A DNA stretch of 64,000 nt from an uncultured Actinomycetes bacterium (lineage in GTDB: Bacteria; Actinomycetota; Acidimicrobiia; Acidimicrobiales; RAAP-2). Both the position numbers and the translations under genes were made by a program. Below, one piece after another: positions 1 to 64,000 of the stretch. The DNA is taken from contig CAIJYV010000022.1 in NCBI GenBank assembly GCA_903825035.1, positions 62,001 through 126,000 of the forward strand, read 5' to 3'. Within the stretch, counting starts at the first letter, position 1; every line of letters starts with the position of its first letter. Under the pieces are notes generated by a model. The model had not been told where the DNA came from, ran no database searches, and saw only the letters and a program-made list of their open reading frames with translations.

Positions 1-39
1 CCCGTTCGCGCTAAGCGCCTGAAGGTCACCAGTTCATGA
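1..39 (+). CDS. C-terminal end of upstream gene, probably ABC permease (partial)
   Basis: Twelve codons run in frame from the window edge to a TGA at 37-39, giving a basic tail (PVRAKRLKVTSS). The stop overlaps the start codon of the next gene as ATGA, which suggests a translationally coupled operon. The following two genes are OppD/OppF-type ATPases, whose usual upstream partner is a DppC/OppC permease, and a short basic cytoplasmic tail fits that. The identity is inferred from context only. Confidence 0.5.
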   Translation, partial: PVRAKRLKVTSS

Positions 40-1004
40 GCACCATTCTCCAAGTCCGGGACCTCGAGGTCCAATACCAAACCCCGAATGGCCCCGCTCA
101 AGCGGTCAACGGAGTCAGTTTTGATCTAGCCGCAGGGGAATTCCTCGCGGTAGTCGGCGAATCGGGTTGTGGCAAGTCGACCATGCTCTTTGCTATCGCG
201 CAACTATTGGCCTATCCCGCTTCCCAGACCGGCGGACAGGTTCTTTTCGATGGCGTTGACTTAACGACGCTCGACGAAGAGGCGTTGCGACTACGTCGCT
301 GGCGCGACATCTCGGTCGTCATGCAGAGCGCCATGAATGCGCTGAATCCAACTTTGACTATCGGAGCTCAATTGGCCGATACCTGTCGGGCTCACACCAC
401 GTGGGACGATAAGCAAATTGCTGAGCGCAGTGCCGAAGTTCTAGCGATGGTATCGATTGATAAAGCGCACCTCTCGAGTTACCCATTCCAGTTGTCTGGA
501 GGTATGCGTCAACGAGCAATGATTGCGATGGCGCTACTACTCGAGCCGAAATTGATAATTATGGACGAACCAACCTCGGCCCTCGATGTCGTTGCGCAGA
601 AGTCGCTCATGCGCCAAGTTGAAACGCTCAGGCAGAAGCTTGGTTTCTCGGTCCTGTTCGTTACCCACGACATGAGCGTGGTCTCGCACTTCTCTGATCG
701 CCTTGCGGTTATGTATGCCGGAGAGATTGTTGAGTTGGGCGAGACACGTGAAGTTTTTGACCGACCGCAGCACCCGTACGCCACCGGACTCATGGAGGCG
801 TTCCCCTCCCTTTTGGGACAGGCCAAAGAATTAACCGGAATCCCTGGAAACCCTCCTTCACTCGTGAACCCACCCAAGGGCTGTCTCTTTGCTGATCGGT
901 GCCCCAAGGTGATGGAAATTTGTCGCGAGGAGGCGCCCGAGCTGGTGGCCAATGGCCCACACAGCGTTCGCTGCCACCTCGTGAACCCCAAGGTGCGGGC
1001 ATGA
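36..1004 (+). CDS. ABC transporter ATPase, OppD/DppD family
   Basis: This 322-residue nucleotide-binding subunit belongs to the peptide/nickel/oligosaccharide importer family. Walker A (GESGCGKS) lies near residues 41-48, the ABC signature LSGGMRQR near 153-160, Walker B (LIIMDEPTSALD) just after it and the switch His (FVTHDMS) near 210. The C-terminal extension with paired cysteines (CLFADRCP...C) is typical of OppD/DppD, where it has been linked to an Fe-S cluster in some members. The start overlaps the upstream stop (ATGA) and its own stop overlaps the next gene (ATGA), so the set is one operon. Family sequence alone does not distinguish peptide from oligosaccharide import; the GH20 gene downstream favours a sugar. 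Confidence 0.92.
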   Translation: MSTILQVRDLEVQYQTPNGPAQAVNGVSFDLAAGEFLAVVGESGCGKSTMLFAIAQLLAYPASQTGGQVLFDGVDLTTLDEEALRLRRWRDISVVMQSAMNALNPTLTIGAQLADTCRAHTTWDDKQIAERSAEVLAMVSIDKAHLSSYPFQLSGGMRQRAMIAMALLLEPKLIIMDEPTSALDVVAQKSLMRQVETLRQKLGFSVLFVTHDMSVVSHFSDRLAVMYAGEIVELGETREVFDRPQHPYATGLMEAFPSLLGQAKELTGIPGNPPSLVNPPKGCLFADRCPKVMEICREEAPELVANGPHSVRCHLVNPKVRA

Positions 1005-1966
1005 GCGAAACGATTCTCAAGGTCAGCAACCTCACTCGCACCTTCCGAGTGGGCGGATTCCGTTCTCGGGGAACGCTGCACGCTATTGACGACGTGAGCT
1101 TTGAGGTTCGTGCGGGCCAGATTGTGGCCCTCGTGGGGGAGTCTGGTTCGGGAAAATCAACTATTGCCCGAGTGCTGGCGGGACTCTACCCACCCACCTC
1201 TGGAACAATTGAGTTCGAGGGCCAGGTATTGGGTAAGAGAATGACTCGTCAGGTGCGAGGTCGAATGCCTATGGTTTTCCAGGACCCTTTCGGTTCAATC
1301 AACCCAGTGCTTCGAGTTGGCCACGCACTCCATCGCTCCTTGAAGCTCCACCGTCGCGACCTTTCCAAAGTCGAACGCGATCAAATTGCCATCGAGTTGG
1401 CAAACGCAGTCGGCCTCGTTCCCGGTGAAGAGGTATTGGCACGATTCCCTCATGAACTTTCTGGCGGCCAGCGTCAACGCCTCGGTTTCGCACAAGCACT
1501 GGCATCAAAACCCGCCTTAATTCTGGCCGATGAACCTGTTTCGATGCTTGACGTCTCAATCAGAATCGGTTTGCTAAACGTGATGCGCAAGCTCCGCGAT
1601 GAGCAAGGCGCGTCGTTGCTCTACATCACGCACGACCTCGCTAGTGCTCGCTACGTAGCTGACCGCATGATTGTTCTCTACGCCGGGCGAATCGTCGAAG
1701 AGGGTACGAGCGAAGAGGTAATCGCAGCGCCGAAGCACCCGTACACCAAGCTCTTGATGTCAACCGCTCCGGACCCCCGCTTGCCGCTTGGTGGCAGTGA
1801 GGGCGCCGATGACCTCGGCGAGCCACCGAAAGTTATTGATCCCGTGCCTGGGTGTCGTTTCGCCCCTCGGTGTGCACTCGCCACTGATGAGTGTCGGACT
1901 ACCGATCCGGTGAAGGTCCAAATTTCTCCGACTCACCAAGTCGCCTGCTTTGCAGTAAAGGGCTAG
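1001..1966 (+). CDS. ABC transporter ATPase, OppF/DppF family
   Basis: This is the second nucleotide-binding subunit of the importer, 321 residues. I start it at ATG 1001, where it overlaps the OppD-type stop (ATGA), rather than at the longer frame-open start at 899 that would lie inside the previous gene. Visible motifs are Walker A (GESGSGKST), the Q-loop (MVFQDPFGSINP), the signature LSGGQRQRLGFAQAL, Walker B (LILADEPVSMLD), the switch region (LLYITHDLASA) and the C-terminal CRFAPRC motif. OppD and OppF-type ATPases act as a heterodimer under two permeases. It is followed after 2 nt by a cytoplasmic hexosaminidase, so the transported substrate may be a GlcNAc-containing oligosaccharide. 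Confidence 0.92.
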   Translation: MSETILKVSNLTRTFRVGGFRSRGTLHAIDDVSFEVRAGQIVALVGESGSGKSTIARVLAGLYPPTSGTIEFEGQVLGKRMTRQVRGRMPMVFQDPFGSINPVLRVGHALHRSLKLHRRDLSKVERDQIAIELANAVGLVPGEEVLARFPHELSGGQRQRLGFAQALASKPALILADEPVSMLDVSIRIGLLNVMRKLRDEQGASLLYITHDLASARYVADRMIVLYAGRIVEEGTSEEVIAAPKHPYTKLLMSTAPDPRLPLGGSEGADDLGEPPKVIDPVPGCRFAPRCALATDECRTTDPVKVQISPTHQVACFAVKG

Positions 1967-1968
1967 CC

Positions 1969-3486
1969 ATGAACCTACTTCCGCAGCCCCAAGAGGTAAC
2001 TCTGCTCGAAGGCACTACGACGCTCCTGTCTCCGGTGCGAATCAACGCCCGCGAGTGGAGTGACGAGGTTGAGGCTTGGGCCGCTGACCTGTCGAAATCC
2101 ACGATGATTGATTTTGAACTCGTCGAGAGCGAAGATGCCGACATTACCTTCGGTTTCGCTACTGACATAGAGGGTTATCGCCTGACCATTGACGGACAGG
2201 TCCGCATCATGTGCTCATGGTCAGATGGGGCTGTGCAAGCCCTGACTACCTTGCGCCAACTTGGGCCCACAGACTTATTTTCGGTAGAGCGGAGCCCGCT
2301 AACAAGTTTCGAGTTACCAAATTGTGAGATTGAAGACTGGCCCGAATTCGGTTGGCGTGGCGCCCACCTCGACGTGGCACGGCACTTTTGGGACGTTGAA
2401 ACTGTTGAGAGATATGTGGACCTGATGGTGATGCACAAACTCAACGTTCTTCACCTTCACCTGAATGACGATCAAGGTTGGCGAGTCGAAATTCCGAACT
2501 GGCCGAAATTGACTTCGATAGGAGCCTGGCGCAATGGCTCGCCAGTGGGGCACGAAGATGATGACGTACGCGACAATGTCCGTCACGGTGGTTTCTATAC
2601 GCGTGATGATCTTGAGCGTATATCTCGCTACTGTGCCCTGCGAGGTGTTGCGGTAGTACCAGAAATTGATCTACCGGGGCACGCCCAAGCCGTTCTGGCG
2701 GCCTATCCCGAACTTGGAAACAATCCCGAGGCACAGCTTGAGGTGTGGCAGCACTGGGGCATCTCCGATCATGTTTTGAACGTGAGTGACGAGGCGTTGC
2801 AGTTCGCCGTCGAAGTCGTCTCGTACGTGGCCAGTATTTTCCCGAACGCAACTGTCCACATTGGTGGCGATGAATGCCCAACTACCGAGTGGGAATCCAG
2901 CCATTTGGCCCAAGCGGTAATGACCGAGCACGGTTTCGAATCTGCTCAAGAATTGCAAGGGCTCTTCACTTCGAGGCTTTGTGAGGTACTCGAAGAGGCG
3001 GGCCACCAGGTCATCGCGTGGGATGAGGTCCTAGACGCCGAAGTTCCCGAAACGACAGTTATTGCGGCGTGGCGTTCAGTCGAGAAGGGGATTGAAGCAG
3101 CCGAGCGAGGGCACTATGTCGTGATGATGCCTATGCAATACGTCTACTTCGACTGGCTATCGAGTGATCAACCCGGTGAACCGATTGCCGTTCACCCGGC
3201 CCCCTTTGTAACTACTTGGGAAAAGACCTATTCCTTCGAGGTAGTACCAACCGAATTGGACCCGACGCTTCGAAAGCAGATTCTCGGCGCTCAAGCGCAA
3301 TTGTGGACCGAGTACATCACTTCTCGAGATCGTATGGATTACATGGCCTTCCCGCGGCTATCTGCTTTCGCTGAAGTCGTTTGGGGCACCAGCGGCGATC
3401 TGGATTCCTTCCGTCCACGGCTCGAGGCTCATCTTGAGAGGCTTAAGTCGGCGGGTGTCAAATACCGCCCTCTCGATACTCAGTGA
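1969..3486 (+). CDS. Beta-N-acetylhexosaminidase, GH20
   Basis: This 505-residue glycoside hydrolase removes terminal GlcNAc or GalNAc by substrate-assisted catalysis. The GH20 catalytic pair is in HIGGDECP (Asp301-Glu302). The N-terminal GH20b domain (about residues 1-115) is followed by the TIM barrel with the usual GWRGAHLDVARHFW, HLHLNDDQGWR and PEIDLPGHAQA strands. No signal peptide is visible, so it should act in the cytoplasm on imported oligosaccharides. I chose ATG 1969 because AAAGGG lies 5 nt upstream and the gene follows the previous stop by 2 nt; a longer frame would overlap the ATPase. It shares a GTGA overlap with the next gene. Whether the substrate is chitobiose or another hexosaminide cannot be read from the sequence. 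Confidence 0.93.
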   Translation: MNLLPQPQEVTLLEGTTTLLSPVRINAREWSDEVEAWAADLSKSTMIDFELVESEDADITFGFATDIEGYRLTIDGQVRIMCSWSDGAVQALTTLRQLGPTDLFSVERSPLTSFELPNCEIEDWPEFGWRGAHLDVARHFWDVETVERYVDLMVMHKLNVLHLHLNDDQGWRVEIPNWPKLTSIGAWRNGSPVGHEDDDVRDNVRHGGFYTRDDLERISRYCALRGVAVVPEIDLPGHAQAVLAAYPELGNNPEAQLEVWQHWGISDHVLNVSDEALQFAVEVVSYVASIFPNATVHIGGDECPTTEWESSHLAQAVMTEHGFESAQELQGLFTSRLCEVLEEAGHQVIAWDEVLDAEVPETTVIAAWRSVEKGIEAAERGHYVVMMPMQYVYFDWLSSDQPGEPIAVHPAPFVTTWEKTYSFEVVPTELDPTLRKQILGAQAQLWTEYITSRDRMDYMAFPRLSAFAEVVWGTSGDLDSFRPRLEAHLERLKSAGVKYRPLDTQ

Positions 3487-4472
3487 GTGACGCAGAAGTT
3501 CTCGCCATTATGAAATCCACCTTGCCTGAGGGGCAAGGCAGCTCTTACGGCTCAATAGAACGACTGTCCCTCCATGAAGTGGCTGAAAAGTTAGCTTTGT
3601 GCGGACTTACTCAATTGGATGTCGAATTGGCAGTTGCGAATTGGGAAACGTTTAAAACACAAACCGAGTTAGTTGATGCATTAGCCGCCATTGATACGTG
3701 GCTGACAATTAATTTTTCTGCGGTCGAGCCAGATTTTCCAATCTGGGACGACTTGTTTGACCAGGGTGAGAGCGGAAGGTATCTATACCTCTACGCCGCC
3801 GTGCTTGGAATTGACCGCGTGTGCGATTACTTCGATTCAATTGGTGTGACGCAATTATTCAAGTCGGATTCCCTGCAAATTGTTTCGCGCCACGTGGCAA
3901 TATACAAAAAGAAGTGGGGCGAACTTGGTACGGATGCCGGCTGGTGGCTGCTGTTGATGCTTCGCGGTGTTTTATTCCAGTGCGGTTCATTGCAATTTCA
4001 TCGTATGAGAATCGGCATAAGCAATCTCGCGCCCAACCCTTGGTATAGCGAGCAACAGAGTGGCGAACTGGGTGAGGGATTTGCTCGTGGCGATGAAGCG
4101 TTTGGGATTCACATCCCTCAAGGCACCAATTTGAGCCCAGCGGCAATTGAGGATTCGTTCGCTCTGGCAACCTCGCAATTCGATTCAATTTGGCCGAATC
4201 CGAAGCGACGGCTGTTCACCCTTCAGTCATGGCTGCTCGATCCCCAATTGCAAGATTTCCTTAGTTCTGATAGCAACATTGTGCAGTTCCAGAACCGTTT
4301 CACCCTGCTTGATAATGCTCCAATTGCCGATGAGGACACGTTGGAGTTTGTCTTTCGAAGCCCCAAGACCGAACTCGCAGATTTACCGAGGCGCAGCTCC
4401 CTGGAGAGAGGGATTTTGAACCTTTTGGACGCGGGCGGCCACTGGCACGCCACTTGCGGGTGGCTCAAATAG
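3483..4472 (+). CDS. Acyltransferase-domain protein, NAT_N/GNAT_C type
   Basis: The 329-residue product resembles the two-domain family made of an N-terminal N-acyltransferase helical domain and a GNAT-like C-terminal domain (PF18082/PF18164 as I recall them). Supporting segments are RGVLFQCGSLQFHRMR, the HIPQGTNLSPAAIEDS stretch, QSWLLDP and a terminal GGHWHATCGWL. The biochemical role of this family is poorly known. The GTG start overlaps the GH20 stop (GTGA), so the two are translationally coupled, which hints at a role in handling acylated or amino sugars released by the hexosaminidase. It looks AT-richer than its neighbours by eye. Family assignment is from memory of the domain pattern, and function is unknown. 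Confidence 0.7.
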   Translation: MSDAEVLAIMKSTLPEGQGSSYGSIERLSLHEVAEKLALCGLTQLDVELAVANWETFKTQTELVDALAAIDTWLTINFSAVEPDFPIWDDLFDQGESGRYLYLYAAVLGIDRVCDYFDSIGVTQLFKSDSLQIVSRHVAIYKKKWGELGTDAGWWLLLMLRGVLFQCGSLQFHRMRIGISNLAPNPWYSEQQSGELGEGFARGDEAFGIHIPQGTNLSPAAIEDSFALATSQFDSIWPNPKRRLFTLQSWLLDPQLQDFLSSDSNIVQFQNRFTLLDNAPIADEDTLEFVFRSPKTELADLPRRSSLERGILNLLDAGGHWHATCGWLK

Positions 4473-4498
4473 GTCTTGTTTGAAAAGAACGCGAGTTG

Positions 4499-4511
4499 TG
4501 TGAAATTTACA
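4499..4511. promoter_or_regulatory. Imperfect palindrome, possible DeoR operator 1
   Basis: TGTGAAATTTACA is a palindrome with one mismatched pair, in the 83-nt gap upstream of the DeoR-family gene. It resembles the second palindrome 17 nt further downstream. DeoR-family repressors often bind paired sites in their own promoter, so autoregulation is plausible. Confidence 0.4.
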
Positions 4512-4527
4512 TAATTCGGGTTGAAAA

Positions 4528-4544
4528 ATGTGAGAAAATCACAT
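4528..4544. promoter_or_regulatory. Inverted repeat, possible DeoR operator 2
   Basis: ATGTGA-GAAAA-TCACAT is a perfect inverted repeat with 6-nt arms and a 5-nt spacer, 11 nt before the DeoR start codon. Its position just before the gene fits an operator that blocks transcription. It also resembles a CRP-type TGTGA-N-TCACA half-site pair, but the 5-nt spacer is shorter than the usual 6. Confidence 0.5.
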
Positions 4545-4555
4545 AGTCTTTTCCA

Positions 4556-5329
4556 ATGGATTCCAGAGCCCGTCGGTCCACTATCGCTGACAAACTGCGC
4601 GTGAGCGGGGAGGCCTCAATCGTTGCCCTCGCTAAGGAGTTCGGCACCTCCGAAATGACAATCCGACGAGATCTCGACGCGCTTGAGCTCGAAGGGCTCG
4701 CCCGTCGATCCAGGGGTGGCGCCATTTCAGTTCAGAGTCGCTCCTTTGAACCGCCAATCTTGCAGCGCGCATCCCACATGTCGGACTCGAAGTGCCGAAT
4801 CGGACAAGCAGCGGTTTCGCTCCTCCGTAAGGACGAAACGGTCATTATCGACGTTGGTTCGACCACCCAGTCAATGGCGCGAGTGATTCCTGAAGATCTC
4901 AACCTCACGGTGATGACGAGTTCGTTGCTCGTGGCCTCGGAATTGAGTAGCAAGCAAAAAGTCCGGACCGTCGTGAGTGGCGGGGTAGTGCGTTCGGGCG
5001 AACTATCGCTGGTTGGTTCACGTGCTGTCGAGGCCTATCACGACCTCAATTGCGACACGGCTTTCATTGGTGTCGCTGGAGTTAGTGCGGCGAAGGGCTT
5101 AACTGAATACAACCTCGACGACTCAGCGGTGAAGCGTGCTGCCATGGCAGCCAGTAGACGCATTGTTGTTTTAGCCGACGCTACGAAACTCGGGACCGTG
5201 GCGCTCGTAACCGTGGCCCCAGTAATCAAAATTGACATCTTGATTACCGATGCCGCACCCGATAATCCAGAAGTTCAATTGATTGCCAACATGGGTATTG
5301 AGATCATGTTTGTCAATCCCAACGAATAG
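4556..5329 (+). CDS. DeoR-family transcriptional regulator of sugar metabolism
   Basis: This 257-residue repressor has an N-terminal DeoR helix-turn-helix (residues about 5-57, with FGTSEMTIRRDLDALELEG as the recognition region) and a C-terminal phosphosugar-sensing domain with VIIDVGSTT and the closing DAAPDNP segment. DeoR proteins usually respond to a phosphorylated sugar intermediate. Palindromes at 4499-4511 and 4528-4544 lie directly upstream. The gene leads a same-strand cassette of BtpA, FGGY kinase and SDR genes, which are its likely targets, and the preceding importer/GH20 operon may be co-regulated. The inducer is unknown. Confidence 0.9.
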   Translation: MDSRARRSTIADKLRVSGEASIVALAKEFGTSEMTIRRDLDALELEGLARRSRGGAISVQSRSFEPPILQRASHMSDSKCRIGQAAVSLLRKDETVIIDVGSTTQSMARVIPEDLNLTVMTSSLLVASELSSKQKVRTVVSGGVVRSGELSLVGSRAVEAYHDLNCDTAFIGVAGVSAAKGLTEYNLDDSAVKRAAMAASRRIVVLADATKLGTVALVTVAPVIKIDILITDAAPDNPEVQLIANMGIEIMFVNPNE

Positions 5330-5338
5330 GAGCAGTAC

Positions 5339-6139
5339 ATGTCCCGATTTAAAAATATCTTTCCAAATGTGGCTAAGCCCCTCATTGCCATGGCTCACGT
5401 TCCGCCACTGCCCGGTACGCCACTCTTTGACGAAAAGGCTGGAGTCCAAGGCCTCATTGACCATGTCAAGCGCGACACCGAGTTATTACTCGCCGGCGGC
5501 TTCGACGCAATTTTGTTCTGCAACGAAGGTGACCGACCATACAAACTGAACGCTGGGCTAGAGGCAGCAGCGGTCATGACCCGAGTCACCACCGAGTGCA
5601 AGCCCACCGACCGCCCCTTTGGCGTGGACTACCTCTGGGACGCCCAATGTGCTCTCGCAATCGCCGTTGGTACCGGTGCGAGCTTTATGCGCGAAGTTAT
5701 TACGGGAGCGTGGGAATCAGACATGGGCCCGTGGAACCCCGACGCCGCCAAGCTTTTGCGTGATCGGCGCTCATTTGGTCGCGATGACCTCGGAATTTTT
5801 GCCAACATAACCCCAGAGTTTGCCTCCAGCATCGGAAATCGCACCCCGGCGCAAGTCGCTAAGTCGACGGTGGTCTCATCACTCGCCGACGTAATTTTGG
5901 TCTCTGGCCCCATGGCCGGTTCCGAACCCGATGTTCGCACGGTTGCCGAAGTGCGTGAAGCACTGGACTCCAGTATTCCTGTTCTGTTGAATACGGGAGC
6001 TAAGGCTGGCACCATCAAAGAATTCTTTAAGTACGCCGACGGTTGCATCGTGGGATCGGATCTCAAGCGCGACGGTTACACCTGGAATGAAGTTGACCCT
6101 GAGCGCGTGAAGCGCTTCGTTGACGCTGCTCGGTCGTAG
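5339..6139 (+). CDS. BtpA/SgcQ-family TIM-barrel protein
   Basis: This 266-residue protein belongs to COG0434 (BtpA, SgcQ). Characteristic segments are IAMAHVPPLPGTP near the N-terminus, the FCNEGDRPY strand, GVDYLWD, the FMREVITG segment, and VLLNTGAK followed by the ADGCIVGSDLKRDG loop near the C-terminus, a TIM-barrel phosphate-binding arrangement. BtpA was named for photosystem I accumulation in cyanobacteria, but in heterotrophs the family sits in sugar operons such as E. coli sgc and its reaction is not established to my knowledge. AGGAGCAG precedes the ATG. It lies 9 nt after deoR and overlaps the kinase start by one base, so it probably acts on an intermediate of the same pathway. Confidence 0.85.
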   Translation: MSRFKNIFPNVAKPLIAMAHVPPLPGTPLFDEKAGVQGLIDHVKRDTELLLAGGFDAILFCNEGDRPYKLNAGLEAAAVMTRVTTECKPTDRPFGVDYLWDAQCALAIAVGTGASFMREVITGAWESDMGPWNPDAAKLLRDRRSFGRDDLGIFANITPEFASSIGNRTPAQVAKSTVVSSLADVILVSGPMAGSEPDVRTVAEVREALDSSIPVLLNTGAKAGTIKEFFKYADGCIVGSDLKRDGYTWNEVDPERVKRFVDAARS

Positions 6140-7623
6140 TGCCACGCTCTCTGTTGCTTGGTATTGATCTCGGGTCTTCCGGGGTAAAGGCCATTTTGCT
6201 CGACCCCGACCGGGGAATTGTCGCCTCAGCTTCACACGATGTAGATCTCTTTAGTGATCGCGTGGGCTGGGCCGAGGCAGATACCAATCAATGGTGGGCC
6301 GCGGTAGTAGCGCTCGTTCCACAATTGCTCACTGAAGCAAAAGCAACGAAAGCAGAAGTAGTCGGCATCGCCACCTCGGGCATGGTCCCGGCGGTAGTTT
6401 GCGTGGATGAAGCGGGAAACCCCTTGCGGCGAGCGATGCTGCAAAATGATGCTCGCGCCACCGCCGAAATAACTGAGTTGCGCGCGAACCTTGCCGACAC
6501 TGATCTGTTGAAATTAACTGGTTCAATTCTCAGCCAGCAGTCGGTTTCCCCAACGGCACTTTGGCTGGCTCGAAACGAGCCAGCGGTGTGGGAAAAAACC
6601 AAGTACTTGGTTGGTTCGTACGACTGGTTGTTAATGAAGATGGGTGCTTGCGCTCACGTAGAAAAGAACTGGGCACACGAAAGCGGTCTCTACGACCTTG
6701 AATTAAATCCCTTGTCACAAGTCACCGCCGCCACCGGCGTTAAGTGGCCCGAGCTGGCGGAGGTGAAGGCACCTTCCACTCCGGTGGGTCAACTATCGAG
6801 TGACGCTGCAGCTCAATTAGGGCTTGAAATGGGGACTCCGCTGTTTGTTGGTGGTGCCGATCACGTTTTGTCGGCCTACGGCGCAGGCTTGGTGAACGCG
6901 GGGGATGTGCTGGTCAAGCTTGGCGGAGCGGGGGACATCCTTGCCGTGACTGATGAGATTTTCGTTGATTCACGCCTCTATCTCGACGCACACCCTATTC
7001 CTGGGAAGTGGTTGCCAAATGGTTGCATGGCCACCTCCGGATCGCTGCTTCGATGGGAGCAGGCCCTGTTTGGCGGCGCTTCGTTGACTGAACTCGACGA
7101 TCAAGCACAGAACTCCGAACCAGGAGCCCTCATTGCCCTGCCGTATTTCTTGGGTGAAAAGACCCCGCTGCACGACCCTGACCTTCGAGGAGTACTAGTG
7201 GGCCTTCACCTAGGCACAACTCGTGGTGACATCCATCGATCATTCCTCGAGGCGATTGCCTACGGGTTCAGAAGCCATTTCGAAATCCTGGCTCAGGGCG
7301 GAATTCACATTGGCAGCGTCCGAATCACCAACGGGGGGTCGAAATCACGGCTATGGCGTGAGATCTTGGCCGATGTCCTGAATCGCGATTTGATCTCAAT
7401 TATCAACCACCCAGGGGCGAGTTATGGCGCTGCGGTAATGGCCGGTCTTGGCAGTGGAGTCATCAAAGACTGGTCTTACGTGGCCGGTTCGCTCGAGCAG
7501 GGCGAAATCATTTCTCCAAATCCCGACAACGTGGCTCGCTACGCTGAGCGGTACGAAGAGTTTGTGGCCTTGACTGCAGCCACAACAGAATTTTCACATT
7601 TATTAGCTAGGAGCAAATCATGA
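6139..7623 (+). CDS. FGGY-family carbohydrate kinase (xylulokinase-like)
   Basis: This 494-residue sugar kinase starts at GTG 6139, one base inside the preceding stop. The N-terminal ATPase fold shows GIDLGSSGVKAILLD, the central region carries the sugar-binding GGADHVLSAYGAG segment and the C-terminal domain has the ITNGGSKSRLWREILADVL signature near residue 400. FGGY kinases phosphorylate xylulose, gluconate, glycerol, ribulose, erythritol and related polyols. It resembles xylulokinases, but the substrate is not clear. It sits between the BtpA-like gene and an SDR dehydrogenase (ATGA overlap), an oxidise-then-phosphorylate arrangement typical of polyol catabolism. Confidence 0.9.
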   Translation: MPRSLLLGIDLGSSGVKAILLDPDRGIVASASHDVDLFSDRVGWAEADTNQWWAAVVALVPQLLTEAKATKAEVVGIATSGMVPAVVCVDEAGNPLRRAMLQNDARATAEITELRANLADTDLLKLTGSILSQQSVSPTALWLARNEPAVWEKTKYLVGSYDWLLMKMGACAHVEKNWAHESGLYDLELNPLSQVTAATGVKWPELAEVKAPSTPVGQLSSDAAAQLGLEMGTPLFVGGADHVLSAYGAGLVNAGDVLVKLGGAGDILAVTDEIFVDSRLYLDAHPIPGKWLPNGCMATSGSLLRWEQALFGGASLTELDDQAQNSEPGALIALPYFLGEKTPLHDPDLRGVLVGLHLGTTRGDIHRSFLEAIAYGFRSHFEILAQGGIHIGSVRITNGGSKSRLWREILADVLNRDLISIINHPGASYGAAVMAGLGSGVIKDWSYVAGSLEQGEIISPNPDNVARYAERYEEFVALTAATTEFSHLLARSKS

Positions 7624-8384
7624 GTTCACCAATCGCCGCCGTTACCGGTGCTGGATCTGGAATTGGCAGAGCCATCGCCTTAGAACTATCGCGACGGGGC
7701 TACTTCGTTGTTGTGACCGATATTGACCTCGGCGCTGCCACCGTGGTAGCCACCGAAATTGGAGCGGCGCAAGCGTTGAAACTCGATGTACGTGACCCTC
7801 AGCAATGCGAATCAGTCGTTACTGAAATCGTGGCTGAGCACGGTGCGCTCGATGTGTGGGTGTCCAATGCTGGCGTTTCAAAGATGCAGCGCTTTGTAGA
7901 CATTTCTCCCGAAGATTTAGCTTTCAACTTCGAGATCAACACGTACGGTGTTTTCTATTGCGGACAAGCGGCCGCTCGAGCGATGATCAAGCTTGGGAAA
8001 AGGGGCCGAATTATTAACACCGCCTCCATGGCCTCCAAACAAGGTCGCGTACCATTTCTGGCTGACTATGTCGCATCCAAGTTCGCGGTGCTCGGGCTCA
8101 CACAAGCTATGGCCTTTGAACTCGCACCTCATGACATTCGAGTCAACTGTGTTTGCCCTGGGTTCGTGGCTACGCCAATGCAGACGAGAGAGTTGGCCTG
8201 GGAGGCCGAGCTGAGTGGCTCGACTCCGGAAAAGGTCAAGCAGGGTTGGATTGATGCCACGCCATTGGCCCGGGTGCAGACGCCAGAGGATGTGGCCAAA
8301 GTGGTGGGGTTTCTGACCTCCGAAGACGCCGAATTCATTACCGGAGAGGCAATTTCCGTTAATGGTGGCGCTTATATGGACTAG
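7620..8384 (+). CDS. SDR-family NAD(P)-dependent oxidoreductase
   Basis: This 254-residue classical short-chain dehydrogenase has the cofactor motif TGAGSGIGRA near residues 9-18, the NAG motif (VSNAGVS) near residue 83, and the catalytic Ser and YVASK Tyr-Lys pair near residues 137-155. The end (ITGEAISVNGGAYMD) is standard. Many homologues are sorbitol, ribitol or acetoin dehydrogenases. The start codon overlaps the FGGY kinase stop (ATGA). In this cassette it may oxidise a sugar alcohol to the ketose used by the kinase; that is inference. Confidence 0.9.
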   Translation: MSSPIAAVTGAGSGIGRAIALELSRRGYFVVVTDIDLGAATVVATEIGAAQALKLDVRDPQQCESVVTEIVAEHGALDVWVSNAGVSKMQRFVDISPEDLAFNFEINTYGVFYCGQAAARAMIKLGKRGRIINTASMASKQGRVPFLADYVASKFAVLGLTQAMAFELAPHDIRVNCVCPGFVATPMQTRELAWEAELSGSTPEKVKQGWIDATPLARVQTPEDVAKVVGFLTSEDAEFITGEAISVNGGAYMD

Positions 8385-8402
8385 GAAATCAATAAAAAGT
8401 AG

Positions 8403-8408
8403 TAAATT
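8403..8408 (+). promoter_or_regulatory. -10 element candidate (TAAATT) of first surface protein
   Basis: TAAATT lies 7 nt before the GTG start codon at 8416, and no Shine-Dalgarno is visible, so the transcript may be leaderless. No clear -35 is seen. Confidence 0.4.
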
Positions 8409-8415
8409 AAGAGTC

Positions 8416-10218
8416 GTGAAAAATCAAATTTCAATTGGACGGCTTTTTTCGGTTCCCCTCGTTGCGCTCTTAATTGCGGTGAACGGATTCGTATTGCTGG
8501 GCACTCCCGCTACCGCGACTGGAACGGTGACCACCTACAGCCAATCGGCGGTGATCAATCCACCCCCCGCAGGGAGTTTCACTGGCTCAGCGGGTGGCGA
8601 CGCGTGGAGTGTCAGCTTGTCGCGTACAAATGTTTACATGGTCTTCCACGGCGCCAATCTGACCCTCATGTGTCGCGTTCAGGCAACGGCAGCTAGTTGC
8701 CCAGGATTTACGGTGCCAGCTCTTGTTACCGATGGGAACGGCGGAACATTCAAAGTCGGCGCATCGCCAAAGAGCTGGATTGATGATGCGAATCAAAAGC
8801 TCTATATTTTTGCCACCCAAGCTTCGAATACTCAAAGCGGAGTCGTGTGTGTGGACCTTTCCAACCCCGCTTCGCTATATTGCGGTTTCACTCCACTCGC
8901 CGCTGCCGGCGATGCGTCGACGGATACCTTTGGCGGCATTTCAGTTCCTGTTCAAGTTGGAACCAAGTGGTACGCATTTAACACGGTTTCTGGAGTAACG
9001 ACCGGCCAGAAGAATTCACTTATGTGTTTCGATATGGCAACCATGGCGGCTTGCTCAGGTGAGCCATACGCCATTGATTACGGAATCACCGCTATGCCAT
9101 CTTCGGTCTATTACAACCCTGGCGTATTGGCTTTGGGGGCCAAAATCATTGTGTCGGCGACGGGCTCCGATTCCGTGGCCAAAACTTCCTGTTTTGACAC
9201 TGTTACTCAGGCTGAATGTGCCGGAAACTTTCCCTTTACAGCGCCAACAGGTGCATCAGGCACTCCTTACCCCACGCTTGACTCGTCGGGCACCTACACC
9301 GGCTTTTGCTACTACGTCTCGACTCCGGCCTGCTTCGACTTAACAGGCGCTTCGGTTGCCGCACCTACCGGAATGGCGAGCATCCTGAGTCCGATTTACT
9401 TTGTAAACGGCAACGGGTATGTCGTCCTTGGAACTCACTTGTATGTGCCGTATAACACTGGTCTTTCTGTCAAATGCTTCGATTTCGCTTCGAATAGCGG
9501 CTGTGCCAACTTCCCTCACGTCATGACGAATATGAACCTCTTCTATTCGGTTAATTTCGACCCGTTTGAGCCCACTTGCCTTTGGGCGGCGGCCGATAAT
9601 GGCTCGCAACAGATTCAGAGCTTCGATGCGTACACGGGCGGACTCTGCGGCTCGTCGGGAATCATTGTTCCGTTGAGCACATTTGTCAACCCTGATCCGG
9701 TGTGTCAACCTGCTACCTACTCGTCTTTGACCATCACTGATCCCGCACCGAGTGCCTACACGGGCGGAACTGTTCAGTTCCTTGACTCATCTGGAAACCC
9801 AATTTCGTCCATCGCAACACAACCAATTGACTCGACTGGAAGTGTCGATCTGAGTTCGCTAGGTCTCGAATCGCAACTGGCGTTGCCGCAAGTCAAGATC
9901 GAGCTTCCCGGCGCCCCAGCGGGTACGGTTTCGGTTTCGGTGTCATGGACCGCAACATACGACACGGCTTGCACCACGAACGGTCAAATTGCCGTTGACC
10001 CAAGTACCGTGACCACAACTACAACCACAACCGCGCCAACCACGACAACAACCGCTCCGGGGGCAACCACCACCACGACTGCACCAACCACGACCACTAC
10101 ACAGCCCCTTGCCTTTACTGGCTCGAATACCCGTCAAAACGCCCTTGTAGCCATTGACTTGTTGGGCGGGGGCCTCGTGGCCATGCTTTTCGTGCGCAGA
10201 CGCAAAGTACTGAAATAG
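8416..10218 (+). CDS. Secreted repeat protein with LAFTG wall-anchoring signal (copy 1)
   Basis: The 600-residue product has an N-terminal signal peptide (MKNQISIGRLF, hydrophobic run, TPATA cleavage region near residue 34). A body follows with recurring paired-Cys units of the form C-aromatic/V-D-x(4-8)-C, for example CVDLSNPASLYC, CFDMATMAAC, CFDTVTQAEC and CFDFASNSGC, possibly blades of a beta-propeller. Next come an Ig-like stretch near residue 430, a Thr-rich linker (about residues 533-563), LAFTG at 565-569, a transmembrane helix and RRRK. LAXTG is the class E sortase motif, so covalent wall attachment is likely. I start at GTG 8416 rather than an upstream frame-open codon inside the SDR gene, because the paralogue starts in the same way (GTG-AAA-AA). 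Function is unknown. Confidence 0.85.
   Translation: MKNQISIGRLFSVPLVALLIAVNGFVLLGTPATATGTVTTYSQSAVINPPPAGSFTGSAGGDAWSVSLSRTNVYMVFHGANLTLMCRVQATAASCPGFTVPALVTDGNGGTFKVGASPKSWIDDANQKLYIFATQASNTQSGVVCVDLSNPASLYCGFTPLAAAGDASTDTFGGISVPVQVGTKWYAFNTVSGVTTGQKNSLMCFDMATMAACSGEPYAIDYGITAMPSSVYYNPGVLALGAKIIVSATGSDSVAKTSCFDTVTQAECAGNFPFTAPTGASGTPYPTLDSSGTYTGFCYYVSTPACFDLTGASVAAPTGMASILSPIYFVNGNGYVVLGTHLYVPYNTGLSVKCFDFASNSGCANFPHVMTNMNLFYSVNFDPFEPTCLWAAADNGSQQIQSFDAYTGGLCGSSGIIVPLSTFVNPDPVCQPATYSSLTITDPAPSAYTGGTVQFLDSSGNPISSIATQPIDSTGSVDLSSLGLESQLALPQVKIELPGAPAGTVSVSVSWTATYDTACTTNGQIAVDPSTVTTTTTTTAPTTTTTAPGATTTTTAPTTTTTQPLAFTGSNTRQNALVAIDLLGGGLVAMLFVRRRKVLK
10012..10104 (+). repeat. Thr-codon low-complexity tract (copy 1)
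   Basis: Runs of ACN codons with occasional GCN/CCN encode the Thr-rich wall-spanning linker just before LAFTG. The near-repetitive DNA could vary in length by slippage. Confidence 0.85.
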
Positions 10219-10223
10219 TCCAC

Positions 10224-10259
10224 ATCATCCCCCGGCAACGATTGCCGGGGGATGATTTT
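10224..10259 (+). terminator. Rho-independent terminator after surface protein copy 1
   Basis: A perfect 15-bp stem (10224-10238 with 10242-10256) closes a CGA loop and is followed by TTT. It lies 5 nt after the stop codon and separates the two paralogues into independent transcription units. Confidence 0.85.
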
Positions 10260-10310
10260 GGATTCGACCATTTCCTTTCGGTGAAACCGAGAAGAGTAAA
10301 GCCACCCAAG

Positions 10311-10316
10311 TAGAAT
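10311..10316 (+). promoter_or_regulatory. -10 element candidate (TAGAAT) of second surface protein
   Basis: TAGAAT is placed 6 nt before GTG 10323, with no Shine-Dalgarno in between. This indicates a leaderless transcript and supports the chosen start. Confidence 0.5.
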
Positions 10317-10322
10317 TTGGGC

Positions 10323-12182
10323 GTGAAAAAAATCTACACCTTGAATCGGTTCTTGGGGATAGTAGCGGTCGTACTGCTCCTCGTTTCTAACGCAGTCGCT
10401 TTTTCCGGCAATGCCGCTCAGGCCACCGGAAACGTCACTTCGTATACTCAATCCGCAGTGATTACGCCACCGCCGGCCTCAAGCTTCGCGGGTGCCGCGG
10501 GTGGAGATGGTTGGGGAGTATCTTTCACGCAGGACAAGATTTACAACATCTTTCACCACAACAGTTATGTTTCAATCAACTGTCACATTCAAGCAACGGC
10601 GGCCATTTGCCCCAGCTTCCCATTGCGCGTGCGCGATTCCAACAATATTGACTACGACTCGACCGGCTCGCCCTCGATGTGGATCGACCAAGCTAACCAA
10701 AAGCTCTATACCTACGCAACCTATCCAGTTACCAACCAAGCTGGCGTTCTCTGTATTGACATCGCAAATCCGGGCACACCAAACTGTGGTTTTACCGCGC
10801 TCACCGCCGCTGGAGATTCCCTGCCTTCGCCATCACCGTTCATCTTCTCAATGGTTTCACCAGCGATGTTTGTCGGAACAAAGTGGTATGCCTTCAACTA
10901 CTACACCACTAATGCGCCAACCGGAACGCAAGACACTTTGATGTGTTTCGACACGGCTACCTTGGCGGCGTGTCCCAGTCAGCCCTACTCCTTTGATTTA
11001 GGAACCACCAACATCGCCCTTATGAAGCCACCGAATGGTTCCATTGCCTTTGGAACAAAGATGTTCTTTCAGACGATGACAAGCACGACGACCGGTTTTG
11101 TCTCTTGCTACGACACCGCCACTAACGCTGAGTGTGCCGGAAACTATCCGTTCGCTGAAACCTTGGACAGCGTGAGTGCGTACGCGCCAGCGCCATTCCC
11201 AATCTTGGACAACACCGGCGCTTACGTTGGCTACTGCATCACTGGCGCCACATTCAACTGCTACGACATGACTGGCAACACGATGTCTCCTCCGTCGGGA
11301 TTCCAAGCAGCTATGCCAGCGCACGACCAGGCCTGGGCTGGAAACGGCTACGTAATTCTCGGCACTCGTCTATACGTACCTGATCACACAATTTGGACCA
11401 TGTCTTCGCAGGGGCAAGTTGATTGTTACGACTTCTCAGCACAAGCCGGATGTGCGAACTATCCGCTAACGATGGCCAATCAAAACGGAACCTATACCGT
11501 GAATTTTGACCCGTTCTACCCGACTTGCTTGTGGGTGAATGCGGACTCCGGATCCGCACAAATTCAGAGTTTCGATGCGTATACGACTGGCGCTTGTGGC
11601 TCATCGGGAACAATCGTTCCTTTGAGCACCTTTGTAAATACCGATCCAACCTGCATGCCCGCAACATACACCTCGCTGACCGTGACAGACCCAGCGCCTT
11701 CTGCGTACTCGGGTGGCACTGTTCAGTTCCTCGACTCTTCCGGGAATCCAATCGTTGGCATCCCAACCCAAGACATCAATGCCACAACTGGCAGTGTCGA
11801 TCTCACTTCGCTCGGACTTGAATCTCAGCTTGCCCTGCCGCAAGCCAAAATTTCTTTGCCAGGGGCTCCGGCAGGAAACGTGACTATTTCGATGGCGTGG
11901 ACGGCAACTTATGACTCGGCCTGCACGACGAATGGCCAAACGGCGGTAGATCCAAACACCACGACAACCACCACGACAACCACCACAACCACCACAACGA
12001 CTTCGACAACCACCACCGTGGCATCAACGACCACAACAACAGCTCCAGCGACCACCACTACGACACAGCCCCTTGCGTTTACCGGTTCGAATACCCGTCA
12101 AAACGCCATGGTTGCGGTGGACATGTTGGCCGGTGGATTCGTGGCGATGCTGTTCGTTCGCCGCCGTAAGTCACACAGTTAA
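10323..12182 (+). CDS. Secreted repeat protein with LAFTG wall-anchoring signal (copy 2)
   Basis: This 619-residue paralogue of the preceding gene has the same architecture: signal peptide, paired-Cys repeat units (CIDIANPGTPNC, CFDTATLAAC, CYDTATNAEC, CYDFSAQAGC), an Ig-like domain with the shared LTVTDPAPSAYSGGTVQFLD segment, a Thr-rich linker, LAFTG at about 584-588, a membrane helix and RRRK. The C-terminal halves are much closer to each other than the N-terminal halves, as expected for a tandem duplication with divergence in the exposed region. It is probably anchored to the wall by a class E-type sortase, which is not in this window. I prefer GTG 10323 over TTG 10317, because -10-like TAGAAT lies 6 nt upstream. 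The ligand or role is unknown. Confidence 0.85.
   Translation: MKKIYTLNRFLGIVAVVLLLVSNAVAFSGNAAQATGNVTSYTQSAVITPPPASSFAGAAGGDGWGVSFTQDKIYNIFHHNSYVSINCHIQATAAICPSFPLRVRDSNNIDYDSTGSPSMWIDQANQKLYTYATYPVTNQAGVLCIDIANPGTPNCGFTALTAAGDSLPSPSPFIFSMVSPAMFVGTKWYAFNYYTTNAPTGTQDTLMCFDTATLAACPSQPYSFDLGTTNIALMKPPNGSIAFGTKMFFQTMTSTTTGFVSCYDTATNAECAGNYPFAETLDSVSAYAPAPFPILDNTGAYVGYCITGATFNCYDMTGNTMSPPSGFQAAMPAHDQAWAGNGYVILGTRLYVPDHTIWTMSSQGQVDCYDFSAQAGCANYPLTMANQNGTYTVNFDPFYPTCLWVNADSGSAQIQSFDAYTTGACGSSGTIVPLSTFVNTDPTCMPATYTSLTVTDPAPSAYSGGTVQFLDSSGNPIVGIPTQDINATTGSVDLTSLGLESQLALPQAKISLPGAPAGNVTISMAWTATYDSACTTNGQTAVDPNTTTTTTTTTTTTTTTSTTTTVASTTTTTAPATTTTTQPLAFTGSNTRQNAMVAVDMLAGGFVAMLFVRRRKSHS
11957..12066 (+). 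repeat. Thr-codon low-complexity tract (copy 2)
   Basis: ACN-codon repeats encode the Thr-rich linker of the second surface protein. The tract is slightly longer than that of copy 1, so length has changed since duplication. Confidence 0.85.
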
Positions 12183-12187
12183 TTGCG

Positions 12188-12233
12188 TTTCCACGCTCGG
12201 CCAGTGGTCGGGCGTGGAAATTCCCAACTTTTT
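12188..12233 (+). terminator. Terminator after surface protein copy 2
   Basis: A 15-bp stem with two G-U-type mismatches (12188-12202 with 12206-12220) closes an AGT loop. A T-rich stretch follows at 12229-12233. It lies 5 nt after the stop and before the ilvD promoter. Confidence 0.65.
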
Positions 12234-12248
12234 AACAGTCCCCGCTCG

Positions 12249-12254
12249 TAGAAT
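12249..12254 (+). promoter_or_regulatory. -10 element candidate (TAGAAT) of ilvD
   Basis: TAGAAT sits exactly 6 nt before the ilvD ATG at 12261, with no Shine-Dalgarno, so ilvD is probably transcribed as a leaderless mRNA. Confidence 0.55.
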
Positions 12255-12260
12255 GAACCT

Positions 12261-13940
12261 ATGAGCCAGCACCCCACGCCACGATCGACCGATGTCACTT
12301 TGGGCAAGGGGAGAGCTCCCGCTCGAGCAATGCTTCGAGCGATGGGTCTACAAGACGCCGACATGGCAAAGCCACAAATTGGCGTGGCATCGAGTTGGAA
12401 TGAGGTCACTCCTTGCAACCTGCCCCTCGAGCGACTCGCGAAGCGCGCCAAGGTAGCGGTGAGAGATGGTGGTGGGGTTCCATTTGAATTTGTCACTATT
12501 GCTGTGTCGGACGGCATCTCTATGGGGCACGAAGGAATGCGAGCGTCACTGGTGTCGCGTGAAGTGATTGCCGACTCGGTCGAAACCGTTATGCACGCTG
12601 AGCGTTTCGACGCCATGGTGACCTTCGCTGGTTGCGACAAGTCGCTCCCAGGAATGCTGATGGCCGCAGCGCGCCTCGACGTGCCCAGCGTATTCCTCTA
12701 CGGAGGAACGATCATGCCGGGGAATCTAAATGGAGAAGCGCTCGACATCACTTCAGTCTTTGAGGCGGTGGGGGCGAACGCCGTGGGAAAGATCAGTGAT
12801 GAAGAGTTGAAAGCCATTGAGTGCGCCGCTTGTCCTGGGGAAGGTAGTTGCGCTGGCATGTTCACCGCCAACACCATGGCGAGTGTTGGTGAGGCACTTG
12901 GCATGTCGCTATTGGGCTCAGCTTCAGCGCCCGCGATTGATGGACGACGTGACGAGTACGCCTACCAGTCTGGGCAAGCCGTTCTAAATCTCTTAGATTT
13001 GGGAATCACCGCGCGCAAGATCATGACCAAGCAGGCATTAGAAAATGCCATTGCGGTTGTTATGGCCCTCGGTGGTTCAACGAATGCCGTACTGCACCTG
13101 TTGGCGATTGCCCACGAGGCACGTGTCGAGCTCGAACTAGACGACTTCAACAAAATCGCCAAACGCGTTCCGCACATTGCTGACACAAAGCCCCACGGCA
13201 AGTATCACATGAGCGATCTGGACCGCATTGGTGGAGTCCCAGTTGTTCTGAGCCACCTCTTAGAAGCAGGGCTCCTCCACGGAGATGTCATGACGGTTTC
13301 GGGAAAGACCATGGCAGAAAATCTTGCCGAATTCAACGCGCCCGCTCCCGATGGAGACGTGGTCCATCCTCTCTCGAACCCAATTAACGCCCAAGGTGGA
13401 ATCGCCGTCTTGAGTGGATCGCTGGCGCCAAAAGGATCAGTGGTCAAGGTGGCGGGGATCGATAAATTGCAATTCACCGGAGCTGCACGCGTTTTTGACG
13501 GCGAGGACGCGGCCATGACAGCGATCATGGCCAACGAAATTCAGCCCAACACAGTGGTGGTGATCCGCTACGAGGGACCCAAGGCGGGGCCAGGCATGCG
13601 CGAGATGTTGGCAGTAACGGGCGCCATGAAGGGTGTTGGACGCGGGGCCGACTGTGCGCTGATTACCGATGGTCGTTTCAGCGGCGGCACCCATGGTTTC
13701 TGTGTTGGACACGTCGCTCCTGAAGCGCTGGACGGCGGACCAATCGGCCTCATTGAAGATGGTGACACCATCGCCATTGATGTTGAGGCTCTGAGCATCG
13801 ACCTCTTGGTTGAACCCGCCGAACTCGAAGCCCGTCGCGCCCGACAAAAGCCATTTATTCCTCGCTACACCACGGGGGTCTTGGACAAGTTTGCCCGCCT
13901 CGTGCAGGGAGCCGAGAAGGGCGCCGTTACCTCTCGTTAA
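12261..13940 (+). CDS. ilvD: Dihydroxy-acid dehydratase
   Basis: IlvD dehydrates 2,3-dihydroxy-isovalerate and 2,3-dihydroxy-3-methylvalerate to the 2-oxo acids that lead to valine, leucine and isoleucine. The 559-residue length is normal. Fe-S ligands are visible in [10 protein letters not shown] and in [19 protein letters not shown], and the C-terminal [14 protein letters not shown] segment is conserved. It precedes the ilvBNC attenuator region. No Shine-Dalgarno precedes the ATG, and a TAGAAT -10 box lies 6 nt upstream. Its Fe-S cluster would depend on the SUF system encoded further along. Confidence 0.96.
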
Positions 13941-13944
13941 TAAG

Positions 13945-13974
13945 TTGTCCCTGAGAGACACGGTGTGGCACAAT
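13945..13974 (+). promoter_or_regulatory. Promoter candidate for the ilvBNC leader
   Basis: TTGTCC (13945-13950) and CACAAT (13969-13974) are separated by 18 nt. The predicted transcription start is about 6-7 nt downstream, which falls on the GTG of the leader peptide at 13981, so the leader would be translated from a leaderless mRNA. Confidence 0.55.
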
Positions 13975-13980
13975 ACAGGG

Positions 13981-14031
13981 GTGAAGATAAACCTAACTGT
14001 GGTGGTAGTGCTAGGCGCGTGGCGCCGGTAA
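13981..14031 (+). CDS. ilv leader peptide (attenuator control ORF)
   Basis: A 16-codon ORF, MKINLTVVVVLGAWRR, carries four consecutive Val codons flanked by two Leu codons and one Ile codon, the expected control codons of a branched-chain amino acid attenuator. It ends 23 nt before a strong intrinsic terminator that precedes ilvB. Charged tRNA-Val/Leu/Ile should allow fast translation and termination, while scarcity should stall the ribosome and permit read-through. The GTG start coincides with the predicted transcription start. Confidence 0.85.
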   Translation: MKINLTVVVVLGAWRR

Positions 14032-14054
14032 TTCGACCCATCTCGTCGTACCGG
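14025..14054 (+). promoter_or_regulatory. Hairpin between leader stop and terminator
   Basis: CCGGTA (14025-14030) pairs with TACCGG (14049-14054), and CGAC (14034-14037) with GTCG (14045-14048), across a small bulge. It overlaps the last leader codons and abuts the terminator, so it is a likely ribosome-controlled alternative structure. I could not resolve the antiterminator pairing by eye. Confidence 0.5.
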
Positions 14055-14081
14055 AGCCTCCCAAAATAGGGAGGCTTTTTT
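14055..14081 (+). terminator. Attenuator terminator upstream of ilvB
   Basis: A 7-bp GC-rich stem (GCCTCCC 14056-14062, GGGAGGC 14069-14075) with a 6-nt loop AAAATA is followed by six T residues. An extra A-T pair (14055/14076) extends the stem. This is a textbook intrinsic terminator between leader peptide and structural gene. Confidence 0.88.
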
Positions 14082-14106
14082 GTTTATCTGAGTGAAAGGA
14101 CAGGTT

Positions 14107-15819
14107 GTGAAACTTACCGGCGCACAAGCCCTCATCAAGAGCCTCGAGCAAGAGGGTGTGGAGATCATCTTTGGTCTCCCCGGCGGAGCTATCCTGCCCG
14201 TTTACGACCCAATCCGAGATTCATCAATCCGACACGTACTAGTTCGCCACGAACAAGGTGCAGGACACATGGCCGAAGGTTACGCCCTCGCTACCGGTAA
14301 ACCGGGCGTGGCCATGGTGACCAGTGGGCCTGGAGCTACCAACATCGTTACTCCCATTGCCAACGCGCACATGGATTCCACGCCACTAGTGGTTATCACC
14401 GGTCAGGTGGCATCGGCCTCTATCGGTACCGATGCCTTCCAGGAGTGCGACATCACCGGCATCACCATGGGTATTACTAAGCACAACTTCTTGATCACCC
14501 ACGCCGATGAGATTCCACGAGTTGTCGCCTCCGCCTTCTATATCGCCACCACCGGACGTCCCGGACCGGTTCTGATTGACTTTCCGAAAGATATCGCTCA
14601 GTCTGAGATGGAGTGGTGGTACCCCGAGTCAATCGAAGAGTACGACCTCTTGGGCTACAAGCCCGAAATAATTCTCGATCAGTCGAGCATTGACGAAGCT
14701 GTAGCACTGATCAGCCAAGCCGAACGTCCCGTTCTGTACGTTGGCGGCGGTACCTTGAAATCCAACGCCTCCCAGCAACTCATCGCTTTCGCCGAACGGA
14801 CCAAGATGCCCGTGGTGACCACCCTGATGGCTCGCGGAGCATTCCCCGATAGCCACCCGCAGCACCTTGGCATGCCCGGGATGCACGGAACCTATTCGGC
14901 TGTGACCGCTATCCAAAAGTCGGACCTCCTGATTTCGCTCGGTGCGCGCTTCGACGACCGTGTCACCGGGAAAATCTCAGCCTTCGCGGCCGGAGCAAAG
15001 ATCATTCACGTTGATATCGACCCCGCAGAATTCAATAAGGTCAAGGTGGCCACCGTCGCCGTTCGTAGCGATATCGCTACTGCCTTGGCCGCCTTCGATG
15101 CGGCGAAGGCCATGCCGAAGAACCTCGATCCATGGTGGGAGGTCCTCACTGGATGGCGCGAAAAATACCCTTTGGTATACGCCCCAACCGATGATCCCGC
15201 ATTGTTGCGTCCCCAAGAAATCATCGAAGCAATCGCCGCAGCCTCGAAACCAGGAACAATTGTTTCTTCGGGTGTAGGGCAACACCAAATGTGGGCCAGT
15301 CACTTTTGGAAGTTTGAAGAACCCCGCACTTGGATCAACTCGGGTGGAGCCGGAACGATGGGTTTCGGTGTGCCTGCCGCCATTGGCGCCAAAGCCGCCA
15401 TGCCCGACCGCGACGTGTGGTGCATCGACGGTGATGGGTGCTTTCAGATGACCGCGCAAGAGATCGTTACCGCAACCTCGGAGGGATTCCCAATCAAGGT
15501 CGCGATTTTGAACAATGCTTACCTCGGTATGGTCCGTCAGTGGCAAGAGATGTTTTACGAAGAGCGATTCTCCGAAGTTTTCTTAGACGCTGATCTGCCG
15601 GACTATGTGAAGTGGGCCGAGTCCATGGGTGCGGTTGGACTGCGTGCGCGCACAATTGAAGAGATGCACGAAGCGATTCGCCAAGCGAACGAAATCAACG
15701 ACCGGACTGTCGTCATTGACTTCCGCACGCCCGCATCGGAGAAGGTATTTCCGATGGTGGCCGCGGGAGCGTCCAATGATGACATCATGGTCCACCCATT
15801 GCAGGAGGTGAAAAACTAA
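14107..15819 (+). CDS. ilvB: Acetolactate synthase large (catalytic) subunit
   Basis: IlvB is the ThDP-dependent catalytic subunit that makes acetolactate or acetohydroxybutyrate. The product is 570 residues from GTG 14107. I prefer this to GTG 14092 because AAAGGA lies 6 nt upstream and MKLTGAQALIKSLEQEGVE is a normal N-terminus. Motifs are the catalytic Glu region (LVRHEQGAGHMAEGYA), the SGPGATN loop and the ThDP-binding GDGCFQMTAQE...NNAYLGMVRQWQ. It lies behind the leader-peptide attenuator and overlaps ilvN by one base (TAATG). LeuA, IlvC and IlvD of the same pathway are in the window. Confidence 0.96.
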   Translation: MKLTGAQALIKSLEQEGVEIIFGLPGGAILPVYDPIRDSSIRHVLVRHEQGAGHMAEGYALATGKPGVAMVTSGPGATNIVTPIANAHMDSTPLVVITGQVASASIGTDAFQECDITGITMGITKHNFLITHADEIPRVVASAFYIATTGRPGPVLIDFPKDIAQSEMEWWYPESIEEYDLLGYKPEIILDQSSIDEAVALISQAERPVLYVGGGTLKSNASQQLIAFAERTKMPVVTTLMARGAFPDSHPQHLGMPGMHGTYSAVTAIQKSDLLISLGARFDDRVTGKISAFAAGAKIIHVDIDPAEFNKVKVATVAVRSDIATALAAFDAAKAMPKNLDPWWEVLTGWREKYPLVYAPTDDPALLRPQEIIEAIAAASKPGTIVSSGVGQHQMWASHFWKFEEPRTWINSGGAGTMGFGVPAAIGAKAAMPDRDVWCIDGDGCFQMTAQEIVTATSEGFPIKVAILNNAYLGMVRQWQEMFYEERFSEVFLDADLPDYVKWAESMGAVGLRARTIEEMHEAIRQANEINDRTVVIDFRTPASEKVFPMVAAGASNDDIMVHPLQEVKN

Positions 15820-16358
15820 TGGCGCCAGAACCCTTTTTAGGTGACGTAGAACGCACTCCCGTTACCCACCACATTCTTTCGGTGTTGGTTGAGAACAAGG
15901 CCGGAGTGCTGGCCCGCATTGCTGGACTCTTTGCCCGTCGGGGCTTCAACATTTACTCCTTGGCGGTAGCCCCCTCAGAAGGTCAAGCTCGTTTCTCACG
16001 CGTCACAATCGTGGTGGACGCCGAGTCGGCCCCACTGGAGCAGATTGTGGGCCAGTTGAACAAGTTGATCAACGTGGTTGAAATCAAGGACATTGCTCCC
16101 AAGGATGCGCTGGAGCGTGAACTCCTACTTGCCACCGTGTCGGTCGATAACGAGAACCGGGGCCGAGTATTGGGCTTGGTAGAGAGCGCTGGCGCTTCCA
16201 TTGTGGACGTTGACGCGGATTCGCTGACTCTCATGCTGGCCGGGACGCCCCGGGCTTGTGACGAGCTCGAGCGTTCTCTGGAAGGATTTGCCGAGGTGGA
16301 GTTGCACCGAACTGGCCGAGTGGCATTACCTAGACTTACCAAGAGCGAAGAAAACTAA
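15819..16358 (+). CDS. ilvN: Acetolactate synthase small (regulatory) subunit
   Basis: This 179-residue regulatory subunit confers valine feedback inhibition and stimulates IlvB. The N-terminal ACT domain is clear (ILSVLVENKAGVLARIAGLFARRGFNI, split around residues 14-40), followed by the SmALS C-terminal domain. It overlaps the ilvB stop by one base, which supports stoichiometric translation. ilvC follows 15 nt later. Confidence 0.95.
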   Translation: MAPEPFLGDVERTPVTHHILSVLVENKAGVLARIAGLFARRGFNIYSLAVAPSEGQARFSRVTIVVDAESAPLEQIVGQLNKLINVVEIKDIAPKDALERELLLATVSVDNENRGRVLGLVESAGASIVDVDADSLTLMLAGTPRACDELERSLEGFAEVELHRTGRVALPRLTKSEEN

Positions 16359-16373
16359 GGAATAGGAAAAACT

Positions 16374-17411
16374 ATGACCAAGATGTTCTACAAAGAAGAT
16401 GCCAAAACCGAGTTCTTGAAGAACAAGAAAATCGCCATTTTGGGATACGGCTCACAGGGCCACGCTCACGCACTCAACTTGCACGAGTCGGGCTACGACG
16501 TACGCGTTGGGCTTCGCGCTGGTTCATCCTCGATTGCCAAGGCCCAACAGGCTGGCCTACACGTCACGACTATGGCCGAGGCCTGTGCCGAGGCTGACGT
16601 GATCATGATGCTCGTTCCCGACACCGATCAAAAGAAGACCTACGACGAGGCGGTGGCACCTCACCTCAGCGCCGGGAAGTGTCTCTTGTTCGCGCACGGC
16701 TTCAACATTCGCTTTGGTCTTATTAACCCACCCGCTGACGTTGATGTTGCGATGGTTGCCCCCAAGGGACCGGGGCACTTGGTTCGTCGCACCTACAAAG
16801 AGGGAGGCGGAGTTCCCGCTCTGATTGCAGTGCATCACGACGCCACTGGTAACGCGCACAACATTGCCCTGGCCTACGCCGACGGTATTGGTGCCACCCG
16901 GGCTGGAGTGTTGGAGACAACCTTCACCGAAGAGACGGAAACGGACCTCTTTGGTGAGCAGGCTGTGCTCTGTGGTGGCGTTTCGGCCCTTGTGAAGGCC
17001 GGCTACGAAACGTTGGTAGAGGCTGGCTATCAGCCCGAGAGTGCGTACTTCGAGTGCCTGCACGAACTGAAGCTCATTGTTGACTTGATGTACGAAGAGG
17101 GTATTACCGGAATGCGCTTCAGTGTCTCAGACACTGCTGAGTACGGTGACCTTACTCGTGGTTCACGCGTAATTACCGAATCGGTAAAACACGAGATGAA
17201 GCAAATCCTGACCGAGATTCAAGATGGCACCTTTGCCAATGAGTGGATCAAGGAAAACGAAATTGGGCGTCCTCGCTACCACGAACTTCGTGAAGCGGGC
17301 AAGAAGCACCCGATCGAAGAGATTGGTAAGAAGTTGCGCGCCATGATGCCCTTCGTATCAGCGGGTAAGCAAAAAGTCGCTGAAGTTTCTGGTGGCGACA
17401 CCGACGAATAA
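16374..17411 (+). CDS. ilvC: Ketol-acid reductoisomerase
   Basis: IlvC isomerises and reduces acetolactate to dihydroxyisovalerate with NAD(P)H and Mg2+. The 345-residue class I enzyme shows the Rossmann motif [13 protein letters not shown], the [14 protein letters not shown] strand and the metal-binding C-terminal domain with [12 protein letters not shown] and [25 protein letters not shown] Shine-Dalgarno precedes the ATG. It is the last gene of ilvBNC; its stop is 9 nt from the convergent serC stop. Confidence 0.96.
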
Positions 17412-17420
17412 AACTATCGG

Positions 17421-18575
<1,155 letters not shown>

Positions 18576-18577
18576 TC

Positions 18578-19777
18578 ATGTCACCACGCCTCAGTCACTT
18601 GCTAGCCGGCCTATCGCCCAGCGCAACCTTGGCGGTGGATGCCAAAGCCAAGGCCCTCAAGGCTGCGGGCGAGCCAGTTATCGGTTATGGCGCCGGAGAA
18701 CCAGACTTTCCGACCCCCGCTCACATCGTGGAAGCGGCGTCTAAGGCTTGTTTTGACGTCGTTAACCACAAATACACCCCAACGGCTGGACTTCCCGAAT
18801 TACGTGAAGCCATCGCGAAAAAGACCCTCCGTGACACTGGCCTAGAAATTAAGCCGAGCCAAGTACTAGTGACCAATGGTGGAAAACACGCCGTCGCGAC
18901 GGCCTACATGACTTTATTGAATCCGGGCGACGAGGTTTTGATTCCCGCGCCCTTTTGGACCACTTACCCCGAAGCGGTGTATCTTGCCGGCGCTAAGCCG
19001 GTGGCGGTGCCGACGAGCGAGGCAAATGGGTTTCGCGTGACCGTGGCTGATCTTGAAAAGTATCGTACGCCCAAGACCAAACTCCTGACCTTCGTATCGC
19101 CCTCAAACCCAACTGGTGCGGTGGTAGCTCCCGAAGAGGTGGCCGCTATCGGAAGGTGGGCGGCTGAACATGACATCTGGGTCCTTGCTGACGAAATTTA
19201 TGAACACCTCGTCTACGGTTCGGCGAAGAACGTCTCGATGCCTGTTGTCGCCCCCGAACTCGGGGACCGCTGGGTTGTCGTCAACGGAGTAGCCAAGACA
19301 TACGCTATGACCGGTTGGCGAGTGGGCTGGATGGTCGGACCTCAAGATGTCATGGACACTGCCATTACCTATCAGAGTCAAACAACTTCGAATATCTCAA
19401 ATATTTCTCAACGAGCTGCGGTCGCCGCGCTCGAAGGAGACCTATCCGCAGTAATGGAAATGCGGGCTGCCTTCGACCGCCGTCGTCAGGTGATGACAAC
19501 GATGCTCAATGCCATTGATGGCATCACCTGCGCCGAACCCGAGGGAGCGTTCTACTGCTTCGCCAACGTTCAAGGGCTCTTGGGCCGCTCAATCGCCGGT
19601 CGTGTCTCTGAGAGTTCTGCTGAGCTCTCGGCGTACCTCCTCGAAGCGGTCAAAGTCGCGGTAGTGCCAGGTGAGGCATTTGGCGCTCCGGGCTTTGTTC
19701 GACTGAGCTACGCACTGAATGATGCGGACCTTGCTGAGGGGCTTGAGCGCGTCGCCCAGTTCGTGGCCAAAGGCTAA
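18578..19777 (+). CDS. Aspartate/aromatic aminotransferase, class I
   Basis: This 399-residue PLP enzyme is of the AspC/AAT I-gamma type: [10 protein letters not shown] at residues about 36-45, NGGKHAV, the [12 protein letters not shown] loop, [12 protein letters not shown] with the PLP-binding Asp, the [16 protein letters not shown] Lys motif near residue 240, and the arginine near the C-terminus in VRLSYA. Start ATG 18578 follows ACGGGAG; an upstream in-frame extension would lie inside serC. It most likely makes aspartate/2-oxoglutarate exchange, but a role with aromatic or branched-chain substrates cannot be excluded. Confidence 0.9.
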
Positions 19778-19828
19778 CCAGACGGTTTTTCCTTTAGGCT
19801 GGGGGCACCCCCAAACGAAAGGCAGCAC

Positions 19829-21403
19829 GTGGCGCGCGTTCTGGTTACCGAAGAAATTGCCAATTCAGGACTTGACGAACTTCGTCAAGCCGGTCACGAC
19901 GTTGACATCCGTTTAGGACTTTCTCCCGCCGAGTTGCTGGAAGCCATCGTTGGCGCCAGCGCCTTAATCATTCGTTCTTCGACCCAAGTGGACGCCGCTA
20001 CCTTAGAAGCCGGTAAGGACCTAGTTGTAGTTGGACGAGCCGGTATTGGCCTTGACAACGTAGATGTGAACCGGGCCACTGAACTTGGCGTGATGGTGGT
20101 TAATGCCCCAGTGTCCAACATTCTCTCGGCCGCAGAACAAACGATGGCCCTTTTGTTGAGCCAAGCTCGAAATATTCCTCAAGCTCACTCTGCTCTAAAG
20201 CAGGGAAAGTGGGAGCGCTCGAAGTGGGAGGGTGTTGAACTCCATGGCAAGACCCTCGGCGTTATTGGACTGGGGAAAATCGGTGCCCTCGTGGCGACTC
20301 GTGCCGCGGCCTTTGGGATGCGCCTAGTTGCCTTCGACCCATTCATTTCAGAAGAGCGCGCACGCGCCATGGGTGTGCAACTCATGTCCTTGGATGAACT
20401 GCTCGCCGAAAGTGACTTCATAACCATTCACCTGCCCAAGAATAAGGAAACGACCAATCTCTTGAACGCCGAGTCGTTGAAGAAAACAAAGCCCGGGGTT
20501 CGGATCATCAATGTGGCTCGAGGGGGGATTGTCAATGAGGCAGACCTCGCGGCGGCGATCACTTCGGGGCACGTACAAGGCGCAGCGCTTGATGTTTTTG
20601 AGAAAGAGCCCACCACCGAGTCTCCACTTTTTGAACTCCCTTCTGTAGTGGTGGTACCCCACCTCGGAGCATCAACCGTTGAAGCACAGGACAAGGCCGG
20701 GATCACGATTGCCGAGCAGGTTCAGTTGGCGCTAGCGGGTGACTTTGTCCCGTTCGCCGTGAACGTATCGGCCGGTGAGGTATCGAATACCGTTCGTCCG
20801 TTCATGGGATTGGCCGAAGTCCTTGGGCGATTCCTGGGCGGACTGCTCGATGGCGAACCCGCCGACATGGAAATTTTCTATCAGGGCGAACTTGCGGGAG
20901 TCTCAAACAAGATTCTCACCCTCTCCGCTCTGAAGGGCTTGTTTGCCGCCACCGGACACGACGGAGTTTCGTTCGTAAACGCTCCGAAGCTCGCCGATGA
21001 GCATGGCGTTACCGTCACCGAGGAGGCCGCGGCCGAGAGCCCGGAATTCGTCAACGTCATTACCGTGCGTTCGGGTGAGCACGCTGTCGCCGGTACATTG
21101 CTAACTCTAGGAACCCGCGTCGAGATGCGAATTGTTTCTATTGATGGTCACAGTGTTGAAATTACCCCCACCACCCACATGCTCGTCGTTCGCAATAATG
21201 ACAAGCCGGGCATGATCGGTCGAGTGGGAACGGTATTGGGCGAAGCGGGTATTTCAATCGACCAAATGTCGGTTGCGCCAAATCCCAACGCTCAGACTGC
21301 TTTGATGGTCCTCTCGACACCCAGTGCGACACCACAATCTGTAGTGGATGCACTGAACGCTTCCGAAGGTCTCTTTGGAATTCACGTCATCACCCTGAAA
21401 TAG
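19829..21403 (+). CDS. serA: D-3-phosphoglycerate dehydrogenase
   Basis: SerA carries out the first step of serine synthesis, NAD+-dependent oxidation of 3-phosphoglycerate. The 524-residue form is the long type, with the substrate/nucleotide-binding domains (GRAGIGLDNVD, the GLGKIGALVATRA Rossmann loop, NVARGGIVNE and the catalytic His in VVVPHLGAST), then an intervening allosteric domain and a C-terminal ACT domain (MLVVRNNDKPGMIGRVG). Serine feedback inhibition is expected from the ACT/ASB domains. GTG start with GAAAGG 6 nt upstream. The serC partner lies just before aspC. Confidence 0.96.
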   Translation: MARVLVTEEIANSGLDELRQAGHDVDIRLGLSPAELLEAIVGASALIIRSSTQVDAATLEAGKDLVVVGRAGIGLDNVDVNRATELGVMVVNAPVSNILSAAEQTMALLLSQARNIPQAHSALKQGKWERSKWEGVELHGKTLGVIGLGKIGALVATRAAAFGMRLVAFDPFISEERARAMGVQLMSLDELLAESDFITIHLPKNKETTNLLNAESLKKTKPGVRIINVARGGIVNEADLAAAITSGHVQGAALDVFEKEPTTESPLFELPSVVVVPHLGASTVEAQDKAGITIAEQVQLALAGDFVPFAVNVSAGEVSNTVRPFMGLAEVLGRFLGGLLDGEPADMEIFYQGELAGVSNKILTLSALKGLFAATGHDGVSFVNAPKLADEHGVTVTEEAAAESPEFVNVITVRSGEHAVAGTLLTLGTRVEMRIVSIDGHSVEITPTTHMLVVRNNDKPGMIGRVGTVLGEAGISIDQMSVAPNPNAQTALMVLSTPSATPQSVVDALNASEGLFGIHVITLK

Positions 21404-21416
21404 GGTGATTGGGGAC

Positions 21417-22418
21417 TTAGTCCTCTGGGTCGAAAGGCACGATGGGCGAAATTGCGTCCAGTCGAGCCATAACGTCGTCGGTGAGCAGCGGGAGCACGTC
21501 GAGAGCCTTCATGTTCTCGTGAACCTGCTCTACGTTGGACGCACCGGTGATGACCGTTGAAACGTGCTCATTCTTTACGCACCAGGCCAATGACAGTGCA
21601 GCCAAAGAGACTCCGAGCTCGTCGCTGACCTTCTTCAACTCAGCAACCTTCGCGTTGGTCTTGGGATTAGTGAGGACATCTTTCAGCCACTCGTAGCCGG
21701 GCAGTGAGGCACGCGATCCGGCGGGCACACCATTGAGGTACTTACCGGTCAACAGGCCCGAGGCGAGGGGGGACCAAATTGTGGTTCCGAGGCCAATGTC
21801 TTCGTAGAGGCGGGCGTATTCGACTTCGAAGCGCTGGCGGTGCAGCAGGTTGTACTGAGGCTGCTCCATGACTGGCTTGTGCAAGTGGTGCTTGTCGGCA
21901 ATGGCCCAGGCCGCGCGAATTTCGTCGGCGCTCCACTCACTAGTTCCCCAGTAGAGAGCCTGACCGCGAGTGATCATGTCGCTCATGGCCCAAACGGTCT
22001 CTTCGATTGGAGTGTTCTTGTCGGGACGGTGGCAAAAAACCAAATCTACGAAGTCCAACTGCAGGCGCTCGAGTGAACCCTCAATCGCTTGGGCGAGGTA
22101 CTTGCGGTTCAGCGTGTTCTTCATGTTGGGCATGTTGTGGATGCCCCAGTACAACTTGGTGGAGATTACGTACTCGTGACGCTTCCAACCCAGGTCCTTG
22201 ATTGCTGCGCCCATGACTGATTCGCTGCGGCCAGCTTCGTAACCTTCAGCGTTGTCGAAGAAGTTGACGCCAGCTTGCTTCGCGGCGTCCATTGACTCAG
22301 CGGCGAGCTTGACCGATTCCAACTGTCCTTGCTTGGCGAAGGTCACCCACGAGCCAAAAGAGAGAACACTGACCTGCAGACCGGAACGGCCCAATCGACG
22401 ATAAATCATTTCTGCCAT
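21417..22418 (-). CDS. Aldo/keto reductase (potassium-channel beta-subunit-like)
   Basis: This 333-residue NADPH-dependent reductase has [14 protein letters not shown] (catalytic Asp/Tyr), the Lys in STKLYWG, the DLVFCHRPD His region and the [13 protein letters not shown] plus [12 protein letters not shown] cofactor segments, matching the YghZ/Kv-beta group of aldo-keto reductases. The physiological substrate is not evident. I start it at ATG 22418, where AAAGGAG is ideally spaced; the frame stays open to 22454 but would cover the stop of the small upstream membrane protein gene. The two are likely co-transcribed. Confidence 0.92.
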
Positions 22419-22428
22419 AGCGGCTCCT

Positions 22429-22581
22429 TTATTTAGTGTCGCGGGTGGGCACATCTGGCCACACCTGGTACGAGAATGTGCGAGGACGTCGAGACTGTTT
22501 GAAGATAATGGCGAAGAGCGCTAAGAAAAAGCCACCTACAACGAGCACGACTAACTTCAAGACAGTTTTGAGGATTCCCAC
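22429..22581 (-). CDS. Small single-pass membrane protein
   Basis: A 50-codon ORF (GTG start at 22581) encodes one hydrophobic helix (about residues 8-28, [20 protein letters not shown]) followed by a basic, then polar, tail with [15 protein letters not shown]. Its TAA stop lies 10 nt before the aldo-keto reductase start, and that gene's AAAGGAG overlaps the end of this ORF, as in a real operon. The overlapping open frame on the + strand has no such features. I do not recognise the family, and the start is uncertain. Confidence 0.55.
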
Positions 22582-22607
22582 ACCTGCGAGGTTAGCGGTT
22601 TGGCTTC

Positions 22608-22637
22608 TCGACAGGCTCGCCCGAGTGAGGCTAGGGT
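22608..22637 (+). promoter_or_regulatory. Promoter candidate for the leuA leader
   Basis: TCGACA (22608-22613) and TAGGGT (22632-22637) are separated by 18 nt. The predicted start point lies about 7 nt further on, at the leader-peptide GTG (22645), so the leader mRNA appears leaderless. Confidence 0.55.
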
Positions 22638-22644
22638 AGAAGTC

Positions 22645-25022
<2,378 letters not shown>

Positions 25023-25026
<4 letters not shown>

Positions 25027-26423
25027 GCCACCACCTCATCAGGAGTACCAAAACGCCCGAGGAGTGCGGTGGCGGCTGCTACTTCGGGCGAGAGTAGGTG
25101 GGTTCGACCATTGCGACCCTGTCGGCCCTCGAAGTTCCGGTTTGAAGTCGAGGCGCTGCGCTGTCCCGGTGTTAGTTGGTCGGGGTTCATGCCAAGACAC
25201 ATGGAACAGCCGGGCTCGCGCCATTCGAAGCCGGCGTTCAAAAATATCTGGTCTAAGCCTTCGCTTTCGGCCTGCCGCTTGACCCGGTGAGAACCTGGCA
25301 CAACCAGCGCACGAACATCGGACGCAACATGGCCATTCTTAGCCACCGCCGCGGCCGCGCGAAGATCTTCGATTCGAGAGTTGGTGCACGAGCCAATGAA
25401 GACGACATCAACGGGAATATCTCGCATTGGCGTATTCGGGGTGAGGCCCATGTATTCGAGGCTGCGTTCGGTGGTAGATCGCTCATCAGGGTCGGCAATG
25501 TTCGCCGGATCGGGGACCTGCCCATCTATGGCAACCACTTGAGCGGGGTTAGTGCCCCAAGTCATGAAGGGTTGCAAAGAGTTAGCCTCAATAACAACCT
25601 CTTTATCGAAAATGGCGTCGTCGTCGCTCACCCAGGTGCGCCACCTATTGGCGAGCGCGTCGAATTCGTTCATGTCAATATTCGGGCGATTTCGCAAATA
25701 CTCAATGGTCGTTTCATCGACCCCAATGAGACCCGCCCGAGCGCCAGCCTCGATAGACATGTTGCAGATTGTCATGCGACCTTCCATCGAGAGTCCGGAA
25801 ATTGCCTGACCGCGGTATTCGACGACGTAACCGGCTCCACCACCTGTACCAAGACGTTGCACAATGGCGAGGACGAGGTCTTTGGCGCTGACGCCCTGCG
25901 GGAGTGTGCCATTAATCGTGACGGCCATAGTCTTAGCCTTCTGCTGAGGCAAAGTTTGAGTTGCGAGAACGTGTTCAACCTCGCTAGTCCCTATGCCAAA
26001 GGCCAGCGAACCAAATGCGCCATGAGTCGAGGTGTGCGAATCCCCGCAGACGATGGTCATTCCTGGCTGCGTGACACCTAGTTCCGGCCCAATGACGTGT
26101 ACGATTCCTTGATTCTCGTGTCCTCGTGGAAACAGGGTAACGCCGAACTCTTTGCAATTTTCGTCGAGGGCTTCAAGTTGGCGCTGGGAGGTAGGGTCCG
26201 ATACGGGTACGTTGAGCGGTTCGGTTGGCACATTGTGATCAGCGGTCGCGAGGGTGAGCTCGGGACGGCGAACCTTACGGTGGCTGAGTCGCAGACCGTC
26301 AAAGGCTTGAGGGCTCGTTACCTCGTGAATCAGGTGAAGGTCAATGTACAACAGTGCGGGCTCGCCTTCGAGAGTCGAAACCAAATGCTCATCCCAGAGC
26401 TTTTCGTACAGAGTTTTTCCCAT
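25023..26423 (-). CDS. leuC: 3-isopropylmalate dehydratase large subunit
   Basis: This 466-residue aconitase-family subunit binds a [4Fe-4S] cluster; ligands are seen in [14 protein letters not shown] and [13 protein letters not shown]. The N-terminus is [13 protein letters not shown] and active-site [13 protein letters not shown] is present. Its start shares one base with the greA stop, making greA-leuC-leuD one transcription unit, which is an unusual link between a transcription factor and leucine synthesis. It depends on Fe-S assembly by SUF. Confidence 0.96.
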
Positions 26424-26899
26424 TACCGAATGGAGTGGATGGTGACGGTGAGATTTCCAGATGGTGCTTCATACTCCACGACTTCGCCAACCTTGTGTCC
26501 CAAGAGGGCCGAACCAAGCGGTGAAGTGGGCGAGGCGACCAGCACCCCGTCGGGCTTTTCCTCGATGCTGCCGATAAAGAATTCCTGGGCGTCGTCGGCA
26601 CTGTCCCCGTCGTAGATAACCGCCACAATCGAAGCGTGCTGGACTTCGCTCGCGGAATGATCCCGCTCAACGATTTCATGATTTCGAATCACCTGGTCAA
26701 TTTGGCGGATCCGTGACTCCATCTTTCCCTGGTCGTCCTTGGCGGCGTGGTAGTCGCCGTTCTCTGAAAGGTCGCCCAAGAGCCGAGCGGCTTCAATGAC
26801 GCGAGCGATTTCGGTACGGCCGACGGTAGTCAGGTGGTGGTACTCGGCTTTGAGCTTCTCGAGTGTTTCTTTTGTAATTCGGTGGATTTCGCTAGCCAT
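26423..26899 (-). CDS. greA: Transcription elongation factor GreA
   Basis: GreA rescues backtracked RNA polymerase by stimulating transcript cleavage. From ATG 26899 the protein has 158 residues; ATG 26905 is possible, but AAGGA abuts it, while it is 6 nt from 26899. The N-terminal coiled coil carries the acidic tip ([23 protein letters not shown] residues about 38-48), and the C-terminal FKBP-like domain ends with [18 protein letters not shown]. It is the first gene of an operon with leuC and leuD. Confidence 0.94.
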
Positions 26900-27011
26900 A
26901 GCCATTCCTTGGTCTTAGATAGTCCAAATTGTACCGTGAAACGCACTATTTCTACCGAGTCGTTTTGCCCTGAGAGACTGAGTCAAGCAAAATAGAGAGC
27001 AAGGAGGAATC

Positions 27012-28025
27012 ATGGCTGCACATCGCGTTGCCGTTATAGGTGGCGACGGGATTGGTCCCGAAGTTACCTCCGCCGCCCTTGAGGTGGTTTCGGCCCTGGG
27101 TGTCGACCTCGACACTCGGGAATTTGACCTCGGCGCGGCCAGGTACTTGCGCGATGGCTTCGTACTCGATGCTGCGACTCTGGAAGAACTACGGAGTTTT
27201 GACGCCATTCTCCTCGGCGCTATTGGACCCGCAATCGGAGACGGTCGTATTCCTGGCGGAACATTAGAGCGTGGCCTGTTGCTCAAGATGCGATTTGGCC
27301 TCGATCTCTACATCAACTACCGACCATTCTTTGGGGTGGATGGCTCACTCGCCAAAGGATGCGACTTCGCTATTGTTCGCGAAAACACCGAGGGACCGTA
27401 TGCGGGCGAAGGTGGAACATTGCGTTATGGAACGGCCAATGAGATAGCTACTCAAGGTTCAGTTAACACTCGATTTGGTGTCGAGCGCTGCGTGCGGTAC
27501 GCCTTCGAGCGGGCGAATACTCGCGAGATTAAAAAGGTGACCCTCGTCCATAAGACCAACGTCTTAACCTTCGCGGGAGACCTCTGGAGTCGCGTTGTCA
27601 ATGAAGTATCGAAGGAGTACCCAGATGTCGAAGTGGACTACAACCACGTCGACGCTGCGTGTATCTATCTTGTTGAGCAACCCGAACGGTATTCAATCAT
27701 CGTTACCGACAATCTCTTTGGGGACATCTTGTCGGACCTCGCTGGTTCGGTTACGGGGGGCATTGGCTACGCGGCCAGCGCGAACCTGAATCCCGCCAGA
27801 ACCGGCGCCTCCTTGTTCGAGCCTGTTCATGGCGCGGCCCATGACATCGCCGGTCAGGGAAAGGCCAACCCGCTCGCCGCCGTTTCCTCTGCGGCGCTGA
27901 TGCTCGAACACTTGGGTGAATTCGAGGCGGCACAGAAGCTCGCCGCAGCCGTGCGAGACTTTAAGACGGAGGCCTCGGCCTTGGGAACTCGAGCAGTTGT
28001 TGATGCCATTAAGGAAAGGTTTTAG
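27012..28025 (+). CDS. leuB: 3-isopropylmalate dehydrogenase
   Basis: This 337-residue NAD+-dependent oxidative decarboxylase of the leucine pathway shows GGDGIGPEV at the N-terminus, the substrate-binding arginines in RENTEGPYAGEGG, the Lys/Asp metal site around HKTNVLTF and NLFGDILSDLAG, and the NAD-binding PVHGAAHDIAGQGKANPLA. A strong AAGGAGG Shine-Dalgarno is 6 nt before the ATG. It is followed by ilvE without any gap. Confidence 0.95.
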   Translation: MAAHRVAVIGGDGIGPEVTSAALEVVSALGVDLDTREFDLGAARYLRDGFVLDAATLEELRSFDAILLGAIGPAIGDGRIPGGTLERGLLLKMRFGLDLYINYRPFFGVDGSLAKGCDFAIVRENTEGPYAGEGGTLRYGTANEIATQGSVNTRFGVERCVRYAFERANTREIKKVTLVHKTNVLTFAGDLWSRVVNEVSKEYPDVEVDYNHVDAACIYLVEQPERYSIIVTDNLFGDILSDLAGSVTGGIGYAASANLNPARTGASLFEPVHGAAHDIAGQGKANPLAAVSSAALMLEHLGEFEAAQKLAAAVRDFKTEASALGTRAVVDAIKERF

Positions 28026-28952
28026 ATGCCCATTACTCCCACCAAGAAGATTTGGGTTAACGGAACGCTGGTTGACTGGGAAAAGGCGACCACGCACGTC
28101 CTTAGCCACACCCTGCACTACGGAACGGGCGCTTTCGAAGGCATTCGCGCCTACAAGACATCCAGCGGTCCCGCGGTTTTTCGCTTGCGCGAACACATGG
28201 TCCGTCTGGTGAATAGTTGCAAGATTCTCATGATTGATCTGCCCTACACCGTCGATCAACTCGTGGAGGCCGCTAAGGAAGTCGTGCGTGTTAACGACCT
28301 CGAGAATGGTTGCTACCTGCGGCCACTCGTGTACTTGGGTTACGGCGAGATGGGCATTAATCCACTTAACTCACCAGTCGAAACCATTATTGCCGCTTGG
28401 CCCTGGGGCGCGTACTTGGGCGATGAGGGTGTCGAGAATGGTGTGAAGATGAAGATTTCTTCATGGAACCGCCACCACCCAAACGTGTTCCCCACTGCTT
28501 CGAAGACCGTTGGTGCTTACGTGAATTCGAGCCTCGCCAAGGTTGAAGCGCTGAAGGCTGGATACGACGAAGCCATCATGCTCGGTACCGACGGACGGAT
28601 CTCGGAGTGCTCGGGTGAAAACCTGTTCATCGTTCGCGACGGCGCGCTCATCACCCCACCATCGAGCGAGGCGGGAGCGTTGGCGGGAATTACCTTGAAC
28701 TCCGTTGTTGAGATTGCGAAGGACTTGGGCTATGAGGTTCGCTACGAGTCCCTTCGCCGCGATGATCTCTACATCTGTGACGAAGCGTTTCTAACGGGCA
28801 CCGCCGCTGAGGTCGTACCAATTGGTTCAGTCGATGACCGTGCGATTGGATCGGGCAAGCCCGGCCCAATCACTAAGCAGATTCAGTCCACCTACGCCTC
28901 GGCGGTTCGCGGAGAGATTCCGGCCTACGAAGCCTGGCTCGACCGCGTCTAA
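28026..28952 (+). CDS. ilvE: Branched-chain amino acid aminotransferase
   Basis: This 308-residue fold-type IV PLP enzyme transfers amino groups to the three branched 2-oxo acids. HTLHYGTGAFEGIRAYKT lies near residues 30-47, the PLP Lys is in the SKTVGAYVNSSLAK segment near residue 160, and the GRISECSGENLFIV and FLTGTAAEVVPI motifs follow. Its ATG directly abuts the leuB stop, so the last steps of the pathway are co-expressed. Confidence 0.95.
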   Translation: MPITPTKKIWVNGTLVDWEKATTHVLSHTLHYGTGAFEGIRAYKTSSGPAVFRLREHMVRLVNSCKILMIDLPYTVDQLVEAAKEVVRVNDLENGCYLRPLVYLGYGEMGINPLNSPVETIIAAWPWGAYLGDEGVENGVKMKISSWNRHHPNVFPTASKTVGAYVNSSLAKVEALKAGYDEAIMLGTDGRISECSGENLFIVRDGALITPPSSEAGALAGITLNSVVEIAKDLGYEVRYESLRRDDLYICDEAFLTGTAAEVVPIGSVDDRAIGSGKPGPITKQIQSTYASAVRGEIPAYEAWLDRV

Positions 28953-28971
28953 TTTTTCAACCTTTGAACGG

Positions 28972-28977
28972 TAAACT
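28972..28977 (+). promoter_or_regulatory. -10 element candidate (TAAACT) of unknown gene
   Basis: TAAACT lies exactly 6 nt before ATG 28984 without a Shine-Dalgarno, consistent with leaderless transcription starting after ilvE. Confidence 0.45.
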
Positions 28978-28983
28978 TCCACT

Positions 28984-29409
28984 ATGAGTCAACCCTCCTA
29001 CGTTCCAATTTCACCCGCTGGCCAGGTTCGACCTTCCATGAAGACCCAAAACCCCGAAATTGGTCGTGCCCCGAAAATTGGACTACTCGGCGCGCCGAGG
29101 GTTATCTCGGGGCCCAACGCCGGTACGCCCGCGCCGAACGAGGGGTTCGCCTTTACGTTGGCCGAACGCGAGTTGGCAAAATTTAAATTCAAACATGAAC
29201 ACGATCGCCACGATGTCGTAACCGGAGTCGCCCTCCTCGCGGGCAAGCGGGCCAGCGAAATTGGGCGTGCTCCAACGGTAAAAGAGGTTCTGGCGATTAT
29301 GGCGGAATTTGGCTTTACCGGCGCAAAGATTTCTGCCGCTCAGTGCGGAGTTTTTGCCGGATTGGCGCACAGCTACGCTGCACAACGAAACTTCGTAGAC
29401 CTCCACTAG
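28984..29409 (+). CDS. Conserved hypothetical protein, soluble, 141 aa
   Basis: I do not recognise this family. The first ~60 residues are Pro/Gly-rich and probably disordered. The C-terminal ~85 residues look folded and helical (FAFTLAERELAKFKFKHEHD, then a LLAGKRASEIGRAPTVKEVL region and a Gly/Ala-rich end). It has no signal peptide or membrane helix. A second unknown gene follows 6 nt later, so they form a pair whose function may be shared. Confidence 0.75.
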   Translation: MSQPSYVPISPAGQVRPSMKTQNPEIGRAPKIGLLGAPRVISGPNAGTPAPNEGFAFTLAERELAKFKFKHEHDRHDVVTGVALLAGKRASEIGRAPTVKEVLAIMAEFGFTGAKISAAQCGVFAGLAHSYAAQRNFVDLH

Positions 29410-29415
29410 GCGATT

Positions 29416-30426
29416 ATGACTCTCAGCAATACTGACATTGAACTAATTCGACGCTCCTTCATCAAGTTTGGTCCCGAGGTCGTACTCGACGTCGTCGATC
29501 AACTTGACCTTCGCTCGAGCTCCCAGTTAAAGGCCGTCGTCGGCATACCCCTACGTAACCTGCAGCAAAAGCGCGACACAATCAATTTCGCCACCACGGC
29601 ACCGGTGCCAGCTCTGACGGGCATGCTCGAAGTCATGGCCCACGAGACGTTGGACCGAGTAGTCGACGTACTTGGTGACAATGCTGAATTGCCGACTAAG
29701 GAACAATTAAGCGACGCAATCGCAACGGTGCAAGGTGAAGGCGTTGACGACAACCACGTAGTGGCCCTGCTCGCTTTCGCGATCGCGAATGAATTCCCAG
29801 CGGGCCCTCACTGTGTGGCCCTGCTCGAAGAGCGCAGCACTTGGGCCCTTCCGCCATTGCCCGAAGTCGTAAAGTCCGGGGCTTTGTTGCAAGAGAAAGT
29901 CAGCAATGATGAAGTAAAGGCTCAGCGTCAAGCACGACGCGAGGCCGAAAAGGCGAAGAAGAAGGCTGCCCAGACCCCAGTCGCTCACTCGAAAAAGAAG
30001 CCTGCCGCGGCGAAGCAGCCAAAAGCCAGCGCACCGAGCACCCCTACGCCAACTGTGGTGCTCGCGGTGGACCGGCGCCGGTACATCTTCACTCCGCTCG
30101 AGAGTTCGACCTTTGACACCGAACACCCACTGGTTGGATCCATCGTGCACACTGAAGTACCCTTCAGCGCGGTTGATCCAACGCAACCCGAAGTAAGTGC
30201 CAAGGAACGCTTTGCGCTGGTGCTTGGAGTAGGCGAGAATGAACTTCTGATTCGGGGCATCTACTCGAAGGAAACTCCAAGCCGTCAGCTTTTTGGTGCT
30301 TGGCGCCGACTTGGGCTTGATCACGTTTCATTCATTGACCAAGATCGGTTAATGATTAGTAGCTTGAGCAGTTCCTATGCCAAGGTTGGTTACTTGACCG
30401 ACGAGGAATGGAACTCGCTGTTCTAG
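29416..30426 (+). CDS. Conserved hypothetical protein with Lys/Ala linker, 336 aa
   Basis: An N-terminal helical domain (about residues 1-165) is joined by a Lys/Ala/Glu-rich linker (about 166-215, with KAKKKAAQ and SKKKPAAAKQP) to a C-terminal beta-rich domain (about 215-336). The basic linker suggests contact with nucleic acid or the ribosome, but no known domain is recognised. It is coupled to the preceding unknown gene. Its stop overlaps that of the convergent Lgt-like gene by 4 nt. Confidence 0.75.
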   Translation: MTLSNTDIELIRRSFIKFGPEVVLDVVDQLDLRSSSQLKAVVGIPLRNLQQKRDTINFATTAPVPALTGMLEVMAHETLDRVVDVLGDNAELPTKEQLSDAIATVQGEGVDDNHVVALLAFAIANEFPAGPHCVALLEERSTWALPPLPEVVKSGALLQEKVSNDEVKAQRQARREAEKAKKKAAQTPVAHSKKKPAAAKQPKASAPSTPTPTVVLAVDRRRYIFTPLESSTFDTEHPLVGSIVHTEVPFSAVDPTQPEVSAKERFALVLGVGENELLIRGIYSKETPSRQLFGAWRRLGLDHVSFIDQDRLMISSLSSSYAKVGYLTDEEWNSLF

Positions 30427-31166
30427 TTTCGAGTCGACCGAAACATCAACAGTGCGCCGAGCAGTGCGAGGACAATCCCAGAGATTTGTACGCCGATCGA
30501 GCCGCTGTGGGAGTTCTGGCCCAGTAGTAGGTACTCATCGAGCGAACGAACAAGTCCCCACGTAAAAATAGCGAAACCGCTGACGAACCCGGCGCCAAAG
30601 TTTTTGCGCTCAAGGGCAATAGCGCCGAGCCAGATGGCTGCGTCTTCCATTCCTTGAATAAGGGGAACTGGTACCCGCTTACCAATTTGGCCGTGGTAAT
30701 AAACCCCAAACCACTGATGGGTGAGGTGACCACCACCGGCGTACATAAATTGGGGGCCCAGTACGCGCCCAACTGCCCAGCCAACTAGCAGCGCGGGGAC
30801 AATTCGGTCGAGGAATTGGGCCGGTGAGACTTGGGGCCAGAGGCGGCGACGAAGGATGAGGCCGGTGGGAATAGCGAGGGCGATGCCACCGAAACTAGCG
30901 AGCCCACCATTCCAGAGCGCCAACCATTGCCCTGGATTGTGGCGGTAGAAGGACCAGTTGGTGAGCAGGTGAGCGAGGCGCGCACCGACGAGTCCCGAGA
31001 CAAGGAGACCGGTAGCGAAGATCCAAAACGGATCGGTGGCCAAACCAGCTTTAGCCAGTCGACGTTTCGCGTAGTAGAAGGCACTGGTCGCGGCAACGCC
31101 GAGTCCAAGTCCATAAAGATAAAAGTGAAAGGGTCCGAAATTAAGTTGCGTTGGAAATGGGCCCAC
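30423..31166 (-). CDS. Divergent Lgt-like (prolipoprotein diacylglyceryl transferase) membrane protein
   Basis: This 247-residue polytopic membrane protein (about seven hydrophobic segments) has the general Lgt plan: a FGPFHFYLYGLGLGVA start, WNGGLASFGG, GWAVGRVLGPQFMYAGGG and a late RSLDEYLLL segment. In canonical Lgt the equivalents are a HGG loop with a catalytic His and a G-R-x-G-N-F-x-N-x-E signature. Here SFGG replaces the His loop and the N/E positions are not kept, so it may be a specialised or non-catalytic homologue. Its start lies 3 nt after the NlpC/P60 gene stop, so the two are co-transcribed. Whether the genome has a canonical lgt elsewhere is unknown. Confidence 0.7.
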   Translation of the reverse strand: MGPFPTQLNFGPFHFYLYGLGLGVAATSAFYYAKRRLAKAGLATDPFWIFATGLLVSGLVGARLAHLLTNWSFYRHNPGQWLALWNGGLASFGGIALAIPTGLILRRRLWPQVSPAQFLDRIVPALLVGWAVGRVLGPQFMYAGGGHLTHQWFGVYYHGQIGKRVPVPLIQGMEDAAIWLGAIALERKNFGAGFVSGFAIFTWGLVRSLDEYLLLGQNSHSGSIGVQISGIVLALLGALLMFRSTRN

Positions 31167-31169
31167 GGC

Positions 31170-32243
31170 TTAGCCGCGAGGACGACGCACGCCAGCGAAT
31201 CCGTAGCCAAAACGAACGGGCACGACGTGAACCCGCGTACCGGTCATCTCTGCTTCAATCATGCGTCCGCGTCCCAAGTACATCGCCACGTGGGCATCTC
31301 CATGCCAGCCGTAGAACAAGAGGTCGCCGGCTCGCATGGCGTAGAGCGGAACAGGAATGGTCTCATTCCATTGCGCTCCGGAATAGTGACTGAGGTAAAT
31401 GTGAGCGGCGTTATAGGCCAACATAATCAGACCCGAGCAGTCAACTCCGTGACGGCTAGCGCCTCCCCAAACGTACGGGACTCCCTGCAAATGCAAGGCC
31501 GCCGCGATGGCAATATTTGCTTTGGAGTTGGCTGGCGGAACGGGGAAGTGCGATCCAGGGTGCTGGCGGTGCCACTTGGCGAGGTAGGCCGCGTTTTGAG
31601 CGTTCTGGACGGCTTGCAAGATAGCGCGAATTTGAGAATTCACACTATTGAGCTTTGCTTGCTCGGCGCGCTGCAGCGATAAGCCTTGTGCCAAGGCGTT
31701 GTTGGCCACCCGAGTGAGAGCGGCGGCTTGACTTTGCTGGCTGTAGAGAATTTGACGCTCGGCGGTTAACTGAATTCGGTAGTTCATCAAACTCGAAATG
31801 CGAGTGGTGATGTTTCCTTGAGCGAGACGCGAATACAAGTTGATGGTGCCAATCTTGGCGGCATTAGCCCCGAAGAGAGGATTGTTGCCCTGGGTTGCCC
31901 CGTTAGTGACGTAGGCGAAGAGAACATCCGACTTCAACTGTTCATTACCACTCGAAACCCGGCGCCTGATATTGGCCACGATGTTGCGGGTGTTGGAGAT
32001 TTTTTGGGAAATTGCGTTGAGTTTGCCGTGCGCTTGTACGTACTTTTGCTCGAGGATCGAGACCTTCAGGTCGATTTTCTGTTTCTCGGCCAGGATGGTG
32101 CGAGCGAGGGCGCGCTTTTGAGCCAAGGTGGTCGCGCCGGCCTCAGAGGTGATTGCCAGGGTGGAGAGAACAAGGGACAAGCTCGCGAGGCCAAGCATTG
32201 CGCCACGCCACACAGGAGAGCTCTTTCGAGTGCCATGTTTCAT
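31170..32243 (-). CDS. Secreted NlpC/P60 peptidoglycan hydrolase with coiled-coil domain
   Basis: This 357-residue cell-wall endopeptidase has a signal peptide (residues about 1-38), a long coiled-coil region (about 40-215) like RipA/PcsB-type hydrolases, a Pro-containing linker, and a C-terminal NlpC/P60 domain. Cys269 lies in GVDCSGL and the His is in GDAHVAMYLG; PYVWGGAS precedes the Cys as usual. It probably cleaves D-Glu-mDAP bonds during division, with the coiled coil for regulation. Leaderless-type -10 TAGCCT lies 7 nt upstream on the minus strand. Confidence 0.92.
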   Translation of the reverse strand: MKHGTRKSSPVWRGAMLGLASLSLVLSTLAITSEAGATTLAQKRALARTILAEKQKIDLKVSILEQKYVQAHGKLNAISQKISNTRNIVANIRRRVSSGNEQLKSDVLFAYVTNGATQGNNPLFGANAAKIGTINLYSRLAQGNITTRISSLMNYRIQLTAERQILYSQQSQAAALTRVANNALAQGLSLQRAEQAKLNSVNSQIRAILQAVQNAQNAAYLAKWHRQHPGSHFPVPPANSKANIAIAAALHLQGVPYVWGGASRHGVDCSGLIMLAYNAAHIYLSHYSGAQWNETIPVPLYAMRAGDLLFYGWHGDAHVAMYLGRGRMIEAEMTGTRVHVVPVRFGYGFAGVRRPRG

Positions 32244-32250
32244 CCCATTA

Positions 32251-32256
32251 AGGCTA
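32251..32256 (-). promoter_or_regulatory. -10 element candidate (TAGCCT) of NlpC/P60 gene
   Basis: On the minus strand, CCGGTAGCCT ends 7 nt before the ATG (32243). The CCGGTAG context is shared with the promoters of metH and the LCP gene, suggesting an extended -10 element. Confidence 0.45.
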
Positions 32257-32272
32257 CCGGCAGGTACGGCAA

Positions 32273-32295
32273 CAGGGGCACACTGAAAGCCCCTG
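32273..32295. repeat. Inverted repeat CAGGGGC...GCCCCTG
   Basis: A 7-bp perfect inverted repeat with a 9-nt loop lies upstream of the NlpC/P60 promoter in a 173-nt divergent intergenic region. It could be an operator or a minor hairpin. No T-run follows, so it is not a terminator. The rest of this gap is AT-rich and shows no recognised riboswitch. Confidence 0.35.
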
Positions 32296-32404
32296 ATTTA
32301 CTGACTTTTTGAAAACAGTGGAAATCTTAAATTCTTTGAAATCCATTTTTCTTGGTATTTCTATTTCGACGGGGCGAATTGTTGGCGTGACTTTGTTCAT
32401 CTTC

Positions 32405-32410
32405 TAGGCT
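32405..32410 (+). promoter_or_regulatory. -10 element candidate (TAGGCT)
   Basis: TAGGCT is exactly 6 nt upstream of GTG 32417 with no Shine-Dalgarno, again a leaderless layout. Confidence 0.5.
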
Positions 32411-32416
32411 CGCGTT

Positions 32417-32848
32417 GTGAATGTAAATATGCTCCTCGCTGATTCGGCCCAGGTGGCCGACGGAAAACTCTTTATTTTGGGTGGAGGATGGTCGATAACT
32501 GGGCCCGGTCCTGTACCGAGCGCCGTGGCCATCAAAGTGGCGGTGGATGCCCATGAGTTCAATTCCACGCACCACTGGGAACTCTTTCTCGAAGATGCCG
32601 ATGGGCGACCGGTGTTATTCCCCACCCCCGAAGGCAATCAGAGCGTTGAAGTTCGCGGCGACTTCCAAGCTTCGGCCCCCGAGGGACTTCCCGCTGGGAC
32701 TCCGGTCGATATTCCGATCGCCGTCAACTTTGGCCCGTTGCCACTCCAGCCCAACTCTCGCTTTGTCTGGCGCTTTGTCGTTGATGGCGAATCCCTGCCG
32801 GGCGCTTCGGCGGCATTTACCACGCGACCCCAAGCCTTACCCTCCTAA
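32417..32848 (+). CDS. Conserved small protein, DUF6941-like
   Basis: This 143-residue soluble protein begins VNVNMLLADSAQVADGKLFILGGGW, with the LADxAQVxDGKLxxxGGGW pattern I associate with the DUF6941 family. It appears all-beta and ends with an immunoglobulin-like strand pattern (FVWRFVVDGE). Function is unknown. GTG start 6 nt after a TAGGCT box. It precedes mutY by only 3 nt, so it is probably its operon partner. Confidence 0.7.
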   Translation: MNVNMLLADSAQVADGKLFILGGGWSITGPGPVPSAVAIKVAVDAHEFNSTHHWELFLEDADGRPVLFPTPEGNQSVEVRGDFQASAPEGLPAGTPVDIPIAVNFGPLPLQPNSRFVWRFVVDGESLPGASAAFTTRPQALPS

Positions 32849-32851
32849 GAA

Positions 32852-33733
32852 TTGGTCGACCGCGCTCACCGCAAGAGGGCTCAAAAGCTAGTGAGCGTCC
32901 TCGAGAGTTCCAAGGCTGCAATTGCTCGAGACCTACCGTGGATTCAGCATTCGGACCCCTGGGCGATTTATGTCAGCGAGGTCATGCTCCAACAGACCCA
33001 GGTTTCGCGAGTCATCGACCCGTGGAAGAACTTTCTTGTGGCCTTCCCCACGCCCGCCAAGTTGGCCGCCGCGCCCTTGGCGGATGTACTCGTGGCTTGG
33101 CAAGGTCTGGGATTTGCGAGGCGAGCTCGGTTCTTGCATGAAGCAGCCAAGGTGATGGCCCGAGACTTTGGTGGTCAAGTGCCACGCAGCGTCGACGAGC
33201 TCCGATCGTTGCCCGGTATTGGCGAATACTCAGCCGCGAGTATTGCCTCCTTCGCCTACGGCGAACCGGTAATCGTCCTCGATACCAACGTGGCGCGGAT
33301 CTTTTCACGCGCCCTGGCTGGTCAGACTTTGAGCCTGCCACGGTTGCGCGAGATTGCCCACAGTTTTGGGGAAATTTCCGATAGCGCGGCATTTAACCAG
33401 CAGCTTCTAGATTTCGGCGCCCGGTTCTGTCGCGCTCGGCCCGAGTGCGAGACATGTCCGGCCCGCAAATTTTGTGCCTGGCAAGAATTCGGAGGCGTTG
33501 ACCCCGCACCTAACTCGGCCAAAGTTTCTAAACCTCAGTCCACTTTTCAGGGCTCACGGCGTCAGGTGCGTGGTCAAGTGCTGAAAGCACTCAATGATGG
33601 CCCGGTCTTGATTGAAACCTTGAAGAAGGCTATGACTGACCCTCGAGTTAACGAGGTCATTGATGAACTCATCGGTGAAGGACTGATCGAGAAGGACCGT
33701 CGGAAACTTCGACTAAGCGGGGATGAGCGGTAG
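32852..33733 (+). CDS. mutY: A/G-specific adenine DNA glycosylase
   Basis: MutY removes adenine opposite 8-oxoguanine. The protein is 293 residues from TTG 32852; GTG 32891 is an equally possible start. The HhH-GPD core shows the catalytic Glu in SEVMLQQTQVSRV, the helix-hairpin-helix LPGIGEYSAAS with the catalytic Asp in VLDTNVAR, and the Fe-S loop C-x6-C-x2-C-x5-C (CRARPECETCPARKFC). The C-terminal region is too short for a full 8-oxoG recognition domain, similar to the short actinobacterial forms. It depends on SUF for its cluster. Confidence 0.92.
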   Translation: MVDRAHRKRAQKLVSVLESSKAAIARDLPWIQHSDPWAIYVSEVMLQQTQVSRVIDPWKNFLVAFPTPAKLAAAPLADVLVAWQGLGFARRARFLHEAAKVMARDFGGQVPRSVDELRSLPGIGEYSAASIASFAYGEPVIVLDTNVARIFSRALAGQTLSLPRLREIAHSFGEISDSAAFNQQLLDFGARFCRARPECETCPARKFCAWQEFGGVDPAPNSAKVSKPQSTFQGSRRQVRGQVLKALNDGPVLIETLKKAMTDPRVNEVIDELIGEGLIEKDRRKLRLSGDER

Positions 33734-33743
33734 TGTCGTTGAC

Positions 33744-34208
33744 ATGACTGATCTGACCACTGACCAATACCGCGACGCGGTGTCCAACTTTCCCACCGGC
33801 CTCGTAGTAGTGACGGCAAACGTCGCGGGAGAACTTCTTGGCTTCACCTGCCAAACCTTCGGTTCACTTTCGCTCGAACCACCACGAATCTTGTTTGCCG
33901 CTGGCAACATGGGCTCGACCTGGCCAAAGATTAAAACGGTGACCTCAGTAGCGATCAGCATTTTGGCTGATTCGCAAGAACAGGTCGCCCGAGCGATGGC
34001 CACTTCGGGAAAGAACAAGTTCGAAGAGGTCGAAACGATTGAAGGTCAGAATGGGGCGCCGCTAATAGTTGGCGCCCTCGCGCATCTCGAAGGCGAAATT
34101 GAACGGGTCGAGAACTACGGAGACCACGACATCGCTTCGGTGGTGGTCAATCGAGTTTCCTTCACTCAAGGTACTCCGCTGATTTACTGCCAGCGCGCTT
34201 ACAAATAA
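33744..34208 (+). CDS. Flavin reductase-like FMN-binding protein
   Basis: This 154-residue flavin reductase domain protein (HpaC/flavoredoxin superfamily) begins MTDLTTDQYRDAVSNFPTG, followed by VVVTANVAGELLGFTCQTFGSLSLEPPRILF, the usual FMN-binding strand pattern, and ends with HDIASVVVNRVSF. It would supply reduced FMN to a monooxygenase or act alone; no partner is visible nearby. ATG 33723 is an alternative start that would overlap mutY by 11 nt. Confidence 0.85.
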   Translation: MTDLTTDQYRDAVSNFPTGLVVVTANVAGELLGFTCQTFGSLSLEPPRILFAAGNMGSTWPKIKTVTSVAISILADSQEQVARAMATSGKNKFEEVETIEGQNGAPLIVGALAHLEGEIERVENYGDHDIASVVVNRVSFTQGTPLIYCQRAYK

Positions 34209-34268
34209 CCGCACCGGGTACTTCCTTTCTTCTACGATGTGAGCAACGCGCTTAGGGGGAGTTGAGTC

Positions 34269-34718
34269 TTGGGAACAGTGCTGTACGTCCTCCTCGGGAT
34301 TTTTAGTCTCCTCCTAGCCGCTGGAACGGCGCTGAGAATTCGCAAGTTGGCCCGAGACAAACGACATCGAGAATCAATCGGTGTCGATCCGCGAGCGCGA
34401 CACCAAATTCCTTCCGCTCCCGAACCGGTTAAAAGCTTTCGACGCCTAGATGGCAATGAGCCGGCCACTGAGTACGTAATTGAGCGGCCAAAAATTGACC
34501 CTGTCAAAAGGCAGTTTTTTGACGATGGCGAAGACCGGTATGAGCAATATCCTCAACCGGTTACCCGTGGCCGGCACAACAACGACTGGCTCCTTGATCG
34601 GTCCCGTCATCGGAGCAATACCTCTAAATGGATAGTGCTGTTGATGCTTGCCGTTGTAATCGTTGTCGCCGGTTTAGGAATTGCTTTTTACGTGATGAAC
34701 CACCCGACGCATCACTGA
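34269..34718 (+). CDS. Hypothetical membrane protein with two terminal helices
   Basis: This 149-residue protein has an N-terminal hydrophobic helix (residues about 3-22), a long charged middle (Arg/Asp-rich, about 23-118) and a second hydrophobic helix near the C-terminus (about 121-143). This looks like a hairpin membrane protein with a cytoplasmic domain, or a transmembrane anchor for wall enzymes. The family is unknown. TTG start with a strong GGGGGAG upstream. It overlaps the convergent oligopeptidase stop by 7 nt. Confidence 0.65.
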   Translation: MGTVLYVLLGIFSLLLAAGTALRIRKLARDKRHRESIGVDPRARHQIPSAPEPVKSFRRLDGNEPATEYVIERPKIDPVKRQFFDDGEDRYEQYPQPVTRGRHNNDWLLDRSRHRSNTSKWIVLLMLAVVIVVAGLGIAFYVMNHPTHH

Positions 34719-36871
34719 GTAATACCAAATTCGTTCAGTAGCCACGCCGCCACTTCGGCTTCGTCGCGCCAGGCGTCGTAACGCCCAGTGGGACCGGAGT
34801 GACCAGCACCCATTTCGGTTTTTAAGATGGCCTGATTCAATTTGGAGGCGTCACGGAGTTTCAAGACCCACTTCGCTGGTTCCCAGAATCCGACTCGCGA
34901 GTCATTCAGTCCACCTGCGCAGTACAGGTGCGGGTAGGTGCGAGCAGAGCCGTCAGGGTTGGTCGAGGCGACGTTGTCGTATGGCGAGTAGCTCTTCATT
35001 GTGATGTAGCTCGTTTCGCTGGCCTCGGGGTTGCCCCACTCTTCCCATTCGCCGACGGTGAGCGGGAGTGAATCGTCGAGCATCGTCGTGACCACGTCGA
35101 CGAAGGGTACCTCTGCGATGATGGCGTGGAAGAGTTCGGGGGCGAGATTCATTACCGCACCCATCAAGAGCCCTCCGGCCGACCCGCCTCGTGCGGCGAG
35201 CAGTTCGGGAGTCGTCCAACCTGAATCTACGAGGTCGTGAGCGACACGAACGAAGTCACTGAAGGTCGTTGGCTTTTGAGCGAGCTTGCCCATTTCATAC
35301 CAGCGACGGCCCATTTCACCACCACCTCGAATATGAGCAATGGCGTAGACCACGCCTCGGTCAAGCAAAGAAAGTCGCATGGCCGAAAATTGTGGGTCAA
35401 TTGAGATCTCGTAGCTGCCGTAGCCGTAGAGCAGCAGCGGTGCTGGCCCCTTGGGTCGCAGCGATCCGTCGCCGAGACGTTCTGCTTGGTTGCGGTGCGC
35501 GACGAGAGTGACGGGAATTCGTTCGCCATCGGAGGCGGTGGTCCACCATCGACCGGTGACGTACTGAGACTCGTCGTAACCACCCAAAACCTCTTGTTGC
35601 TTAAGGGTCGTCATCTCCTCGGTTTCGACGTTGTAGGTGGCGAGCAGTGAAGGGGTAGTCATCGAGGTCATGCCAACGCGCAAATGGGTCGTTTCGAAAT
35701 TGGGGTTTCCACCTGCACCAACTGAAGAGGGGTAGGCGGGCGCGGGCACGAGAACCGAGCGCTCCAAGAGATCGGTACCGAAGGGGTCGTCACCGGCGTG
35801 CAGTTTCACCACTCGAAGTGACGGACATCCCTCGTTGCGCTCGCTGATGGCTAAGAATGTGGCGAAGGCATCTACGCCCTCGAGCCGATTACCCGGCCGC
35901 TCACCAATAATCTCGCGCCAAGCGGAGTCCTGGAGTCGACGGGCCAAGAGGCGAAAGTCAGTTGCCCCCTCGTTGGTGATTTTTAGCCACCACGCATCGC
36001 CGCGTTGATCAATGTAGTGCTCGAGGTCGTATTCGATGCCAAAATTTCGAGCATCGACGATTTGTGGGTCAGCTAGAGGATTGGCCGCTTCGATGAAGCG
36101 GAATTCGCTCGTCATCGATGATCCAATTTGAATTCCAATGATGGCCTCGTCGCGACTCTTTCCGATTCCGATTGAGTACTGGGCGTCATCTTCTTGGTAA
36201 ACGAGGTGGTCTTCAGATTGGGCGGTACCAATCGCGTGGCGCCACACCTGCCAGGGGCGCATCGCTTCATCAACCTTGGTGTAGAAAAAGTATTTTCCGT
36301 CAGCCGCCCAGGCGAAGCCGTAATAGACATCTTCGAGACAATCGGGCAAAGTTCCGTGCCCGGTGAGTGATCGAATGGTCAAGGTGTGACGCTCGTTACC
36401 TTCGAAGTCGGTTCCCACCGCAATCCATTGGTCGTCGGGGCTGAGGGCGAATACGCCTACCGATAAAAAGTCGTGTCCGGCGGCCTCTTTATTTTCATCA
36501 AAGATGACCTCTTCGCCGGGTAGGTGGTTGAGTCCAATCTGCGGGGGAACGTCACCGTCTCCCTCGGCGGGCACCCGACAACTAATGGGATAGTTCAGCC
36601 CCTCTTCGGTGCGCTCGAAATACCACCAACCGCGCCTGCGTACGGGAACCGACATGTCAGTTTCTTTGATGCGCCCCTTGAACTCGTGGAAGAGTGTTTC
36701 GCGCAGCGGTACCAGTGGCGCAATTACTTCGCGATAGTGGAGATTTTCGGCCTCAAGATGAGCAATGGTTTCATCGCTTCGCTCCATGAGCCAGTAATAA
36801 TCGTCGACCCTGGTGTCGCCGTGTCGAGTGATGCTAAAGGGTCTCTTGGGGGCATGTGGGGGCGTGGGCAT
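34712..36871 (-). CDS. Prolyl oligopeptidase-family serine peptidase (oligopeptidase B-like, S9A)
   Basis: This 719-residue cytoplasmic peptidase has an N-terminal beta-propeller (about residues 70-410) and a C-terminal alpha/beta-hydrolase domain with the triad Ser in GGSAGGLLMG, Asp in LNDSRVGFWEPAKW and His in GAGHSGPTGRYDAW. Length and the YDDYYWL-type start (RVDDYYWL) fit oligopeptidase B (PtrB), which cleaves short peptides after Arg/Lys. The acidic residues that set basic specificity were not checked. It diverges from the suf operon. Confidence 0.92.
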   Translation of the reverse strand: MPTPPHAPKRPFSITRHGDTRVDDYYWLMERSDETIAHLEAENLHYREVIAPLVPLRETLFHEFKGRIKETDMSVPVRRRGWWYFERTEEGLNYPISCRVPAEGDGDVPPQIGLNHLPGEEVIFDENKEAAGHDFLSVGVFALSPDDQWIAVGTDFEGNERHTLTIRSLTGHGTLPDCLEDVYYGFAWAADGKYFFYTKVDEAMRPWQVWRHAIGTAQSEDHLVYQEDDAQYSIGIGKSRDEAIIGIQIGSSMTSEFRFIEAANPLADPQIVDARNFGIEYDLEHYIDQRGDAWWLKITNEGATDFRLLARRLQDSAWREIIGERPGNRLEGVDAFATFLAISERNEGCPSLRVVKLHAGDDPFGTDLLERSVLVPAPAYPSSVGAGGNPNFETTHLRVGMTSMTTPSLLATYNVETEEMTTLKQQEVLGGYDESQYVTGRWWTTASDGERIPVTLVAHRNQAERLGDGSLRPKGPAPLLLYGYGSYEISIDPQFSAMRLSLLDRGVVYAIAHIRGGGEMGRRWYEMGKLAQKPTTFSDFVRVAHDLVDSGWTTPELLAARGGSAGGLLMGAVMNLAPELFHAIIAEVPFVDVVTTMLDDSLPLTVGEWEEWGNPEASETSYITMKSYSPYDNVASTNPDGSARTYPHLYCAGGLNDSRVGFWEPAKWVLKLRDASKLNQAILKTEMGAGHSGPTGRYDAWRDEAEVAAWLLNEFGITQ

Positions 36872-36928
36872 GGCTCTACTTTGTCAGGTTCTCGGGCAGA
36901 ACTGCGCCCGGAGTTAGTACTATGAGCG

Positions 36929-36934
36929 TAGGGT
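36929..36934 (+). promoter_or_regulatory. -10 element candidate (TAGGGT) for the suf operon
   Basis: TAGGGT in the 83-nt divergent gap resembles the leuA leader -10 box. A GATAGGAG Shine-Dalgarno lies between it and the sufB ATG, so this transcript has a short leader. No obvious SufR/IscR operator is seen. Confidence 0.4.
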
Positions 36935-36954
36935 AAATACCCGATAGGAGCGCA

Positions 36955-38355
36955 ATGGCAATAGACAACCTGGACTTCAGCCGTTACCAACTGGGATGGA
37001 GCGACGAGCAGATTCCCGTCTTTAAGCCCAAAAAGGGTATTAATGAGGCCATCGTTCGCGAAATGTCCCAGATCAAGAATGAAGAACCTTGGATGCTCGA
37101 GTTCCGCCTAAAGGCGCTCCAAAACTTCGAACGCAAGCCAATGTTGCCCTGGTTCGCAACCCGTATGCCGGACTTGGACTTCAACGACATTTACTACTAC
37201 ATCAAGCCAACCGAGGGTCGAGTTGACTCGTGGGAAGACTTGCCCGACGCAATTAAGAACACCTACGAGAAGCTGGGCATTCCAGAAGCTGAGCGTAAAT
37301 ACCTCGCGGGCGTGACGGCGCAGTATGAATCAGAGGTCGTCTTTCACCGCAACCGTGAAGATCTTGAGCGACTCGGTGTTTTGTTCTGCGACATGGATAC
37401 TGCGGTGCGCGAGTACCCCGATTTGGTTCGCAAGTATTTCGGTACGGTCATTCCGCCGAACGACAACAAATTTGCAGCACTCAACTCTGCGGTCTGGAGT
37501 GGTGGCTCGTTCATCTACGTACCACCTGGGGTCAAGGTTGATCAACCACTACAGGCCTACTTTCGAATCAACACTGAAAACATGGGCCAGTTCGAGCGCA
37601 CCTTGATTATCGCCGACGTGGGCTCACAGGTTCACTACGTAGAGGGTTGCTCGGCACCGGTGTATTCCACCGACTCATTGCACTCGGCGGTTGTTGAACT
37701 CGTGGCTCTCGAAGGCGCACGAATCACCTACACCACCATTCAAAACTGGTCCAACAATGTGTACAACCTCGTGACCAAGCGTGCCCGCGCTGAAGCGGAA
37801 GCGCACGTTGAATGGATTGACGGCAATATTGGTTCACGCCTCACAATGAAGTATCCAGCGGTGTACCTGATGGGGCCAAAGGCTTCGGGTGAAGTTCTTT
37901 CCGTTGCTTACGCCGGACCGGGACAGGTTCAAGATGCCGGGGCCAAAATGGTCCACTGCGCACCGGAGACGACGTCAACGATTGTCTCGAAATCTATCTC
38001 CAAAGATGGCGGCCTGACCGCCTATCGAGGGCTAGTCAAGGTTGAAGAGGGCGCTACCGGTGCCAAGAGCTTCGTTCGATGCGACGCCCTGCTACTCGAC
38101 GAAATGTCCGTCTCCGAGACCAAGCCCTACATGGAAGTGGGCGAGCGTGACGCCTCCATTGGTCACGAGGCCACGGTCTCGAAGATTGGTGACGATCAGC
38201 TCTTCTATCTGATGAGCCGTGGATTGAGCGAAGCCCAAGCCATGGGCCTCATCGTGAACGGTTTCATTGAGCCGGTGACTCGCACTTTGCCAATGGAATA
38301 TGCCGTTGAGTGGTCTCGGTTGATTGAACTCCAAATGGAGGGTTCCATTGGTTGA
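36955..38355 (+). CDS. sufB: Fe-S cluster assembly scaffold protein SufB
   Basis: SufB is the scaffold subunit of the SufBCD complex, which receives sulfur from SufS-SufU. The 466-residue protein has the typical [22 protein letters not shown] start and a C-terminal SufBD beta-helix domain with the conserved [19 protein letters not shown], the EGCSAPVY Cys and the [17 protein letters not shown] segment. Strong GATAGGAG upstream. It heads a five-gene operon: sufB, a 4-Cys protein, sufD, a Rieske ferredoxin and sufC. Confidence 0.96.
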
Positions 38356-38382
38356 GCAATCGTGCTCAGTTCGTGGAACACT

Positions 38383-38754
38383 ATGACAATGGCCATGCGT
38401 GAAGAGTGCAAGCACTTTCAGTCTCGGACTTATAAGACCGGTGAAGTTGCCCGCTTTTGCGTACTCGGCAATGCTCCCGATCAGCCGTGGAACTGCCCCG
38501 ATAATTGCATCACCTACGAACGTCGGTTCGCCGACGTCGGCTGGTCGCACGGAACCCTTATTCCAGCTCCAAGTGGCCCCGAGCCAGTTTCGGATGTGCC
38601 ACTCGAAGAGCGTCGAGAGATTCTTGACATGGCGAGCGAGATTGTGAACGCCGTAGCGCCAGATCTCATCGCTGAAAGACTGGCGGCATTAGAAGCGCAA
38701 GAAAAACAACATCGCAAGGGGCGCCGATTCTGGCGTCGCAATCGCGATAATTAG
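38383..38754 (+). CDS. Four-cysteine hypothetical protein embedded in the suf operon
   Basis: This 123-residue protein lies between sufB and sufD on the same strand. Its N-terminal part contains four cysteines in REECKHF, VARFCVLGN and WNCPDNC, a C-x(15-20)-C-x(10-15)-C-x3-C arrangement suited to binding zinc or an Fe-S cluster. The C-terminal half is helical and basic (HRKGRRFWRRNR). No known family is recognised. The start is uncertain among ATG 38383, 38389, 38395 and GTG 38362. The position suggests a role as a SUF accessory or metal carrier; this is inference. Confidence 0.7.
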   Translation: MTMAMREECKHFQSRTYKTGEVARFCVLGNAPDQPWNCPDNCITYERRFADVGWSHGTLIPAPSGPEPVSDVPLEERREILDMASEIVNAVAPDLIAERLAALEAQEKQHRKGRRFWRRNRDN

Positions 38755-38786
38755 AACGACAAAACCGGTACACTGCCAACGCCCCC

Positions 38787-40004
38787 ATGAATAACTTTTC
38801 CGCCTCCGCCCAGCCATTGCTCAACTCCAACGCCGTACGCCAAGAGGCCTGGGCTCGTTTTGAGCAGGTTGGTTTGCCCACCACCAGTGACGAGGTCTGG
38901 CGATACGCCCCTCTGCGCGATTTTTCGCTGGACGATTTTGCCAACTTTGAGCCATTCACCGAGCGCGCGATTTCCACCCGCGGTGCGGAATTGCTCGGTG
39001 GCCATTCAGTGTTGATTGTAAATGGGGAAGTGAAGAGCGCTACCTTGCCCGACGGGGTCACTGTTGAATCAGTACTCATTCCCACTACCCTTGACCAAAC
39101 ACCAGTCCTCGAGCGCTACGCCTCGGACTCCTTTGCCCTCTTAAATCTTGCACTGGCCCCACAGACTGTGGTCGTCACCGTAGCGCCCAATGTTCGATTG
39201 AGTGAGACCATCGCCCTCGTTCACGAGACGACCGCTGGCGTGAATTTCGCGCGCACCCAACTCGTGCTTGGAAAAAATGCGGTTGCTTCCTTCGTCGAAT
39301 ATTTTGATGGTGCCACTAATGCGCTGGTGGTGCCTTTGAGTGAATATTCGGTTGCCGAAGGGGCCTCGTTGGAGCTGTTCACTTGCCAACGACTCGCGAG
39401 CTCGGCTTGGCATATCGCTCGTTCAACTGGCTATTTGGCGAAGGCTGCCTCACTGCAACAGTCGGTCATCGGACTCGGAGCGCACTACAACCGCTCGCGC
39501 AATGATGCCCACCTCCTGGGGGTTGGAGCCACCAACGAACTTCGAACCACCTTCTTGGGATCTGGTTCCCAGGTGCAGGATTTCCGCACTCGCCAGTACC
39601 ACGTAGCGCCCCGAACCGAATCACGGCTGCTCTCTAAAGGCGCGGTCGCCGGGGATTCTCGGTGCGTCTACACGGGCCTGATAGAGATCGAGAAGGGCGC
39701 GAAGCGGACGGACGCCCGTCAAACTAATCACAACCTGTTGCTGTCGAGCACCGCTCACGCCGACTCGGTGCCGAACTTGGATATTCGTGAAAATGACGTT
39801 ATGTGTGCTCACGCATCAACCGTCGGACCGCTAGATGAACTCCAACGCTGGTACTTGGAGTCACGAGGCGTACGTCCCCGTGACGCCGAGCGACTGATGA
39901 TTGAAGGGTTCTTTACCGAAATGCTCGTTGGCGCGCCTGAGGAAATTGTCAGCGGTGTCAGTGAAGATGTAACGCGTGTACTGTCCCAAGAGGCGGCCGT
40001 TTAA
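38787..40004 (+). CDS. sufD: Fe-S cluster assembly protein SufD
   Basis: SufD is the paralogue of SufB that completes the SufBC2D complex. 405 residues with an N-terminal helical region (WRYAPLRDFSLDDFANF) and a SufBD domain containing GSGSQVQDFRTRQYH, the SRLLSKGAVAGDSRCVYTGLIEI run and the C-terminal LESRGVRPRDAERLMIEGF motif. Its stop overlaps the Rieske gene start (TAATG). Confidence 0.95.
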   Translation: MNNFSASAQPLLNSNAVRQEAWARFEQVGLPTTSDEVWRYAPLRDFSLDDFANFEPFTERAISTRGAELLGGHSVLIVNGEVKSATLPDGVTVESVLIPTTLDQTPVLERYASDSFALLNLALAPQTVVVTVAPNVRLSETIALVHETTAGVNFARTQLVLGKNAVASFVEYFDGATNALVVPLSEYSVAEGASLELFTCQRLASSAWHIARSTGYLAKAASLQQSVIGLGAHYNRSRNDAHLLGVGATNELRTTFLGSGSQVQDFRTRQYHVAPRTESRLLSKGAVAGDSRCVYTGLIEIEKGAKRTDARQTNHNLLLSSTAHADSVPNLDIRENDVMCAHASTVGPLDELQRWYLESRGVRPRDAERLMIEGFFTEMLVGAPEEIVSGVSEDVTRVLSQEAAV

Positions 40005-40315
40005 TGAGCGTTGACATCGGAGCCATTGCGGACTTCATCAGTGGCGAGGCCACGAAAGTCAAAATCGAGAACCGCACCCTCGTGGTCGTCAGAATTCAAA
40101 ATGACTTCTACGTGCTCGACGATCGCTGCAGTCACGAAGACTTTCCCCTCTCCGAAGGAACTGTCGACGTCGCGAGTTGCGAAATTGAATGCACTCGACA
40201 CGGAGCGATGTTTTCGCTCGTCGACGGTTCACCCCAATCCTTTCCGGCCACTAAGCCAGTCCATACCTACGACGTGGCCGTCAAGAATGACCGAGTGGAA
40301 GTGACAATCTCATGA
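40004..40315 (+). CDS. Rieske [2Fe-2S] ferredoxin, non-heme oxygenase type
   Basis: This 103-residue Rieske-fold protein has the cluster ligands C-x-H in DRCSHEDFPLSEG and C-x2-H in ECTRHGAMF. It is inserted between sufD and sufC with one-base and ATGA overlaps, the arrangement known in actinobacterial suf operons, where a Rieske ferredoxin often accompanies them. Its role there is not settled; it may deliver electrons or serve as a cluster acceptor. Confidence 0.92.
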   Translation: MSVDIGAIADFISGEATKVKIENRTLVVVRIQNDFYVLDDRCSHEDFPLSEGTVDVASCEIECTRHGAMFSLVDGSPQSFPATKPVHTYDVAVKNDRVEVTIS

Positions 40316-41025
40316 GCCAACTTGTAATTACCGACCTTCGAGCTGAGGTCGCCGGCAAAGAGGTCCTCAAGGGCATTACGTTGACGATTAACTCTGGTGA
40401 AGTCCACGCCATCATGGGGCCAAATGGTTCGGGGAAGTCAACGCTGGCTCACGTACTCAGCGCTCACCCTGGTTACAAGGTTTTAGGTGGCTCGGTGACG
40501 CTCGATGGGGTAAGTCTGTTGGAACTAGACGCCAGCGAGCGTGCTCGCGCAGGCCTCATGCTCGCCATGCAGCAGCCCGTCGAAGTTCCCGGTGTTCGCC
40601 CCGTTGACCTTCTGGTTGCCGCGGGCGCATCCGGAGATGCGGTCGAGACAATGAGAGCTGAAGCTGAGCGAGTTGGCCTTCGTGCCGATCTGCTCGAACG
40701 CTTCGTCAACGTTGACCTCTCGGGCGGCGAAAAGAAACGAGCCGAAATGGTTCAGTTAGCCGTCTTGAAACCAAAGTTTGCGATTCTTGACGAAATTGAC
40801 TCCGGGCTTGACGTGGATGCGCTCCATGCGGTGGGAGAGCGGTTGAGCGCCGCCACCAAAGAGTGGAACTGTGGCCTCCTAGCGATTACGCACTTCCGTC
40901 GCCTACTCGACGTAGTAACGCCAAATGTGATTCACGTGATGAGTGCTGGTGTAATTGTTGCCTCAGGTGGGGCCGAATTAGCCGAGACCCTCGAACGAGA
41001 TGGTTACGAGCCTTTTAAGGTCTGA
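40312..41025 (+). CDS. sufC: Fe-S assembly ATPase SufC (copy 1)
   Basis: This 237-residue ABC-type ATPase of the SufBCD complex has Walker A MGPNGSGKST (about residues 34-43), signature VDLSGGEKKRAEM, Walker B FAILDEIDSGLDVDAL and the switch His in AITHFRRLLD. The IDSGLD block is diagnostic for SufC. Its ATG overlaps the Rieske stop. A second SufC is encoded at 44144-44902 on the opposite strand, so this genome keeps two. Confidence 0.95.
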   Translation: MSQLVITDLRAEVAGKEVLKGITLTINSGEVHAIMGPNGSGKSTLAHVLSAHPGYKVLGGSVTLDGVSLLELDASERARAGLMLAMQQPVEVPGVRPVDLLVAAGASGDAVETMRAEAERVGLRADLLERFVNVDLSGGEKKRAEMVQLAVLKPKFAILDEIDSGLDVDALHAVGERLSAATKEWNCGLLAITHFRRLLDVVTPNVIHVMSAGVIVASGGAELAETLERDGYEPFKV

Positions 41026-41052
41026 GAACCCTGAGTTCTTGAAAATTTTTAC

Positions 41053-41065
41053 CTACCGGTAGACT
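41053..41065 (+). promoter_or_regulatory. Extended -10 promoter CTACCGGTAGACT of the LCP gene
   Basis: CTACCGGTAG is a 10-bp palindrome that runs into a TAGACT -10 hexamer ending 8 nt before ATG 41074. TTGAAA at 41039-41044 is a possible -35 but with a short 15-nt spacer. Confidence 0.45.
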
Positions 41066-41073
41066 GTCTATCT

Positions 41074-42459
41074 ATGACATCACCAACTAGCGGTAATTCC
41101 CGTTCGCAACGAAATCGCATCGCCAACGAGCAACGGCTCGCAGCACTCGGCGAAGCGATTGACCAGCGCTCAGGGCGTGCCGCACGTCCGGCTGCTCGAG
41201 GTACACGCGGTGGAAGCGGTGGACGCGGTGGACGCAGAACTCGACGCCGAGTCATCATCTCACTCATAGTGGTGGGATCTTTGGTGGTCGGAGTGGTCGG
41301 TGGCGGTTATCTCTACGCCCAGTGGAAATTCAGCAAGATCCACAAAATTACGAATAAGGCAGAGCAGCCCTTAAAGGGCCCAGCTTTTAACATCATGGTG
41401 CTGGGTTCAGACTCGGGGCAAGGTCTGACCCCTGACCAAGCCTTAAAGACTGGCCGAAATTCGGTTTCTGGCGCGCGCAGCGACGTAGTGAAAATTGTCC
41501 ACGTGAGCCCAAACACGGGAACGATCTCAATGATTTCGATACCTCGCGACACCGTTGTCACGATGATGGCGAACCAGAACCTATACGGAAATTTCAATCG
41601 AATTAACGCGGCGTTTAACAACGGACCAGCTCTGGTTGCGAGGACTATCACCGCCAATTTTGGCATTCCCATCAATTACACCGTCGTGGTGAGTTTTGCG
41701 GGAATGATAAATATCGCCTCTGCGGTGGGTGGCGTCTATTTGAATTTCAACCATCTGGCTCGCGACCCGTATTCCCAACTCAACATCAAACACACTGGTT
41801 GTCAGCTAGTCACCGGCTTCCAAGCGCTCGCTCTCGTGCGATCTCGTCACTACTACTGGCAGCACTCGGGCAATACGCCGTGGCCAAAGGGTGGAGACAC
41901 CTGGGCCCTCAGTACTCTGAACCGAACCGGTTGGTGGTATGACGGAACGAGTGACTTTGGTCGAATCGAGCGACAGAACGCTTTTCTTCGAGCTCTCGTC
42001 AATCGCCTCAAGACCGAAACTAACGTTCTCAAACTGAACTCAGTACTTTCTGCGTTGCCGCAAGGTCTCGCTATTGACTCGAAAATGTCATTGAGTTGGC
42101 TGGTTAGTCTGGCTCTGCGCTACAAAAACATTGGCGCAAATTCAATTGCTACCTACACCATGCCAGTTCACGGGAAGGTAATTAACCAGGCCGATATGGA
42201 AGTTGTGACGCAGCCGGACGCCCAGCAGCTGCTGGTAAAGGTCTTTGGCAATGAACTCAGCCACCCAACTAATCCAGCGCCGAACGACTCGCTTCAGTCC
42301 GTTCAGCCGCCAGTTGTCTACGCGACGACCACGACTACGGTGCACACGACGACAACGAAGGCCAGAAAGCACCACAAGCCCGTGGCGACAACAACGACTA
42401 CTAGCCCTACCGCAGTTCAGCAGTCGTACCAGCCGACGCCCTGTACGCCAAAGGGCTAG
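41074..42459 (+). CDS. LytR-CpsA-Psr (LCP) family cell-wall ligase
   Basis: This 461-residue LCP protein transfers polyprenyl-linked glycopolymers to peptidoglycan. It has a cytoplasmic Arg-rich N-terminus (residues about 1-68), one transmembrane helix (about 69-90), and the LCP domain with NIMVLGSDSG, ARSDVVKIVHVSP, ISIPRDTVV (conserved Arg/Asp), the FNRINAAF segment and the LVRSRHYYW motif. The C-terminus is Thr-rich (TTTTTVHTTTTKARK, then more Thr), a wall-spanning tail. It is flanked by the two suf operons and overlaps the sufU stop by 4 nt. Confidence 0.9.
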   Translation: MTSPTSGNSRSQRNRIANEQRLAALGEAIDQRSGRAARPAARGTRGGSGGRGGRRTRRRVIISLIVVGSLVVGVVGGGYLYAQWKFSKIHKITNKAEQPLKGPAFNIMVLGSDSGQGLTPDQALKTGRNSVSGARSDVVKIVHVSPNTGTISMISIPRDTVVTMMANQNLYGNFNRINAAFNNGPALVARTITANFGIPINYTVVVSFAGMINIASAVGGVYLNFNHLARDPYSQLNIKHTGCQLVTGFQALALVRSRHYYWQHSGNTPWPKGGDTWALSTLNRTGWWYDGTSDFGRIERQNAFLRALVNRLKTETNVLKLNSVLSALPQGLAIDSKMSLSWLVSLALRYKNIGANSIATYTMPVHGKVINQADMEVVTQPDAQQLLVKVFGNELSHPTNPAPNDSLQSVQPPVVYATTTTTVHTTTTKARKHHKPVATTTTTSPTAVQQSYQPTPCTPKG

Positions 42460-42911
42460 TTTTCTTCTAGTCCTTGGCTCAAGGTATTCCACGCCAGGGT
42501 TGCGCACTTGATGCGTACCGGAAACTTCGACACACCTTGGAGAGCCGCGAGTTCTCCAAGGGATCGAAGGACCTCACGATTCGCAGGATCATTTAGATCG
42601 ACCACGTCACCTTCGAGAGTCATCATGTTCTTGAACTTTGAGAGGACTTCGCGAACCTCTTCCAAAGTTTTGCCCTTCACCGCAACAGACATCAGCGAAG
42701 AGGAGGCTTGGGAGATGGAGCATCCGTGCCCAGTGATCTTGATATCGACGATTTTTCCATCGGTAACTTCAAGATAGACCGTTAGCTCGTCGCCGCAAAG
42801 GGGGTTGAAGCCCTCTGTTTTGCTCGCGGGAGGCGCCAGCTCGCCACGGTTGCGGGGAGTCCGGTAGTGATCGAGGATTATTTCTTTATAGAGTTCTTCT
42901 AAATTTGACAT
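42456..42911 (-). CDS. sufU: SUF sulfurtransferase SufU
   Basis: SufU takes sulfane sulfur from SufS and passes it on. The 151-residue protein has the Cys-Asp-Cys-Cys zinc site: NPLCGDELTVYLEV, the GHGCSISQASSSLM loop and VRIKCATLAW. The HYRTPRNRG N-terminal segment matches the SufU/IscU family, and the longer insert distinguishes SufU from IscU. It abuts sufS directly. Confidence 0.95.
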   Translation of the reverse strand: MSNLEELYKEIILDHYRTPRNRGELAPPASKTEGFNPLCGDELTVYLEVTDGKIVDIKITGHGCSISQASSSLMSVAVKGKTLEEVREVLSKFKNMMTLEGDVVDLNDPANREVLRSLGELAALQGVSKFPVRIKCATLAWNTLSQGLEEN

Positions 42912-44147
42912 TTATCCAAAGAATGTTATGGCTCGTTGCAAACCTTCGAGCAGGGCGTCGGTGTCTGAAGTTAATGAATAGGGTCCGAATGAGGCTCGGG
43001 CGGTAGCGGCGAGGCCGAAGCGCCGCATTAGTGGCTTGGCGCAGTGGTGTCCCGGGCGCACGCAAACGCCGATCTCGTCAAGAACTTGAGCGATGTCGTG
43101 CGGGTGAACGCCATCGACATCAAGGCTAATTACGCCACCACGATTGTCGTGTGCCGTGGGGCCAATAATTCGAACTCGACCGTTGAATTGGTGGTTAATT
43201 CGAGAAATTGCGTCTACCGTGAGCGCGCGATCGTGAGTCTGAACGTTGTCGAGGCCCAATCCCTCGAGGTAGCGAACCGCAGCGTGAAGACCAACGGCTT
43301 CGGCGATCATGGGGGTTCCCGCTTCGAAACGAGTGAAGCCGGTAGCCGGGGTGTATCCATCAGTCCGCACGTCAGCGATCATGCCGCCACCGCCAAGGAA
43401 CGGTGGCATGGTGGCCAGTATCTCTGGGCGGGCCCAAAAGACTCCGATGCCAGTTGGGCCAAGCATCTTGTGACCAGAAAACATCATGAAATCCACATCG
43501 AGCTCAACCAGGTCCGTCGGCATATGTCCAACGCTTTGCGCCGCATCCACTGCCACCAACGCACCCTGGGCGTGAGCGAGAGTCGCTAACTCCTGTACCG
43601 GATTAACCGTTCCCAGGACGTTGCTCATGGCGGTTAAGGACAAGAGTTTCACGCCTTTAAGCAGGTCGTGAATAGCTGTTAGATCGAGCTCGAAGAGATC
43701 ATTGACGGGAATGAATCGAATATCTAGGTCGATGGTCTCGCGAAGTTGGAACCACGGGACGATGTTCGCATGGTGTTCCATCTCAGTTAAGAGAACCGCA
43801 TCTCCATCTTTCAAGTTGGCCGCACCCCAAGACTTGGCCAGCAGGTTGAAGGCTTCGGTGCAGTTTTTCGTGAAGACGACACCTTCACTGCCGCCGGGGG
43901 CATTGAGGAACTGGGCGATCGCTGCGCGAGCACCCTCGTAGGCGTCAGTTGCTTCGATCGCCGTTTGATACACGCCACGGTGAACATTGGCGTGTCGAAG
44001 GCGGTAGTACTCGTCCATTGCTTCGATCACCGTTCGTGGCGGAAGACTCGAAGCCCCCGAGTCCAAGTAGGTGATCGGGCGACCGTTAATGACGCGAGTG
44101 AGGGCCGGGGTATCGGCGCGCACACGTTCCGCGTTGAAATGACTCAC
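42912..44147 (-). CDS. sufS: Cysteine desulfurase SufS
   Basis: This 411-residue PLP-dependent group II cysteine desulfurase (SufS/CsdA type) has YLDSGASSLPPRTV at the start, the PLP Lys in MMFSGHKMLGPTGIGV and the catalytic Cys in CVRPGHHCAKPLMRRFG. It follows the second sufC (ATGA overlap) and precedes sufU, forming a sufC-sufS-sufU operon on the minus strand, opposite the sufBD operon. Confidence 0.95.
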   Translation of the reverse strand: MSHFNAERVRADTPALTRVINGRPITYLDSGASSLPPRTVIEAMDEYYRLRHANVHRGVYQTAIEATDAYEGARAAIAQFLNAPGGSEGVVFTKNCTEAFNLLAKSWGAANLKDGDAVLLTEMEHHANIVPWFQLRETIDLDIRFIPVNDLFELDLTAIHDLLKGVKLLSLTAMSNVLGTVNPVQELATLAHAQGALVAVDAAQSVGHMPTDLVELDVDFMMFSGHKMLGPTGIGVFWARPEILATMPPFLGGGGMIADVRTDGYTPATGFTRFEAGTPMIAEAVGLHAAVRYLEGLGLDNVQTHDRALTVDAISRINHQFNGRVRIIGPTAHDNRGGVISLDVDGVHPHDIAQVLDEIGVCVRPGHHCAKPLMRRFGLAATARASFGPYSLTSDTDALLEGLQRAITFFG

Positions 44148-44902
44148 GCGTCGACGGCCTTCCAGGCGTCATAACCTTTAGTCTCGATTTCTTGAGCGAG
44201 CTCTGGCCCGCCCGACTGCACAATTCGGCCGTCAACCAAGATGTGAACTTGATCGGGCTTAATTTCGTCGAGCAGCTTCACGTAGTGGGTCACAACGAGA
44301 GCGGCCATCTCGGGGTGCTCGTCGCGCACGGTACGTACGCCTCGTGCCACAACGCGCAGGGCGTCAATGTCGAGTCCGGAGTCAGTTTCGTCCAAGAGCG
44401 CGACCACCGGCTCTAAGAGAGCCATTTGCAACACTTCGTTGCGCTTGCGTTCTCCACCGGAGAACCCGTCATTCAAGTGCCGCTCGGCAAAAGCGGGGTC
44501 CATACCGAGACGGTCCATCCATTCCGCGAGGTCAAGGCGAACCTCGAGCACACTGAGTTCTTCGAGACCCTTGCGTGCGGCGATGGCCTGGCGCAAGAAC
44601 TGCACGACGGACACGCCACTAATGGCCTCGGGGTACTGAAAGGCGAGGAAAATGCCCGCGCGAGCCCGCTCGTCTGGTGTCCACTCGGCGATGTTTTCAC
44701 CATTTAAGAAGATCTCACCGGCGGTAATTTCGTACCCAGGGTGACCCATGATGACGCTCGCGAGGGTGGATTTGCCTGCCCCGTTGGGCCCCATGAGAGC
44801 GTGTACTTCGCCAATGTTGAGTGTCAGATTGACTCCACGCAGGATTGGGGCGCCGTCAGCGCTGGCGTGAAGATTGCGGAGTTCGATAAGGGGTGTTGGC
44901 AC
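44144..44902 (-). CDS. Fe-S assembly ATPase SufC (copy 2)
   Basis: This 252-residue second SufC-type ATPase has Walker A MGPNGAGKSTL, signature GFSGGERKRNEVLQMA, and the SufC-specific LLDETDSGLDIDALRVVA followed by VVTHYVKLLDEI. It is clearly closer to standard SufC (with the usual PEAISGVSVVQFLRQA segment) than copy 1, which has a shorter central region. It leads the sufC-sufS-sufU operon. Which copy serves SufB/SufD cannot be told from sequence. Confidence 0.93.
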   Translation of the reverse strand: MPTPLIELRNLHASADGAPILRGVNLTLNIGEVHALMGPNGAGKSTLASVIMGHPGYEITAGEIFLNGENIAEWTPDERARAGIFLAFQYPEAISGVSVVQFLRQAIAARKGLEELSVLEVRLDLAEWMDRLGMDPAFAERHLNDGFSGGERKRNEVLQMALLEPVVALLDETDSGLDIDALRVVARGVRTVRDEHPEMAALVVTHYVKLLDEIKPDQVHILVDGRIVQSGGPELAQEIETKGYDAWKAVDA

Positions 44903-44939
44903 AAGTAAAGACTACCGCCCGAGCCTTTTCCCGGTTCGG

Positions 44940-45557
44940 TCACCAGCCTCGCGCGACCCACTCCTCAAGGTGAGGGCTCTCAGCGCCCAAAGACGATCCC
45001 GATCCGTGTCCGGGGTAGAAGAGGGTATCGCCACCGTAGGGTCGGAAGAGCCGCTCTTGCACCGAGCTAATCAGGGTGGCAAAGTCGCCACCTTCAAAGG
45101 TGGCGTTGCCCACGCCACCGGGGAAGAGGGTATCGCCGGTAAAGAGCAAATTGGTGTTTTCCAGCGCGAAGCAAATCGAACCGGGGGTGTGTCCGGGGGT
45201 GTGAATGGTCCGGAGCCGTAGTTTTCCGACTTCGATGATCGAGTCGTCCTCGAGCAGTTTGTCGTAGCTCGGCAGTAGTCCCGCATCCTCTTCTCGCACC
45301 CAGACTTCGATTCCCGCTTCACGAACCTCGCTCACCGCTCCAATGTGGTCCCAGTGCCCATGAGTTTCGAGGACCGAGGTAACGCCCAAGCGCTTCGCCA
45401 CTTCGAGTAACCGCTCATGTTCGTTGGCGGCGTCGAGGAGGGTGGCCTCGCCACTTTCAAGACAGCGAACGACGTACACGTTGTTGTCTATTGGCCCCAC
45501 GACAAAGTGGTGCACCTCACACGAGGCGTCGGCGTAGATCAGATTTACTTCACTCAT
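44940..45557 (-). CDS. MBL-fold metallo-hydrolase (hydroxyacylglutathione hydrolase-like)
   Basis: This 205-residue metallo-beta-lactamase-fold hydrolase has the binuclear metal site THGHWDHIGAV, the HTPGHTPGSICF His, TGDTLFPGGVGN Asp and the late YPGHGSGSSLG His. It resembles glyoxalase-II-like proteins, possibly acting on a thioester of another low-molecular-weight thiol. I start it at ATG 45557, with GAGG 8 nt upstream; longer frames cover the divergent promoter. Its substrate is unknown. Confidence 0.88.
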   Translation of the reverse strand: MSEVNLIYADASCEVHHFVVGPIDNNVYVVRCLESGEATLLDAANEHERLLEVAKRLGVTSVLETHGHWDHIGAVSEVREAGIEVWVREEDAGLLPSYDKLLEDDSIIEVGKLRLRTIHTPGHTPGSICFALENTNLLFTGDTLFPGGVGNATFEGGDFATLISSVQERLFRPYGGDTLFYPGHGSGSSLGAESPHLEEWVARGW

Positions 45558-45619
45558 CTCCATAGCCTCGCAGATGGATGGACCATCATTGAGTAATCTC
45601 GTGAGGTGAAAGAGCTCGA

Positions 45620-46366
45620 GTGATAAACCACGAACAACTGACCTCGGGCTCTTCCACGCTCGACTTACGAATTGCGAGTACGCCGGCGCGCCCGATTGGT
45701 GCTCACACTTTGATCTTGGTCCACGGACTTCCTCGAGCAACTGGCATGGGGCGACAGGCTGCGGGGCTCTTGCCGGAATTAGCGGAACATTTAGCGAGTG
45801 AAAGTGGCTGGCTCGTAGCGACCGGCACCCTATCGGGTGTTGGTTCATCGACTGGTACTTTTTCGGCCTCCCAATGGCTTCGAGACCTAGCGGCGATTGT
45901 CGACCGAGTTCACGAAGAAGACAGCCGCCTTTCATTAGCGGGCTTTGGCTTCGGTGGAGCGCTCGCGCTCGCGCTCGCGGCGAGTGACGAGCGAATTAAA
46001 GGAGTCGCCACTTTCGCGACGCCAGCCCACCTAGAACCCTGGTGTGGGGATCTTCACGAATTTCGTCAGGCCCTGGTGGGCGCGGGCGTCGTGGGCGATG
46101 AGTCCGAGCTCCTTCCTGCTGAGGAACTGCATAACGATGTTTTGTCAATCAACCCTCTGGGTTCGGTAGCTCAACTACCGCCTCGACGCCTCCTCATCGG
46201 GCACGGTTCGGACGATGTTGAAGTTCCTGCGAGCGACGCTCGAGATTTACTCGAAGCGGCCGAAGGTCGTGGCGAGTTACGAATTATCCAAGGAGCCGGC
46301 CACCAACTACGGGCCGACCCTCGGATGGTTGCGACTCTGCTGGGTTGGTTAGACCGCCACCGCTGA
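45620..46366 (+). CDS. Alpha/beta-hydrolase-fold protein lacking the nucleophile serine
   Basis: This 248-residue protein has an alpha/beta-hydrolase fold, with LILVHGLPR near residue 34 (oxyanion strand), AGFGFGGALAL at the nucleophile elbow, GSDDVEVP (Asp) near residue 197 and GAGHQLR (His) near residue 230. The elbow should read G-x-S-x-G, but residue 110 is Gly (GGC), so the classical nucleophile is missing while the Asp and His are kept. It may be a pseudoenzyme or use another mechanism. GTG start. Its end overlaps the convergent thiE end by 18 nt. Confidence 0.8.
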   Translation: MINHEQLTSGSSTLDLRIASTPARPIGAHTLILVHGLPRATGMGRQAAGLLPELAEHLASESGWLVATGTLSGVGSSTGTFSASQWLRDLAAIVDRVHEEDSRLSLAGFGFGGALALALAASDERIKGVATFATPAHLEPWCGDLHEFRQALVGAGVVGDESELLPAEELHNDVLSINPLGSVAQLPPRRLLIGHGSDDVEVPASDARDLLEAAEGRGELRIIQGAGHQLRADPRMVATLLGWLDRHR

Positions 46367-46984
46367 GAGCGCCTCATCGAGCCGGTCACGCAGCTCTCGG
46401 GCGGCGTTAAAGGGCTTGGCCGCTTCAGTGAGCGCTCGCACAACAACGAAGTGGCGAAGGCCCGCTTGAACGTAGTCGCCAACGTTTTGTGCAGTGACAC
46501 CTCCGGTCACGTACACCGGCCGGTTGGATCGCTGCGTCGATTCAACTGCGTAGGAAATTCCCACACCATCGCGCCCGGGCTTGGTGGGGGTCGCCGCAAT
46601 TGGTCCGGCCGACAGGTAGGTCGCACTTGTCGCCAGGCCCTCGGAGAATTCACTCTCGGCGTGAGTCGATAGCCCCACGATGGCGTCGGGGCCCATTAAT
46701 TCACGAACAGCCGCAACCGTGAGGTCATCTTGTCCGACGTGCACCCCGTCGGCACCAACGGAAATCGCAAGTGTGGGATCGTCGTTCACCACGAAGGGGA
46801 CACCCAGATCAATACAGATGCTCGCCATCAGCAGTGCGGTGTCACGTTGATCAGCGAAAGGCACGATTTTTTCTCGCAGCTGGACCACGTCCACACCCCC
46901 TTTGATAACCGCCGGGAGGAACTCGGTCATATCTTCTCTCATGCCCACGCAGAGGTAGAGGCGGCGGTTATCTAGTGAAAACAT
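46349..46984 (-). CDS. thiE: Thiamine-phosphate synthase
   Basis: ThiE couples the hydroxymethylpyrimidine diphosphate and thiazole phosphate moieties. The 211-residue TIM-barrel protein has VDVVQLREKIV, PFVVNDDPTLAISVGADGVHVGQDD, GLSTHAESEF and GPIAATPTKPGRDGVGI, the classical ThiE strands. I start it at ATG 46984 (MFSLDNRRLYLCVGM), preceded by AAGG. The upstream gap to the Rrf2 gene is 54 nt, too short for a TPP riboswitch, and none is seen. Confidence 0.93.
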   Translation of the reverse strand: MFSLDNRRLYLCVGMREDMTEFLPAVIKGGVDVVQLREKIVPFADQRDTALLMASICIDLGVPFVVNDDPTLAISVGADGVHVGQDDLTVAAVRELMGPDAIVGLSTHAESEFSEGLATSATYLSAGPIAATPTKPGRDGVGISYAVESTQRSNRPVYVTGGVTAQNVGDYVQAGLRHFVVVRALTEAAKPFNAARELRDRLDEALSAVAV

Positions 46985-47038
46985 ATTTTCTACCTTAGAA
47001 GTTCGCTTTGGTCTGGCCAACTACGGCAGAATAGACCT

Positions 47039-47497
47039 ATGCAAATTCCAGCGAAGGCTGACTACGCCATCCGCGCACTGTTGACTTTGGCGGCGGCCGA
47101 CCATTCAGTCAGCGCCGAGCACCTGGCCGAACAACAGGAAATCCCCGCCAAGTTCTTAGGAGCAATCATGTCGGACCTTCGTCGCGGGGGACTGGTGACG
47201 AGCCAACGCGGCCCCGAGGGCGGATTCCGCCTCGCGAAAGACCCCAACGAAATCACCGTGGCCGATGTGTTACGCATCGTTTCTGGGCCACTCGCGGGCG
47301 TTCGCCAACAGCGTCCCGAGACACTTAATTACGAAGGTGAAGCAGAGCACCTAAAAGAGGTGTGGGTTGCACTGCGAGCGACCCTGCGCGAAGTGCTCGA
47401 GCACGTGTCGCTCGGACAAATCTTGCGCGGTGAGCTGCCGCCCGCGATCACTCGGTTTACCAATGACCCCGACGCTTGGATTACGAGGAACATTTGA
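47039..47497 (+). CDS. Rrf2-family transcriptional regulator without cysteines
   Basis: This 152-residue regulator has the Rrf2 winged helix-turn-helix at the N-terminus (ADYAIRALLTLAAAD, the EQQEIPAKFLGAIMSDLRRGGLV recognition region, split, and SQRGPEGGFRLAKD wing). No cysteine occurs anywhere, so it cannot hold the Cys-ligated Fe-S cluster of IscR, NsrR or SufR. It may act like CymR through a partner. Coupled to the RNase H gene by TTGA overlap. Targets are unknown; suf regulation is possible only by other signals. Confidence 0.88.
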   Translation: MQIPAKADYAIRALLTLAAADHSVSAEHLAEQQEIPAKFLGAIMSDLRRGGLVTSQRGPEGGFRLAKDPNEITVADVLRIVSGPLAGVRQQRPETLNYEGEAEHLKEVWVALRATLREVLEHVSLGQILRGELPPAITRFTNDPDAWITRNI

Positions 47498-47934
47498 TTC
47501 GCATCCACACCGACGGCTCATGCCGAGGTAACCCCGGACCGGGGGGTTGGGCGTGGGCCCAGGGAACGGAAATATTCGCCGCGGGCTTCGCACCACACAC
47601 CACGAATCAACGTATGGAAGTACTCGCAGTTATCGAGGCGCTCAGCAGTTTCCCCGATCAAGACGTGGAGATAGTTTCCGACTCGACCTACGTGGTGAAG
47701 TGTTTTCAGGATAAGTGGCACGTTGGCTGGCTGCGCCGGGGGTGGAAAAACTCCCAGGGCCAACCGGTCTCCAATCGTGATCTCTGGGAAACCCTGATTC
47801 CCATGGTCCTGGAATCTCAACGAACTATTACCTTTTCGTGGGTGAAGGGCCACTCGGGTGACCCAATGAATGACTTTGTGGACCTTTTGGCTACTCAGGC
47901 CGCGGACAGGCAAATGGAGCGCAAGCAGTTGTAG
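47494..47934 (+). CDS. rnhA: Ribonuclease HI
   Basis: RNase HI degrades the RNA strand of RNA-DNA hybrids. This 146-residue protein has the DEDD active site: Asp in IRIHTDGSCRGNPGPGGWAW, Glu in RMEVLAVIEAL, Asp in VSDSTYVVK and Asp in KGHSGDPMNDFVD. I start at TTG 47494, where GAGGA is correctly spaced and the stop of the Rrf2 gene overlaps (TTGA). An earlier TTG (47476) is less likely. Confidence 0.9.
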   Translation: MIRIHTDGSCRGNPGPGGWAWAQGTEIFAAGFAPHTTNQRMEVLAVIEALSSFPDQDVEIVSDSTYVVKCFQDKWHVGWLRRGWKNSQGQPVSNRDLWETLIPMVLESQRTITFSWVKGHSGDPMNDFVDLLATQAADRQMERKQL

Positions 47935-48003
47935 TTTGGCCATGGGGCCACGAAACATTAGGATTTGCCACGGGGGATAGTTGCTCTACGAAGGGATTTT
48001 TCC

Positions 48004-49419
48004 GTGGCTAACGAGGTTCAGCAGTTTGACGTAGTAATTATCGGTGGAGGCCCAGCCGGATACGGAGCAGCCCTCTATGGCGCCAGCGCCGGACTCAATA
48101 TCGCACTCGTCGAGCGCGACAAAGTTGGCGGGACCTGTTTGCACCGTGGCTGCATTCCCGCCAAAGAATTCCTCGAAACCGCGCACGTGCGTCGTACGCT
48201 CGAGCACTCCGCCAATTTCGGCATCACCCACAAGGGCGTTGAAGTTGATTTCTCCGTTTCGCAAAAGCGGAAGCAAGACGTTGTCGACCTGATGTTCAAG
48301 GGTCTTTCGGGCCTCTTGAAGGGTCGAAAGGTCACCACCTTCGAAGGTACCGCTCGACTTGATGCTGGACTACAGGTCAGCGTTCTCGACGGTGCGGACG
48401 CGGGCGTTCAGATCAAGGCCAAAAACGTAATCCTCGCCTCCGGTTCAGTTCCGCGCACACTCGACAACGTTCCCGTCGACGGCAAAACGATTGTTACCAG
48501 TGACGAATTCTTGAACTTGACCTCACTACCGAAGTCAGCCGCCGTTATTGGTGGTGGGGCGATTGGATGCGAGTTCGCCTCGATGCTGTCTGACATGGGC
48601 ACCGCCGTCACAATTCTCGAAGGACTTCCCTCGATTCTCGCCGGTTGCGACACTGAAGTCGCCAATGTGGTCGCTCGCTCGTTCAAGAAGCGCGGCATCG
48701 AAACCATCGTGAACGCCAAGATCAAGGGCGCCACCGCAGGCAAGAAGGGCGCCACCGTGACCCTTGATGGCGCCGATGACTTGAATGTCGAGATGGTGGT
48801 GGTCTCTGTTGGTCGGCGACCACGCACCGAAGGCCTCTTGGGTGAGGGCACGGGAGTGGAGATCAACGATCGTGGCTTCATCGTGGCTGACGGCCTCATG
48901 AAAACCAAGGCTCCCAACGTTTACGCCTGTGGTGATGTTGTGGCCGGTACTCCTCAGCTCGCTCACGTTGGCTTCGCTGAAGCCATCGTGGCTATTAAGT
49001 CAATTCTGGGTGAAGCTGCGGTTCCCGTCGATTACGACCGTGTGCCGTGGGCGATTTACTCGAACCCCGAAGTAGCCTTCGTCGGCCTTACCGAAGCGGC
49101 AGCCAAGGAACGTGGTTACGAGGTAATTGTCAAGAAGGACCCCTTCGCCGGTAACGGTCGCGCCCAAATTATTGGCGAGCCCGATGGCGTTGTGAAAATC
49201 ATTGCTGAAAAGCGCGCCGACGGTACCGCGGGTCAAATCCTGGGTGTTCACATGGCCGGTCCATGGGTTACCGAGCAACTCGGCGCTGGTTACTACGCCG
49301 TGAACTGGGAGGCCACCGCAGAAGAGGCGGCGGCCCTCATTCAGCCACACCCAAGCTTGAGCGAAACCTTTGGCGAGACCCTTCTCGCCTTGGCCGGTCG
49401 AGGCTTGCACGTTGGCTGA
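48004..49419 (+). CDS. lpdA: Dihydrolipoyl dehydrogenase (E3)
   Basis: This 471-residue FAD flavoprotein reoxidises the lipoyl groups of E2. It has the N-terminal FAD motif VVIIGGGPAGYGAALYG, the redox-active disulfide GGTCLHRGCIPAKEF, the NAD-binding GGGAIGCEFASML, the YACGDVVAGTPQLAH FAD loop, and the C-terminal His-Glu pair in QPHPSLSETFGE. GTG start with AAGGGA 7 nt upstream. Its end overlaps the E2 gene start by 8 nt, and E1 subunits are not in this window. Confidence 0.95.
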   Translation: MANEVQQFDVVIIGGGPAGYGAALYGASAGLNIALVERDKVGGTCLHRGCIPAKEFLETAHVRRTLEHSANFGITHKGVEVDFSVSQKRKQDVVDLMFKGLSGLLKGRKVTTFEGTARLDAGLQVSVLDGADAGVQIKAKNVILASGSVPRTLDNVPVDGKTIVTSDEFLNLTSLPKSAAVIGGGAIGCEFASMLSDMGTAVTILEGLPSILAGCDTEVANVVARSFKKRGIETIVNAKIKGATAGKKGATVTLDGADDLNVEMVVVSVGRRPRTEGLLGEGTGVEINDRGFIVADGLMKTKAPNVYACGDVVAGTPQLAHVGFAEAIVAIKSILGEAAVPVDYDRVPWAIYSNPEVAFVGLTEAAAKERGYEVIVKKDPFAGNGRAQIIGEPDGVVKIIAEKRADGTAGQILGVHMAGPWVTEQLGAGYYAVNWEATAEEAAALIQPHPSLSETFGETLLALAGRGLHVG

Positions 49420-50596
49420 CGTCACTCTTCCCTCTCTAGGTGAATCGGTCACCGAAGGCATCATCACCCAATGGTTTAAAAAAGTCGGTGACCTGGTGGC
49501 TCGTGACGAACCACTCTTCGAAGTTTCCACTGACAAAGTGGACTCGGAGATGCCCTCGCCAGCGGCGGGTGTGCTGGTTCAGATTTTGGCTGAAGAGGGC
49601 GACACCGTAGAAACGGGTGCTCGCGTTGCCGTGATTGACGAAAGTCAGACAGTGGCGACGAGTTCCGACTCTCCAGCTGCACCCAATGATGCCGCTCCAG
49701 CGGTTGCCCCGATCACGCCGGCGACCACTGCGGTAACGGGCGCGCCAGTTTCGGGGGCGAGTGGCGTCTTACTTTCTCCAGTTGTTCGGCGAATTCTTCG
49801 CGATGCGGGCATTCAACCCCAACAGGTGCGCGGTACTGGACCTGGCGGGGCAATCACTCGTCGTGACGCTGAACGAGCGGTCCTTGATGGGCCAAGTGAA
49901 GCGCTCGCGGTGGCGATGTCGAATGGACGTCGCCGCATGGGTCAACACATGGCCTTCTCTTCGCAGGTAACCCCTCATGGGTTCGTGGCAATCGCGGTCG
50001 ATGGATCAATCTTTGATGTTCTCGATTTAATCGGACGCACCACGAAGGATGGATCAACGATCACCGATGAAGTGTTGGTAGCTTTTGCCGCGGTCAAGGC
50101 GTTGAAGGAATTCTCAATTCTGAATGCCACTTGTGATGGTGACCAAATTATTTTCCAGCAAGGTATAAATCTCGGCTTTACCCGAGCGATAGACGAAGAC
50201 GGAATGTTGGTCCCCGTAGTGCATGCTGCGTCCAGTTTGACCCTGCCTCTACTGGCTCGACGGGTGAGCGAAATGAACGAACACGTTGAATCTCGCCAAC
50301 TGACGACCGACGACCTCATGGGCGGAACTTTCACCATTCAAAGTTCGCCCAGCGAACACACGCTCTTTACCCAGCCCATCATCATCCAGCCACAAGTTGC
50401 GGTAATGAGTGTTGGCTCACGCCGCTACGTGCCTATTGTTGCGACGAGCAACGGCAAGCCCAGCGTGGAAGTCGGCTCAGAGTTGGTTTTGGGGCTCTCA
50501 TTCGATCACCGTATCTGCGAACCACGTATGGCGGCGAAATTTCTCGAATGCGTCGCAGAAATACTTTCCGCGCTAGATCTGGCGGCGGAGCTCTAA
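49412..50596 (+). CDS. 2-oxo acid dehydrogenase E2 component (lipoyl acyltransferase), atypical active site
   Basis: This 394-residue dihydrolipoamide acyltransferase has one lipoyl domain (LPSLGESVTEGIITQW and the lipoyl-Lys in STDKVDSEMPSP, residue about 43), a PSBD (LSPVVRRILRDAGI, GTGPGGAITRRDAE), and a catalytic domain from about residue 180. In the catalytic motif HRxxDG it reads DHRICEP: His is kept but Asp is Glu and Gly is Pro. The usual GTFTITNxGxFG segment is also altered (GTFTIQSSPSEH). The complex could be pyruvate, 2-oxoglutarate or branched-chain. TTG start, coupled to lpdA. Confidence 0.85.
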   Translation: MADVTLPSLGESVTEGIITQWFKKVGDLVARDEPLFEVSTDKVDSEMPSPAAGVLVQILAEEGDTVETGARVAVIDESQTVATSSDSPAAPNDAAPAVAPITPATTAVTGAPVSGASGVLLSPVVRRILRDAGIQPQQVRGTGPGGAITRRDAERAVLDGPSEALAVAMSNGRRRMGQHMAFSSQVTPHGFVAIAVDGSIFDVLDLIGRTTKDGSTITDEVLVAFAAVKALKEFSILNATCDGDQIIFQQGINLGFTRAIDEDGMLVPVVHAASSLTLPLLARRVSEMNEHVESRQLTTDDLMGGTFTIQSSPSEHTLFTQPIIIQPQVAVMSVGSRRYVPIVATSNGKPSVEVGSELVLGLSFDHRICEPRMAAKFLECVAEILSALDLAAEL

Positions 50597-52222
50597 ATGC
50601 TTCATCGTCGGCACCTCGGTCGCGTTACCTTCGCTGAAGCCAATGACTTTCAACGCGCCTTGGCTGAAAGCAGTGACGATTATCTGCTGCTCTTTGAGCA
50701 CCCGCCGACCTACACTCGCGGGGTTCGCACCGACCCGAGCAATTTCCTGGTTCCAATTGAGAATTTGCAGGCTACGGTCGTCGACGCCGATCGCGGGGGA
50801 GATGTCACCTACCACGCACCCGGACAGGTAGTTGGGTGGGCGGTCGTGACGGTTCCAAATGAACCCAACGCGGGACCGGCCCATGTTCACAAACTTGAAA
50901 ATGCGGTCATTGAGGCAGTCACCTCGTTGGACGAAAACGGAGTTCTGGGAGTCGTTGGTCGACTACCTGATTATCCAGGAGTTTGGGCGCATGTTGATTC
51001 GAATCCCCACAAGATTGCTGCGGTCGGTGTGCGCACCTTTCGAAACAACTCGGGAGTTCGACGTACCTTGCACGGAGTAGCCCTCAACGTCGACATTGAT
51101 TTGGAAGGTTTTACGAAAATTATTCCGTGTGGCATTCCAGATAAACCAGTTGGCTCCTTGCACTCCCTCGGATTGCCAGTTCCATTCGCCACGGTCGAAG
51201 ATCGACTGGGTGAGGCCCTGGATGCCCAATTTGGTGGCTCGGCCGACGTGGCTCGCGTTGACAATTCAGAGGCAACGCTGAGTGACGAGCGGCCACTCAT
51301 TCGTCGCTTGCGCAAAGCGGGGGTCAATCCCGACGAAGCTCTGTCAATCAATACCCGCAAGCCCGAATGGCTGCGTATTGAAGCGCACATGGGACAGGAA
51401 TACCAATCACTGCGTACTTTGACTGAGGACCTTCGTCTCGTCACAGTGTGTGAAGAAGCTGGTTGCCCCAATATCTTCGAGTGTTGGAGTGACGGTACCG
51501 CCACCTTCATGGTCAATGGTGAGCGCTGCACCCGAGCCTGTGGATTCTGTCTCATCGACACCCGTAAGCCCATGGCCCTAGACCCCACTGAGCCGGCTCG
51601 TGTGGCCGAGGCGGTTGTTCGACTGAATTTGAAGCATGCGGTGATTACCTGTGTCGCCCGAGATGACCTCGCCGACGGTGGAGCAGGGGCCATTGCCGAC
51701 ACCATCTACGCAATCCGTGAACGAGCACCAGAAACCCAAATCGAAGTGCTCATTAGTGACGTCAAGGGCGACCGAGCCTCGCTCGACTTGATTCTTACTG
51801 CTCGTCCCGATGTTCTGAATCACAATGTAGAAACCGTGGCGCGACTCCAGCGTGCAGTGCGCCCTTCGGCGGGCTATTTACGCTCTCTCACCACTTTGGC
51901 GCGAAGTGCCCAGGCGGGACTCACCACTAAGTCAGGTTTGATGGTGGGGCTAGGAGAAACAGCCGACGAAATTGAACAGGCCCTCGCCGATATGGCCGCG
52001 GTCGGAGTTCAAATCGCGACCATTGGCCAGTACTTGCGCCCAACGGCGCGCCACTTGCCCGTCGCTCGCTACTGGACCCCCGAGGAGTTTGTTGACCTTG
52101 AACGGCGTGGGCTGGCCCTGGGCTTAAAGCACGTTCAGTCGTCACCGCTCACGCGATCGAGTTATCACGCTCGCGAGGCACACGCCGCCGCCACACCAGT
52201 TGGCATGCCCGCTGTTCGCTGA
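50597..52222 (+). CDS. LipB-LipA fusion (octanoyltransferase - lipoyl synthase)
   Basis: One continuous 541-residue frame combines both enzymes of lipoate synthesis. Residues about 1-215 are LipB, with LFEHPPTYTRG, GDVTYHAPGQ and the catalytic Lys (HKIAAVGVR) and Cys178 in IPCGIPDK. After a linker, residues about 240-541 are LipA, with the auxiliary cluster C285EEAGC...C, the radical SAM cluster CTRACGFC, VARDDLADGG and the terminal RSSYHA. The gene starts directly after the E2 stop, so lipoylation is co-expressed with its substrate. The fusion would channel the octanoyl-protein from LipB to LipA. Confidence 0.93.
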   Translation: MLHRRHLGRVTFAEANDFQRALAESSDDYLLLFEHPPTYTRGVRTDPSNFLVPIENLQATVVDADRGGDVTYHAPGQVVGWAVVTVPNEPNAGPAHVHKLENAVIEAVTSLDENGVLGVVGRLPDYPGVWAHVDSNPHKIAAVGVRTFRNNSGVRRTLHGVALNVDIDLEGFTKIIPCGIPDKPVGSLHSLGLPVPFATVEDRLGEALDAQFGGSADVARVDNSEATLSDERPLIRRLRKAGVNPDEALSINTRKPEWLRIEAHMGQEYQSLRTLTEDLRLVTVCEEAGCPNIFECWSDGTATFMVNGERCTRACGFCLIDTRKPMALDPTEPARVAEAVVRLNLKHAVITCVARDDLADGGAGAIADTIYAIRERAPETQIEVLISDVKGDRASLDLILTARPDVLNHNVETVARLQRAVRPSAGYLRSLTTLARSAQAGLTTKSGLMVGLGETADEIEQALADMAAVGVQIATIGQYLRPTARHLPVARYWTPEEFVDLERRGLALGLKHVQSSPLTRSSYHAREAHAAATPVGMPAVR

Positions 52223-52248
52223 AAATCTACGAACTCATTGACCGATAG

Positions 52249-55200
52249 TTAGGCGATGAAGTACTTGGCTCGAGGGTGATGGCAAATAATTGCGTCTGTC
52301 GACTGCTCGGGGTGAAGCTGGAATCCTTCGGACACCACAACGCCAATGCGGTCAGCCTCTAACAAGTCAGCTACTTTGGCGTTGTCCGAGAGTTCGGGAC
52401 AGGCTGGGTAACCCCATGAGTAGCGCCCACCACGGTATTGCTGGCGGAACAGACCCAGGAGATTGGGGCCATCTTCCTCTACGAAATTCAACTCTTCTCG
52501 GATTCGCTTGTGCCACATTTCTGCCAGCGCTTCGGCCATTTCTACGCCAAGGCCGTGGAGCATCAGGTAGTCGTTGTAACGGTCCTCGTCGAAGAGTTCT
52601 TTGCAGCGCGCCGACACCCGTTCACCCATCGTTACCAACATGAAGCTTGCGTAATCCTTGTCAGAACTCTGGGTAGAGCGGAAAAAGTCAGCGATACAGA
52701 GGTACGGACTCTCATTTTGTCGGGGGAAGTGAAACCGCGTACGTTCTTGGGTTCGTGAGTCGTCGGTATAGACGATGAGGTCCTGTCCATCAGCGGCGAC
52801 GGGGAAATGACCCCAGACAACCTGTGGAACCAGCAAATCTTCGGCCTTGGCGATAGCGAGTTGTTCGCGAAGGACAGCGCTCACGCGAGTCTTGAAGGCG
52901 ACGTCATCTTCGCCCTCTTCGGGCCGGTAACCCCACTGGTTGCGGAAAAGAGAAGTTAGATTCAAGAATTCGCTGATCTCATCAACGCTCATTCCCTTAG
53001 CGACGCGACTGCCCACGAAGGGCGGTGGGAACAATGGGTTATCAGCTTCGGCCTCGGGGCTGCGTTCGGGTAGGTCGGGCGCTTGGACAAACTCGTCGCG
53101 GAAGCGGCGCTGCACGTTCTTTTCTGAGAGCTCTCGACCGAACTTGTCATCGACCACTTCACCTCGACGGATTTCGCCCAGGCGGTCTAAGACTCGAAGG
53201 CCCTCGAAGGCGTCCTTTCCGTAGAAGACGCGACCTTCGTACACTTCACGGAGGTCACGCTCAACGTACGTGCGGGTCAACGCCGCACCGCCAAGCAGTA
53301 CCGGAACGTGTGAGAGACCACGAGAATTTAACTCCTCTAAGTTTTCTCGCATGATCAGCGTTGACTTCACCAAGAGTCCACTCATGCCTAGGGCGTCGGC
53401 CTTGTGCACTTCGACGGCTTGAATCATCTCTGAGATTCCGACCTTGATTCCAAGGTTGATGACTTCGTAGCCATTGTTGGTCAAGATGATGTCAACCAAG
53501 TTTTTGCCAATGTCGTGGACGTCACCCTTGACGGTGGCCAAAACAATTCGACCTCGGCCACCTTGGTCGCTCTTCTCCATGAAGGGCTCCAGATAGGCCA
53601 CGGCCGATTTCATAGTTTCGGCGCTTTGTAGAACGAAGGGTAACTGCATTTCGCCACTGGCGAAGAGATCGCCAACTTCGCGCATTCCGTCGAGCAAGAT
53701 GTCATTGACGATGAGTAGTGGCGTGTGCCCAGCGGCGAGGGCTTCTGCCAAGTCTTCGTCGAGCCCCACTCGAACACCGTCAATGATTCGACGACGCAAA
53801 CGGGCCTCGAGGTCGAGGTCATCAAGGGCTGGGCCAGATTGTGCGGCGAGGCTGACCCCTTCAAAAAGGCCCAAGAGTTCAGTGAGCGGATCGTAACCCT
53901 CACTACGACGGTCGTAAATCAGATCCAGGCAGACTTCACGAGCTCGCTCGTCGATTCGGTGCAGGGGCAAAATCTTGCTCGCGTGCACAATCGCGGCGTC
54001 CAGTCCCGCTTCGGTGCATTCGTGTAAATAGACCGAGTTGAGAACCTGGCGGGCGGCGGGGTTCAGACCAAACGAAATATTCGAGAGCCCCAAAATGGTG
54101 CGAACACCGGGCAACTCGGCCTTGATTCGTCGAATCGCCTCAATGGTTTCGATGCCATCCTTGCGCGATTCCTCCATGCCGGTCGAAAGGGGAAGGGCGA
54201 GGGGGTCAATGAAGATGTCGCTGGCGGAGAGTCCATATTTTGTGGTGGCGATCTCAGTGATATTGCGTGCCGCTCGTACCTTCCAGTCGGCGGTGCGTGC
54301 TTGCCCTTCCTCGTCGATGCAGGTGGCGACCACTCCGGCACCAAACTCCGCTGCCAAGCTCAAGAAGCCGTCTAAGCGCGTTCCCTCGCCTTGCCCCTCT
54401 TCAAGGTTCACCGAGTTGAGTAGCGCCTTTCCACCAATCCAGCGCAGGGCCTGACGGGCTACCTTCGTTTCGGTGGTATCGACCATGAGAGGAACCGAGG
54501 ACTGGGTTGCGAACCGACTCATGATTTCGTCCATGTCAGAGATTCCGTCGGCTCCGGTGTAGTCCACGCAAACGTCAAGGACGTGGGCCCCTTCGCGAAT
54601 TTGCTCCCGACCAATGGAAACACAGGTGTCCCAGTCACCCGCGAGCATTGCTTCGCGGAATTTCTTAGAGCCGTTGGCGTTGGTGCGCTCACCAACCATC
54701 AACACCGAGTTCTCTTGGGAATAAGGAGTCGACGAGTAGATCGAGGCCACCGAGGGCTCCAACTCGCCCTTACGGGTAGCGGGTTGCACCTTGCGAACCG
54801 CTTGGACAACGTGGGCGAGGTGTTCGGGAGTCGTGCCGCAGCAACCACCAACGACTCGCACGCCACTCTCGCTGACAAATTTTACGAGGTGCTCAGCTAG
54901 GGCTTCGGGGGTCAGGTCGTAGTGCATTTTGCCCTCAACCACGCTGGGCAGACCAGCGTTTGGTAGGCAACTTACAGGAATTGGGGAACTCTCAGCCAAA
55001 GTGCGAAGCGGCTCGTACATCTCAACTGGTCCGGTCGCGCAGTTAAGCCCAATTAGGTCAATGCCCATCGGGGCGAGTGCAGTGAGCGCGGCGCCAATCT
55101 CAGTTCCGGGCAACATGCGACCGGTTAGTTCAATGGTGACCTGAGCTTGGATGGGGACAACTCGTCCGTGTCGGGCCATCGCGCGGTGGCATGCGTTAAT

Positions 55201-55752
55201 GGCGGCCTTGCCAGAGAGCAGATCGAACATGGTTTCGACCAGTAATAGGTCAACGCCACCCTCGAGCAGAGCGTAGGCCATCTCCTCGTAACTCTGCGTG
55301 AGCTCCTCGTAGGTGATCTGTCCGAGAGTGGGGAACTTGGTGCCGGGTCCAATGGAGCCAGCCACAAACTTCGGATTCCCCGGCGAGGCGTAGGAATCCG
55401 CCACGCGGCGGGCCAATTGTGCCGAGGCGAAAGAGAGTTCGTGAGCGCGCTCGGCGATGCCGTATTCGTTTAGAACAATTGAAGAGGAGCCGAAGGAGTT
55501 GGTTTCGATGACGTCAACGCCGACATCAAGGAAAGACCGGTGCAGTTGCTCGATAGCTTCGGGCTTGGTCACCACAAGGATTTCGTTGCACCCTTCGAAG
55601 TTGGCGCCCCCAAAGTCACTCGCCTCGAGGTTCTGCAGCTGCAGGTTCGTGCCGGTAGCACCGTCGTAGACCAGAACTCGGTCGGCGAGAGCCGAAAGAT
55701 AAGGGTCGTTGGTGCTTGGTCGGGCAAAGGGCGGTTGTATTAAGGCATCCAT
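52249..55752 (-). CDS. metH: Cobalamin-dependent methionine synthase
   Basis: This 1167-residue MetH moves methyl from methyl-THF to homocysteine through cobalamin. In order: the homocysteine/zinc domain (DGATGTNLQ; GGCCGTTPEH zinc Cys pair near 305), the pterin-binding domain (GERTNANGSKKFR onward), the B12 cap and B12-binding domains with DVHDIGKNLVDIILTNNGYEV near residue 750 (His ligand), and the SAM activation domain (GGRYSWGYPACPE). It faces the cobalamin adenosyltransferase across 46 nt. -10 TAGCCT lies 9 nt upstream of ATG with no Shine-Dalgarno, and there is no room for a cobalamin riboswitch. Confidence 0.96.
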   Translation of the reverse strand: MDALIQPPFARPSTNDPYLSALADRVLVYDGATGTNLQLQNLEASDFGGANFEGCNEILVVTKPEAIEQLHRSFLDVGVDVIETNSFGSSSIVLNEYGIAERAHELSFASAQLARRVADSYASPGNPKFVAGSIGPGTKFPTLGQITYEELTQSYEEMAYALLEGGVDLLLVETMFDLLSGKAAINACHRAMARHGRVVPIQAQVTIELTGRMLPGTEIGAALTALAPMGIDLIGLNCATGPVEMYEPLRTLAESSPIPVSCLPNAGLPSVVEGKMHYDLTPEALAEHLVKFVSESGVRVVGGCCGTTPEHLAHVVQAVRKVQPATRKGELEPSVASIYSSTPYSQENSVLMVGERTNANGSKKFREAMLAGDWDTCVSIGREQIREGAHVLDVCVDYTGADGISDMDEIMSRFATQSSVPLMVDTTETKVARQALRWIGGKALLNSVNLEEGQGEGTRLDGFLSLAAEFGAGVVATCIDEEGQARTADWKVRAARNITEIATTKYGLSASDIFIDPLALPLSTGMEESRKDGIETIEAIRRIKAELPGVRTILGLSNISFGLNPAARQVLNSVYLHECTEAGLDAAIVHASKILPLHRIDERAREVCLDLIYDRRSEGYDPLTELLGLFEGVSLAAQSGPALDDLDLEARLRRRIIDGVRVGLDEDLAEALAAGHTPLLIVNDILLDGMREVGDLFASGEMQLPFVLQSAETMKSAVAYLEPFMEKSDQGGRGRIVLATVKGDVHDIGKNLVDIILTNNGYEVINLGIKVGISEMIQAVEVHKADALGMSGLLVKSTLIMRENLEELNSRGLSHVPVLLGGAALTRTYVERDLREVYEGRVFYGKDAFEGLRVLDRLGEIRRGEVVDDKFGRELSEKNVQRRFRDEFVQAPDLPERSPEAEADNPLFPPPFVGSRVAKGMSVDEISEFLNLTSLFRNQWGYRPEEGEDDVAFKTRVSAVLREQLAIAKAEDLLVPQVVWGHFPVAADGQDLIVYTDDSRTQERTRFHFPRQNESPYLCIADFFRSTQSSDKDYASFMLVTMGERVSARCKELFDEDRYNDYLMLHGLGVEMAEALAEMWHKRIREELNFVEEDGPNLLGLFRQQYRGGRYSWGYPACPELSDNAKVADLLEADRIGVVVSEGFQLHPEQSTDAIICHHPRAKYFIA

Positions 55753-55761
55753 TGGATAACA

Positions 55762-55767
55762 AGGCTA
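55762..55767 (-). promoter_or_regulatory. -10 element candidate (TAGCCT) of metH
   Basis: On the minus strand the sequence CTACCGGTAGCCT ends 9 nt before the metH ATG. CTACCGGTAG (55765-55774) is an exact 10-bp palindrome, also found upstream of the LCP gene at 41053-41062. Confidence 0.45.
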
Positions 55768-55786
55768 CCGGTAGTCGGCTGTTCAC

Positions 55787-55792
55787 TACGCT
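55787..55792 (+). promoter_or_regulatory. -10 element candidate (TACGCT) of the adenosyltransferase gene
   Basis: TACGCT lies exactly 6 nt before ATG 55799 without a Shine-Dalgarno, so the mRNA is probably leaderless. Confidence 0.45.
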
Positions 55793-55798
55793 AAGCAG

Positions 55799-56317
55799 AT
55801 GAGGATATACACCCGAACTGGCGATGACGGCACGACCGGCCTCTACTTCGGTGGACGCGTGCCCAAGGACAATCCCCAAATCGAATTGAATGGAACCGTT
55901 GACGAGGCGCAGGCCTTCTTGGGCTGGAGTCGCTCGCTGACGGACTCCGCTTCGCAGGTCCACGAGCTGATTGCTGATATCCAGCGCGACCTGTGGATTC
56001 TGATGGCGGAAGTAGCGACCTCAAGTGAGCAGCGTGCCAAGTTAACCCCCGAAAAGGACCTCGTGACCCCCAAGATGGTCGAGAAGCTCGAAGGGCAAAT
56101 CGATGAATGGTCAGTACTTGTGGGGCCAATAACTGAGTTCATCATTCCAGGAAAGACAACCCTGTCGGCTTCCTTGGATGTTTCAAGAACCGTGGTGCGC
56201 CGAGCTGAACGCCAGGCATTTGGAGTCTTGAACCACGAATCAGTGGTCCCAATGTATTTAAATCGATTGAGTGATCTGCTGTGGATCCTCGCTCGAGCCG
56301 TTGAAGGCAAGAATTAA
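55799..56317 (+). CDS. Cob(I)alamin adenosyltransferase, PduO type
   Basis: This 172-residue ATP:cob(I)alamin adenosyltransferase makes adenosylcobalamin. The N-terminal ATP-binding loop TRTGDDGTTGLYFGG and NGTVDEAQAFLGW, and the C-terminal VVRRAERQAFG and LNRLSDLLWILAR motif, fit the PduO/MMAB family. It faces metH (B12-dependent), so the pair forms a small cobalamin-use unit. Adenosylcobalamin itself is needed by mutases or diol dehydratases, not MetH; none is in the window. Confidence 0.93.
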   Translation: MRIYTRTGDDGTTGLYFGGRVPKDNPQIELNGTVDEAQAFLGWSRSLTDSASQVHELIADIQRDLWILMAEVATSSEQRAKLTPEKDLVTPKMVEKLEGQIDEWSVLVGPITEFIIPGKTTLSASLDVSRTVVRRAERQAFGVLNHESVVPMYLNRLSDLLWILARAVEGKN

Positions 56318-56339
56318 GCAATACAAATAGGAGATACAA

Positions 56340-57851
56340 ATGGGCTTTACCTCTTCACTCGGAAACCTTCGCGATTACCAAAACGTTGGTTACATCGCCG
56401 TGCCACTTTTGATCACCGAAGGGGTGGGCGCAATTTCGGGCCAGATACCTACCGAACTTTCCGGGTTTGATATTCCCCGTCGCCTCGGGGCTGATTGGTT
56501 GAAGGCCAACGGGGTAAGTGACAAAGCGGGAAGCGCGACCGTGTTGCGCTCAACCAGCGGCGTGTCAATCATTCTCGTATCAGTCGGCAAAGAATTCAGC
56601 GACTACGAATCGTGGCGCCTGGTGGGCGCTTCGGTGATGCGCATTGCCGGAACCGAAGCGGTGAACTTCCTGCTTCCCCTCGACTTGGTGAGCGACGCGA
56701 AAGGCTGCGCCCAAGCGTTGGTGGAGGGATCGGCCTTGTCGGTCTATGACTACAAGGCTCTCGAAAAGGACTTCGCTCTCTACGTCGTGCCGCTCGAGAA
56801 CCCCACGCCCAATCCAGACACCGTGAGTGCAATTGAATCGGCAATTGAAGATGCCCTGACTTCGACCGACCTTGTTAACTGGGCCAAGCGGCTCATCGAT
56901 ATGCCTCCGCGTGACGCTTCGCCGCGCAAACTGGCCAAGGCCTACGCCAAGCGTCTCGAACAAGAAGACAACGTGAGCGTCGAAGTGTGGGACGAAGATC
57001 GCGTTAAGGCCGAACGACTGGGTGGCTTGATTGGAGTAGGCCGTGGTTCGAATGAGCCAGTTCGCCTCGTCTACGCGACCTACCGACCAATGGCGGGGGA
57101 GAACATTCCCCACGTTGTCCTGGTCGGCAAGGGAATCACCTTCGACTCGGGTGGACTCAGTATCAAGTCGGCCGAAGGCATGATGACGATGAAAGCTGAC
57201 ATGTCAGGATCGGCCATCGTGATGGCGACACTGGCTCTCTGTGCTGAACTCGGACTCAATATTCGCGTCACCGCAATTGCCCCCTTGAGTGAAAATATGA
57301 CTGGTGGCTCGGCAACTCGGCCCGGCGATGTCTTGACCATTCGCAACGGAGCGACGGTTGAAGTGTTGAATACTGACGCCGAAGGTCGCTTGGTACTTGC
57401 CGACGGACTCACTCTGGCGACTGAAACGGACGCCTCGCTCATTATTGACGTCGCAACCCTTACCGGGGCTCAGCGAGTCGCGCTGGGTGATCAAATCGCG
57501 GCTTACTACTCGACCTCGGACGAGGTTGCCCAAGGGCTCGAAGCCTCGAGCCGGGCGACCGGTGAATTGATTTGGCGGATGCCACTTCACGCCCCCTATA
57601 ACGCCTCACTCGAGTCTGAGATTGCGGACATCAAGAACATTGGCGCGGGCGGCGGAGGTTCAATTACCGCGGCACTGTTTCTACAACGCTTTGCGGGACA
57701 GAATCCATGGGTGCACTTTGACATTGCTTCGACCTCACGCGCTGAGGGAGGACGAGGCTACTTAAGCAAAGGTGCGACCGCGTTCGGAGTTCGCACACTC
57801 GTGCACTACCTGAGTGAGATTGCGAGTCAAGGGTCATTGCCCTCGGCGTAG
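56340..57851 (+). CDS. pepA: Leucyl aminopeptidase (M17)
   Basis: This 503-residue cytosolic aminopeptidase uses two metals. The C-terminal catalytic domain has VGKGITFDSGGLSIK (Lys, Asp), MKADMSGSAIVMAT (Asp), NTDAEGRLVLADGL (Asp, Glu) and the catalytic Arg in the last; the N-terminal domain (about residues 1-180) binds cofactors or oligomerises. A TAGGAG lies before the ATG. It is 22 nt after the adenosyltransferase. Confidence 0.95.
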   Translation: MGFTSSLGNLRDYQNVGYIAVPLLITEGVGAISGQIPTELSGFDIPRRLGADWLKANGVSDKAGSATVLRSTSGVSIILVSVGKEFSDYESWRLVGASVMRIAGTEAVNFLLPLDLVSDAKGCAQALVEGSALSVYDYKALEKDFALYVVPLENPTPNPDTVSAIESAIEDALTSTDLVNWAKRLIDMPPRDASPRKLAKAYAKRLEQEDNVSVEVWDEDRVKAERLGGLIGVGRGSNEPVRLVYATYRPMAGENIPHVVLVGKGITFDSGGLSIKSAEGMMTMKADMSGSAIVMATLALCAELGLNIRVTAIAPLSENMTGGSATRPGDVLTIRNGATVEVLNTDAEGRLVLADGLTLATETDASLIIDVATLTGAQRVALGDQIAAYYSTSDEVAQGLEASSRATGELIWRMPLHAPYNASLESEIADIKNIGAGGGGSITAALFLQRFAGQNPWVHFDIASTSRAEGGRGYLSKGATAFGVRTLVHYLSEIASQGSLPSA

Positions 57852-57927
57852 TGATGCGAATCGTTCGCAGATGGCCGGATTGAATACTTGACCCAGCAGG
57901 TAGGCTTTAGCCGTCGAAAGGAACGAA

Positions 57928-59091
57928 GTGTCCTCACCTCGTGATTTACTAAACGCCGCGAAGTCTGAGATTCGAGAGATCGAAGGGCCAGCGGTAGCGG
58001 CCAACCTCAACGACTACACCATCTTGGATGTTCGCGAGCCTGATGAGTACGAGCAGGGTGCCCTGCCCGGTGCCATTCACGTGCCACGAGGTCAGCTCGA
58101 GTTCAATGTCGAAGGACGCATCCCCGACAAGAATGCCCACCTAGCGGTCTACTGTGCCGGTGGGGTGCGCAGTGCCTTCGCCGCCAAAACGCTCCAAGAT
58201 TTGGGATACACCGATGTGGTATCGGTCATTGGTGGATTCAACAAGTGGAAGGACGACGGCCTTGCTTGGTCGACTCCACAGACCCTGACCACCGAGCAGC
58301 GCATTCGTTATCACCGCCACCTACTCCTGCCCGAAGTTGGCGAGAAGGGCCAAATGAAATTATTGGCCTCCAAAGTATTGATGCTGGGCGCGGGTGGACT
58401 GGGATCGCCTGCGGCGCTCTACCTCGCCGCCGCTGGAGTAGGCACTATTGGCATTATCGACATGGACGTTGTTGACTCATCGAACATTCAGCGCCAAGTA
58501 CTTCACAATATGGACCGCGTCGGAATGCGCAAGGTTGATTCGGCGAAGATGACTCTGTCGGCGATGAACCCTGACTTAAATGTCATTACCTACGACACGC
58601 GCCTGAACGCCGACAACATTCTGGAAATTTTTGACGGCTACGACGTCATCGTCGATGGTACCGATAACTTCCCAACTCGTTACTTGGTGAATGACGCGGC
58701 GCTGTTAAAGAAGATTCCGGTGATTCACGGCTCGATCTTCCGCTTCGAGGGCCAGGCCACGGTCTTTGAGCCGTACGTTGGGCCTTGCTACCGCTGCATG
58801 ATCCCCGAACCACCACCCGCCGAGTTGGCCCCGAGCTGTGCCGAAGCTGGCGTGCTCGGTGTTCTGCCCGGCATCATTGGATCTATCCAAGCGGTGGAAG
58901 CAATCAAGATGTTGCTGCGTCTGGGTGAGCCACTCGTTGGCCGACTCTTGACCTACGACGCCTTAGAGCAGAGCTTCCGCAACTTTAAGGTTCGCCGCGA
59001 CCCGGCTTGTCCCGCCTGTGGCGAGAACGCTGCGCCAATTCAAATTATTGAATATGACGAGCTCTGCATGCCGCACGCAGTCCTCAAGTAA
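57928..59091 (+). CDS. Rhodanese-MoeB/ThiF fusion (sulfur-carrier adenylyltransferase)
   Basis: This 387-residue protein has an N-terminal rhodanese domain (about residues 15-110; ILDVREPDEYEQGALPGA and active-site Cys in VYCAGGVRSA) and a C-terminal E1-like ThiF/MoeB domain (about 125-387; VLMLGAGGLGSPAALYLA, the DNFPTRYLVND segment, zinc Cys pairs in CYRCM and CPAC). In the familiar MoeZ order the ThiF domain comes first, so this is the reversed order. It would adenylate and thiolate a ThiS/MoaD-type carrier for molybdopterin, thiamine or cysteine synthesis. GTG start with AAAGGAACG upstream. Confidence 0.9.
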   Translation: MSSPRDLLNAAKSEIREIEGPAVAANLNDYTILDVREPDEYEQGALPGAIHVPRGQLEFNVEGRIPDKNAHLAVYCAGGVRSAFAAKTLQDLGYTDVVSVIGGFNKWKDDGLAWSTPQTLTTEQRIRYHRHLLLPEVGEKGQMKLLASKVLMLGAGGLGSPAALYLAAAGVGTIGIIDMDVVDSSNIQRQVLHNMDRVGMRKVDSAKMTLSAMNPDLNVITYDTRLNADNILEIFDGYDVIVDGTDNFPTRYLVNDAALLKKIPVIHGSIFRFEGQATVFEPYVGPCYRCMIPEPPPAELAPSCAEAGVLGVLPGIIGSIQAVEAIKMLLRLGEPLVGRLLTYDALEQSFRNFKVRRDPACPACGENAAPIQIIEYDELCMPHAVLK

Positions 59092-59105
59092 ATCTTCTCT
59101 AGAAG

Positions 59106-59633
59106 CTATTCAACTCTGATGGCGGTGGTTCCCGCAAACTTGTCGTGCAGCGTCTGACCCTCTTTGTCCCAGAGGCACCACAACACGTCGAGTACTCCTA
59201 CGAGCAGAATCGCTGACACTAGATTCATAACTGCTGACGCAAGCCACCGTTTGAAGCTCTGAGTGTTCGTGAGCTGGCCACCGGTGGCGAGGTCCACAAC
59301 CTTGATTTTGGCGACCCGGTCGCCAATGGTTTGACCGGAGGGTCGAGCCAGCATGCGAACTTGGTAGAGACCCATCAACAGCAATGTGAAGACATATTGG
59401 GAGAGTGGAACGCCATGCTTGTAACTAGCGTTGGTTGGATTAACCAGTAGCACCAAGATTGACGCGGGCATTCCAACTACGAGTCCGTCTATAAAGGTGG
59501 CTCCAGCTCGGCGCCAGAAACCGGCGGCCTTCTTGGCCCCGAGCGAACCAGTGCTCGAAATGGTTGAGACGTCCGTACCACAGGTGGAACAGAACTTGGA
59601 ATCAGCGGGTGAACCGCAATTAGGGCAGTACAT
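59106..59633 (-). CDS. Zinc-ribbon RDD-family membrane protein
   Basis: This 175-residue protein starts with a zinc ribbon (MYCPNCGSPADSKFCSTCG; four Cys), a Ser/Thr linker, and an RDD domain of three to four membrane helices (GFWRRAGATFIDGLVVG with the conserved Arg/Asp and ending with LDVLWCLWDKEGQTLHDKFAGT). RDD proteins are thought to be membrane transporters or channels of unclear substrate. I start it at ATG 59633; a TTG at 59651 is also possible. Its stop is 14 nt from the convergent MoeB-type gene. Confidence 0.85.
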   Translation of the reverse strand: MYCPNCGSPADSKFCSTCGTDVSTISSTGSLGAKKAAGFWRRAGATFIDGLVVGMPASILVLLVNPTNASYKHGVPLSQYVFTLLLMGLYQVRMLARPSGQTIGDRVAKIKVVDLATGGQLTNTQSFKRWLASAVMNLVSAILLVGVLDVLWCLWDKEGQTLHDKFAGTTAIRVE

Positions 59634-59669
59634 AACCTCAACGCTAGCCAAAGGTTGCGTGAGAAGCGG

Positions 59670-59969
59670 TTATTGCTGGGTCAAAAATGGTTGATAAAAG
59701 TGGGATACCTGGGCGGGTTGATCGTAGAAAGACCACGTTAATTTCCGCCAATTCTCAAAGGCTTCGCTTTCGCGAAAGGCCATATGAGCCCCCACGCTGT
59801 CCCACTGAATTAACAGCAGATAGACATTTGGGTCCTCGTGCTGCTTTCTGGCTTGCGCTCCGTGGCACCCAGGGGCCGCAGTGATAATCGCAAAGGCCCG
59901 AGTGAGGCTCTCCTCAAAAGCGGACTCTTGGCCGGCCGTGATGTGGACGAGAACGTGCTCGGTAATCAC
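59670..59969 (-). CDS. Antibiotic biosynthesis monooxygenase (ABM) domain protein
   Basis: This 99-residue ferredoxin-like alpha/beta-barrel protein has the ABM pattern: MITEHVLVHITAGQESAFEESL, VYLLLIQWDSVGAHMAF and FYDQPAQVSHF at the end. Members oxygenate aromatic substrates or act as heme-degrading or unknown stress proteins. Its ATG overlaps the M20 stop (ATGA), so it is coupled to the amidohydrolase. Substrate is unknown. Confidence 0.85.
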   Translation of the reverse strand: MITEHVLVHITAGQESAFEESLTRAFAIITAAPGCHGAQARKQHEDPNVYLLLIQWDSVGAHMAFRESEAFENWRKLTWSFYDQPAQVSHFYQPFLTQQ

Positions 59970-61117
59970 TTGGTGAGTTCTTGGCGAAGTGCGGGATCCT
60001 CGGCCACGCCAATTGCGGTCCAGGCTAAAGCAATAGCGCCGTCGAGGACGGCGTTATCAGCCGACGGTGTCTTGCAGGCGGCGGTGAATTCGGGCTGGTG
60101 ATTGACTGCGCCATGAGTCGGAATCATGAGCAAGGGGTGGATTGAGGGAACTTCAAGCGAGACGTTCGCCATGTCGGTACTAATCGTCGGCAACGCTGCG
60201 CCCTGGTCGTCAAGTTCGAAGGAGCGCCCGAGAGCTTCGGCCGCTTCGCGATAGTGAGCGAGGACCCCATCGTGAGAAACCATGTGAGAGAAGCGCTGGA
60301 ATTTATTGGTTATCTCGAGCTTGGCTCCAGTAGCCAGAGCACCCGCTTCGAAGCACGCAATCACCCGGGCGCGTAACGCATCGAGCGACTCGTTACTCAA
60401 TGATCGAATCATGAAATCAGCGCTCGCTGAAGACGGGATGATGTTGGCCGCTGATCCAGAATGCAAGACATGCCCGTGCACTTGATCACCGGGGCGAAGT
60501 TGCTGGCGCATGAAGCCAATTGCTACTTGCGCCACGTTCAAGGCATCGAGGGCGTTTGTTCCCTCCCAGGGAGCGGCGGAGGCGTGCGCCTCCTTGCCGG
60601 TATAGGTCACGGTAATGGCATCCACCGCCAAGCAGGTGGCGGCCAAGCGCTCGGTCGGCCACGGGTGAATCATCATGGCCACGTGCTCGTCTTTGAAGTA
60701 GCCGGCGCGAATGAGGTCAATCTTGCCGCCACCACCCTCTTCGGCTGGAGTGCCGAGGAGCGTTACTCGTAGATCGAGATCATCGGCCACTGAGGCGAGA
60801 CCAATTGCTGCGCCTACCGAGGAAGCGGCGATGATGTTGTGTCCGCACGCATGTCCCACATCGGGAAGAGCGTCATACTCGGCACAGAAAACAACGTGGA
60901 GCGAACCAGTGCCCTTGGTGGCCTTAAAAGCGGTCGGGAGCCCACCGGCGTTGCGCTCAACTTGAAAGCCCGCTCGTTCAACGGCGTCAGCCACCGCAGC
61001 GGAAGTGAGGAACTCCTCGTAGTTGGTCTCTGGATGTTCGTGGACAAAGTGGCTCAACGAAATGAGCGACTCGCGAACGGATTCGATAGTGGAACGCGCG
61101 GTATCGCGAGTGGTCAT
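59966..61117 (-). CDS. M20-family (M20D) amidohydrolase
   Basis: This 383-residue metallopeptidase-like hydrolase is of the M20D group (aminobenzoyl-glutamate utilisation/AbgB, amidohydrolase). It has FCAEYDALPDVGHACGHNII (metal ligands), GTPAEEGGGGKIDLIRAG, and the dimerisation domain about residues 180-290. It probably hydrolyses an amino-acid amide or N-acyl amino acid. It overlaps the preceding carboxylase stop (ATGA) and the ABM start, so all three are one operon. Confidence 0.88.
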   Translation of the reverse strand: MTTRDTARSTIESVRESLISLSHFVHEHPETNYEEFLTSAAVADAVERAGFQVERNAGGLPTAFKATKGTGSLHVVFCAEYDALPDVGHACGHNIIAASSVGAAIGLASVADDLDLRVTLLGTPAEEGGGGKIDLIRAGYFKDEHVAMMIHPWPTERLAATCLAVDAITVTYTGKEAHASAAPWEGTNALDALNVAQVAIGFMRQQLRPGDQVHGHVLHSGSAANIIPSSASADFMIRSLSNESLDALRARVIACFEAGALATGAKLEITNKFQRFSHMVSHDGVLAHYREAAEALGRSFELDDQGAALPTISTDMANVSLEVPSIHPLLMIPTHGAVNHQPEFTAACKTPSADNAVLDGAIALAWTAIGVAEDPALRQELTK

Positions 61118-62865
61118 TCAATCACCACAACTACGTCACCGGCCGCGACCGATGCACCTTCGGCGACTTTCACGGACTTCACGATGCCAGCTTTTTCAGC
61201 GTTCACGTTGTTTTCCATCTTCATTGCTTCGAGGATGACAACGGTGTCGCCAACGGCCACGGTTTGGCCAACTTCAACGTTGACCTTCACGATGGTTCCC
61301 TGCATGGGAACGGTCACTTCGCCCGAACCGCTCACAATCGCCGAGCTGTGCTGTCGACGAGGCTTCGGTGCGGTCGAGTGTGGACGAGGAAGGCCTTCAT
61401 CGGCAGGTTCGGGGACCCACATGGCAACAGTGACTCGACGACCATTGACCTCGGCGGTGACGTCCTTGCGAACGGTACCTGAACCGACGGCAATAGTGGC
61501 ACGGTCAACCTTGGGCAGGTTCGAAAAATCGAGGTTGGCCTCCACCCATTTGGTTGAGTGGGTACCCGCAACGAACGCCTCGTCGCTCAAGATGATGGTG
61601 TCGGCCGGCAAGGTGGTCGCCACACCGGTAATAACCGTCTCTTCAATGGCGCGCAACATACGACGTCGAGCCTTTTCTCGGTCGGCACCCCAGACGATCA
61701 ATTTTCCAATCAGGTTGTCGTAGTACTGGCTAATTGTGTCGCCCGCTGCGTATCCGGCGTCCATGCGAACGCCTGGGCCCGAAGGAATGTCAAACCGCTT
61801 GATTGGACCAGGGGAGGGAATGAATTTCCCGTCCGAAGGATCTTCAGCGTTGATGCGAATTTCAATGGCGTGGCCGTCACGCTTAATCTCTTCTTGTTTG
61901 AAGGGGAGCGCTTCACCCGCGGCGATGCGCAACTGCCATTCAACAAGATCGAGCCCAGTTACCAATTCGGTTACGGGGTGTTCAACTTGTAAACGGGTGT
62001 TCATTTCGAGAAAGAAAAATTCGCCGTCTTGGTACAAAAATTCTACGGTGCCGGCGTTGAAGTAACCACAGGCCTTGGAAACTTTGACGGCAGCTTCACC
62101 CATCGCCACGCGGACCTCATCGGGGAAGTTGGCGGCGGGGGATTCTTCAACGAGTTTTTGGTGACGACGTTGGGCAGAGCAGTCGCGCTCACCCAGCCAA
62201 AGGGTATTGCCGTGAGTATCAGCCAGCACCTGCATTTCGATGTGGCGGGGCCACGTGAGGTATCGCTCGAGGTAACACTCCGAACGTCCGAAGTAGGACT
62301 GTGCTTCGCGCATCGCGGCTTCAAGTGCAGCCTTGGCTTCGTCGGGGCCGGTTACGACTTTCATTCCTCGTCCGCCGCCACCGTGGGCAGCTTTGATGGC
62401 TACGGGCCAGCCGAATTCGTTTCCGAAGGCAATAACCTCATCAGGATTAGTGAGTGTTTCATTGCGACCCGGCACGCCCGCCACGCCCGCCTTGTCGGCC
62501 GCGACGCGCGAGGAAATCTTGTCACCCATTACTTCGATGGCTTCGGGTGGCGGCCCAATAAAGGTCACGCCCATTTTGGTAATGGCCCGAGCAAAGTCGG
62601 TGTTTTCGGAGAAGAAGCCATATCCAGGGTGGACGGCGTCAGCGCCCGAGCGCTTGATGATGTCAAGGATGGCCGCGGTGTTCAGGTAACTTTCGGCGGC
62701 AGTTTGTCCCCCGAGGGCGTAGGCCTCGTCGGCTAGACGTACGTGCAGGGCATTTCGGTCGAGCTCGGAGTAAACAGCCACGGTGGCGATACCCATCTCT
62801 CGACAGGTCCGAATTACCCGAACCGCAATCTCGCCACGATTGGCGATGAGAACCTTTTTAATCAC
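61114..62865 (-). CDS. Acyl-CoA carboxylase alpha chain (biotin carboxylase + BCCP)
   Basis: This 583-residue protein combines the biotin carboxylase domain (IANRGEIAVRVIRTCREMG, YLNTAAILDIIKRSGADAVHPGYGF region, KAAHGGGGRGMKVV ATP loop, EMNTRLQVEHPVTEL catalytic site) with a C-terminal biotinyl domain (EAMKMENNVNAEKAG, biotin Lys near residue 550). It is the actinobacterial AccA3-type subunit that pairs with a carboxyltransferase (AccD) not present here. It supplies malonyl-CoA or methylmalonyl-CoA. The biotin ligase lies divergently next to it, 132 nt away. Confidence 0.95.
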   Translation of the reverse strand: MIKKVLIANRGEIAVRVIRTCREMGIATVAVYSELDRNALHVRLADEAYALGGQTAAESYLNTAAILDIIKRSGADAVHPGYGFFSENTDFARAITKMGVTFIGPPPEAIEVMGDKISSRVAADKAGVAGVPGRNETLTNPDEVIAFGNEFGWPVAIKAAHGGGGRGMKVVTGPDEAKAALEAAMREAQSYFGRSECYLERYLTWPRHIEMQVLADTHGNTLWLGERDCSAQRRHQKLVEESPAANFPDEVRVAMGEAAVKVSKACGYFNAGTVEFLYQDGEFFFLEMNTRLQVEHPVTELVTGLDLVEWQLRIAAGEALPFKQEEIKRDGHAIEIRINAEDPSDGKFIPSPGPIKRFDIPSGPGVRMDAGYAAGDTISQYYDNLIGKLIVWGADREKARRRMLRAIEETVITGVATTLPADTIILSDEAFVAGTHSTKWVEANLDFSNLPKVDRATIAVGSGTVRKDVTAEVNGRRVTVAMWVPEPADEGLPRPHSTAPKPRRQHSSAIVSGSGEVTVPMQGTIVKVNVEVGQTVAVGDTVVILEAMKMENNVNAEKAGIVKSVKVAEGASVAAGDVVVVIE

Positions 62866-62985
62866 GCAAGCCTCCGTTATTTCCTTACTTTTCTAGCACT
62901 TTTAGGCTGACTTTCCCTAAATCTCACTACTTTCACGACTGACCAACGGGTAAGTAAGGGGGCCGACGCACGAACCAAGTCCTCC

Positions 62986-62991
62986 TATTCT
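62986..62991 (+). promoter_or_regulatory. -10 element candidate (TATTCT) of birA
   Basis: TATTCT lies exactly 6 nt before GTG 62998 with no Shine-Dalgarno, suggesting a leaderless mRNA. The rest of the 132-nt divergent gap (62866-62997) shows no clear biotin operator. Confidence 0.4.
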
Positions 62992-62997
62992 TGGTGC

Positions 62998-63747
62998 GTG
63001 ACAACTCTCTCGTGGCGCATAGAGCACTTTGACGAGTTGCCCTCAACGAATACCGAACTAGCTCGACGGTGGCGAAGCGGCGAAACCGGCGGTGCAGTCC
63101 TCTTCACCGATTTCCAATCCGAAGGTAGAGGCCGGCGCGATCGTGAGTGGACAGCTCCACCGGGTAGCTCGTTACTCTGCTCAGTCCTCCTCGAAGTGGA
63201 GTCGGCCGAAGTTGCGTCCTTTGCACCATTCACGGTTTCGCTCGCTGCGAAGAGCGCCCTCGAATCATTGATGAATATTTCCGTAGGCCTCAAATGGCCT
63301 AATGACTTGTTAGTGGGAGAAAAGAAACTTGCGGGGGTGTTGAGCGAATACCTGTTCGAGTCTTCTCGTCAAGCGGTTATTGTGGGAATTGGAATCAACC
63401 TCACCTACTCCGGTCCTGAACACGTCCAAGCAACCTCAGTGATTGACGAAGTCGGATCGGCTCCCGCCGCGACAATTCTCTTGGAAGCGATGCTCGAAGA
63501 ACTGAATCATCGACTCGAATTGATGCCGAGTGACGCGGGGCGCTCAGAGTTGCGCTCGGAATACGAGGCCTCGCTCGTGACCTTGGGGCAAGTTGTCACT
63601 GTCACCCTGAGCGACCAAACCATCTCGGGCTTCGCGCAAGGTATAGATAAGTCGGGTCGCCTCATCGTCGCGACTACCGACGGGGAGATTCGTTGCAACG
63701 TGGGCGACGTCATTCATCTTCGACCAGCTTTGGAAATGCACTCATGA
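62998..63747 (+). CDS. birA: Biotin-protein ligase
   Basis: This 249-residue BirA-type ligase biotinylates carboxyl carrier proteins. It lacks the N-terminal DNA-binding domain of E. coli BirA, so it is not a repressor. Motifs are the biotin-AMP loop GRGRRDREWTAPPGSSLL, GLKWPNDLLVGEKKLAGVL and GIGINLTYS; a small C-terminal SH3-like domain is present. GTG start. Its stop overlaps the next gene (ATGA). It lies beside its probable substrate, the biotinyl carboxylase. Confidence 0.94.
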   Translation: MTTLSWRIEHFDELPSTNTELARRWRSGETGGAVLFTDFQSEGRGRRDREWTAPPGSSLLCSVLLEVESAEVASFAPFTVSLAAKSALESLMNISVGLKWPNDLLVGEKKLAGVLSEYLFESSRQAVIVGIGINLTYSGPEHVQATSVIDEVGSAPAATILLEAMLEELNHRLELMPSDAGRSELRSEYEASLVTLGQVVTVTLSDQTISGFAQGIDKSGRLIVATTDGEIRCNVGDVIHLRPALEMHS

Positions 63748-64000
63748 AAATTCTGGTAACTGGTGCCTCTGGGCAAGTCGGGCGAGACCTCGTCGACGTA
63801 CTCGACGGAGTGGTGCCCGCTGGCGGCTCCGCTGAATTTCAAAAGAATCTCAGTGGGTTTGAGTTCCAAGTCCTCGGCGTTTCGCATCACGACCTGGACG
63901 TCACTGATGAGGAGCACGTTGAAAACGCACTCCAACGACTTAAGCCCGACGTGGTCATCAACCTCTCGGCCTACACCGCTGTTGATCTAGCGGAAAGCCA
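63744..64000 (+). CDS. dTDP-4-dehydrorhamnose reductase, RmlD family (partial)
   Basis: The frame starts at ATG 63744 and is cut by the window end after 85 residues. It opens with the NAD(P)-binding MKILVTGASGQVGRDLVDVL, and later DVVINLSAYTAVDLAES, as in RmlD, which catalyses the last step of dTDP-L-rhamnose synthesis. It overlaps the birA stop (ATGA). It suggests rhamnose-containing wall or capsule polymers, but the name rests on a partial sequence. Confidence 0.8.
   Translation, partial: MKILVTGASGQVGRDLVDVLDGVVPAGGSAEFQKNLSGFEFQVLGVSHHDLDVTDEEHVENALQRLKPDVVINLSAYTAVDLAES

Follow-up and report, generated by a model that had tools for sequence, protein, structure and literature searches.

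The stretch of DNA analysed here (64,000 nucleotides, hereafter the window) carries at positions 4556-8384 of the plus strand four genes which, according to their open reading frames and profile searches, encode in this order a DeoR-type regulator, a BtpA/SgcQ family protein, an FGGY carbohydrate kinase and a short-chain dehydrogenase/reductase (SDR) (Table 1). The intergenic gaps are 9, -1 and -4 bp, in keeping with the earlier note, which had described a tight, co-directional cassette with BtpA between the regulator and the kinase and the SDR in last place. The genome of 1,418,209 bp holds one BtpA gene and two FGGY genes, so that the chance of an FGGY gene falling at random into the 3.6 kb to the left or right of BtpA is about 1%.

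Table 1. Features of the cassette and its upstream region (window positions)
Feature	Position	Strand	Remarks
Opp/Dpp-type importer ATPase D	36..1004	+	uptake module; remainder of the importer upstream of the window
Opp/Dpp-type importer ATPase F	1001..1966	+	start ATG at 1001 chosen by analyst
GH20 beta-N-acetylhexosaminidase	1969..3486	+	Glyco_hydro_20 1e-106; start ATG at 1969 chosen by analyst
NAT_N/GNAT_C acyltransferase-like protein	3483..4472	+	PF18164 4e-36, PF18082 6e-8
Second, weaker operator copy (8/10)	4499..4513	.	30 bp upstream of the first copy
Palindromic operator TGTGAGAAAATCACA, probable DeoR autoregulatory site	4529..4543	.	12 bp before the deoR start
DeoR/GlpR-type regulator	4556..5329	+	257 aa; Pfam DeoRC 2e-45, HTH_DeoR 6e-13
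BtpA/SgcQ family TIM barrel, type I signature	5339..6139	+	266 aa; Pfam BtpA, TIGR00259; model; signature
FGGY carbohydrate kinase, XylB-like, under the XylB cut-off	6139..7623	+	494 aa; FGGY_N and FGGY_C
Short-chain dehydrogenase/reductase (SDR)	7620..8384	+	254 aa; adh_short_C2 9e-59

The kinase belongs to the FGGY family by both of its domains (FGGY_N, 128 bits against a cut-off of 28.8; FGGY_C, 87.4 against 27), and is filed no more narrowly than this, its score with the xylulokinase XylB model (TIGR01312, 315.4 bits) falling short of the equivalog cut-off of 380.25. The SDR stays under the cut-offs for L-iditol 2-dehydrogenase (NF005472, 182.7 against 338) and acetoin reductase (TIGR02415, 218.3 against 304.35), and the regulator under the equivalog cut-offs of named DeoR-family regulators; among the matches listed, the same holds for all specific NCBIfam models of kinases, SDRs and regulators, which in the case of the kinase and the SDR counts against the pentitol-type reading discussed below. 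Among solved structures, the closest relatives are the FGGY kinase 3ifr (324 bits) and, for the SDR, the quinuclidinone reductase 3ak4 (228 bits). The same two structures are the closest solved relatives of the kinase and SDR of a Rhizobium cassette (600 and 367 bits, respectively), so the window proteins are the more distant from both; the literature covered gave no natural role for either structure.

Conservation of the core and the operator before deoR

The grouping of the core genes is not accidental. Among Acidimicrobiia-type loci with BtpA, DeoR is found in 33 of 34, the FGGY kinase in 34 of 34 and the SDR in 32 of 33, and the four-gene core also occurs in Chloroflexi, Alphaproteobacteria, Thermus and the phylum of locus L065, mostly together with a CUT1 sugar importer. 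BtpA directly adjoins the kinase in most loci having one. Moreover, the core genes diverge together (Mantel r 0.79-0.89, with 0 of 2000 permutations as high, in 27 hand-picked cassettes to whose correlation shared descent contributes). This survey of BtpA-FGGY-SDR neighbourhoods, which the earlier note had proposed, rules out the lack of conservation that the note had named as fatal to its idea. On the other hand, the uptake genes vary: Acidimicrobiia-type loci have an Opp importer with GH20, an APC permease or a CUT1 importer, and most phyla have CUT1. The Opp importer and GH20 of the window belong to a set of at least three uptake modules that stand in for one another. A literature search, with preprints and most subscription papers outside its scope, found no account of BtpA joined with an FGGY kinase or a carbohydrate kinase operon.

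The palindromic operator 12 bp before deoR is new here. Its exact form, TGTGA-N5-TCACA, occurs once in the whole genome, at this position. Of 35 regions upstream of deoR, 27 contain a match of at least 9/10, compared with 8 of 1750 shuffles, a control that understates selection because the motif was derived from the very sequences in which it was then counted; less dependent on the choice of motif are the genome-wide count and the fixed position, -28/-29 in 25 of the 35 regions and -59 in 6 more. In relatives, a second site lies about 30-31 bp upstream of the first. These tandem palindromes are predicted to be a probable autoregulatory site of DeoR. Their arms resemble those of CRP-type sites, which have six spacer bases where the operator has five, and it is conceivable that a CRP-like regulator binds there. 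No match of at least 9/10 precedes the importer or GH20 in the window's first 20 kb and the 10 kb upstream of it, and nothing common was found among operator-like palindromes in the cassettes of other phyla.

Fold and signature types of BtpA

The window protein is a member of the BtpA/SgcQ family (TIGR00259, 203.5 bits against a cut-off of 153.4; PF03437, 210.7 against 30). It shares its Pfam family with the cyanobacterial BtpA linked to photosystem I and to the stability of glutamyl-tRNA reductase (GluTR), whereas the window offers no photosynthesis context, and the model for photosystem I biogenesis BtpA (NF045918) gives 139.7 bits against an equivalog cut-off of 400. The photosystem-type role, named beforehand as an outcome that would undo the proposal, does not apply here. 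No solved BtpA structure was found by sequence (best match, E 0.91). The structure model suggested in the earlier note turned out to be a confident prediction (pLDDT 94.4) of an eight-stranded, phosphate-type TIM barrel, whose best structural match (VIA Z 18.7, rmsd 3.3, 217 aligned) falls in the group of RPE/TrpF/HisA-like barrels. Its neighbours include GGGPS, MJ1099, KDPGal aldolase, HPS, RPE, TrpF and HisF barrels, and no single enzyme stands out as nearest, the best 50 VIA matches listed spanning Z 16.8-18.7.

A conserved polar set lies close to the C-terminal ends of the strands and comes in two signature types, of which the window protein shows type I (N62, E63, Y68, D101, N156, E160, N218 and T219). 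Among 105 aligned rows (L065 left out), type I is accompanied by an FGGY kinase in 50 rows and by a PTS in 1, with 14 lacking a detected kinase; type II by a PfkB kinase in 20, with 12 lacking one; and the 8 rows of unclear signature comprise 3 with FGGY and 5 without a kinase. Where an FGGY gene and a PfkB-profile frame occur together, as at L055 (type I) and L113 (unclear), the label given is FGGY. The BtpA tree, from which L049, L059, L064, L109, L144 and L160 were left out and in which 23 near-identical Acidimicrobiia-type rows were thinned, divides in the same manner, a half of 72 rows going with FGGY or PTS and the other half with PfkB. From 90 BtpA places over the cut-off in part of the survey, 56 were hand-picked, mostly by flank length and thus non-randomly; beside the 53 that were aligned, the kinases are FGGY in 15, PfkB in 16 and none in 22. 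The phosphate-type barrel, together with signature types that track the kind of kinase, suggests that BtpA probably acts on a phosphorylated sugar.

A candidate pentitol-type route and its alternatives

The cassette could be regarded as a self-regulated unit that breaks down an acyclic, pentitol-like polyol and is equipped with an exchangeable uptake module, a reading that we hold to be slightly better than an even bet. In the route that we infer from the protein families, the SDR would oxidise the polyol to a ketose, which the FGGY kinase would then phosphorylate. The type I BtpA would act on this phosphorylated ketose through its phosphate-type barrel, most likely by isomerisation, epimerisation or bond cleavage, leading to entry into the pentose-phosphate pathway. 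DeoR would repress the unit from the tandem palindromes before its own gene and would probably be released by a sugar phosphate, as is known for the DeoR family.

The substrate is suggested by solute-binding proteins (SBPs) encoded near such cassettes. For three of the four tried, the closest solved relative is 5iai, which is second for the fourth, a Thermus SBP that prefers the trehalose/maltose binder 1eu8 and counts against ribitol. The structure 5IAI contains ribitol (PMC8468352). In Rhizobium plasmids with a close 5iai-like SBP, a BtpA gene lies 5.8-11.6 kb away in 55 of 55 records, which points to a pentitol-type substrate; these counts are redundant, mostly from R. leguminosarum, with 57 of 69 BtpA records entered and 2 of the 57 (CP050556.1, Salipiger) lacking a close SBP. 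Regulator, SDR, FGGY kinase and importer stand together in CUT1-type loci. Counting against the pentitol-type reading, the window importer is of the Opp type, and the ribitol evidence stems from Rhizobium, where the BtpA of the cassette shares about 48% identity with the window protein. Nor do the APC permeases present at certain loci hint at a polyol.

Enterobacterial ribitol and arabitol operons of the rbtDK and dalDK type likewise join a repressor, an SDR polyol dehydrogenase, an FGGY pentulose kinase and an importer in one unit. To our knowledge they have no BtpA, and the cassette differs further in its XylB-like kinase and varying importer. In the classical ribitol route a dehydrogenase and a kinase suffice, which leaves the role of BtpA unaccounted for and counts against a pentitol unit, as do the type I BtpA genes without a nearby kinase at L036, L037 and L041. 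In the E. coli sgcXBCQAER operon, a type I BtpA (SgcQ) also stands beside a sugar-phosphorylating step, there a PTS; this operon lacks FGGY and SDR and has instead SgcE (epimerase-like) and SgcX (hydrolase-like). For sgc, one report proposes a pentitol link as a working model and describes induction on nitrogen-containing substrates (PMC13343008).

This induction would also fit an unlikely alternative, in which the cassette serves to degrade a sugar alcohol attached through nitrogen, or a comparable conjugate, and BtpA carries out the split in the manner of TrpF/HisA in reverse. In this scenario, oxidation by the SDR at C2 of the N-bound chain, ribityl or other, would give an Amadori ketose; FGGY would phosphorylate its C5, and BtpA would then release an amine and a pentose phosphate, with type II proteins acting likewise on PfkB-phosphorylated N-ribosides. 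Hydrolases of nitrogen compounds occur near BtpA or the importer, namely two cysteine hydrolases, allophanate hydrolase, cytosine deaminase, GGT and an amidohydrolase, but outside Rhizobiaceae and Salipiger the annotated neighbours of most cassettes include none of this kind. Type II BtpA is accompanied by TenA, GATase, phosphotriesterase-like and M20 proteins, an adenine deaminase adjoins the BtpA of L125, and the APC and Opp importers would agree as well. In hhalign comparisons, BtpA matches TrpF across beta6-beta8 with E values that range, by subset and direction, from 3e-5 to 2e-2; this is weak evidence, limited to the BtpA-TrpF lines because the comparison sets hold poor rows (e.g. the first RPE row); the profiles are crude, and the match covers the phosphate half alone, common to many barrels. 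An extension of the N-linked reading to the whole family appears improbable: BtpA proteins would be the missing cleaving enzymes for phosphorylated N-linked sugars, type I for 1-amino-1-deoxyketose-5-phosphates (formed by an SDR together with FGGY or a PTS, starting from N-polyol conjugates such as ribityl ones) and type II for PfkB-phosphorylated N-ribosides, with a switch between N156/E160/N218 and D156/K160/G218 setting the class.

BtpA might also be a non-enzyme that stabilises or tunes a partner, as the cyanobacterial protein, according to a review, does by binding and stabilising GluTR (PMC11449065). Its position directly beside the kinase would suit such a role, but a conserved polar set in two types that follow the kinase family is an active-site-like pattern and the score lies far under the cyanobacterial equivalog cut-off, which makes this rather unlikely. 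Equally doubtful, or a shade more so, is a hexosamine pathway in this lineage, where Opp would import a beta-N-acetylhexosaminide, GH20 (no evident signal peptide, as judged by eye) would cut it in the cytoplasm, ROK and NagB-II-like proteins would take the hexosamine, and SDR, FGGY and BtpA would process the remaining half or else a derivative of a hexosamine. Among the full-flank relatives, 17 of 23 do have Opp and GH20 immediately before the cassette, never alongside an APC or CUT1 module, ROK and NagB-II-like genes stand before the importer, and the genome has no NagA over the cut-off; however, both GH20 and Opp are missing from 5 of the 23 Acidimicrobiia-type relatives, the survey of the other phyla detected neither GH20 nor an Opp importer of the same orientation beside the cassette, and the operator is confined to the front of deoR.

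In any case, the BtpA/SgcQ family is widespread and has no established reaction, the stabilising role in cyanobacteria being the mechanism found on record. Under the pentitol-type reading, the cassette would narrow the question of BtpA to one phosphorylated sugar of such a route and make this orphan testable, with residues to mutate, a predicted operator usable as a reporter and, as starting structures, two solved proteins of the cassette type (3ifr and 3ak4) and the ribitol-bound importer protein 5iai.

The four-gene core and its surroundings

The core genes lie on one strand with intergenic distances of 9, -1 and -4 bp, in agreement with the close-packed, co-directional arrangement described in the earlier note. 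The window (G000:C22:62001-126000) belongs to a genome of 1,418,209 bp in 37 contigs, and the closest relatives of its BtpA come from uncultured actinobacterial assemblies, many labelled Acidimicrobiaceae, with two loci (L003 and L004) at 97%.

Features of the window around the BtpA cassette
Feature	Position	Strand	Remark
Palindrome TGTGA-N5-TCACA	4529-4543		15 bp; 12 bp ahead of deoR
DeoR-type regulator, BtpA/SgcQ, FGGY kinase, SDR	4556-8384	+	four intact genes
Putative gatA-/gatB-like genes		same as core	upstream; names from ORF reading alone
ROK protein, NagB-II-like SIS protein		same as core	upstream
Full Opp/Dpp-type importer, then GH20 and NAT_N/GNAT_C protein		same as core	upstream
Two repeat-rich proteins, ilvD-type gene			downstream
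Tandem paralogues	8362-10218; 10317-12182		~620 aa each; long Thr runs

The palindrome has no other exact copy in the window genome, where no equally good one was found ahead of the importer, GH20 or ROK/SIS genes. Among 35 deoR upstream regions (window included), 14 show 10/10 arm bases and 13 show 9/10, as compared to none and 8, respectively, in 1750 shuffled controls, and several relatives contain a second copy 30-31 bp upstream. From our own reading of these sequences, DeoR is predicted to autoregulate the four-gene unit through this palindrome.

In both tandem paralogues the C-terminus is LAFTG-like, with a hydrophobic stretch and then a basic tail after it, which to our eyes recalls wall-anchored proteins. 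Neither Pfam nor NCBIfam gave a match for the first of the two. The ROK and NagB-II-like genes stand ahead of the importer (G000; L002:4483-6279), and no NagA above the cut-off was found in the genome. Neither was a complete HisA/HisF (best match partial, 26.9 bits); matches are strong in 24/24 other genomes searched, and either histidine auxotrophy or an assembly gap is possible.

Conservation of the core and variation of uptake modules

Searching genome contigs with the window BtpA gave 63 loci, and an Acidimicrobiia-type group of 35 (L003-L035, L038, L060) was delimited in this analysis. Where the flank is sufficient, these carry DeoR in 33/34, FGGY in 34/34 and SDR in 32/33 cases, the exceptions being L005 (no DeoR) and L031 (no SDR). 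This core is also found in Chloroflexi and recurs on plasmids of Rhizobium, Salipiger, Shinella, Labrenzia and Thermus, as well as in genomes from the phylum of L065 (L145, L150, L154), so that the conservation survey proposed in the earlier note came out positive. BtpA stands without any core gene beside it in 8 of the 63 loci (L036, L037, L041, L049, which ends at a contig end, L054, L057, L062 and L065), and therefore does not by itself imply the cassette. It exceeds the cut-off in 10 of 25 same-genus genomes, the window's included, and is thus accessory.

The 23 full-flank Acidimicrobiia-type loci harbour Opp with GH20 (17), Opp alone (1), an APC permease (3), CUT1 (1) or none of these (1), never two types together, which indicates that the core is constant and the importer variable. 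For the window, the data suggest, without proving it, that the Opp/GH20 module supplies the core's substrate. Outside this group, a CUT1 importer is the usual neighbour; many Chloroflexi loci add an inositol-monophosphatase-like gene, and some Alphaproteobacteria a HAD phosphatase.

The CUT1 binding protein of L045 has the solved solute-binding protein 5iai as its nearest relative by both sequence and fold, and 5iai also ranks first for those of L067 and L079 (696 bits for L079) and second, after a trehalose/maltose binder, for one from Thermus. The L079 protein shares 69% identity with its L066 and 77% with its L077 counterpart, and in every one of the 55 plasmid records in which a close relative was found, the cassette BtpA lies 5.8-11.6 kb from it, although these records are highly redundant. 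PMC8468352 gives 5IAI as a ribitol structure (1.6 A). A pentitol, or a compound carrying one, is therefore the likely import substrate of at least the form in Rhizobium. In Rhizobium, the 5iai-like importer genes are followed by others for cysteine hydrolase, an isochorismatase-like protein and allophanate hydrolase (L167:226-10786, L077:464-10316), to which L167 adds cytosine deaminase, GGT and an amidohydrolase.

Two types of BtpA and a possible reaction

The window BtpA was modelled confidently (pLDDT 94.4, pTM 0.93) and falls by Foldseek and VIA among phosphate-binding barrels (DHPS, PcrB/GGGPS, KDPGal aldolase, ThiE/TenI, RPE, TrpC, TrpF, HisF, MJ1099, HPS), with no single best match. In a quick tree of 106 rows, without bootstrap and with some long branches, a 72-row half (FGGY; PTS for E. 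coli SgcQ) is set apart from the PfkB rows (SH-aLRT 99). The halves differ at E63, Y68, D101, N156, E160, N218 and T219, while N62, P67, G95, R118, G130 and G190 are common to nearly all rows and K243 is kept in 72/72 and 28/33. Classified by residues 156 and 218 (105 rows), no type I row has a PfkB label and no type II row an FGGY label, with FGGY taking precedence where both kinases occur (L055).

Type II BtpA, a PfkB kinase and a ribose-type ABC importer, together with phosphotriesterase-like and glutamine-amidotransferase-like proteins and in some cases TenA or M20, form a second, distinct orphan gene cluster (L074, L075, L078, L111). L057 and L062 resemble E. coli sgc in their SgcX-like and SgcE-like genes, but a PTS is absent among the genes identified; L062 additionally carries FGGY and a ribose-type importer. 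A tandem BtpA pair lies at a contig end (L144:7336-8944).

In the literature, E. coli SgcQ is termed putative. A 2026 study reports that nitrogen-containing substrates induce the sgc operon and that sgc mutants show no growth defect on 190 carbon sources, and it puts forward a pentitol model as a hypothesis (PMC13343008). Other papers describe GluTR stabilisation by cyanobacterial BtpA (as reviewed in PMC11449065), merely name the family in a genome report (PMC11433714), or place 3IFR under xylulose kinase in an FGGY survey (PMC3245297). Our search for papers joining BtpA with FGGY or carbohydrate kinases found none.

Most simply, the phosphorylated compound released by the adjoining kinase would be the substrate of BtpA, in agreement with sgc, where a PTS would phosphorylate. 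In a bolder reading, the putative BtpA step would cleave an N-linked ketose-phosphate; hydrolases of nitrogen compounds encoded close to several BtpA genes favour this, and so does a weak TrpF profile match. The undescribed sugar or polyol pathway proposed as a possibility in the earlier note holds in part: BtpA is still the unexplained component, the pathway class is likely a polyol operon, and the cassette is a real, widely conserved variant of such operons, previously undescribed as far as literature searches show.

Follow-up and report, generated by a model that had tools for sequence, protein, structure and literature searches.

Two tandem LAFTG-bearing proteins with a predicted, cysteine-rich seven-bladed propeller head

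The known substrates of class E-type sortases, such as the chaplins of Streptomyces and the SrtE-dependent proteins of Actinoplanes, carry a LAXTG motif, a transmembrane segment and a positively charged tail, and their cargo is an amphipathic or hydrophobic morphogenetic protein. In another surface-exposed protein, the ectodomain of the plant receptor CRINKLY4, regularly spaced cysteine pairs have been proposed to form stabilising disulfides (PMC4617170). Here, we analyzed a window of 64,000 nucleotides (the whole stretch of DNA under study) from what is probably a small freshwater actinobacterium, in which two adjoining plus-strand genes, A and B, are flanked by an SDR gene and ilvD. Both encode the same three C-terminal elements as the chaplins; however, their cargo is a large predicted propeller. 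To our knowledge, little is known about surface display in such streamlined Acidimicrobiia.

The initial annotation had described A and B as tandem LAFTG paralogues with a signal peptide, a paired-cysteine body, a Thr-rich linker and a membrane anchor, and we recovered both open reading frames with all of these parts. End-to-end alignment gave 55-58% amino-acid identity, and each protein contains 16 cysteines in an identical register. The two genes were placed as sisters in our tree (support 99/96), indicating a duplication inside this lineage. The features of the pair are as follows:

8403..8408, + strand: TAAATT, possible -10 box for a leaderless transcript of A (sequence only)
8416..10218, + strand: gene A, 600-aa LAFTG-anchored propeller protein with a GTG start (ORF and sequence)
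8416..8520, + strand: signal peptide of A, to ...ATATG (sequence; putative cleavage site)
8521..9669, + strand: seven-bladed propeller of A, 14 Cys (alignment to modelled B)
9670..9972, + strand: small beta domain of A, bracketed by the last Cys pair (alignment)
9973..10107, + strand: linker of A, mostly Thr-rich (sequence)
10108..10215, + strand: sorting signal of A, with LAFTG (10108-10122), hydrophobic segment and RRRK (sequence)
10224..10256, + strand: hairpin 3' of A, 15 pairs without mismatch, followed by TTT, possible terminator (sequence and terminator scan)
10311..10316, + strand: TAGAAT, possible -10 box for a leaderless transcript of B (read from the letters alone)
10323..12182, + strand: gene B, 619-aa LAFTG-anchored propeller protein with a GTG start (ORF and sequence)
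10323..10427, + strand: signal peptide of B (sequence; putative cleavage site)
10428..11618, + strand: seven-bladed propeller of B, 14 Cys (AlphaFold2 and structure comparison)
11619..11924, + strand: small beta domain of B, bracketed by the last Cys pair (folded separately; no confident fold match)
11925..12071, + strand: linker of B, mostly Thr-rich (sequence)
12072..12179, + strand: sorting signal of B, with LAFTG (12072-12086), hydrophobic segment and RRRK (sequence)
12188..12220, + strand: hairpin 3' of B, 88% complementary (sequence)

Each gene had been thought to possess its own promoter and terminator. The separate promoters are unconfirmed: TANNNT boxes lie 6-7 nt upstream of both starts, a sigma-70 scan returned no promoter at either box, and A starts only 31 nt downstream of the preceding gene. 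A hairpin does follow each gene; however, the terminator scan picked out only the one after A, and terminator-like sites were no more numerous in the region than expected by chance.

Two sortases in the genome exceeded the Pfam cut-off. The sortase on contig C23 (L001) matched the class E model NF033747 best of all sortase classes (E 2.7e-42), with a score of 145 bits that lies just below the NCBIfam class E cut-off of 160, and that on contig C21 matched class F best (162 vs 166 bits). The C23 sortase aligned with SrtE1 of S. coelicolor (5cuw) and retains the GHY tyrosine, which corresponds by its spacing to the active-site His to Tyr229, a residue tied to recognition of the Ala in LAXTG and hence to the LAXTG preference (PMC5148588). 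The earlier reading of LAXTG as a class E signal, which depended on the genome having a sortase, thus finds a class E-like enzyme in place. Further likely substrates in the genome end in LAFTG (L037), LAHTG (L008, L070 and L073) or LAATG (L073/L075) tails. Class E sortases occurred in 12 of the 99 genomes of the genus, and all genomes with a sortase-anchored propeller (G000, G105 and G171) were among those 12; the chance of this 3/3 co-occurrence, calculated by hand and ignoring relatedness, was about 0.0014. Genomes G143, G151 and G154, which have no class E sortase, encode propeller copies with an OmpA-type tail (a Pfam match for the G151 copy, whose last residues are shared by those of G143 and G154). 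We infer that A and B are covalently attached to the wall through LAFTG by the class E-like sortase.

The initial annotation could not name a family for the repeat body, and a match to a secreted enzyme family would have spoken against its reading; we found neither a name nor such a match. A and B had no match above the cut-off in Pfam, NCBIfam or PHROGs, including no curated-cut-off match to WD40, RCC1, NHL, PQQ or Kelch models in Pfam and NCBIfam, and no match by sequence in the PDB. No Pfam family was common to the 29 aligned sequences, a search of the PDB with the family profile gave nothing convincing, and our literature searches returned no described family matching this propeller head. 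The head of about 500 residues is therefore an unnamed family, absent from Pfam and NCBIfam.

We modelled the B ectodomain with AlphaFold2, using an alignment of the window's sequences and fetched relatives (pLDDT 85.7, pTM 0.84). Comparison of the model with known structures, using Foldseek and a DALI-like aligner, assigned residues 15 to about 390 to the seven-bladed propeller class, with four-stranded blades predicted in a circular array. The nearest structure was E. coli YncE (3vgz; Z 22.5, rmsd 4.1, about 290 residues aligned), followed by Lp49 (3bws; Z 22.1), WDR91 and WDR5 (about 20) and many WD40 propellers. The guess of a disulfide-stabilised propeller thus agrees with the predicted fold and with the conserved cysteine pairs, the bonds themselves being putative. 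The earlier label of an Ig-like domain for the tail fared less well. The remaining approximately 110 residues folded alone with a pLDDT of 86.5; however, the best fold match reached only Z 5.1, with nucleoplasmin, FlgD and FN3-like rows mixed, and among Ig-like families the best match was Pfam Big_1 at E 0.04 in one relative. The tail is modelled as a small beta domain, and its Ig-like character is unconfirmed.

Of the 16 cysteine columns, 14 were invariant in all 29 rows. The other two form the predicted blade-2 pair (28/29) and were missing together in L069, as they were in L005, a paralogue from the window's own genome. Pairs were assigned by combining the predicted strands with cysteine spacing: in the propeller, five of seven spanned the c-d hairpin, those of blade 5 (B305/B313) and blade 7 (B402/B425) lay outside the standard c-d position, and the B444/B534 pair bracketed the tail domain. 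The pairs are predicted to form disulfides. In blade 1, a histidine pair (B78/B79) was conserved in 29/29 rows (model H43) and 27/29 rows (H44) where the first b-c loop begins, on an otherwise variable face, and is a candidate contact site.

The C-terminal halves of A and B had been described as more alike than the N-terminal halves, and our alignment confirmed this: identity rose from 42-50% in the first four body blocks to 73% around blade 7 and 79-80% in the last beta domain, and the Thr linker stood at 82% and the anchor at 74%. We considered whether recent gene conversion had made the C-terminal halves alike and rejected this, because third-position identity in identical codons was 0.38-0.57 against a random expectation of 0.39 and because dS was saturated in blades 1-6 and the tail and was 3.0 in blade 7. 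The value of dN was higher in blades 1-6 (0.53) than in the tail domain (0.17); dS had reached saturation in both regions, so these rates give no measure of selection on A and B. Across the family, mean identity was 38% in the tail and 40-41% in the propeller, which shows that the contrast between head and tail is peculiar to the A/B pair. The claim that exposed regions diverge faster therefore held for A and B, in the loops of one face, but not as a family rule.

In canonical propeller topology, the b-c and d-a loops lie on one face and the a-b and c-d loops on the other. When faces were assigned from this topology and the predicted strands rather than from coordinates, the identity between A and B was 0.27 in the b-c and d-a loops and 0.60 in the a-b and c-d loops, the largest such contrast of all pairs (rank 1/406). 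The same bias was present family-wide but was modest (0.30 vs 0.39; 363/406 pairs); the b-c/d-a face also had higher entropy (2.15 vs 1.80 bits, p about 0.001) and varied more in length throughout the family. No face bias was seen between the slowly diverging orthologues L048 and L053 (0.77 vs 0.75, rank 381/406). Propellers often have longer b-c and d-a loops, which diverge more quickly by drift even when no selection acts on them. The one-sided divergence of A and B is as would be expected if that face binds, and selection may have caused it.

Matches to the family were found in 24 of the 172 genomes of the taxonomic family. The named matches came mostly from Acidimicrobiia MAGs and also from Planosporangium thailandense, whose head has an LALTG tail, and Nocardioides szechwanensis, with a few more from MAGs labelled Pseudomonadota or Dormiibacterota. 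A profile scan of viral contigs and a tblastn search of the head against phages (50,697 records) and plasmids detected no relatives. The head is constant in size (about 500 residues) and cysteine pattern across the family, whereas the tails vary: LAXTG/LPXTG, FN3 with or without OmpA, DUF11, GIFSFGDAxFYGS-type repeats and IPTL-CTERM. The window's genome itself encodes extra paralogues of 667 aa, with an OmpA tail, and 954 aa, ending in LAFTG. In G160 (L025/L078), both heads seemed to be missing through a 3.4-kb deletion, but we discounted this as a likely chimeric assembly: the right part of the contig and the window share 99.6% identity, whereas G160 is 72-79% identical in the 20 kb tested, and the downstream region has another copy of native appearance on a different contig.

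At a locus other than A/B, one pair of genomes provided a case of head replacement. In G151 and G143, the orthologous loci (L061 and L062, respectively) are flanked on both sides by DNA that is 96-97% identical, and the two genomes had a median identity of 96.6% in alignable 500-bp windows over 100 kb. Between the upstream spacer and the end of the propeller, identity fell to 61-86%, and the head was the longest and lowest-identity stretch among the aligned windows (66-85%). The dS of the head was 0.7-1.0 and that of the stalk mostly 0.03-0.5, and there was another, milder dip in the FN3 part. The raised dS of the head indicates that a diverged allele was swapped in, rather than selection on the resident allele.

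Given the gene anatomy, cysteine conservation, predicted fold, sortase, one-sided divergence and single case of head replacement, we consider it fairly probable that A and B are sortase-displayed binding heads (adhesins or receptors) on a disulfide-braced scaffold, with one face diversified. The proteins would be exported and fold as seven-bladed beta-propellers, with disulfides pinning hairpins at about one per blade and an eighth pair bracketing the tail domain. The small beta domain and the Thr-rich linker would raise the propeller off the wall, and the class E-like sortase would join LAFTG covalently to peptidoglycan. The propeller may then act as an adhesin, as a receptor or in glycan or protein capture, the strands and disulfide-pinned face being constrained and the loops of the opposite face giving specificity. 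After duplication, these loops would have diverged so that A and B show different faces, and in relatives heads may be swapped like cassettes while the stalk is conserved.

Neutral divergence offers another account, in which long surface loops simply drift and A and B serve as redundant structural proteins of the wall that bind no specific ligand. The greater loop length and entropy on one face family-wide are compatible with it, as is the saturated dS between A and B. We nevertheless regard it as unlikely, since the orthologues L048 and L053 lack the face bias, the elevated dS of the head between G151 and G143 cannot come from drift and requires that a diverged allele took its place, and the identity of the A and B tail domains (0.79) far exceeds the family mean (0.38). 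That the propellers are instead wall-anchored enzymes, of a hydrolase, lyase or redox type, with the blade-1 histidines and conserved Asp residues as a catalytic or metal site, seems improbable: both histidines persist within an otherwise variable b-c loop, and sialidases, polysaccharide lyases and tetrathionate hydrolase were among the Foldseek matches, but such matches are typical of propellers in general and rank below the non-enzymatic YncE and WD40 structures, and sequence matches are absent from Pfam, NCBIfam and the PDB.

The exposed position and the cassette-like head replacement would also suit a phage receptor or a grazing-avoidance antigen whose diversity is driven by escape. This is distinctly improbable for the A/B pair, given that no relative was found in the phage records or viral contigs and that the conservation of 16 cysteines and two histidines would be left unexplained. 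If A and B are displayed binding heads as proposed, they may belong to a modular display system of Acidimicrobiia that combines a braced scaffold, a one-sided hypervariable face, interchangeable anchors (class E sortase, OmpA-type and others) and recombinational head replacement; we put this wider view forward tentatively, as a possibility. For the widespread, unnamed head domain, the analysis in any case yields a predicted fold, a cysteine signature and a likely route of anchoring, together with a prediction, open to testing, of which loops bind. If heads are exchanged among close relatives, they would be a candidate variable trait met by phages, grazers and partner cells.

The head shares its seven-bladed fold with YncE-type and WD40-like propellers (3vgz; Lp49, 3bws), with about 290 residues aligned at Z about 22; however, sequence identity to YncE and Lp49 is 11-12%, and A and B differ in having a sortase anchor and, within the propeller region, 14 conserved cysteines. 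The ectodomain of CRINKLY4 is likewise a surface-exposed seven-bladed propeller with a regular cysteine pair in each repeat (PMC4617170). Its RCC1-like repeats carry the motif C(x10)CWG, whereas A and B carry C-[FY]-D-x(5-8)-C, and CRINKLY4 is a receptor kinase (PMC4617170), whereas A and B have a predicted wall anchor and no RCC1 match in Pfam. By this comparison, the resemblance between the plant and the bacterial propellers is likely convergent.

The C-terminal tails of propeller proteins differ among relatives of the propeller head. Two secreted proteins, a paralogue in the window's own genome (L005) and one in the related genome G151 (L061), carry an OmpA-family C-terminal domain (PF00691):
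L005 (own genome, contig C29) 1144-3147, - strand, secreted propeller protein with PF00691 domain
L061 (G151) 5974-10227, secreted propeller protein with PF00691 domain
On these actinobacterial secreted propeller proteins, the OmpA-family domain is apparently a wall anchor alternative to the sortase signal. The C-termini of L044, L046, L058, L060 and similar relatives are built from 'GGYWLVASDGGIFSFGDAxFYGS' repeats of about 40 aa each; the L044 tail, the only one scanned, had no Pfam match.

A further sortase was located in the window's own genome:
L002 (contig C21) 1480-3132, - strand, class F-like sortase and adjoining ice-binding-like protein
The ice-binding-like protein matched PF11999 (E 6e-61), and its C-terminus consists of a Thr/Gly-rich stretch followed by a hydrophobic segment and RYRR. 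The two may form a second sortase-cargo pair in this small actinobacterial genome.

The tandem paralogues A and B and the downstream ilvD are each preceded by a TANNNT box, 6-7 nt ahead of the start codon:
window 8403-8408, box of A
window 10311-10316, box of B
window about 12249-12254, box of ilvD
This spacing matches that expected for leaderless transcripts.

The identity of contig C28 of the related genome G160 to the window rises from about 75% to 99.6%, with the changeover at the A/B locus:
L078 (G160 contig C28) about 12060-16495, identity switch toward the window sequence
In L078, the signal peptide is joined directly to the stalk, with a stop at codon 8. The identity switch and this fusion reflect either an assembly chimera or a deletion combined with transfer. 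Elsewhere, about 15 kb of G151 (contig C31, about 62500-77500) had no counterpart in the part of G143 that was compared, although the DNA there is otherwise 95-96% identical between the two genomes; this segment is possibly a mobile element or island.
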